This document shows, one piece after another, positions 1 to 36,954 of a DNA stretch of 36,954 bases. This DNA is from Deltaproteobacteria bacterium. Lineage in GTDB: Bacteria > Desulfobacterota > Desulfobulbia > Desulfobulbales > VMSU01. Positions within the stretch are counted from its first letter, which is position 1; every line of letters begins with the position of its first letter. The stretch is from positions 1 to 36,954 of the forward strand of contig JAJYJA010000002.1 of NCBI GenBank assembly GCA_021789795.1. The letters run 5' to 3'. The notes below the pieces were generated by a model. That model did not search any database. It worked only from the letters and a program-made list of their open reading frames with translations, and had not been told where the DNA came from. Made by a program: the position numbers and the translations under genes.

Positions 1-24
1 TTGCTATTCAGTTGTCAAAGATCG
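1..24 (-). promoter_or_regulatory. boxA-like rRNA leader motif (rRNA operon presumably continues off the left edge on the minus strand)
   Basis: Reverse complement reads CGATCTTTGACAACTGAATAGCAA, resembling the E. coli rRNA leader TGCTCTTTAACAATTTATCAG; two consensus-like promoters lie upstream on the same strand. Confidence 0.6.
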
Positions 25-70
25 ACTGCCCTTACTGCTCCCCCTGGCTCTTTCGCCCGGGCATCCCGTC

Positions 71-99
71 TATTTATCGCATTACATCTGCCGTGTCAA
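71..99 (-). promoter_or_regulatory. Sigma70 promoter P2 for the putative rRNA leader
   Basis: Minus strand TTGACA-N17-TAAATA. Confidence 0.55.
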
Positions 100-163
100 G
101 AGGATTTTTTACCGCCTCTCTTCGCCCCGCCCATCAGGGAACGAGGGTGACGGGAAGGCGCCC

Positions 164-192
164 AACTTAGCCTAAGCCTCCTCCCTTGTCAA
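164..192 (-). promoter_or_regulatory. Sigma70 promoter P1 for the putative rRNA leader
   Basis: Minus strand TTGACA-N17-TAAGTT. Confidence 0.55.
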
Positions 193-319
193 CCCACTTT
201 ATTTTGAAGGCGTTGAAATACGCAGACCGAGTTGCGGGAGGGTGAGGAGCGAGAGATTTTTCTGTTTTTCTCATTTCTTCCACACTTCTTCCCCAATCGG
301 TTATTATACTGCCAACCAA

Positions 320-469
320 GATGGCGTCGCAAAAAGACCGATCTACTGCGGCGCGTGGCGGTTTGGCTCGTTCGGCATACCATCTGTATGGCCTTACTCG
401 CCAAACACACCCCGCGCCTTGTATATCGGCCCTTTTGCTTAGCCATCGGCTACCTTTTTGCGAGATCAT
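320..469 (+). repeat. 150-bp palindromic MITE-like element, copy 1
   Basis: About 97% identical to the reverse complement of 13408-13557; imperfect terminal inverted repeats GATGGCGTCGCAAAAAG / CTTTTTGCGAGATCATC; flanking direct repeat CAACCAAG (313-320 and 470-477). Confidence 0.85.
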
Positions 470-534
470 CAACCAAGAGCAAAGGAAAAACAGCGCCGCT
501 CAAGGCCGGCGTCCATAAACCGGAGGACAAAACC

Positions 535-885
535 ATGCGCAAGCCACTAGCCACCCTCACCCTGGTCACCCTGCTCGGTCTGGGCCTTAGCAGCCCGGCG
601 CTAGCCCACTGGCGCGGACGGGGGAATTTCGACATCATCCTCGGGCCGCCGGTCGGCTGGTCGTATTACCCGCCACCCCCGCCCCGCTACTACGACTATT
701 ATCCGCCGCCGGTGGTGATGATGGCCCCGCCTCCCCAGCAAGTATATATCGAACAGGCCCCCAAGCCAGCGGCCCCGCCTCAGAGCTACTGGTACTACTG
801 CACCAACCCCCAGGGCTACTACCCCACGATCAAGGAGTGCCCGGGCGGCTGGCTCAAGGTAGTGCCCCAGCCCACCGCGCCCTAA
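535..885 (+). CDS. Small exported proline/tyrosine-rich protein
   Basis: SD GGAGGA then ATG at 535; Sec signal peptide MRKPLATLTLVTLLGLGLSSPALA; PPPPPRYYDYYPPP and YWYYCTNPQGYYPTIKECPGGW. Confidence 0.75.
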   Translation: MRKPLATLTLVTLLGLGLSSPALAHWRGRGNFDIILGPPVGWSYYPPPPPRYYDYYPPPVVMMAPPPQQVYIEQAPKPAAPPQSYWYYCTNPQGYYPTIKECPGGWLKVVPQPTAP

Positions 886-909
886 CCAACCACCACGGAG
901 GAACCAGCT

Positions 910-1473
910 ATGAAGATCACCCCCAAGTCGTGGCGCTTCCTGCCCCTGCTGCTGGCAATCGGCGGCTGCGCCACCATGCCCACCGGCCCCTCGGTGATGG
1001 CCCTTCCCGGTTCCGGCAAGAGCTTTGGCCAGTTTCGTAGCGACGACGCCATGTGCCGGCAATACGCCCAGGAACAGTTGGGTATCACCCCCCAGCAGAG
1101 CGCCGGCCGTAGCGCCGTGGCCAGTGCCGCCACCGGCACCGCCCTAGGGGCCGCCGCCGGGGCACTGATGGGCGGCGACCGCGGGGCGGCGGTGGGGGCC
1201 GGCGCCGGTCTGCTCATGGGCGGCCTCACCGGCAGCGAGGCGTCCCAGGAGTCGGCCTACAACGCCCAGCATCGCTACAACAACTATTACATCCAGTGCA
1301 TGTATGCCAACGGGCACCTGGTGCCCATGCCCAGCCACATGCTGATGAAAACCATAGAGCCGGAGGTGGCGGCCCCCGTTGCCCCTGCACCTACAGCCCC
1401 GACCCCACCCCCAGGGGCCGCCATACCTCCCCCTCCGCCTGGTCAGCCGCCCCAGCCCCCGCCCGGCTCCTGA
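910..1473 (+). CDS. Glycine-zipper-containing lipoprotein with proline-rich tail
   Basis: SD GGAGGAACCAGCT ATG; lipobox-like IGGC; ALGAAAGALMGGDRGAAVGAGAGLLMGGLTG. Confidence 0.8.
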   Translation: MKITPKSWRFLPLLLAIGGCATMPTGPSVMALPGSGKSFGQFRSDDAMCRQYAQEQLGITPQQSAGRSAVASAATGTALGAAAGALMGGDRGAAVGAGAGLLMGGLTGSEASQESAYNAQHRYNNYYIQCMYANGHLVPMPSHMLMKTIEPEVAAPVAPAPTAPTPPPGAAIPPPPPGQPPQPPPGS

Positions 1474-1593
1474 CCGGCTCCCGCCGCCTCGCCCTTCCCT
1501 CCCAAACCTGCCGGGGCGGCCATAATCAACCTGCGCGGCACGCCGCGCATCTCCTGGAGCGGGCAGGGGAAAGATTTGCTCCCGCCCCGGAGG

Positions 1594-1634
1594 GCCTCTG
1601 TCCGGCCACCCCGCGTTCTGAGCCGGACAGAGGC
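1594..1634 (+). terminator. Strong hairpin, probable terminator after the glycine-zipper gene
   Basis: Perfect 13-bp stem GCCTCTGTCCGGC/GCCGGACAGAGGC followed by ATTTTG; U-tract is weak. Confidence 0.6.
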
Positions 1635-1692
1635 ATTTTGCGATTACCGGGCCACGCAAGGCCCTCTCAACCAACCCTATGGAGGAACCACC

Positions 1693-2274
1693 ATGAACAA
1701 GAAACTCAAGCTCTTAGCCGCGCTCATCACCATCTCCGCCGCCGGCCTCCTGTCCCAACCGGCGGCAAGCCTGGCCGCCGACTCCGCCCCCCCTCCGCCA
1801 CCGCCCATGGCGGGCGCAGGGCCAGGAATGGGGCAAGGAATGGGCCCAGGCATGGGGCCGGGAATGATGGGCGGCCCCGGCATGGGCAGAAAGGGGCCGG
1901 GAATGGAGGGACGCTTCGGCAAGGCCCTGGGTCTCTCCGCCGATCAGAAGGCCAAGATCAAGGCCATCCGCGAGGCGGGCTGGAAGACCTGCGAGCCGCT
2001 CCGCAAGAGCCTGTTTGAAACCCAGAAAAAGATCGAGGCCGCCATCAAGGCCACCCCCTTTGATGAAAACGCGGTCCGTTCCCTGGCCCAAAGCGAGTCC
2101 GACACCCGGGTCAACCTGGAGGTGACCCGGGCCCAGACCAGAAGCCAGATCTACGCCATCCTCACCCCCGAACAGCAGCGCAAGCTGGACCAACTCATGG
2201 CCGAGCGCCGCGGGCCGGGGATGCCGCACTGCCGCTGTCGGAAAAATCCGCCGGCGTCGAGGCAGGGTTCTTGA
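1693..2274 (+). CDS. Spy/CpxP-like periplasmic protein (LTxxQ-type) with Met/Gly-rich segment
   Basis: SD GGAGGAACCACC ATG; signal peptide; GMGQGMGPGMGPGMMGGPGMG; helical region ending ILTPEQQRKLDQLMAE. Confidence 0.75.
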   Translation: MNKKLKLLAALITISAAGLLSQPAASLAADSAPPPPPPMAGAGPGMGQGMGPGMGPGMMGGPGMGRKGPGMEGRFGKALGLSADQKAKIKAIREAGWKTCEPLRKSLFETQKKIEAAIKATPFDENAVRSLAQSESDTRVNLEVTRAQTRSQIYAILTPEQQRKLDQLMAERRGPGMPHCRCRKNPPASRQGS

Positions 2275-2319
2275 CAAGCCTCCGTCCGTCGGAATACGCT
2301 AAACAGCCATCTCCACCCT

Positions 2320-2369
2320 CCGGCCCTGGCCCGGAAAGCACCTCCTTCCCGCCAGGGCCGGTTTTTTTT
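2320..2369 (+). terminator. Rho-independent terminator
   Basis: 11-bp perfect stem CCGGCCCTGGC/GCCAGGGCCGG followed by T8. Confidence 0.85.
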
Positions 2370-2401
2370 ACCCGATCCCGCACCCCCGACCAAGGATCCG
2401 C

Positions 2402-3745
2402 ATGAAGCCCATTATCCGCAATCTTCTCCTGGCCCTGGCCATCATCCTGGCCGTCTGGCTCGTCTGGCACCTGCGGCAACCACCGGCTAACCTTACCAGC
2501 TTCCGCACCGACAAGATCAGCCGAGGCGACCTCCTGGTCTCGATCAGCGCCACCGGCACCGTCGAGCCGGAGGACGTGATCGACGTGGGTGCCCAGGTGG
2601 CGGGCCAGATCGTCGGCTTCGGCAAGGACGCCCAGGACAAACCCATCGACTACGGCTCCAACGTCACCGAGGGCACGGTGCTGGCCCGGATCGACGACTC
2701 GGTCTATCGCGCCCAGGCCGACCAGGCCCAGGCCCAGTACGAGGCGGCCCTGGCCAACTTAAAGCGCTCCCAGGCCGACATCGGCCAGGCCCAGGCCAAA
2801 CTCCAGCAGGCCCAAGCCGACTGGCAGCGGGCCCAGAAACTCGGCCACTCCAAGGCCCTTTCCCGGGCCGCCTACGACAGCTACCGGGCCGCCTTCGAGA
2901 CCGCCAAGTCGGCCCTGGCGGTCTCGAAGGCCACCATCGCCCAGAGCAAGGCCCAGGCCGACCAGGCCCAGGCCAGCCTCAAGGCGGCGCGGCGCAACCT
3001 CGACTACTGCACCATCAAGAGCCCGGTGAACGGGGTGATCATCGACCGCCGGGTCAACATCGGCCAGACCGTGGTCGCCAGCCTCAACGCCCCCAGTCTC
3101 TTCCTGCTCGCCAACGACTTACGGAAGATGCAGGTCTGGGTGGCGGTCAACGAGGCCGACATCGGCAAGATCCACCAAGGCATTCCGGTGTCGTTCACGG
3201 TGGACGCCTTCCCCAACCAGACCTTCACCGGCGAGGTGCATAAGGTACGACTCAACGCCTCCATGACCCAGAACGTGGTCACCTACACGGTGGAGATCAG
3301 CACCGACAACAGCAGCGGACGATTGCTCCCCTACCTGACCGCCAACGTGCGCTTCGAGTTGGACCGCCGCCAAGGGGTGCTCATGGCCCCCAACGCCGCC
3401 CTGCGCTGGAAACCGTCCCCCGAGGAGATCGACCCCGCCTTCGGCAAGCCCCAGAAAGACCAACGGCCAACCGGCCCCCACAAGAACGAATCGCCCGCTA
3501 CGGCCACCGCCAATGGCTCCCGAAAAACGGGGACGATTTGGCTGCTCGGGCCTAACAACCTGGCCCGGCCCCTCAAGGTGGCGGTTGGCCAGACCGACGG
3601 GGTAATGACCGAGGTGAGCGGCGAGGGGGTTGAGGAGGGCCAGGAGATCATAACCGGGGTGGAGGCCCAGCGCCAGGGCAAGGAGACGGCCAGCAACCCC
3701 TTCACCCCCAAGCTCAAGTTCGGGAAAAAACCCGACAAGCCGTAA
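2402..3745 (+). CDS. macA: MacA-like efflux periplasmic adaptor subunit
   Basis: N-terminal anchor, lipoyl/barrel-sandwich and long alpha-hairpin, SPVNGVIIDRRVNIGQTVVAS; followed by macB-type ABC genes. Confidence 0.85.
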   Translation: MKPIIRNLLLALAIILAVWLVWHLRQPPANLTSFRTDKISRGDLLVSISATGTVEPEDVIDVGAQVAGQIVGFGKDAQDKPIDYGSNVTEGTVLARIDDSVYRAQADQAQAQYEAALANLKRSQADIGQAQAKLQQAQADWQRAQKLGHSKALSRAAYDSYRAAFETAKSALAVSKATIAQSKAQADQAQASLKAARRNLDYCTIKSPVNGVIIDRRVNIGQTVVASLNAPSLFLLANDLRKMQVWVAVNEADIGKIHQGIPVSFTVDAFPNQTFTGEVHKVRLNASMTQNVVTYTVEISTDNSSGRLLPYLTANVRFELDRRQGVLMAPNAALRWKPSPEEIDPAFGKPQKDQRPTGPHKNESPATATANGSRKTGTIWLLGPNNLARPLKVAVGQTDGVMTEVSGEGVEEGQEIITGVEAQRQGKETASNPFTPKLKFGKKPDKP

Positions 3746-3750
3746 CCGCC

Positions 3751-4473
3751 ATGCCACTGATCGAGCTTAACCGCATCAACAAGACCTATCACCTGGGTGA
3801 CTTCGAGGTGCAGGTGCTAAAGGACATCACCATGTCGGTCGGCGAGGGGGAACTGGTGGCCCTGATGGGGGCCTCGGGCTCCGGCAAGAGCACCCTGATG
3901 AACATCCTGGGCTGCCTGGATCGCCCCACCAGCGGCGAGTACTGGCTGGACGGCGAGGAGGTCTCCCGGCTGTCCCTGGATCAGCGCGCCCTGCTGCGCA
4001 ACGGCAAGATCGGCTTCGTCTTTCAGAACTTCAACCTCCTGCCCCGCACCTCGGCCCTGGACAACGTCGCCATGCCGCTCTCCTACGCCCAGGACAACCC
4101 CTCCGAGCGGGAGGCCCGGGTCCGGGCCAAGGAGATGCTGGAAAGGGTGGGACTGGGCGAACGTATCGACCACGAGCCCTCCAAGCTCTCCGGCGGTCAG
4201 CAGCAGCGGGTGGCCATCGCCCGGGCGCTCATCAACCGGCCCCGGATCCTGTTCGCCGACGAGCCGACCGGCAACCTCGACTCCCGCACCAGCGTCGAGG
4301 TGCTCCACATGTTTCAGCGCTTAAACCAGGAGGACGGGGTCACCATCATCCTGGTGACCCACGACCCCAACGTGGCCCACTACGCCCAGCGGGTGATCCA
4401 CATCCACGACGGTCAGATCGCCGCCGGCATCTATGACGCCCAGGCCCCGAAGGGGGAGGAGGGCCAGGCATGA
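3751..4473 (+). CDS. MacB/LolD-type ABC transporter ATP-binding protein
   Basis: Walker [10 protein letters not shown], signature [15 protein letters not shown], Walker [13 protein letters not shown]. Confidence 0.93.
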
Positions 4474-5837
4474 GACTATACCGCACCCTGCGCCTGGCCC
4501 TGCGGGCCCTGACCCGCAACCCCCTGCGGGCCCTGCTCACCACCCTGGGCATCGTCATCGGGGTGGGGGCGGTGATCGCCATGATGGAGATCGGCGCCGG
4601 CTCCTCCACCGCCATCAAGAAGACCATCGCCAGCATGGGGGCCAACGTCATCCTTATCCTGCCCGGCACCGCAGCCAGCGGCGGGGTAAGTTTCGGGATG
4701 GGCAGCGTCAACACCCTATCCCCGGACGACTGCACCGCCATCGCCCGCGAGTGTCCCTCGGTCAGGAGCGCCGCCCCCATCGTCCGGGCCCGGGCCCAGC
4801 TCGTGTACGGCAGCCGCAACTGGGTGCCGAACCTGATGGACGGCACCACCCCCGCCTTCCTTAACATCCGCGACCTAGACAACCTGACCGAGGGCGAGCC
4901 CTTCACCGAGCGCGACATCCTCAACGGCAACCGGGTCTGTCTCTTGGGGCCGACCATCGTCCGGGAGCTGTTTCAAGGCGAATCGCCGATCGGCAAGGAG
5001 ATTAGGGTAAAGAACGTCAGCTTCCGGGTGGTGGGGGTGCTGCCCGCCAAGGGGGCCAACATGATGGGCATGGATCAGGACGACATCCTGCTCGCCCCCT
5101 GGACCACCATCAAATACCGGGTCACCGGCTCCACCCTTTCCAACTCCAACCAGAGCGCGGCCAGCACCAGCAGCACGGTCAACAGCCTAAGCAACCTCTA
5201 CCCCGGCACCTCAAGCGACCTCTACCCGGCCACCTCGGACGTGCAGGCCGCCGACAACCCCATGCCGGTGCGCTTCGCCACCGTGGACCAGATCCTGGCC
5301 TCGGCCATCAGCACCGAGGAGATCCAAAACGCCATCCGCCAGATCACCGCCCTCCTGCACGAACGCCACCACATCCGGGAGGGAGAGCCCGACGACTTCA
5401 ACATCCGGGACATGACCGAGATGACCAAGACCCTGACCTCCACCACCACCCTGATGGGCAACCTGCTCCTGTGCGTGGCCATGATCTCGCTGGTGGTGGG
5501 CGGGGTGGGGATCATGAACATCATGCTGGTGTCGGTGACCGAGCGCACCCGGGAAATCGGGCTGCGGATGGCGGTAGGCGCCCGGCCCAGCGACATCCTC
5601 CGCCAGTTCCTGGTGGAGGCGATCGTCCTCTGCTTAAGCGGCGGGGCCCTGGGCATCCTGCTGGGGCACGGGGGATCGACGCTGGTCGCCATCCTTCTCC
5701 ACTGGCCGGTGCAGACCTCGCCCGCCGCCATCGTCGCCGCCGTGGCGGTCTCCGTCACCCTGGGACTGGCCTTCGGCTTCTATCCAGCCTGGAAGGCCTC
5801 TCGCCTAGACCCCATCGAGGCCCTGCGCTATGAATGA
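4470..5837 (+). CDS. MacB-type ABC transporter permease
   Basis: ATGA overlap with upstream gene; FtsX-like C-terminus GGVGIMNIMLVSVTERTREIGLRMAVGARPSDILRQFLVEA. Confidence 0.92.
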   Translation: MRLYRTLRLALRALTRNPLRALLTTLGIVIGVGAVIAMMEIGAGSSTAIKKTIASMGANVILILPGTAASGGVSFGMGSVNTLSPDDCTAIARECPSVRSAAPIVRARAQLVYGSRNWVPNLMDGTTPAFLNIRDLDNLTEGEPFTERDILNGNRVCLLGPTIVRELFQGESPIGKEIRVKNVSFRVVGVLPAKGANMMGMDQDDILLAPWTTIKYRVTGSTLSNSNQSAASTSSTVNSLSNLYPGTSSDLYPATSDVQAADNPMPVRFATVDQILASAISTEEIQNAIRQITALLHERHHIREGEPDDFNIRDMTEMTKTLTSTTTLMGNLLLCVAMISLVVGGVGIMNIMLVSVTERTREIGLRMAVGARPSDILRQFLVEAIVLCLSGGALGILLGHGGSTLVAILLHWPVQTSPAAIVAAVAVSVTLGLAFGFYPAWKASRLDPIEALRYE

Positions 5838-5951
5838 TGACGTCGCAACAAACCCGATCTGCCACGTCCCCGTCCAACACCGGCAACGCACCCCGCGCCT
5901 GGCATGTCGGCCCTTTTGTTTAGCCCCTCAGCTACCTTTTGGCGAGATCAT
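5836..5951 (+). repeat. MITE-like element, copy 3 (diverged, 116 bp, internal deletion)
   Basis: Ends GATGACGTCGCAACAA / GGCGAGATCAT and interior CCCCGCGCC..TCGGCCCTTTTG(T/C)TTAGCC match copies 1 and 2; flanked by CTATGAAT / CAATGAAT (7/8). Confidence 0.75.
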
Positions 5952-5953
5952 CA

Positions 5954-7402
5954 ATGAATAGACATCGCATCCCCACCCGCCGCCCTCTCGCCCTGCTGCT
6001 AGGCGCAAGCCTCCTGGCTGGCTGCGCCGTCGGCCCCGACTACCAGCCTCCCCAGGCCGAGGTGCCGGCCCAGTGGTCGAATCAGGAACAAAAGGCCCCC
6101 GCCACCGGGGAGACGGCCAGGGTGAGCGACCAGGAGCTTGGCCGCTGGTGGGAGACCTTCCGCGACTCGACCCTGACCGCGCTTGAGAAACGGGCCTTAA
6201 AGTCAAACCTCGACCTCAAGCTGGCCGCGGCCCGCATCGAACAGGCCCGGGCGTTACGGCTTATGGCCGGGGCCAACCTGGGGCCAGGCCTGGAGGCCAC
6301 CTCCCAGTTCCGCCAGAGCCGCTCCCTGGCTAGTCCGCTTGTCACCAACGGCGGGGCGGCAACGATCGGCAACCAGTTCCAGGCCGGTTTCGATGCCAGT
6401 TGGGAGCTCGACCTCTTCGGCGGCGGACGCCGGGGGGTGGAGGCGGCGGACGCCGATCTCCTGGCCGCCGCCCAGGCGAGTCTAAGCGCCCAGGTCAGCC
6501 TGACCGCCGAGGTGGCCCGCGACTATCTTGAGCTGCGGGCCCTGCAACAGGGCATCATCACCACCAAGGGTGAGATGGCGGCCGAGGAGCAGACGGTAGA
6601 GTTGACCCGCCAGTTGTTCAAGGCCGGGTTCAACAGCCGCCTGGACGTAGAGACCGCCGAGGCCCAGTTAGCTAACCGCCGGGCCCTGCTGCCGCCCTTG
6701 CAGGCGGCGGCCCAGCAGGCCATGCACGGGCTGGCCATCCTGCTAGGCCAGGCGCCGGAGGCCCTGACCGCCGAATTGTCCCCCACCGCCGCCCTGCCCG
6801 AGCCGCCGGCGACCCCGCCCGCCGGGCTGCCCTCCGACCTCCTGCGCCGGCGGCCCGACATCCGCCAGGCCGAGGCCAACATCCACGCCGCCACCGCCCG
6901 GATCGGGGTCGCCGAGGCCGATCTCTTCCCCAAGCTCAACCTCACCGGCGCCATCAGCCTCCAGGGCGACGCCATCAACTCCTGGTTCAACTGGACCAAC
7001 CGCCTCTGGTCGCTGGGGCCGTCGGCCAGCTGGCAGCTCTTCGACAGCGGCAGGATCAGGGCCAACGTCATGCAGCAGCAGAGCATAAAGGATCAAAGCC
7101 TGATCGCCTACCGGCAGACGGTGCTCTCCGCCCTGCAGGAGGTGGAGGACGCCCTGGTCGCGGTCAACCGGGAACGCGAGCACCAACAGGCGCTGCGGCA
7201 GGCCAGGGAGGCGGATCAAAGGGCCCTGAACCTGGCCCGGGACCTTTACACCGCCGGCCAGACAGATTTCACAAGCGTCCTCCTGGCGGAGCAGACCCTC
7301 TACACCGCCGACGACGCCCTAACCCAAAGCAGCAAGGCCCTGGCCACCAACCTGGTCGCCCTCTACAAGGCCCTGGGCGGCGGCTGGCAGACAAGCGGCT
7401 GA
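5954..7402 (+). CDS. NodT/TolC-family outer-membrane efflux lipoprotein
   Basis: Lipobox LLAGC, VGPDYQPPQ; paired OEP repeats; DLLRRRPDIRQAEANIHAATARIGVAEADLFP. Confidence 0.92.
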   Translation: MNRHRIPTRRPLALLLGASLLAGCAVGPDYQPPQAEVPAQWSNQEQKAPATGETARVSDQELGRWWETFRDSTLTALEKRALKSNLDLKLAAARIEQARALRLMAGANLGPGLEATSQFRQSRSLASPLVTNGGAATIGNQFQAGFDASWELDLFGGGRRGVEAADADLLAAAQASLSAQVSLTAEVARDYLELRALQQGIITTKGEMAAEEQTVELTRQLFKAGFNSRLDVETAEAQLANRRALLPPLQAAAQQAMHGLAILLGQAPEALTAELSPTAALPEPPATPPAGLPSDLLRRRPDIRQAEANIHAATARIGVAEADLFPKLNLTGAISLQGDAINSWFNWTNRLWSLGPSASWQLFDSGRIRANVMQQQSIKDQSLIAYRQTVLSALQEVEDALVAVNREREHQQALRQAREADQRALNLARDLYTAGQTDFTSVLLAEQTLYTADDALTQSSKALATNLVALYKALGGGWQTSG

Positions 7403-7553
7403 CCTGGCACTAATTTGGTTGACATCTCGGCACCTCGCATGTAGTAAAAAGGTATCCTCTTGAAAAATGAGGGTGTTACCGGGCCGGTGCCCGCCCGAGC
7501 GCCGCCCCGGAAGCCCGCCCCTGGATGCCAACCATCGCCACAGTGCGCCGACC

Positions 7554-8234
7554 ATGACCAACGAATTGCCCCTCCCGGAAGACCCTGTCAACCGCCGGGA
7601 TAATTTCCGGATCGACAACGTTCTGCCCATCTCCATCCGCAAGCTCGCCGGCCAACCCCGGCCCACGGCCCATCTCATCCCCATCGCCGTCGGCGGCAGC
7701 GGTTCCCTCACCCCGGACGGCTCGTTCATCTCCGCCTTTAATGAACCTAACCCCACCCTGTCTCTGACCTTAATCGAGACGCGGGCCAAGCTCGATCTGC
7801 TCCTAAACGCCGCCCACCCGGAGGGCGACCGGCGTCCCCGCGACAGCGGCCCGGACCTGCTGACCCTGGGCCAGTTGGTGGCCCAGATCAACCGCCAGGC
7901 CGACCAGCTCTTAAATCTCAACCGCCTGGCCCGCGCCGACGAACGGGTACAGATCGAGGCGGTCAACTTGAGCGCCAGCGGGGTAAAGCTGATGACCGAC
8001 GAGGTGCTGGAGGCCAACGATCCGGTGGAGGTGCGGATCTTCATCAACCTGCGGGAACCCTTCTGGGTGGTGGCGGGGGGCACGGTGGTCCGGGCCCAAC
8101 TCCTGCCCTCCGGTCGACGGGAGGTGGCAATCGACTTCACCGGCATCAGCGAGACGGTGAGCGACGAGCTGTCCCGCTATGCCCTGCTCTGCCAGAAACA
8201 ACAGATTATCGCCCGCCGGGGGGCGCCATCCTGA
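7554..8234 (+). CDS. PilZ-domain protein with a long insertion
   Basis: RxxxR (RRDNFR) and NxSxxG (NLSASG) motifs, C-terminal beta-barrel-like region VEVRIFINL...REVAIDFTGI. Confidence 0.7.
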   Translation: MTNELPLPEDPVNRRDNFRIDNVLPISIRKLAGQPRPTAHLIPIAVGGSGSLTPDGSFISAFNEPNPTLSLTLIETRAKLDLLLNAAHPEGDRRPRDSGPDLLTLGQLVAQINRQADQLLNLNRLARADERVQIEAVNLSASGVKLMTDEVLEANDPVEVRIFINLREPFWVVAGGTVVRAQLLPSGRREVAIDFTGISETVSDELSRYALLCQKQQIIARRGAPS

Positions 8235-8362
8235 CCGCCCCGGACTGGCCCCCGATCACGCCGATGCCCGTGCTCGACTCTCCCCGTCCGCATCCTGACC
8301 GGGCTGCATCCAGCGGTGGCACCGGGGCCACGCAGCCACTCATCTAAGGTAACCAACACGCC

Positions 8363-9229
8363 ATGTTCGTAGGAATCGGGGTAGCGGTAGTTCTGGTCGC
8401 GGTGCTGGGCGGCTTTGCTCTTGAGCACGGCAACGTCGCCCTCCTCTGGCAGCCGATCGAGATGATGATCATCTTCGGCGCCGCCCTGGGCGGGCTGTTC
8501 ATCGCCTCGCCCAGCCATGTGGTCAAGAGCATCTTCAAGGATCTAAGCAAGGTCTTCTCCAGCTCCGGGATCAACAAGGAACGCTACCTGGCCCTGCTGA
8601 TGCTGCTCAACTCCATCTTCTACAAGATCAAGAAGGAGGGGCTGATCACCATCGAGGACGACGTGGACAACCCCGGCAAGAGCAAGCTCTTTCAGGCGCA
8701 TCAGGCGATCATGGCCGATTCCGAGGTGTCGGTGTTCATCTGCGACACCATCCGCACCATGATCACCGCCAACTACCCGCCCCACGAGATGGAGGCCCTG
8801 ATGGAGATCGACCTGGAGACCAACCACCACGAGCGGATGGAGTCCTCGCACGCGGTGGAGAAGGTGGCCGACTCCCTGCCCGGCCTGGGCATCGTGGCCG
8901 CGGTGCTGGGCATCGTGCTCACCATGAACGACCTGGGCCAGCCCGCCGAGATCCTGGGCCACCATATCGGCGCCGCCCTGTGCGGCACCTTCCTGGGCGT
9001 GCTGGCCTGCTACGGCTTCATCGGCCCGGTGGCGGTGACCCTGGCCCACCGCGCCACCGAGCGCCAGACCTACATGAACGTCATCAAGACCGGCCTGCTC
9101 GCCGCCTACGCCTCGGACTTCATGGTGCCGTTCGCCATCGAATCCGCCCGGCGCTCCATCCCGGCGGGCGAATGCCCCTCCTTCAACGAGGTTGACGAGG
9201 CGATCAAGAAATGGAAGGCCAAAAGCTAA
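8363..9229 (+). CDS. motA: Flagellar motor stator protein MotA
   Basis: Characteristic MotA sequence incl. SLPGLGIVAAVLGIVLTM and GALCGTFLGVLACYG-like region; followed by overlapping motB. Confidence 0.95.
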   Translation: MFVGIGVAVVLVAVLGGFALEHGNVALLWQPIEMMIIFGAALGGLFIASPSHVVKSIFKDLSKVFSSSGINKERYLALLMLLNSIFYKIKKEGLITIEDDVDNPGKSKLFQAHQAIMADSEVSVFICDTIRTMITANYPPHEMEALMEIDLETNHHERMESSHAVEKVADSLPGLGIVAAVLGIVLTMNDLGQPAEILGHHIGAALCGTFLGVLACYGFIGPVAVTLAHRATERQTYMNVIKTGLLAAYASDFMVPFAIESARRSIPAGECPSFNEVDEAIKKWKAKS

Positions 9230-10134
9230 CCATCATCAAGAAGGTCAAGAAGGGCGGCGGCGCCGGGCACCACGGCGGCAGCTGGAAGGTGGCCTTTGCC
9301 GACTTCATGACCGCGATGATGGCCTTCTTCCTGCTCATGTGGCTATTGAGCATGGGGCCGCAGAAAAAAAAGGAAGACCTGGCCAACTACTTCAAGACCT
9401 TCAGCCTGTTCGGCGAGGGCGGGGTCTCCTCGTCGTCGGTGTCCTTGAGCGATGATGCGGCGGGCGGCAAAACCCAGGTCAACCCGGGACCCTCCGCCCC
9501 CCAATCCGGTGGTTCCGGCGGCGACCAGGAAGGCGACGCCGAGCACCAGGAGATGGAGGCCATGAAGGCCAAGATCCAGGCCGACATCAAGAGCCGGCTG
9601 GCCGAGGTAAAGGATCAGGTGGTGATCAACGAGTTCGAGGGCGGGATCAAGGTGGACATCATGGACAAGAACGGCCAGCCCATGTTCAAGCTGGGCAGCA
9701 CCGAGCTTACCGACAAGGCCAGGCAGGTGCTGGCGGTGGTGGCGGCGGATATCAAAAATTCCACCCGCCGGATCGAGATCGAGGGCCACACCGACGCCGT
9801 GGCTTACAACAGTAACCAAAAGTTCGGCAACTGGGAACTGTCCACCGCCCGGGCCTCGGCGGCGCGGGTGGAGCTGGAGAAGGACGGGTTGAATCCGTCC
9901 CTGCTGATGCGGGTCTCGGGCTACGCCGACACCGAGCCGATCATCAAGGACAACCCCTTCGACCCCCGAAACCGCCGGATCAGCATCCGCATTTTATATC
10001 CCCAAAAGCCGGCCCCCGCCGGGCCGCAACCGGGAGGCACGGGGCCAGACGCCAAACAACCCGGCCCTGATCAGGCGCCGCCGATAATCGCGCCCCCGGC
10101 TCCGCCCCAAGTAGCGCCGCAACTGGTCAAGTAG
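9211..10134 (+). CDS. motB: Flagellar motor protein MotB
   Basis: ADFMTAMMAFFLLMWLLS plug/TM with conserved Asp; OmpA-like peptidoglycan-binding domain IEIEGHTDAVAY...NRRISIRIL. Confidence 0.95.
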   Translation: MEGQKLTIIKKVKKGGGAGHHGGSWKVAFADFMTAMMAFFLLMWLLSMGPQKKKEDLANYFKTFSLFGEGGVSSSSVSLSDDAAGGKTQVNPGPSAPQSGGSGGDQEGDAEHQEMEAMKAKIQADIKSRLAEVKDQVVINEFEGGIKVDIMDKNGQPMFKLGSTELTDKARQVLAVVAADIKNSTRRIEIEGHTDAVAYNSNQKFGNWELSTARASAARVELEKDGLNPSLLMRVSGYADTEPIIKDNPFDPRNRRISIRILYPQKPAPAGPQPGGTGPDAKQPGPDQAPPIIAPPAPPQVAPQLVK

Positions 10135-11677
10135 CACTTCCGGCCTCCCCCCTAAACAGCTCGCCCAAGGCCTGATCCAGGGGAGCTCCCTTGTCGAAGT
10201 GGCGGGAATAAGGTTGAGAGATAACCTGCCAATCGCTCCTGGCCTGGTTCAGGCAGGCGACGATCTTGCCGAACAGCTGATCCAGCCGCTCCGGGGCGCA
10301 CTCGACGTAGAGCAGGTAATCCCCGTTACGGGAAAACATCCGGGCGTTCTCCCGCCCCTCCTCCCGGTTGAAGTTCTCCACCGCGTCGTGCAGATTCTGG
10401 CCAATCTCGTCCATAATCTGATCCACCAGCACCTGCCCCAGTCTCCGGTAACAATCCGCCAAGGCCACGAAGTTGGTCACCAACAGGTCGTAGGGCCGCT
10501 CCCGACGGCCCAGGACGTGGGTATCGTCCAGAAAATAGAGGTAGCGGTAGTTGTAGAAGCCGGAGAGCGGCTCCCGGAAGTAGGCCTTACGCCTAAACAA
10601 CTCCAGGTCCATCATGTAACCGGCCACCAGTTCCCGGCTAATGGTCAGCGGATCCCAACCGGTCAACACCTCCTCCAGGACGGTCACCACCATCCGGTCG
10701 ATGCGTCCTTGCCGGGCCTCCATCTGGAGCATGTCCAGGGCCGCCGCCTTGTCCATCGGCTTCTTGTAAGGCCGCCGGGCGACTAAGGCCTCGTAGATGT
10801 CGGCCACCATCACGATCCGCACCAAGACCCCCAGCTCCTCTCCGGCCAGCCCGTCCGGGTAGCCAGACCCATCCAGGCGCTCATGGTGGTGACGGATGAT
10901 GAAGGCCACCCGGCGGTCATGATGCTTCTGGGTAAAGAGGTTGGCGCCCAGCTGCGGGTGCAGGCGCATGATATGGCGATCCTGGGTGTCGAACTGGCCG
11001 GGCTTCAAGAGGATGTCGTCGGGGATAGCCACCTTGCCGATGTCATGCACCAGGCAGGCCCGCTCCAGCACCTCGATCTCCTCGCCAGGCAGGCCCAGCC
11101 GCTGGCCGATCCGCTTGGAGATCTCCGCCACCCGCACCGCATGCTCGAAGGTGTAGTGGTCACGGTTGGCCAGCATCTCGTCCATGGTGGCGAAGAGATC
11201 GCTGATCAACAGGTCCTTGGCCCGATTGGCCGCCGCCACCTCCCGGTGGGCGGCCAGGAGTTTCTCCTCCGCCTCCCGCCGCTCGCCGATCTCCCGTTCC
11301 AGGCCGCGGATCAGCTTGCGCTCCCGGAAGATGCGGTTCAGCTTGGCCTCCAGCTCGTCGTTCTCGAAGGGCTTGATGATGAAGTCGGTGCCGCCGGCGT
11401 TGATGATGTTGGAGTAGATGTAGGTCTCGGTATGGCCGGTGATCACCAGGACATCGGTGCCGGGGTAGCGTTCCTTGACGTGGGCCAGGAGCTGCATCCC
11501 GTCCAAGCGCGGCATCATCATGTCGGTGATCACCACGTCGAACTCGCTCCCAACCAGCCGCTCCACCGCCTCCTGGCCGTCCACCGCCACCTGGCAGTCG
11601 TAGCCGTGGGCGGTCAGGAGGCGGCTCACGATCTCGCGGATGAACGGGTCGTCATCGACCACCAGCACGCGTCGCAT
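10127..11677 (-). CDS. Response regulator: REC + HD-GYP + degenerate GGDEF
   Basis: REC VLVVDDDPFIREIVSRLL...DVVITDMMMPRLDG; HD-GYP (VHDIGK, HHHERLDGSGYPDGL); C-terminal FYNYRYLYFL...SRNGDYLLY at the GGDEF position. Confidence 0.88.
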   Translation of the reverse strand: MRRVLVVDDDPFIREIVSRLLTAHGYDCQVAVDGQEAVERLVGSEFDVVITDMMMPRLDGMQLLAHVKERYPGTDVLVITGHTETYIYSNIINAGGTDFIIKPFENDELEAKLNRIFRERKLIRGLEREIGERREAEEKLLAAHREVAAANRAKDLLISDLFATMDEMLANRDHYTFEHAVRVAEISKRIGQRLGLPGEEIEVLERACLVHDIGKVAIPDDILLKPGQFDTQDRHIMRLHPQLGANLFTQKHHDRRVAFIIRHHHERLDGSGYPDGLAGEELGVLVRIVMVADIYEALVARRPYKKPMDKAAALDMLQMEARQGRIDRMVVTVLEEVLTGWDPLTISRELVAGYMMDLELFRRKAYFREPLSGFYNYRYLYFLDDTHVLGRRERPYDLLVTNFVALADCYRRLGQVLVDQIMDEIGQNLHDAVENFNREEGRENARMFSRNGDYLLYVECAPERLDQLFGKIVACLNQARSDWQVISQPYSRHFDKGAPLDQALGELFRGEAGSAT

Positions 11678-11695
11678 AGTCAGGCGTCCGCCTTC

Positions 11696-13378
<1,683 letters not shown>

Positions 13379-13407
13379 TATCTTTCCTTAAAGGTGGTTA
13401 ATTGATG

Positions 13408-13557
13408 ATGATCTCGCAAAAAGGTAGCCGATGGCTAAGCAAAAGGGTCGATATACAAGGCGCGGGGTGCGTTTGGCGAGTAAGGCCATACACATGGTAT
13501 GCCGAACGAGCCAAACCGCCACGCGCCGCAGTAGATCGGACTTTTTGCGACGCCATC
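13408..13557 (-). repeat. 150-bp palindromic MITE-like element, copy 2
   Basis: Inverted copy of 320-469 (about 4 differences in 150 nt); perfect 8-bp flanking direct repeat AATTGATG at 13400-13407 and 13558-13565. Confidence 0.88.
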
Positions 13558-13626
13558 AATTGATGAGGCGAGGGCATTAACGAGGCCACGCTGGCCACGA
13601 TGATTCGCTTGTGCCTGGCGAGGACT

Positions 13627-14484
13627 TCAGAGCAGTTCGGCGCTGACCGTCTCCACCCAGCAGCGGCGACCATCGGCGAGTTCGATGTAAAGCCAGTCGC
13701 CCCGGCGCTCAACCAGGGTGAACTCCACCCCGGCGTGCAGGGGGGCGTCGAAGCTTACGGCGTAGGCCTGGCCATCTCCCTTGCGGGCCGTGGTCTCGAC
13801 GGCAACGAGCACCCCGGCCCGCTGGCGGTCGAAATGTTCGTAGAGCAGGGAGGCGGACAGAAGCACGGAGAGCGCCAGGGCGAGCGCCACCGGCCAGGGG
13901 AAAGGCCTCCGCCGCCGGTAGAGTTGCAGGCCGAGCCCGGCCCAGAAGCAGGCGTTCGCCGTCACCAGTGCCCAGAGCCGCAACCGGGCGGAAAGGTCAT
14001 AGTGCCAGAAAAGGATGGTCTTGGCAACCGCAACCTCCTGTTGGGGCTTGATGCGGTCCGGCTGCTGGCCCCGGGCCGCGGCCAGATTCTGGCGTAAATT
14101 TTCGTCGCCGGGCAGATAGAGCTGGGCCCGCCGGTAGTTCAAGATCGCCCGGCCCAGGTCGTGGAGCTGGAAATAGCTGTTGCCGAGGTCGTAGTAGAGC
14201 CCGCCGTTTCGCACCCCCTCATGCACCAGTTTCTCGAAGCGAATCAAGGCCTGCTGATAAAGTCCGGCGGCCTGGGCCGGATCGTCGGTCTGGCTGGCCC
14301 GCCGGAAAAAACCGTTGGCCTCGGAGAGCAATCGCTGCCTGACGTTCAACTCCTCAGCCCCAGAGCGGCCCGAGGCGGAGACCAGCAAGGCAAGCAGCAA
14401 CCCGGTTATGGTCATTAAAAACCAGTGCCGCCCCTGACCAGCGGCGGGTGGCGTCAGCTCATCACCTGTCGAGACCAATTCCAT
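13627..14484 (-). CDS. BatE-like TPR/SH3-domain protein
   Basis: TPR region (GLYYDLGNSYFQLHDLGRAILNYRRAQLYLPGD), TM helices, C-terminal SH3-like domain; last gene of the Bat operon. Confidence 0.85.
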   Translation of the reverse strand: MELVSTGDELTPPAAGQGRHWFLMTITGLLLALLVSASGRSGAEELNVRQRLLSEANGFFRRASQTDDPAQAAGLYQQALIRFEKLVHEGVRNGGLYYDLGNSYFQLHDLGRAILNYRRAQLYLPGDENLRQNLAAARGQQPDRIKPQQEVAVAKTILFWHYDLSARLRLWALVTANACFWAGLGLQLYRRRRPFPWPVALALALSVLLSASLLYEHFDRQRAGVLVAVETTARKGDGQAYAVSFDAPLHAGVEFTLVERRGDWLYIELADGRRCWVETVSAELL

Positions 14485-14505
14485 TTCCGTTCCCTCCGCT
14501 TGCCG

Positions 14506-16335
14506 TTAGCCCAGGTCGCTCGCCACCCGCCGGGCCAGCTCCACCAGACGGCCAAAATCCGCGCCGCCCAAGCCGGGACCGGCGTATTTAGCGGCCTCGC
14601 ACCCCTCCATCACCTGGCGCAGACGGGCCAGACATTCGGGCCCGGCCCCCAGGGCGGCAAGGCCGGGTTCGACATCGGCATAGGTCAAGGCCGCCGGGTT
14701 GCGGTTCAGCTTGGCGCCCAGGTAGTCGCGCAGCGCCCGGCCCAGGGCCAGGTAGCCCTCGCCTCCCGCCCCCTCGCTGATCCGGTTAAGCTCCGCCGTC
14801 AGTATCCTACCCGCCTGCCTGGCCCGGCGGCTGGTCGAGTCCCGATGCCGACGGCGGACGGCGACCAGCACCAACCCAAAGATCGCCCAGAGCGCGGGCG
14901 GGACGACAAGCGCCGCCTCCGCGCCCCGGCCCAGTCCCAGGCTATCCACCGGCTCCTGGTTCTCCAGCAGTTCCGGCCCCTCGTAGTTGAAGTTGATCCC
15001 CCCGGCGGCGGTCTTGAGGGTTCTTTTGTCCGGGGCGCCATAGGCGTCTTGCAGGGTCACGGTCTTGGCCGCGCTCACCTTAAGCGGCACCGGCTGGGAG
15101 CTGGCGGTCTCGTAGCGGGAGCTTGCCGGGTTGAAGTAGCTCAAGTGCAGGCTTGGGATCTCCTTTACCCCGGCCTTGCTGGCCCGGATGGTCTGAGTGA
15201 AGGTCTTCAGCACCCCGCTACCCTCGCCCGGGGCCATCTCGTCTGGCACCTTGAAGTCCGCGCCCAGTTCCCGGGCCAGGTCAGGCAGCTTGACCCCGGC
15301 CACCGCCGGCCCGGCCACCTGGACGGTCAGGGTAATGGGGTCACCCACCTTGACCTGGGTGGGGGTGGCGGTCACCGCCAGGGAGTAGGCGCCGACCAGA
15401 CCGGTAAAGTCGGCGGGCCGGCCCTGGCTGGGCAGGGGCAGGACGGTGAGCGTCGGCTGGTTGGAGGGCGCGACCACGGTGCGATATACCTGCCGTGGCC
15501 CGCCGAAGAAATCGTTCGGGAAGAAGCCGGAGAAGGGATCGTGTCCCCGGCCCTGGGTGTAGCCGCTCAGGGCCTGACAGGAGACGGTGGCCTGGGGCAG
15601 GGTCAGGCGGCCCGGCTCCTTGGCGGTCAGGGTCTTGGAGAAAGAGACGGTGAGGTAGTTGTTGCCGTTAAGCACCCCGCGGGCCTTCTCGGCCAGGATA
15701 TCGCCGCCCGGCGCCGGGATGCGCACCACCTCATCGCGCTTGGGGTCCAGGGCCGGCCCCGGCCCGTCGCTAACCGAAAAGCGCGGATCATTGAGCAGCG
15801 GCAGGTTGAAGTTGAACCCCTTGACATCCTTGCCGATGTACCAGGTCACGGTCAGGACGATCGGCTCGCCGACGTAGGCCTGTTCCTTGTTTAAGCCCAG
15901 ACGCAGCTTGAAATCCTCGCTCTCCTGGGGCTTGTTGACCAGGATGGGGATGGCCTGGGTCTGATAGGACTGTTTATCCACCACCACGGTGAGGGGCGGG
16001 ATGACGAGCCGGCCCTCCCGCTGGGGGGTGAGTTGGTAGTTGAAGACGTAGCCGCGCCGGGAGAGGCGCTCCAGGTGGCCGTTGATGATGCTCACCGATT
16101 CGCTGCTGTTCTGCTGGCCGCCCCGCGACACCACCGAAAAGTCGGTAATGGCCGAGAGGTCGGGCTCCTTGGGGCTCTCGCTGCCCTCCACCTGGATCTC
16201 GAGCGCGAGGCCCTCGCCCAGCACCACCTGCTGCCGGTCCACCACCGCCCGCACCGACACCCCGGCCCCGAAGGCCGAGGCGAGGGAACAGGCCAGCATC
16301 AGGCAGATCAAGCCGACAAATCGCAATAGTCGCAT
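14506..16335 (-). CDS. batD: BatD-family protein
   Basis: Signal peptide MRLLRFVGLICLMLACSLASA; repeated beta-domains (VGEPIVLTVTWYIG), C-terminal TM; operon context. Confidence 0.9.
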   Translation of the reverse strand: MRLLRFVGLICLMLACSLASAFGAGVSVRAVVDRQQVVLGEGLALEIQVEGSESPKEPDLSAITDFSVVSRGGQQNSSESVSIINGHLERLSRRGYVFNYQLTPQREGRLVIPPLTVVVDKQSYQTQAIPILVNKPQESEDFKLRLGLNKEQAYVGEPIVLTVTWYIGKDVKGFNFNLPLLNDPRFSVSDGPGPALDPKRDEVVRIPAPGGDILAEKARGVLNGNNYLTVSFSKTLTAKEPGRLTLPQATVSCQALSGYTQGRGHDPFSGFFPNDFFGGPRQVYRTVVAPSNQPTLTVLPLPSQGRPADFTGLVGAYSLAVTATPTQVKVGDPITLTVQVAGPAVAGVKLPDLARELGADFKVPDEMAPGEGSGVLKTFTQTIRASKAGVKEIPSLHLSYFNPASSRYETASSQPVPLKVSAAKTVTLQDAYGAPDKRTLKTAAGGINFNYEGPELLENQEPVDSLGLGRGAEAALVVPPALWAIFGLVLVAVRRRHRDSTSRRARQAGRILTAELNRISEGAGGEGYLALGRALRDYLGAKLNRNPAALTYADVEPGLAALGAGPECLARLRQVMEGCEAAKYAGPGLGGADFGRLVELARRVASDLG

Positions 16336-16360
16336 ATAGCACCCCACAAACGGCTTGCGG

Positions 16361-17551
16361 TCACCAATCCCGCCCCACCGGTGCGTATCCCGCTTCCCCC
16401 GCCCGGTTCTGGCGTTGACGGTTAAGCCGATCTTTTTGTTCCTGGGCCAAGATGTCCTGGGCCGTCTGCTCCGCGGGGACGGCCTGGGATTCCCCCGCCC
16501 GGACGGCGGCTTGAGCCGCTCCGGCGGGGGGCTTGGCGTCCTGCTTGGGCGAGGCCGCCTGGCCGGTCTGTCCGCCGGGGCTTGGCTTGGCCCCGGATTG
16601 GCCGGCCTGTTGGCCTTGGCCCTCCTTAGCCTTAGTCCTGGGGCCGGGGGCCGGGTTATTTTCCTGCCGGTCCGGGGAGGACGTCTGCCCGTTTAATTTC
16701 TCCTGGGCCTTGCGAAGTGAGTTTGCCGCCTGCCCCTGGGCCGTCGCCGCCGGGCCCGGCCTTCCGGCCCGCAACTCATCCCCGGCCTGGGCCTGGGCCT
16801 GCTCCGCCTGCTTAAGGGCCTGACCTGCCGCCTGGCCCTCCTTTCCGGCCTGCTTGGCTTGTTCCGCCATCGCCCTGGTCTGGCCGGCGAGATCATCCTG
16901 CCTTCCCGCCTCCTCTTGGCCGACCGCCTGGTTCGCCGAAGAGGGTGACTGGCTGGCCAGGTCGCGGCTGCGGTTAGCCATCTTCTCCTGCCGCTCGGCC
17001 ATCTGGCCCAGCTTTTTAGCCAGTTCCTCCCGCTCCTTCTGCTCCTTTCGCCTTTTTTCCAGCTCCGCCTCCGCCTGTTGCAGCCGCCGCTTGCCAATTT
17101 CGAGGTTGCGGCCCGCCGCCGTCTGCAAGCCTTGCCCTTGCGCCCCGGCGGCTCGGAAGTGACTTATACTCTCCTGGTATTTTTTTATCGCCTCCTCCGG
17201 GTTATTGGCCGCCGCCTCGGCCTGACGGAAGAGGGCGTCGCCCAGGTTAAATTCGCTGTTGCCGGTCAACCGGGGGTCGCGGCTCAAGATGGCGGCCCGC
17301 TGATAGGCCTCCGCCGCGCCCGCCAGGTCGTTTAGCCGGTAGCGGGCGTTACCCAGATCGTAGAGGATCTCCGGGGAGTTGGGGGCCTTGGCCGCCGCCG
17401 CCTGGTAACGCTTGAGGCTGTCGGCAAATTTGCCTGCCTGGTAGAGGGCGTTGCCTTGGGCGGCCAGCCCCCGGGCCGTCTCGGCCCGCAGGGGGGCGGA
17501 GGACAGAAGGACGAAGGAGAGCGCCGCCCAAGGCCAGGCCAGCCTCCTCAT
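16361..17551 (-). CDS. BatC-like TPR protein with long Gln/Ala/Gly-rich tail
   Basis: Start ATG at 17551 overlaps batB stop (ATGA); signal peptide; TPR GNALYQAGKFADSLKRYQAAAAKAPNSPEILYDLGNARYRLND. Confidence 0.85.
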   Translation of the reverse strand: MRRLAWPWAALSFVLLSSAPLRAETARGLAAQGNALYQAGKFADSLKRYQAAAAKAPNSPEILYDLGNARYRLNDLAGAAEAYQRAAILSRDPRLTGNSEFNLGDALFRQAEAAANNPEEAIKKYQESISHFRAAGAQGQGLQTAAGRNLEIGKRRLQQAEAELEKRRKEQKEREELAKKLGQMAERQEKMANRSRDLASQSPSSANQAVGQEEAGRQDDLAGQTRAMAEQAKQAGKEGQAAGQALKQAEQAQAQAGDELRAGRPGPAATAQGQAANSLRKAQEKLNGQTSSPDRQENNPAPGPRTKAKEGQGQQAGQSGAKPSPGGQTGQAASPKQDAKPPAGAAQAAVRAGESQAVPAEQTAQDILAQEQKDRLNRQRQNRAGEAGYAPVGRDW

Positions 17552-18558
17552 CCCCAATCCTCCTCCCGCATCGTCATCTCCCCGAGCAGCAGCAAGAGCG
17601 CGGCCAGCAGGAAGAACTGAAACTTCTCCTGGAAACGGGTCACGGTCTTGGCCGCCAATCGTCTCTTGCCGGCGTTCATGATCAGTTCCTGATAGACTTG
17701 GCCCAGGTTGATGTTGCCGGTCGCCACCGGCAGGTAACGGCCTCCGGGGGTGGCCTCGGCCATCTGCCGCAGGACGGGGCCGTCGAGCTTGCTCCACACC
17801 TCCTGGCCCTGGTACTTGAGGAAGGTCTGCCGACCCTGATCGTCGGTGACCGGGATGCGCGCCCCCTCCTTCTCGTCTCCCAGGCCGATGACGATCAGCC
17901 TTACCCCCCGCTCTCCGGCGGCCTTGGCCGCCTCCAGCGGATAGCTGCCATGATCCTCGCCGTCGGTGATCAGGATCACATCCTGGTATCGCTGGGCCTG
18001 GTTGTCCAAGACATCGTGCAGCACGGTCCGCAGGGCGTCGCCGATCTTGGTGCCGCCTCGGGAGACCGAGTCCGGCCCCACCCCCTCCAGGGCCAGGCGG
18101 AAGAAACCGTAATCCAGGGTCAGCGGACATTTGACCACCGCCTGACCGGCAAAGGCCACCAGGGCCACCCGGTCGCCCCGCAGCCGGTCGATCACATCCG
18201 AGATGGCGAGCTTGGCGTGCTCCAGGCGGCTGGGGGCCAGGTCTGGGGCCAGCATACTCCTCGACACGTCAAGCAGGAAGACCACGTCCCGGCCCGAGCG
18301 CCTAACCGTCGTCTCCCGACGGTTCCAGGCCGGCCGGGCCAGGGCCACGATCAGCAGGGCCAGGGCCAGGAAGAAGAGGCCCGCCCTGCCCAACCGCCTG
18401 CCGCCCCTGGGCAGGAGATGATCCCGCATCCCTGCATCGACGAAACGGGCCAGGGCCGCCCGCCGCTGGGCCGCCGCGTACCAGTAAAGCCCGGCCAGCA
18501 AGGGCAGCAGGAGCAGCAGGGCCAGACGGCCCGCCGCGTACCAGTGGCCGCCGTTCAC
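17548..18558 (-). CDS. batB: BatB von Willebrand factor type A domain protein
   Basis: MIDAS LLDVSRSM, two TM helices; GTG start in a GTGA overlap. Confidence 0.88.
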   Translation of the reverse strand: MNGGHWYAAGRLALLLLLPLLAGLYWYAAAQRRAALARFVDAGMRDHLLPRGGRRLGRAGLFFLALALLIVALARPAWNRRETTVRRSGRDVVFLLDVSRSMLAPDLAPSRLEHAKLAISDVIDRLRGDRVALVAFAGQAVVKCPLTLDYGFFRLALEGVGPDSVSRGGTKIGDALRTVLHDVLDNQAQRYQDVILITDGEDHGSYPLEAAKAAGERGVRLIVIGLGDEKEGARIPVTDDQGRQTFLKYQGQEVWSKLDGPVLRQMAEATPGGRYLPVATGNINLGQVYQELIMNAGKRRLAAKTVTRFQEKFQFFLLAALLLLLGEMTMREEDWG

Positions 18559-19613
18559 GGCAGCCTCCGGAAGAGGGTACAGCGCAGGACGGCCTCCAGC
18601 AGCAACAGGATCAGGGCGGCGGCCGCCAGGGGGACAAAATACTCCCGGTAGTCGAGGTAGCGCACGCTCTCCACCTCGCTCTTCTCCAGATGATCGATCT
18701 CCCGGTACACCGCCCGCAGGGCCTGGCCGTCCTGGGCCATCCAGAAGCTACCGCCGGTGATCTTGGCAATCTGCTCCAGGGTCTGGCGGTCCACCCCCTC
18801 GCCGGTGCGCACCAGTTGGGTGCCGAACAGGGTATCCACCTTGACCACCCCGTCGCCGCCCACCCCGATGGCATAGATCTTGATCCCCCACTTCTTGGCC
18901 AGTTGGGCGGCCTCCTCCGGGGCATAACGCCCGGCGTTGTTCTGGCCGTCGGTCAGGAGGATGATAATCTTGCTCTTGATGGTATAGGTCTTGCCGCCCT
19001 CGCCGACCTGCCGGGCCAGGGTCTGCTCGGCGGTGTGCAGCCGGGCGGCGGCCAGGGCGATGGCGTCGCCGATGGCGGTGCGGTTGTTGGGGCTGTCCTG
19101 GGCCGCCACCCGGATGGTCTTGATGAACCCGGCCAGAACCCCGTGGGCCAGGGTCAAGGGGCAGACGGTCTCGGGGTAGCGGTCGAAGCTGACCATGCCG
19201 ATCAGATCGGCGGGCCGGCCCTTGAGCTCGCGCCGGTTGCCGTTCACGAACTCGGCAAACACCTGTTTCACCACCTCCAGGCGGCTCGACTTCCGACCCT
19301 CGAAGTTCATCTCGTTACCCATGCTGCCGGAACGATCCACCACCATCTCAATCGCCACCCCCCGGCTTACGTCCCGCACCTTCTCGATCCCCGCCTGGGG
19401 CCGGGCCAGGGCCACGATCAGCAGGATCAAGGCCAGGAGGCGGAGATAGACCGGCAGACGACGCAGGCGCAGCCGCCAGGAGACCGCCTCCGTGGGCAGC
19501 AGCAGTCCCAGATCGGAGAACAGCAGCCCCCTCCCCCTCCCGCGCCGCCAGAGCAGTCCCAGGCCGGGCAAGACCAGCAAGCCCAACAGGGCCAGGGGGG
19601 TGGCGAACCTCAT
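18555..19613 (-). CDS. batA: BatA von Willebrand factor type A domain protein
   Basis: MIDAS VVDRSGSM, LLTDGQNNAG; start ATG at 19613 overlaps the upstream stop. Confidence 0.9.
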   Translation of the reverse strand: MRFATPLALLGLLVLPGLGLLWRRGRGRGLLFSDLGLLLPTEAVSWRLRLRRLPVYLRLLALILLIVALARPQAGIEKVRDVSRGVAIEMVVDRSGSMGNEMNFEGRKSSRLEVVKQVFAEFVNGNRRELKGRPADLIGMVSFDRYPETVCPLTLAHGVLAGFIKTIRVAAQDSPNNRTAIGDAIALAAARLHTAEQTLARQVGEGGKTYTIKSKIIILLTDGQNNAGRYAPEEAAQLAKKWGIKIYAIGVGGDGVVKVDTLFGTQLVRTGEGVDRQTLEQIAKITGGSFWMAQDGQALRAVYREIDHLEKSEVESVRYLDYREYFVPLAAAALILLLLEAVLRCTLFRRLP

Positions 19614-20641
19614 CTTCCGGCCCCCGTCCCGGCCCCATCCTCCCGGGGCTCGGTCTGGCCGACGAAGCGGCGGCACAGCGCCAGGGCCGCCTCCGCCTCC
19701 AGGCGGGAGGGGAGACGGTTGGCGAATTTCACCAGATCGCAACCGGCCAGAAACTCGGCCAGCAGCCGGGCGTTGGCCGGCTCGGCCATCGGCCCGCCCC
19801 GCAGCTCCCGCAACTCTTGAAGAAACTCCTCGGTGGTCCGCTCCGGGGCCTTGAGCCCGAAACGGGCCTCGACGTAGCGGCGCAGGATATTTGACAACCG
19901 GTCGTAGAAGGTCTGGCCCTCGCCCCGGCCCAGGAGGTCTGCGGCCAGCAGCTCGTCCAAGGCCCGATAAGCGGCCAGATGCGGGGGCAGCAGCGGCGGC
20001 AGGCGTTTACTTCGCCGCCGCCAGCGCCGCAGACCCCAGAGCCCGGCCCACAGCAGCCCCGCCATCGCTAGCCCCAGCCCGGCAAGCAGCCAGGGAGAAA
20101 ACGGCGGGAGGACGGGAGGGGCGATATCGGTGAGCTTGGCACCCTGCTCGCCCGGGGCGAGCAGGGAATCAACCCGCACCACCAGCGGCTCGCTGCTGAC
20201 CGTGGCCGCCGGGGCGCCGCCCTGGCCCCAGGCCTCGACCGTCAGGGCCGGGATCCGCCACTCGCCGGGGGCCTGGGGATCGAGCAGCAGCCGGAAGTTC
20301 ACCCGCACCTTGCCCTCGCCAGCCATTTCGGGAGGTGATTGGGAGGAAGAGATGACGCTCAGCCCCGGCAGATCGGGGAGTTTGGCCAGGCGCAGGGAGT
20401 ACGATTCGGCGGCCTCGGCCCGCAGCTCAAGGTGCAGGTGCTCGGCCACCGTCAACCGCTGGCGGTCGAGGGTCAGGGTGAGGGCCAAGGGGCCGTTTTT
20501 GAACTCCCGGCTGACCGCCGGCCTCCTGGCCACCGCCGGAGCCGGCTGTTTGACGCAGGCGCCCAGGGCCAGCAAGGCCGCGGCCATAAGCCAGGAAACA
20601 AGCCACCGCCGCCAGCGGCCCGAGATGCCCGTCTCCCTCAC
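19610..20641 (-). CDS. BatD-like/DUF4381-like membrane lipoprotein
   Basis: Lipobox LGAC, N-terminal beta domain, one TM helix, C-terminal helical domain FYDRLSNILRRYVEARFGLKAPERTTEEFL. Confidence 0.78.
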   Translation of the reverse strand: MRETGISGRWRRWLVSWLMAAALLALGACVKQPAPAVARRPAVSREFKNGPLALTLTLDRQRLTVAEHLHLELRAEAAESYSLRLAKLPDLPGLSVISSSQSPPEMAGEGKVRVNFRLLLDPQAPGEWRIPALTVEAWGQGGAPAATVSSEPLVVRVDSLLAPGEQGAKLTDIAPPVLPPFSPWLLAGLGLAMAGLLWAGLWGLRRWRRRSKRLPPLLPPHLAAYRALDELLAADLLGRGEGQTFYDRLSNILRRYVEARFGLKAPERTTEEFLQELRELRGGPMAEPANARLLAEFLAGCDLVKFANRLPSRLEAEAALALCRRFVGQTEPREDGAGTGAGR

Positions 20642-21530
20642 CGCCGCCGCTCCCGCTGTTTGAAGAAGCGCACCAAATCGTCCACGTAGGAAATCCGCCG
20701 CCCGTCCCCGGCCCGGATAACGATCGGGATATGATCCACGGCCAGCGAGCCGAACAGCCGCTCCAGCCCCCGCCGTCGCTCCTCGCTCCGCCGTTCGTAG
20801 GCCGCCTGAAAGGCGGGATCGGAGGTATCGACCAGCCGGGTGCGTCCGGTCTCGGGATCGGACAGCGCCATCAGCCCCAGCCGGGGCAGGCTCAGCTCGC
20901 GGCGGTCGAGGATGGAGACGGCGATCAGGTCGTGGCGGCGGGCCAGGGAACCCAGGGGCCGGGCGAAGTCCGGGGCCAAGAAATCCGAGAGCAGAAACAC
21001 CACCCCCCGCTTACGGGCCACCCGGCCCAGAAAATCCAGGGTCAAGGCCAGGTCGGTGCCCCGGCCCGCAGGGGAGGCGTCCAGCACCTCCCGGATGATC
21101 CTCAACACGTGCGAGGCCCCCTTGCGGGGCGGAATGAACCTCTCCACCCGCTCGGAAAAGAGGAGGAGTCCCACCTTGTCGTTGTTCCTGATCGCCGAGA
21201 AGGCGAGCAGGGCGCAAAGCTCCGCCGCCACCTCGCTCTTCCGCCTGTTCACCGAGCCGAAGAGCCCGGAGGCGGAGAGATCGACGGCCAGGAATACGGT
21301 CAGTTCCCGCTCCTCGACGTAGCGTTTGACAAAGGGATGGCCGGTGCGGGCGGTGACGTTCCAGTCGATCAGCCGCACCTCGTCGCCAGGCGCGTACTCG
21401 CGCACCTCGTCGAACTCCATGCCCCGGCCCTTGAAGACGCTTAGATACTCGCCGGCCAGGATATCGTCCACCGCCCGCCGGGTAAAAATCTGGATGAACC
21501 GGATCCGGCGGGCCAGTTCGCTGGTCCCGC

Positions 21531-21534
<4 letters not shown>
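20638..21534 (-). CDS. DUF58 domain protein
   Basis: GRGMEFDEVREYAPGDEVRLIDWNVTARTGHPFVKRYVEERELTVFLAVDLSASG. Confidence 0.95.
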
Positions 21535-22520
<986 letters not shown>

Positions 22521-22654
22521 GCCTCCCTCCTCACCCAGAAATGGCGCCGTCTGACGCCCCGGTCAACACTCACCGGACGCACCAGACCGCAAACGGAGGC
22601 AATTCTAATCCTACCCCCCGGATTGTCAAGGGGGCACAAGACAGCTGACGGCGC

Positions 22655-24031
22655 CTAAAAATATACCGCCTTCACCTTGGCCTCGTCCTGACGGCCGGTG
22701 GCCGCGGCCATGGCCAACACCGTGTTTTTGGCCGACCTGATCATGTCGTTCATGCCGATTCCGTCCCAGCCGAAGCCGCAGATCAACAGGCCGGGGAAAT
22801 GCCGCTCCATCTCGGCCCGCCAGGCCAGGAGCCGGGGATGATCCATCTCCAGTTGGGGGATGCCATGCTCGGGCCGCAACACCCGGCTGAACAGGGGAGG
22901 CTCCGGCAGCTCGATCAGTTGGCGCAGGTCTTCATATACCGCGGAGATCAGCTCCTCGTCGTCTAAGGCCAGACGCTCCGGATGCCGCCTGCCGCCCACC
23001 AGGGCCTCGATCAATACCTGGCCTGACGGGGCCCGGTCCGGGAACATGTGGGAGGTGAACATCGCCCCCAAGGTGAAACGCCCCTCCCGCTCGGGGGCCA
23101 GATAGCCAAAGCCGTAAGGCACCTTGGCCCGCCCGGAAAGGCCCATGACCACGTTGACGATCCGCGACACCGGCAGGCAACTGACCGGCGGCGGCCTAAG
23201 GCCGGACAAGAGTTGCAGGCCGCCATTCACCGGCGCCGCCAGCACCACCCGCCCGGCCTCGATCGTCCCCTGGTCGGTGCGCACCCGCCAATCCCCTCCC
23301 CCGCCAGGTTCCAGGCCCTGAACCAGGGTGTTTTGAGCCACCTCCCGCCCTTGGGCGAGGACGGTTATCAGCCGCTCCATGCCGTCCGGAAAGTTAAGCA
23401 TCGACGGCAGCCTCCCCAGGCCCTGGCCCTTGGCCGCCTCCCTCTTCTTGCGGATCAGCCCCCGAATCACCGAGCCCGTGGCAAGCTCCAGCTTGCGGAC
23501 TCCAGGCATCACCGAATCGAGGCAGAGCCTGGTATAATCGCCGGCAAAACTGCCGGTGACCGCGGCATCGACCAGGGGCAAAAGCTCGGGGCCAAAACGA
23601 TGCCTCACCCAGTCGCCGATGGTCATCGCCTCCGGTATTGGCCGCCGCCAGAGGTCGGCCAGGACCCGCAGCTTGCCCCATCCCGAGATCAGAGGGGTGG
23701 TCAGGGCGCTGGCCAGGCTCTGCGGCAGACGCACCAGCCTGCCCCGATGACAGAGGTAACGATAAAAGTCCCCCAGGGGCGCTGCCTGGGCCTCGTTGTA
23801 GAGCCCGGTGTCACGCAACAGTTCCTGGCTCTCCGCGGTGTTGTCGAGAAAGCCATGCGGCCCCCACTCGCCCTGGAATCCCGCCTGCCGGAAGGTCTGT
23901 ACCGCCCCGCCCAGCCGGGGGGCCTTCTCCACCACCAGCAGCGAACGGCCCGGGAGGAGCTTGTCGACAAAATGGGCCACGCTCAACCCCGACAGGCCGC
24001 CGCCGACAATCAGCACGTCATATCTCGCCAT
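22655..24031 (-). CDS. hemY: Protoporphyrinogen oxidase, HemY (FAD) type
   Basis: FAD-binding DVLIVGGGLSGLSVAHFV, VEKAPRLGGAVQTFRQAGFQGEWGPHGFLDN, C-terminal GLLICGFGWDGIGMNDMIRSAK. Confidence 0.88.
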   Translation of the reverse strand: MARYDVLIVGGGLSGLSVAHFVDKLLPGRSLLVVEKAPRLGGAVQTFRQAGFQGEWGPHGFLDNTAESQELLRDTGLYNEAQAAPLGDFYRYLCHRGRLVRLPQSLASALTTPLISGWGKLRVLADLWRRPIPEAMTIGDWVRHRFGPELLPLVDAAVTGSFAGDYTRLCLDSVMPGVRKLELATGSVIRGLIRKKREAAKGQGLGRLPSMLNFPDGMERLITVLAQGREVAQNTLVQGLEPGGGGDWRVRTDQGTIEAGRVVLAAPVNGGLQLLSGLRPPPVSCLPVSRIVNVVMGLSGRAKVPYGFGYLAPEREGRFTLGAMFTSHMFPDRAPSGQVLIEALVGGRRHPERLALDDEELISAVYEDLRQLIELPEPPLFSRVLRPEHGIPQLEMDHPRLLAWRAEMERHFPGLLICGFGWDGIGMNDMIRSAKNTVLAMAAATGRQDEAKVKAVYF

Positions 24032-24066
24032 CGCCTTTCTCCTTGTCAGCCACGCGGCCCCTGATT

Positions 24067-24780
24067 ATGATGGTGGCCGTGAACGACACCCAGGTCAACC
24101 CCACAAAAACAAAAAGAATCCTCATCATCGGCTACTCCTTCAGCGGCCAGACCAGCGGTCTGGTGCGCCAGATCATGGCGGCCTTGCAACAGGCAGGCCA
24201 CGAGGTGGTCAAGGAAAGGCTGACCCCGGACCCGGCCCTGAAGTTTCCCACCAGCTCGATCTGGGCCTGCCTCGCCATGATGCTGACCACCTTCCTGCGG
24301 ATACGCACCCCGATCCAGGCCTTGTCACCCGTCTGTTTCACCGGTTTCGACCTCATCATCCTGGGCGGCCCGACCTGGTCTTACAACCCCAGCGGCCCCA
24401 TCCTCTCCCTGATCGACCGGGATGGGAAGCGGCTGTTTGCCGGCCAGACGGTACTGCCGGTGATCTCCTGCCGGGGTTACTGGCGGATGCACCGCTGGGG
24501 CCTCGTCCGGCTCCTCGTCCGCTCTGGGGCCACGGTCCCCAACTGCATCGTCTTCTCCCACCCCAACCGTGAGCCTTGGCGCACCATCGGCGTCTTTCTC
24601 AAGATCGCCGGCAAGACGCCGGAACGCTGGCCGATCCTGCACCGTCACTACACCCACTTCGGCCACTCCCGCGATCAACAGGACGAGGCGGCCCGGTTCG
24701 GAACCCTGATCGGTCAGGCCTTAAGCCGCAACCAATCCCTGGCCGGGATAGAGTTCCACACCCCCCTCGCCCTGCCCTGA
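24067..24780 (+). CDS. Flavodoxin-like NAD(P)H-dependent oxidoreductase
   Basis: FMN-binding ILIIGYSFSGQTSGLV; LIILGGPTWSYNPSGPILS; start could be 24067 or 24070. Confidence 0.75.
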   Translation: MMVAVNDTQVNPTKTKRILIIGYSFSGQTSGLVRQIMAALQQAGHEVVKERLTPDPALKFPTSSIWACLAMMLTTFLRIRTPIQALSPVCFTGFDLIILGGPTWSYNPSGPILSLIDRDGKRLFAGQTVLPVISCRGYWRMHRWGLVRLLVRSGATVPNCIVFSHPNREPWRTIGVFLKIAGKTPERWPILHRHYTHFGHSRDQQDEAARFGTLIGQALSRNQSLAGIEFHTPLALP

Positions 24781-24789
24781 GGATAGCGG

Positions 24790-25308
24790 CTAGAACTCGA
24801 TCCCCGGCTGGGCCTTGACGCCCTCGGCGTAAGGATGCTTCACCTCCCGCATCTCGGTCACCAGCTCCGCCTCCCGCACCAGGGCCGGGCTGGCGTCGCG
24901 GCCAGTGACCACCAGATGCACCCCCGGCGGCCGACGGCGGATGACCTCTAGGATCCGCCCCTCTGCCACCAGGCCATAGTTGATGACGTAGGTCAGTTCG
25001 TCCAGCACCACCAGGTCGAAGGCCCCGGACATGATCTTCCCCTCCGCCAGCGCCCAACCCTCCTCGGCGGCCCGGCGGCTCTCCTCCGGGCTCTGCTTCC
25101 AGGTGAAGCCGCTGCCCGTCACGTGGAACTCCAGCCCGGCCAGGGACGCACAGGCCTTGGCCTCGCCGGTGGGCCAGCGGCCCTTGATGAACTGCACGAC
25201 GCAGACCGAGAATCCGTGCCCCACGGCCCGCAACGCCTGCCCCAGGGCGGCGGTGGTCTTGCCCTTGCCGTTGCCGGTATAAAGTATGGTCAGCCCCCGT
25301 CGCTCCAT
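24790..25308 (-). CDS. cobO: Cob(I)yrinic acid a,c-diamide adenosyltransferase
   Basis: LTILYTGNGKGKTTAALGQALRAVGHG, VVQFIKGRW, LVVLDELTYVINYGLV, HLVVTGRDASPAL. Confidence 0.93.
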   Translation of the reverse strand: MERRGLTILYTGNGKGKTTAALGQALRAVGHGFSVCVVQFIKGRWPTGEAKACASLAGLEFHVTGSGFTWKQSPEESRRAAEEGWALAEGKIMSGAFDLVVLDELTYVINYGLVAEGRILEVIRRRPPGVHLVVTGRDASPALVREAELVTEMREVKHPYAEGVKAQPGIEF

Positions 25309-25339
25309 GTCTTCCAGTCTTTCTTGCCCAGCCCTCAAA

Positions 25340-25379
25340 CGGCAAGAGGGCTTGACTAAAATGCCAAGCCCTCTTGCCG
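25340..25379 (-). terminator. Strong stem-loop between the TPR gene and cobO
   Basis: 15-bp perfect stem CGGCAAGAGGGCTTG / CAAGCCCTCTTGCCG, 10-nt loop; minus-strand 3' side TTTGAGGG, a weak U-tract. Confidence 0.6.
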
Positions 25380-25455
25380 GTAGTCAGGGGCCAGGTGACG
25401 GGAGGCAGAGGATGCCCCCTCCCGACCATGATTATCATGGCAGTTCCGTATGCCC

Positions 25456-26079
25456 CTAGTTCTTTTCCCCTGCCAACTGCCGCTTGGCCTCCTCGATCGC
25501 CTTGCTCACCGGCAACCCGTTGGCAGCGGCCACCCCGGGGTGGGCGTCCTCGAGTTTCTGCCAGACCTTTATCGCCCCCTGGGGGGCGTGCAGGTCGTTG
25601 AACAGCACGATCCCCTTGTTGAACGGCGCCTGCACCTGCTCGGGGTCAACGGCGATGGCACGGTCAAAGGCGGCGAGCGCCTCCTTAAACTGTCCGGCAC
25701 TGCGGTACATCACCCCCAGGTCGGTAAGCACGTTGGGATTCTTGGGATTCAACTTGAGGTACTGGTTGTAGGCGGATATGGCCTTCTGGGACTGATTGGA
25801 ATCAAAGTAGAGATTGCCCAGTTGCACCCAGGCGTCTAGGTCCTTGGGATTGGCCGCCACCTGTTTTTCCAGGACGGCGATGGCCTCGAGGCTCTGAGGA
25901 GGAATCGACGCGGGGCCCGACAGCTGCCCGTTGCCGGGGACGGCGCGCATCTGGCCCGGCGGCGGGGCGGGCATACGCAACGAGCTATACCCCACTCCGA
26001 TCAGAAAACCCGCCACTAGGGCGACCGCCACCGACACCCACAGGGTCTGGGGCCTTATCAAATCCGAATCTTGAGACAT
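25456..26079 (-). CDS. Membrane-anchored tetratricopeptide repeat protein
   Basis: N-terminal TM, TPRs (AWVQLGNLYFDSNQSQKAISAYNQYLKLNPKNPNVLTDLGVMYRSAGQFKEALAAFDRAIAVDP). Confidence 0.85.
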   Translation of the reverse strand: MSQDSDLIRPQTLWVSVAVALVAGFLIGVGYSSLRMPAPPPGQMRAVPGNGQLSGPASIPPQSLEAIAVLEKQVAANPKDLDAWVQLGNLYFDSNQSQKAISAYNQYLKLNPKNPNVLTDLGVMYRSAGQFKEALAAFDRAIAVDPEQVQAPFNKGIVLFNDLHAPQGAIKVWQKLEDAHPGVAAANGLPVSKAIEEAKRQLAGEKN

Positions 26080-26107
26080 GTCGAATCTCCCTCGCGTAAA
26101 CCACCGA

Positions 26108-27136
26108 TCAACCGGTGGTCAGCAGCAGGTTGTCGTAATGGCGCAGGCGGTTTAGGGCGATGATGTGCTTCACCTCATCGATATAACACTGCCGACGCTC
26201 GGAATATGCGGTCAGGCCATCGGCGATGCGCATCGGGTCTAAGGTCTGGCTGCGGATACGCCGCAACTCCTTGTAGGCCGAGGAGCGGTTGAGGTGCAGC
26301 ACGTAGGCCCTAACCGAATCAAGGATGGAGCCAAACTCCATGATCTTGGGGGGGGCGGGGCCGTCATCGCTGGCATACATGCCAAAGAGGTTGTTGGACT
26401 CCAAGGCGTAGTGCGAGCCGCCCCAAGATGACTCCAGCGCCCCCTGGGCCAGGATGAGGCTGGGCGGCAGGACATCGACCATGGCCACCAGATCCACGGC
26501 CCGCTCGGTCTTGTATTTTCTGGTCAACGAGAGGATGAACTTGGTCTTCTCGTGCCCCAGCCGCCGCTGCCAGTCCTTCCGGCCCGGGGCGAAGTTCATC
26601 TTAATGGCCCCGTCGCCAAGTTCGGCAAGGATGGACAGCAATTGCCGCCGCTCCTGCCGCACCTCGTCCAAGACCACCATCACCGTGGGCAACAGGACGT
26701 TGATAAACAACTTCTTGCGGTCCTCGCCGTCCAGGCCGCCGATCTTCTGCGGCATCCGCCCGGCGGCCACCATGGGCATCGCCATCTCCCGGGCCACCCC
26801 CTCGATCCTGGCCGTCTTCAACAACGCCAGCATCTCCTTGTTGATGAGCGGCGGCGAGACCTCCGTCCCCTCGCGGGAGACGGCCAGCAGGGGCGCGACC
26901 GAGGGCCCGGACTCAAACCCAGGGGTAAGACAAGCGGCTGGCCTGAGGCCAACCGTCGGCTCGAAGGTTGCGACCGACGGCCGCCAGTCCCCACCGGAGC
27001 CAAGGCGCAGCGCCAGGAGCATCAGGGCCATCAACGTCCCCTGCCCCACCAAGGACGACCAACGGCCCAGACCGGCAACGGCCCAGACCGCGCACCGATT
27101 TTTTATTACTTTGACCACCGTCATTAAGTTCCCCAT
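26108..27136 (-). CDS. Bax-like glucosaminidase domain protein
   Basis: VDVLPPSLILAQGALESSWGGSHYALESNNLFGMYA ... ERRQCYIDEVKHIIALNRL. Confidence 0.82.
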   Translation of the reverse strand: MGNLMTVVKVIKNRCAVWAVAGLGRWSSLVGQGTLMALMLLALRLGSGGDWRPSVATFEPTVGLRPAACLTPGFESGPSVAPLLAVSREGTEVSPPLINKEMLALLKTARIEGVAREMAMPMVAAGRMPQKIGGLDGEDRKKLFINVLLPTVMVVLDEVRQERRQLLSILAELGDGAIKMNFAPGRKDWQRRLGHEKTKFILSLTRKYKTERAVDLVAMVDVLPPSLILAQGALESSWGGSHYALESNNLFGMYASDDGPAPPKIMEFGSILDSVRAYVLHLNRSSAYKELRRIRSQTLDPMRIADGLTAYSERRQCYIDEVKHIIALNRLRHYDNLLLTTG

Positions 27137-27199
27137 TTCAGTATCGAACCTTGCCGGCCACTAAAGAAACCCTCAACTCGCCGGCAAGACCTCTTATTT

Positions 27200-27276
27200 T
27201 GGCGCGCCAGGCAGGGCTCGAACCTGCGACCTACGGCTTAGAAGGCCGTTGCTCTATCCTGCTGAGCTACTGGCGC
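27200..27276 (-). tRNA. tRNA-Arg (anticodon TCT), encoded CCA end
   Basis: Minus strand GCGCCAGTAGCTCAGCAGGATAGAGCAACGGCCTTCTAAGCCGTAGGTCGCAGGTTCGAGCCCTGCCTGGCGCGCCA; acceptor GCGCCAG/CTGGCGC, anticodon loop CTTCTAA, TTCGAGC T-loop. Confidence 0.95.
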
Positions 27277-27324
27277 GGAAGCGCCCACGGACGTTTATGG
27301 TTAATTCAGGTAAACTGAGGTTAC

Positions 27325-27353
27325 GTTATACAGAACAGGTTGACCGATGTCAA
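27325..27353 (-). promoter_or_regulatory. tRNA-Arg promoter
   Basis: Minus strand TTGACA-N17-TATAAC about 50 nt upstream of the mature tRNA 5' end. Confidence 0.7.
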
Positions 27354-27371
27354 CCACCGGGGCAGGCAGCA

Positions 27372-27434
27372 GGGACGCGACAAGACGCACCCTTCCCCGC
27401 CAAGCGAGAGGGGTGACCGGCCTTGTCGCGTCCC
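27372..27434. other. Long nested hairpin between HU gene and tRNA-Arg
   Basis: 13-bp perfect outer stem GGGACGCGACAAG / CTTGTCGCGTCCC enclosing an inner CCCC/GGGG hairpin; no T-tract on either side. Confidence 0.6.
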
Positions 27435-27474
27435 GCGATTAAACGAGACGGGCTGGAAGATCAGGCGTGCAGAG

Positions 27475-27747
27475 TCAGTTTACGGCGTCGGCCAACTGAC
27501 TGCCGGCCTTGAACTTCGCCACCTTCTTGGCGGCGATCTTGATCGACTTGCCGGTCTGGGGATTCCGGCCGGTACGGGCCGCCCGCTCGGAGACGGAGAA
27601 GGTGCCAAAGCCCACCAGGGTGACGGAGTTGCCCTGGGCCAGGCTGCCCTTGACCGCCTCCACGAAGCCCTCCAGCGCCTTCTCGGCGGCCACCTGTGAC
27701 AAGCCCGCCGAGGTTGCCATTGCCTTAACTAATTCTGACTTGTTCAT
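27475..27747 (-). CDS. hup: HU-family DNA-binding protein
   Basis: MNKSELVKAMATSAGLSQVAAEKALEGFVEAVKGSLAQGNSVTLVGFGTFSVSERAARTGRNPQTGKSIKIAAKKVAKFKAGSQL. Confidence 0.96.
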   Translation of the reverse strand: MNKSELVKAMATSAGLSQVAAEKALEGFVEAVKGSLAQGNSVTLVGFGTFSVSERAARTGRNPQTGKSIKIAAKKVAKFKAGSQLADAVN

Positions 27748-27892
27748 CGTTTTCTCCTTTCCCAAAAGATCGTTATGAAGCTGCCCCAATACCACGCCGT
27801 CTAAGGCTTCCCCCCGTGCGGCATAGTACTTCCTACCAGTATCCAAATGGCTTGTCAACTCTCAGACCAACAAAATCGCCGCCCGGCGCAAG

Positions 27893-30223
27893 TTATCGCC
27901 TCTCGGCCCTGGCCTCCACCTCGGTCCACACCGGCCCCTTGACCGTATCGACCACCGCGATTCCCTGGCGCACCAGTTCGTCACGCACCCCGTCCGCCCG
28001 GGCCCAGTCCTTGGCCAGCCGCGCCTGTTCCCGCTCGGCGATCAACCGGTCGATCTCCGGGGCCAGGGGGCACTCTTGCAGCCTGAGCACCTCGACGACC
28101 TCGTTTACCCGGCCCAGGGCCTCCAGGATATAGGTCTTCTGATCCCGGTCCAACTGGCCCTGACTCAAGACCGGATTCATCCGCTTCACGAAGTCGAACA
28201 GGGCCGCCAGGGCCCGGGAGATGTTCAAGTCGTCGTCCAAGGCGGCGAAGAAACCCTCCTCCATCTCGGTGACGTAGGTGGCCACCTGGGGATGCGGCAG
28301 GCCGAGCGGCAGACAGATCAGCTTGCGGGTGAACTCATCCAGCCGCTTTAGGTTCTTCTGGGCCGCGGTCAGACGTTTGGGCGAGAAATCGATCACCTTC
28401 CGGTAGTGGGTGGAGAGCAAAAAGAACCTGACCTCCCGGCCGGTGTAACCCTGTTGCAACAACTCCCGCAGGGTGACGGCGTTGCCCCGGTGCATCTTCT
28501 TGCCGTCCACCAGCACCATCTCGCTGTGCAGCCAGAAGCGGGAGAGGGGCTTACCGGTGATGGCGCAGGCGATGGCGTTTTCGTTCTCGTGGTGCGGGAA
28601 GATCAGGTTGCAGCCGCTGGTGTGGATGTCCATCGTCTCCCCCAGGTAGTGGAGGGTCATGGCGGCGCACTCCACATGCCAGCCGGGCCGGACGTTACCG
28701 AACTCGCTCTCGAAGAATATCCCCCGCTTCAACTCGGCTAGAGTCGAGCGCTTGAGCAGGGTGAAATCCTGAGGGTTGTCCTTGGCGTAGTCGTCGAGAT
28801 CAACCGTCTTGCCCACCTGGATCTTGCTCAGATCGACCCGTGACAACTTGCCGTACTCGGGGAACTTGGAGATATCGAAGTACACCGAACCGTGCTTGGC
28901 GTAGGCGTAACCCTTCTTTATCAGTTGGGCGCTCAAATCGATCATGGCCTCGACATGCTCGGAGGCCTTGGGATAGCCGGTGGCGGGGCGCACCCCGAGC
29001 TGACCCATGTCCTCGTGGAAGGCGTCGATGTAGAAGCCGGTGAACTCGGAAAGCTCCTGGCCCTGAGCGATGGCGCCGTTGATGGTGTTGTCGTCCAGGT
29101 CGGTAAAGTTCATGAAGAACTTGACCTCCAGACCCCGGGCGGCCAGCACCCGCCGCACCAGATCGGCGAACACGAAACGCCGGCAGTGGCCAAGGTTGGC
29201 GTACTCGTAGGCGGTGGGTCCACAGGCGTAGAAGGTGGCCTCACCCTCCCGCTGGGGGGCGAAGACCTCCTTCTTGCGGGACCAGGTGTTGTAGAACCGC
29301 AAGGCCCGGGACGGCTTGGCCTCGGGCTCGGCGGCGGAGAACAGGGAGGTACTCAGGTATTTCTCCCCCCCGTCCGGGAAGATGACCACGATCACCCCCG
29401 CCTGGATCTGCCGGGCCCTGGTCAGGGCGGCGCACATGGCGGCCCCCGAGCTCATGCCCACCAACAGACCCTCCTTGCGGGCCAGGAGCCGGGCGGTGGC
29501 AAAGGCCTCCTCGTCCGGGACGTTGATGATCTGAAAGACCTTATTCTTGTCGAAAATCCCCGGGCAGTAGGACTCCTTCAGATTCTTCAGGCCCTGAATC
29601 TTGTGGTTCGAAAACGGCTCCATGGCCGTCACCCGCACCTCGGGATGGTGGTCGGCAAAGTACTGGCACAGACCCATCACCGTGCCGGTGGTGCCCAGGG
29701 TGGCGACCACGTCGGTCACCCTCCCCTCGGTCTGCCGCCAGATCTCCGGCCCGGTGTGGTGATAGTGGGCCCGCCAGTTGGCCTCGTTGTTAAACTGGTC
29801 GGTCAAAAAATAGCGGTCCGGGTGCTGCCGGGCCAGGGCGTAGGCCTGCTCGATGGCCCCGTCGGTACCCTTCTTGGCTGGGGTGAGCAGGATCTCGGCC
29901 CCGAAGGCGGTCATGATCTGGCGGCGTTCGACGCTCGCCGACTCGGGCATGATGAGCTGGCAGCGGTAGCCCTTGACCGCGCAGACCATGGCCAGTCCGA
30001 TGCCGGTGTTGCCGCTGGTGGCCTCCAGCACCGTCTTGTCCGGGGTCAGCTCCCCGGACTGCTCCGCCGCCTCGATCATCGACAGGGCGATGCGCTCCTT
30101 GACCGAACCGGCGGGGTTGAAGGACTCCACCTTGGCGTAGATGGTCACCCCAGGATAGGGGTTGAGCCGCTGGATCGGAACGATGGGGGTGTTGCCGATA
30201 TAGTCGAGGATGGTCTTCTTCAT
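27893..30223 (-). CDS. Fused cysteine synthase (CysM-like) - cysteinyl-tRNA synthetase(-like), 776 aa
   Basis: Residues ~1-300: PLP-Lys NPAGSVKER, TSGNTG, LGTTGTVMG, SSGAA. From ~residue 305: CysRS fold FYACGPTAYEYANLGH, NFTDLDD, RPGWHVECAAM, FPHHENENA, KKMHRGN, C-terminal DTVKGPVW. One uninterrupted ORF. Confidence 0.93.
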   Translation of the reverse strand: MKKTILDYIGNTPIVPIQRLNPYPGVTIYAKVESFNPAGSVKERIALSMIEAAEQSGELTPDKTVLEATSGNTGIGLAMVCAVKGYRCQLIMPESASVERRQIMTAFGAEILLTPAKKGTDGAIEQAYALARQHPDRYFLTDQFNNEANWRAHYHHTGPEIWRQTEGRVTDVVATLGTTGTVMGLCQYFADHHPEVRVTAMEPFSNHKIQGLKNLKESYCPGIFDKNKVFQIINVPDEEAFATARLLARKEGLLVGMSSGAAMCAALTRARQIQAGVIVVIFPDGGEKYLSTSLFSAAEPEAKPSRALRFYNTWSRKKEVFAPQREGEATFYACGPTAYEYANLGHCRRFVFADLVRRVLAARGLEVKFFMNFTDLDDNTINGAIAQGQELSEFTGFYIDAFHEDMGQLGVRPATGYPKASEHVEAMIDLSAQLIKKGYAYAKHGSVYFDISKFPEYGKLSRVDLSKIQVGKTVDLDDYAKDNPQDFTLLKRSTLAELKRGIFFESEFGNVRPGWHVECAAMTLHYLGETMDIHTSGCNLIFPHHENENAIACAITGKPLSRFWLHSEMVLVDGKKMHRGNAVTLRELLQQGYTGREVRFFLLSTHYRKVIDFSPKRLTAAQKNLKRLDEFTRKLICLPLGLPHPQVATYVTEMEEGFFAALDDDLNISRALAALFDFVKRMNPVLSQGQLDRDQKTYILEALGRVNEVVEVLRLQECPLAPEIDRLIAEREQARLAKDWARADGVRDELVRQGIAVVDTVKGPVWTEVEARAERR

Positions 30224-30230
30224 GGAAACT

Positions 30231-30266
30231 AAAAAAGGGCAAGCGTCCGCACACGAACGCCTGCCC
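30231..30266 (-). terminator. Rho-independent terminator of the dsr operon
   Basis: Minus strand GGGCAGGCGT-N10-ACGCTTGCCC-TTTTTT (one G-T wobble). Confidence 0.82.
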
Positions 30267-30292
30267 CTGCTCTTAGTCGGAAATGAGCTAAC

Positions 30293-31447
30293 TTAAGCCT
30301 CTTTGGCCTGCACCGAGATGGCGATCTTGTAGAGAATCGTCAGAATCAAGGCCCCGGCGGCCCAGACCGCCAGGCTGATGCCGATCTCGATCACCGTCGG
30401 GTAGTATTCGGTCACCCGGTCGAAGGGGTTGGGCACGAAGCCGCCCAGCACCATACCCACACCCTTGTCGATCCACAGGGAGAGGAAGAGCATGGCGCAG
30501 CTCAAGGCGAAGGTGCCCTCGTTGCGCTTGATCTGCGGGAAGAGCAGCATGGTGGTGGCGATCAGGCCGATGGTCAAAGAAAACCGCATCGGCAGCACCA
30601 GGTTGTTGTGGCCATCCAGGCCCCAGAACAGGTAGTCCAGGGTGTGCATGTGGCCGGGGATGCGGCTGTAGTAGGCGACGAAGAATTCCAACCCCAGGAA
30701 GAAGAAGTTGGCCAGGGCGGCGTAGGTGATGATGGTGCCGAGCTTCTGAAAGGCCTTATCCCCGGCGTCGAAATTGGCCACTCGCTTCAAGACCATGGCG
30801 ATCAGCACCAGCAGGCTAGGCCCGGCGGCGAAGGCCGAGGCCAGGAAGCGGGGGGCGAGGATGGCGGTCAGCCAGAAGTGGCGGCCCGGCAGACCGCAGT
30901 ACAGGAAGGCGGTAACGGTATGGATACTGAAGGCCCAGGGGATGGAGAGGTAGATAAAGGGCTTGACCCAGTGGGGATAGTGCACCCCCTTGTTGTGGGA
31001 GTTGAGGATCACCCAGCCGCAGATGGCGTTTAGAAACAGGTAGCCGTTCAAGACGATCATGTCCCAAAAGAGCATGGAGTGAGGGGTCGGGTGCAGGAGG
31101 ACGTTCATGATCCGCATCGGCTGGCCGAGATCGGCGGTGATGAACATGATGCACATGGCCACCGCGGCGATGGCCATGAACTCACCCAGGATGGTGATCT
31201 TGCCAAAGGCCTTGAAGTCGTGGATGTAATAGGGCAGCACCAGCATCACGCCCCCGGCGGCCACCCCGACCATGAAGGTGAACTGGGCGATATAGATGCC
31301 CCACGACACGTCCCGGCTCATGCCGGTGGCGCCAAGACCGTAATTAAACTGATAGAGGTAGAACAGCCCGCCGATGGTGATCACCCCCAGCAGGAAGAAA
31401 ATCCAGGCCCAATACTTGTTGCTTCCTACGAGCGCCTTCTCTAGCAT
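30293..31447 (-). CDS. dsrP: DsrP, NrfD/PsrC-like integral membrane quinone-interacting subunit
   Basis: NrfD-like multi-TM protein; gene order after dsrO. Confidence 0.9.
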   Translation of the reverse strand: MLEKALVGSNKYWAWIFFLLGVITIGGLFYLYQFNYGLGATGMSRDVSWGIYIAQFTFMVGVAAGGVMLVLPYYIHDFKAFGKITILGEFMAIAAVAMCIMFITADLGQPMRIMNVLLHPTPHSMLFWDMIVLNGYLFLNAICGWVILNSHNKGVHYPHWVKPFIYLSIPWAFSIHTVTAFLYCGLPGRHFWLTAILAPRFLASAFAAGPSLLVLIAMVLKRVANFDAGDKAFQKLGTIITYAALANFFFLGLEFFVAYYSRIPGHMHTLDYLFWGLDGHNNLVLPMRFSLTIGLIATTMLLFPQIKRNEGTFALSCAMLFLSLWIDKGVGMVLGGFVPNPFDRVTEYYPTVIEIGISLAVWAAGALILTILYKIAISVQAKEA

Positions 31448-31456
31448 ATCGTCACC

Positions 31457-32320
31457 TTAAATGATGTAGAACACGGAAGGTTTTGTCCCGGCCGCCGAAT
31501 TACGCTGGATGGTAAAGTTGGCGTTCAATACCTTGGCGATCTCGGAGTTGGGGTCGTTGATGTTGCCGAAGACCATGGCCTTGGTATCGCCGGTGGCCTC
31601 GACGCAGGCCGGCGGCTTGCCGACCGCCAGCCGTTCCGGGCAGAAGTTACACTTCTCGACCACGCCCCGCATCCGGGTGGGATAGTTGGGATTCAGGCCG
31701 TGCTTGAAGAACTTGTAGTTGCCGTTGGCGTACTGCTCCCGGGGATTGCGCCAGTTGAAGCTGCGGGCCCCGTACGGACAGGCGGCCATGCAGAAGCGGC
31801 AGCCGATGCAGCGGTGGAAGTCCATAATCACCACCCCCTTGTCGTTCTTGAAGGTCGCCTGGGTGGGGCAGGCCCGCACGCAGGGCGGGTTGGCGCAGTG
31901 ATTACAGGTGAGTAGCACCGGCAGGTCGTTTAGCCCGGCGTTACGCTTGTACTGGCTGGCGTCCGGGAAGCTGTGCTCGTAGTCGTCAACCCATATCCAC
32001 TTGATCTCATCCTTGGGGTTGCCGTAGTCCGGGACGTTGTGCTCGTAGTGGCAGGCATTGATGCACTTCTCGGCCAGACCCTTGTTGGCGGCGAACTTGG
32101 GGATGTCGATCACCATGCCGTACTGAAAGGCGGTCTCCGCCTCCTGGTGGCCGCCCTGCTCGGGGGCGCCATGCCCGGCCGCCGTCTCCCCCCCGCCAGC
32201 CCCCTCTTCCGAGGCCAAGGCGTTACCCTTGAGCAGCTGGGTGAAGGCTGACGAGGCCCCCAGGCCAGCGACAGCGGAGAGGCCGGCGATCTTTAGGAAA
32301 TTTCTTCTCTTAACATCCAT
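31457..32320 (-). CDS. dsrO: DsrO, Tat-exported 4Fe-4S ferredoxin subunit
   Basis: Tat-like MDVKRRNFLKIAGLSAVAG; CNHCANPPCVRACP, CIGCRFCMAACPYGAR; TAATG overlap with dsrJ. Confidence 0.93.
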   Translation of the reverse strand: MDVKRRNFLKIAGLSAVAGLGASSAFTQLLKGNALASEEGAGGGETAAGHGAPEQGGHQEAETAFQYGMVIDIPKFAANKGLAEKCINACHYEHNVPDYGNPKDEIKWIWVDDYEHSFPDASQYKRNAGLNDLPVLLTCNHCANPPCVRACPTQATFKNDKGVVIMDFHRCIGCRFCMAACPYGARSFNWRNPREQYANGNYKFFKHGLNPNYPTRMRGVVEKCNFCPERLAVGKPPACVEATGDTKAMVFGNINDPNSEIAKVLNANFTIQRNSAAGTKPSVFYII

Positions 32321-32706
32321 TAGTTTGCCTCCTTCTTCGGCTGGAAATGACAATCCCAACAAAAAGGATCAACCGAGGCGTAGGTGTGACACTCGTCACA
32401 GAATTTCTTCCGGTCCGGATGGCACTTCATGCAGCCCATCTGCAGGCTCTTGGCATAGGGCTTACCCTCGACATCGATCAGCTTCCGCTTCTCCTCCCGC
32501 ACCACCTCGTTGCGCCAGTTGTCGAGCAACACCATGTGCGAGGTCCGCATGTAGGCGATGTCGGCGACGCATTTCTTGCTCAAGGTGGGCTTTTCCAGCT
32601 TGGGCACATGCTGGGCGTGCACCAGGTCGTACCACACAGGGAAGGTTACGATCGCGACAAAAATAGCCAGTCCGGTCAGTACTTTTCCTTTATCATACAT
32701 TGGCAT
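32320..32706 (-). CDS. dsrJ: DsrJ, triheme periplasmic cytochrome c
   Basis: Three CxxCH motifs (CMKCH, CDECH, CWDCH), N-terminal anchor; TGATG overlap with dsrK. Confidence 0.93.
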   Translation of the reverse strand: MPMYDKGKVLTGLAIFVAIVTFPVWYDLVHAQHVPKLEKPTLSKKCVADIAYMRTSHMVLLDNWRNEVVREEKRKLIDVEGKPYAKSLQMGCMKCHPDRKKFCDECHTYASVDPFCWDCHFQPKKEAN

Positions 32707-34349
32707 CACCCTTCCATCCCTTCAAGGGGCTCAAACCGCAGGCCCGATTCCCGTTCTTTCTCCCCATCCATAACCAGGGCGTTGCCCACCAGCTCCGACA
32801 CCCCGCACACCTGGGTGCCTGGCACCCAGAAATCTACCAGGTTAGTCAGGGTGGCACGGTCGATGGCGCAGACGCAGGACAGGGTGTTGACATCGTGCTT
32901 GTCCTTGACAAACTGGACGGCGTTGGCCCGCGGCAGACCGGAGCGCATCCGGAGATCCATGATCTCGCCGGTGTTCAAACCGGTGCCGGAACCGCAGCAG
33001 AAGGTGGACTCGCGGATGGTGTTCTCCGGCATCTCGTAGAAGTTGTTGGCCACGTTCTTTATGACGTAGCGTGGCTCCTCCAGCAGACCCATGGCCCGGG
33101 CGGGGTTGCAGGAGTCGTGGAAGGTGACCCGGCGGTGGTTGTTGCGGCTGGGGTCGAGCTTCAGCTTGCCGTGCCGGATGAGGTCGGCGGTGAACTCGCT
33201 GATGTGTACCATCTTGGTGGAGGCGGCGTTTTCAAACACCGTGCCGGTGATCGGCGACTTGGGCACCTGCAGGAAGTCCGCCGGGCCGTTCATGGTGTCC
33301 ATGTATTGGTGCAGCACCCGCCACATGTGGCCGCACTCGCCGCCCAGGATCCACTTGACCCCCAGGCGCTTGGCCTCGGCGTACATCTTGGCGTTTAGGC
33401 GCTTCATCAACTCGTTGTTGGTGAACAGGCCGAAGTTGCCGCCCTCGGAGGCGTAGGTGCTCAGGGTGTAATCCAGGCCGATGTGCTCGAACAGCAGCAG
33501 GTAGCCCATGAAGGTGTAGATGCCGGGATCGGCGAAGAGGTCGGCGGAGGGGGTGATGAACAGCACCTCGGCGCCCTTGCGGTTCCAGCTCGGGGTGATG
33601 CGGATACCGGTGATGGACTCGATGTCGTCACAGAGGTATTCGGCGTTCTCCTTCAAGGTGTGGGGCTGCAAGCCCATGTGGTTGCCGGTGCGGTTGGAGT
33701 TGGCCGCCGGCTCCAGGATCCAGTTGGTGTTGACCCCCACCAGGTGCAGCAGCTCGCGGGCGATCATGGTGATCTCGGCGGTGTCGATGCCGTAGGGGCA
33801 GAACACCGAGCAGCGACGACACTCGGTGCACTGGTAGTAGTACATGAACCACTCCTTCAGCACCCCGAAGGTCATCTCCCTGGCCCCGGCCAGTTTACCC
33901 AAAATCTTGCCCGCCTTGGTAAACTCGTTACGGTAGATGGAGCGCATCAGCTCGGCCCGCAGCACCGGCATGTTCTTGGGGTCGCCGGTGCCCAGGAAGA
34001 AGTGGCACTTGTCGGCGCAGGCCCCGCAGCGCACGCAGCAGTCCATGAAGATCTTCAGGGAACGAAACTTATCCAGCCGCTCCTTGAAGCCGTTGATGAT
34101 GATCTCCTTCCAGTTTTCGGGCAGCTTCCAGTCATCGCTTTCGATGTTCCATACCCTGGGCTCCCCGAACTTGCCGGGCAGGGATTTGGAGTGGTACGCC
34201 ACCATCTCCGGCTTGCCGGGGTAACAATAGTTCCCGGGTTTAAACACCGCGGGGATATCCCACCAGTCCTGGGTTGGAATCGCTCCCGTCATCAGGGACG
34301 GCTCCCGGGCGACACTCACACCTAGTTCGTCTGCTTTTTGATTTGCCAT
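32706..34349 (-). CDS. dsrK: DsrK, HdrD-like Fe-S subunit
   Basis: CVRCGACADKCHFFLG, CTECRRCSVFCPYGID, CCG motifs (HDSCNPAR, TFCCGSGTG); order between dsrM and dsrJ. Confidence 0.93.
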   Translation of the reverse strand: MANQKADELGVSVAREPSLMTGAIPTQDWWDIPAVFKPGNYCYPGKPEMVAYHSKSLPGKFGEPRVWNIESDDWKLPENWKEIIINGFKERLDKFRSLKIFMDCCVRCGACADKCHFFLGTGDPKNMPVLRAELMRSIYRNEFTKAGKILGKLAGAREMTFGVLKEWFMYYYQCTECRRCSVFCPYGIDTAEITMIARELLHLVGVNTNWILEPAANSNRTGNHMGLQPHTLKENAEYLCDDIESITGIRITPSWNRKGAEVLFITPSADLFADPGIYTFMGYLLLFEHIGLDYTLSTYASEGGNFGLFTNNELMKRLNAKMYAEAKRLGVKWILGGECGHMWRVLHQYMDTMNGPADFLQVPKSPITGTVFENAASTKMVHISEFTADLIRHGKLKLDPSRNNHRRVTFHDSCNPARAMGLLEEPRYVIKNVANNFYEMPENTIRESTFCCGSGTGLNTGEIMDLRMRSGLPRANAVQFVKDKHDVNTLSCVCAIDRATLTNLVDFWVPGTQVCGVSELVGNALVMDGEKERESGLRFEPLEGMEG

Positions 34350-34397
34350 TGTCAATATCCTTACGTGCTGAAGTTTCCTTCTTGCTTCGGGCTTCCG

Positions 34398-35417
34398 TTA
34401 TTCAGCGGCCGGGGTTTCTGCCGGCAACTCCTTATCCACCGGGATCCCGGCCTCGACCATGAACTCCCTAAACTCGTCCTCGTAGGAGGCATAGGAGTGC
34501 GGCTTGAGGTTCGGGTCGTTCCAGGGGTTGATGTGGCGCACCATGCGGCTGTTGTTGGCCAGATTCCGGGTCGGGCTCATGAATACCCCGCCCATATGCA
34601 TCAGCTTGCTGAACGGAAAATAGACCAAGAGGGTGCAGACCAGGAAGAGGTGGACGTAGAAGACCGTGCCCAGATCGCCCACGATCACCGGCTTGAAGGT
34701 GGCCAGGCCCACCGCCAGCTGCTTGATGTTGACCACGTCCGCCCGAGTGAGGTAACGCATGGTCATCCCGCTCAAGGCGATGGCCAGGATCAGGAACAGG
34801 GGGAAATAGTCGGCGGGCAGGGAGATGTAGCGGACGTTGGTGAGCAGCAGCCGGCGCAGGAGAAGCAGGGTAATCGCCCCCACGATCACCAGGTCGGACT
34901 GGTAGAGATGGGGCAGGCCGATCTGCAAGAAGCCATCAAAGAACTCCAGGATCTTGACAAAGAAGGGAATGGGGTCGGCAAACAGCCGGATGTGCCTCAG
35001 CACGATCACCAGGAAGGCGTAATGAAAGAGCAGGCCAAACAACCACAGGTACTTGCTGGAGCCGTAACGCAGCTTGGGGCCGTCATAGACGTCGGCCTGG
35101 GTGTTGCGGAACAGGGAGCGGAACAAGAAGACCTCCAGGAACATCCTCACCGTCACCCCGAAGGAGGTGGAGGGGTTGTCGAAGCAGGCCTGTTCGATCC
35201 AGGGCAGGGAGTTGGCCTGGCCGCAGGTGGTGGGGATGCGGAACGGCACCGGCGACTTGGCCCAGCCCACCACCTTGTTGATAAAGCCGCCCAGAAAGAT
35301 CAGGATGGCCAGGTAGGGGAAGACGATGCCAAACAGGGGCTCCATCCCAGCCCGGGAGCCGATGGTGGCGATGACGATCAGACCAAGGACGGCGACGAAG
35401 GGATACAGGATTTTCAT
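34398..35417 (-). CDS. dsrM: DsrM, NarI-like cytochrome b membrane subunit
   Basis: Multi-TM NarI-like protein; TVFYVHLFLVCTLLVYFPFSKLMHMGGVFMSPTRNLANNSR; first gene of dsrMKJOP. Confidence 0.92.
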   Translation of the reverse strand: MKILYPFVAVLGLIVIATIGSRAGMEPLFGIVFPYLAILIFLGGFINKVVGWAKSPVPFRIPTTCGQANSLPWIEQACFDNPSTSFGVTVRMFLEVFLFRSLFRNTQADVYDGPKLRYGSSKYLWLFGLLFHYAFLVIVLRHIRLFADPIPFFVKILEFFDGFLQIGLPHLYQSDLVIVGAITLLLLRRLLLTNVRYISLPADYFPLFLILAIALSGMTMRYLTRADVVNIKQLAVGLATFKPVIVGDLGTVFYVHLFLVCTLLVYFPFSKLMHMGGVFMSPTRNLANNSRMVRHINPWNDPNLKPHSYASYEDEFREFMVEAGIPVDKELPAETPAAE

Positions 35418-35547
35418 TTACTACGACCTCGCTTCATGTTGAGTTGACCAACTAGCCGTTGTAGGAAAATAACGCCAACGAAAGCCTCACGACGACGGCA
35501 CAAGAAGCCGTCCAGGCAAGTATGTACTGGTTATTTCTGAACGGCTC

Positions 35548-36102
35548 CTAACAGTCCCGGATAACTTTCAGCTCGACCCTCTCGGCCTGGCTGTCGCCGC
35601 CCAGTGCCGACGACGGGCAGCGCCCGGCGGCCAAGATGTGGTTGCCCTTCTTGTATTCGCTCAGTTTCACCTCGTGCAACAGCTCCCGGTCTTCCACATA
35701 CAGGTCGAAGAGCTTCAAGGCCAGGCGGTCGATCTTGGCGGCCAACTCGGACCACTCTTGGCCGGCGGCCAGCAGGGTCTCCCAGCCCAGTTGCTCGACC
35801 AATACCGGTTTCAGCTGGAAGACAAAGCCCACCGCCTGCGAGGGGGTGAAGGTCTGCACCGAGCGCAGCTTGATGAACTGGGCCAGCTCCGCCGGCATCT
35901 CGCCCGCCGGGGCATCCCCCACCAGTTGCTCGTAGATCGCCGTAAGCCCGGTCTTGGCGGCAAATCCCAAGGGGTTGGCGAAACGGTCCTTCTGGCGCTT
36001 GAAGAAGCTGGCCCCGTCGGCGGAGTAGCTGGCCAGCACCGCCTCGATCCACCGCGCAACGATTTTCGACTTTTTCTCCGCCAGCTTGTCCTGAAAGCTC
36101 AT
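35548..36102 (-). CDS. RsbRD N-terminal-domain-like protein upstream of dsrM
   Basis: MSFQDKLAEKKSKIVARWIEAVLASYSADGASFFKRQKDRFANPLGF; same strand as dsrMKJOP; no STAS domain visible. Confidence 0.65.
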   Translation of the reverse strand: MSFQDKLAEKKSKIVARWIEAVLASYSADGASFFKRQKDRFANPLGFAAKTGLTAIYEQLVGDAPAGEMPAELAQFIKLRSVQTFTPSQAVGFVFQLKPVLVEQLGWETLLAAGQEWSELAAKIDRLALKLFDLYVEDRELLHEVKLSEYKKGNHILAAGRCPSSALGGDSQAERVELKVIRDC

Positions 36103-36216
36103 ATCGGTAGAACCACCTTCTTTTACTAATTAATTCACACCTTAACAAGATGCGGGTGAATCCTCATTCATCAAAGTGGGTTCAGGGTTATCATGTTTCT
36201 TTTAATTTTTCAACAT

Positions 36217-36254
36217 AAAAAAAGGCTACCCGGCAATAACCCGCCGGGATAGCC
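36217..36254 (-). terminator. Rho-independent terminator on the minus strand
   Basis: Minus strand GGCTATCCCGGCGGGTTATTGCCGGGTAGCC followed by T7. Confidence 0.8.
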
Positions 36255-36382
36255 GATTCACCGCCAGCGACGGGAGTCTTAAGCCTATCGCCAAGGTGCG
36301 GAACCCACCGGTCGTGAGATACGTGGCCGCCTCCTGGCCGCCCCCGCCGCTCACCGGGCAAAATGCCGCTTGCGATCCGCGC

Positions 36383-36410
36383 TTGACATATCCTTTTATC
36401 CGGATATAAT
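36383..36410 (+). promoter_or_regulatory. Near-consensus sigma70 promoter with palindromic operator for arsR
   Basis: TTGACA-N16-TATAAT; palindrome TATCCGGATA overlaps the -10; wider inverted repeat ATATCC..GGATAT. Confidence 0.8.
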
Positions 36411-36417
36411 GCTTGAC

Positions 36418-36810
36418 ATGCGAACCACCGTCCCCCTCTTCAAGGCCCTGGCCGACGAAACCCGGCTGCGCATCCTCGCCCTGCTCGGGCAAGGGGAGCT
36501 CTGCGTCTGCGACCTGACGGCGGCCCTGCAACTCCCCCAGTCAACCGCCTCCCGGCATTTGGCGGTGTTGAAAAACGCTGGCTGGGTGAGCGGCCGTCGG
36601 CAGGGGGTCTGGATGTATTACCGGCTGCTCGACACGGGCGCGGCAAGCCGTATCGCCATGCACAACGCCATCTTGGCCCACCTTGAGGAGTCCACGACGG
36701 CCAGGAGAGACCGGAAAGTTCTAAAAAACCATCTGGCGCAGAAGGCGCAACCCGGCTGCGGCGAAGCGGCGCTGGACAAGGCGGCGCCGGTCAGAAAGTA
36801 CCGGAGGTGA
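36418..36810 (+). CDS. arsR: ArsR-family metalloregulator
   Basis: FKALADETRLRILALLGQGELCVCDLTAALQLPQSTASRHLAVLKNAGWV; CVC As(III)-type motif; acr3-like gene downstream. Confidence 0.92.
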   Translation: MRTTVPLFKALADETRLRILALLGQGELCVCDLTAALQLPQSTASRHLAVLKNAGWVSGRRQGVWMYYRLLDTGAASRIAMHNAILAHLEESTTARRDRKVLKNHLAQKAQPGCGEAALDKAAPVRKYRR

Positions 36811-36813
36811 ACG

Positions 36814-36954
36814 ATGAATACCACCAGCTCCAAGCGGCTATCCTTTCTCGACCGTTTTCTCACCCTGTGGATCTTCCTGGCCATGTTCACAGGCGTCACG
36901 ACCGGCTGGCTCTACCCCGGCGTCCGCCAGCTGATCAACTCCTTTCAGGTCGGC
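36814..36954 (+). CDS. ACR3-family arsenite efflux transporter, N-terminal fragment (truncated by window end)
   Basis: [52 protein letters not shown]; directly after arsR. Confidence 0.82.

Follow-up and report, generated by a model that had tools for sequence, protein, structure and literature searches.

A recently active MITE family with a hairpin body in Desulfobulbales, and a plausible partner insertion sequence

The window analyzed here, a stretch of 36,954 nucleotides, carries three copies of a palindromic element, two of them full length and one decayed, as a preliminary description of the same DNA had reported. Copy 2 precedes the start codon of an ABC-F-like ATPase gene by ca. 30 bp, and copy 3 lies between an FtsX/MacB permease gene and an outer membrane efflux gene. 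The noncoding element has a length of 151 bp and ends GATGGCGTCGCAAAAAG and CTTTTTGCGAGATCATC, and no plausible gene was found within it, in agreement with the earlier claim that it lacks coding content. The features are as follows.

314-319, left target duplication of copy 1, AACCAA
320-470, + strand, MITE copy 1, full length, 151 bp; the closest copies in the host genome are 97-99% identical to it
320-336, + strand, left terminal inverted repeat of copy 1, GATGGCGTCGCAAAAAG; 16 of 17 positions in common with the insertion sequence of genome G143
339-350, + strand, left body box around CGATCTACTGCG; almost invariant in 28 diverse elements
351-415, + strand, apical stem-loop; the arm sequences vary, and covary, between elements
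416-429, + strand, right body box around GCCTTGTATATCGG; strongly conserved in 28 diverse elements
431-447, + strand, inner second right end of copy 1, CCTTTTGCTTAGCCATC; base pairs with the left end in the RNA fold prediction; conserved throughout the order
454-470, + strand, outer right terminal inverted repeat of copy 1, CTTTTTGCGAGATCATC; its last 16 bases are identical to an end of the insertion sequence of genome G163 (L347)
471-476, right target duplication of copy 1, AACCAA
5829-5835, decayed target duplication of copy 3, TATGAAT; a T-GA formed with the element is now the stop of the upstream FtsX/MacB permease gene
5836-5952, + strand, MITE copy 3, decayed, 117 bp; a shorter decayed version occupies the same site in genome G002
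5953-5959, decayed target duplication of copy 3, AATGAAT; contains the ATG with which the outer membrane efflux gene begins
13400-13406, target duplication of copy 2, AATTGAT
13407-13557, - strand, MITE copy 2, full length, 151 bp; the site is empty in the sister species G002
13558-13564, target duplication of copy 2, AATTGAT

The copies were located essentially where they had first been placed, except that one end had been drawn one base short: copy 1 ends at 470 (CATC), which gives 151 bp, and the decayed copy, itself real, is 117 bp rather than 116 bp long. The long imperfect palindrome was borne out, with z scores of -5.3 for the RNA fold and -5.0 for the single-strand DNA fold, the latter equaled by none of 200 shuffles. 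An asymmetric segment had also been noticed in the right arm; it is present and is not arbitrary, since CTTTTGCTTAGCCATC is the inner second right end, separated by a short spacer from the outer end CTTTTTGCGAGATCATC that comes after it, and is kept across the order. At 303-332, the outward-facing left end provides a TTGCGA that stands at promoter distance from a TATAAT in the flank (10 of 12 matches), possibly an outward promoter-like site.

Each copy had been said to be bordered by direct repeats of 7 to 8 bp. The repeats are there, and their length is 6 or 7 bp, never 8 bp; the reported 8-mers were too long because they take in the terminal G or C of the element. Among the 51 distinct copies in the host genome that could be read with both ends and flanks, 41 have exact duplications (26 of 6 bp and 15 of 7 bp), compared with 47 exact repeats of 6 to 7 bp in 2,000 permuted flanks (2.4%). 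When related genomes are added, 150 distinct instances (104 of 6 bp and 46 of 7 bp) give the consensus A(A/T)NN(A/T)T or A(A/T)NNN(A/T)T, with the outer A and T at 95 to 97%. The preliminary description had held that inconsistent flanks genome-wide would speak against transposition; the duplications are in fact consistent both in the host genome and over all instances. We also considered that the conserved flanking T and A might belong to the element ends, which would leave duplications of 4 to 5 bp, and rejected this on the evidence of deviants, such as AACTGG, that repeat the terminal base on both sides.

Joined across copy 2, the flanks align without interruption at the junction in the sister species G002, GGTTAATTGATGAG, with a single AATTGAT, so that the comparison with empty sites that had been proposed for this DNA has a positive answer. 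At copy 3, the two repeats, TATGAAT and AATGAAT, differ by one mismatch, and the presence of a shorter decayed element at the same site in G002 indicates that this insertion is older. The empty site would read CGC TAT GAA TAG, overlapping ATG AAT AGA, which is to say an overlap of the permease gene end and the efflux gene start. Insertion duplicated this overlap, and both frames stayed readable. With a target that ends in T and an element whose first bases are GA, an insertion creates a TGA at the junction.

In the host genome (a 2.4-Mb draft), a pattern search allowing up to 2 mismatches found 114 right ends and 145 left ends, whereas the reversed control patterns gave 0 right and 1 left match; the counts are well beyond chance. 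Many host copies are 97 to 99% identical to copy 1, and from this near identity it follows that the family was recently active; the 151-bp copies in the window are recent insertions. As for placement, only 7 of 35 host copies lie within ORFs (called by a simple length rule), compared with 141 of 185 random positions (76%). The remaining 28 are outside ORFs, several abutting stop codons; 9 copies lie between convergent ORFs and 3 between divergent ones. The AT-rich, symmetric target fits this mostly extragenic location. Family elements are mostly 150 to 162 bp long and exceed 100 copies in a genome, and they include elements nested in elements as well as tandems of the form MITE-duplication-MITE. 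In such tandems (e.g., host contig C164, 6718-7058, and G002, C2, 26701-27007), the duplicated target of the first copy has served as the insertion site of the second. A variant of 183 to 185 bp at four host loci (L104, L105, L099, and L094) has in its left arm an additional insert, CCCGTCCAACATCAGCGGGGATTGAACAGAATTGCGG, which contains a hairpin.

Of the genomes in our set of relatives, the host included, 34 of 58 have a family match. The host belongs to the Desulfurivibrionaceae, which we take to be a family of the order Desulfobulbales, and it is in this order that the family is widespread. It also reaches one further family of the phylum, since outside the order the strict pattern occurs in three sampled genomes, all of one family, among them MAG CSMAG_1647 (DAOVTG) with 53 matches. 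The strict pattern is present in Candidatus Tharpella bins as well. A plasmid collection yielded no MITE and only distant transposases (<60% identity). One family copy was seen in an IMG/VR viral contig (L384, 2332), which is a possible vehicle or route of transfer. The papers searched contain no account of this family.

The preliminary description had suggested looking for a transposase, of an insertion sequence or of the Y1/REP type, whose ends match the element. Such a match was found for DDE insertion sequences in other members of the order; the Y1/REP type was not supported. In the single-contig genome G143, the left-end pattern, searched with known MITE bodies excluded, located an insertion sequence of 1,887 bp with MITE-like 17-bp ends, a single ORF of 584 amino acids, and duplications of 6 to 7 bp at most copies checked (a looser pattern, with one base excluded, gave only more MITE variants, and it was the stricter exclusion that gave the insertion sequence). 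Across the order, full-length insertion sequences of about 1.9 kb keep ends of the MITE type, GATGNNNTCG(C/T)AAAAA, also written GATGGCGTCG(C/T)AAAAAG, and the duplications seen at several of them (ATCAATT, ATATGT, AACCTT, AAAGATT, AACTTT, AATTAT, and ACTATT) are of the same A...T type of 6 to 7 bp as those of the MITE. The sequence that the MITE and the insertion sequences have in common is limited to the 16- to 17-bp ends. G143 also harbors short elements of 101 bp with the same end type and duplications of 6 to 7 bp. Elements of about 101 bp adjoin the insertion sequence at three loci (L327 after 2136, L341 near 1280, and L345 near 3303); at the first of these, the two share a duplication, as if one had entered the duplicated target of the other.

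The 584-amino-acid protein has the domains DUF772 and DDE_Tnp_1/DDE_Tnp_1_6, as do members of the IS1182 family. Its best NCBIfam match is NF033551 (IS1182), with an E value of 4e-46 and a score of 157.8 bits, which is below the family cutoff of 270. Judged from these matches, the partner transposase is of the DDE type and distantly related to IS1182; the insertion sequence may conceivably be affiliated with the ISDol1 subgroup of ISNCY. Of 243 genomes of the order, 20 contain relatives of the transposase. In the MITE-rich MAG CSMAG_1647, a decayed relative is present at one locus (L192). For another DDE_Tnp_1 element of the order (L139), a weak candidate with CTAG flanks and different ends was obtained.

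These observations support the earlier reading of the element as a MITE that arrived by a transposition-like event: there are target duplications, an empty site, and insertion sequences with matching ends. We conclude that the palindromes form a genuine MITE family that was active recently and for which there is a plausible partner. The family consists of short noncoding elements with terminal inverted repeats and dispersed duplications, and its partner resides in other genomes of the order; a partner in the same genome, which is usual for a MITE, and a body derived from the partner by internal deletion, which is common, were not found, and neither is required. In all probability, the element is moved in trans. 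A DDE transposase encoded elsewhere would bind its ends and, cutting A(A/T)NN(N)(A/T)T targets with a stagger of 6 or 7 bp, would insert it. Mobility, the ends, the duplication length, the empty site, and the order's ca. 1.9-kb insertion sequences with the same ends and duplications are all directly observed. The mobilizer in the host's own lineage, on the other hand, we can only infer, because the partner transposase gene was not found in the host genome or in the 10 genomes of its family examined (E value, 1e-20); a transposase of the IS1182-related group is the likely mover of the host copies. Nor did the host genome have a DDE_Tnp_1 (PF01609) match. The scan of 16 genomes for this domain found none in G000 or G024, and none of the loci it returned had an insertion sequence with matching ends. 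Many of the MITE copies in the draft assembly are no more than about 150 bases from a contig end, and a multicopy transposase gene may for this reason be absent from it; loss of the gene after the burst is the other possibility.

The same absence can be turned into an argument for a different DDE transposase, unseen as yet in the Desulfurivibrionaceae, with the same end sequence and cutting geometry, given that the copies are near identical and recently active although no relative of the partner was found in the 10 family genomes. We consider this unlikely. The ends match at 16 to 17 bp, the duplications agree in length and in their A...T consensus, the host genome has no DDE_Tnp_1 match, and gene loss or nonassembly accounts for the absence equally well. 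Still harder to entertain, to the point of being scarcely credible, is a REP/REPIN-like element moved through single-stranded DNA by a Y1 (RAYT) transposase. The body is a hairpin, and Y1_Tnp genes, common in the order, include one in the host genome on a contig with two MITE copies. However, target duplications are, to our knowledge, not expected of Y1 transposition, and their presence refutes this explanation in the main; moreover, MITE ends are absent beside the only Y1 gene found in the host genome, and there is a DDE insertion sequence whose ends do match.

Alternatively, selection or recombination might have spread a structured RNA or regulatory repeat, for example a bidirectional terminator or a hairpin for processing, and the flanking repeats would then be incidental. 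This reading might account for the strong fold, for the intergenic placement between convergent and divergent ORFs, and for compensatory change in the apical stem. In 28 diverse elements, 94.6% of apical-stem cells are paired, compared with 84.1% in shuffles, and double-change cells number 68, where shuffles give 19.5 on average and 33 at most; as relatedness among the sequences raises such counts and the structure had itself been obtained from this alignment, this is strong evidence and not a probability. The number of stem pairs with a double change, 9, is not exceptional. The arms are complementary at 71% within elements and at 59% across elements. Selection on the + strand as RNA was rejected, because the non-Watson-Crick stem positions lack an excess of G.T (25 G.T and 41 A.C mismatches). 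With exact duplications, an empty site, no family matched in an Rfam search of the element, and bursts of near-identical copies also against it, the RNA or regulatory explanation is strongly disfavored as a replacement for mobility, and we regard it as very improbable. The preliminary description had set covariation and mobility against each other as alternatives, a choice that did not hold up: compensatory changes in the apical stem coexist with mobility. In one element (L179), the arms are nearly perfect complements, as copying from arm to arm would give. Our results favor constraint at the DNA level, or arm copying, over RNA function, and a secondary role, for instance as a terminator, would be possible. 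The family is a clean case of compensatory change in demonstrably mobile DNA, and it warns against taking covariation as proof of a functional RNA.

What is unusual about the mobile MITE described here is that its deeply conserved hairpin body appears, by sequence comparison, to be independent of the partner's interior. The interiors of seven insertion sequences contain no match to the body of the window element, the ends alone being found, and weak body matches of 12 to 16 bp between other elements and insertion sequences are at chance level, suggesting that simple internal deletion of the sampled insertion sequences did not give rise to the body; like the identity of the mobilizer, this reading depends on a draft genome. 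In the 28 elements, strong conservation to near invariance marks the boxes around GATCTACTGCG and CTTGTATATC...CTTAGCCATC. One tentative possibility, which we think may well be wrong, is that the body is an order-wide hairpin module of an origin separate from the insertion sequence, placed on borrowed insertion-sequence ends because a DNA hairpin is required for the transposition complex or for the element's replication. Its nearly invariant boxes, the doubled right end, and an apical stem that is free in sequence and constrained in structure are the features in question; if the idea is true, this would be a structure-dependent nonautonomous transposon of the DDE class. A defined transposase and stems that can be swapped make it testable why many bacterial MITEs are hairpins, and with more than 100 copies in the host genome and abundance in several relatives, the family comes with a candidate transposase to test.

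Hairpin MITEs of the ERIC, Correia, and NEMIS type are generally described as having TA target duplications. The present elements resemble them in being 100 to 200 bp long, imperfectly palindromic over their length, intergenic, and mobilized in trans and differ in their duplications of 6 to 7 bp. With REP and REPIN sequences they share the short palindromic form, high copy number, and intergenic placement, but they have target duplications, and MITE ends are missing at the host's Y1 gene. IS1272, a relative of IS1182, replaces stem-loops without target duplication (PMC5678879). Our elements, in contrast, make target duplications and do not insert at stem-loops; targeting of that kind was rejected, flank pairing being 2.29 and that of permuted flanks 2.30. 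The Chunjie MITE of Geobacter uraniireducens (Chen et al. 2008, as described in the review PMC10969869) is 178 to 235 bp long, with tens of copies, conserved ends, direct repeats, mostly intergenic sites, and one operon insertion. As far as that description goes, Chunjie is likewise a bacterial MITE of a related group, and its operon insertion has a counterpart in copy 3, tolerated between two genes of an efflux operon; unlike Chunjie, the present elements are mostly 150 to 162 bp long and number over a hundred per genome.

Other repeats were met in the host genome. A second palindromic repeat, GTAACTATYCAGCC...GGCTGAATAGTTAC, resembles REP-type elements and has no copy in the window; it lies inside two MITE copies (L102, 1028-1340, on C149; L103, 771-1115, on C25), and one MITE (L005) conversely sits within it, with flanks CCAGCCGGC...GCCGGCTGG. 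The Y1/RAYT-type transposase gene (ca. 298 amino acids; C234, 13072-13395; L279) has sequence of the GGGGTCAAGTCTTG type on both sides and belongs to a different repeat system. MITE bodies in other genomes (e.g., L125, L129, L194, and L198) contain small inserts that recur, among them CACCCAAAGGGTATAG and CGGAGTCTTCGCTTACCTG, and these may be still smaller repeats.
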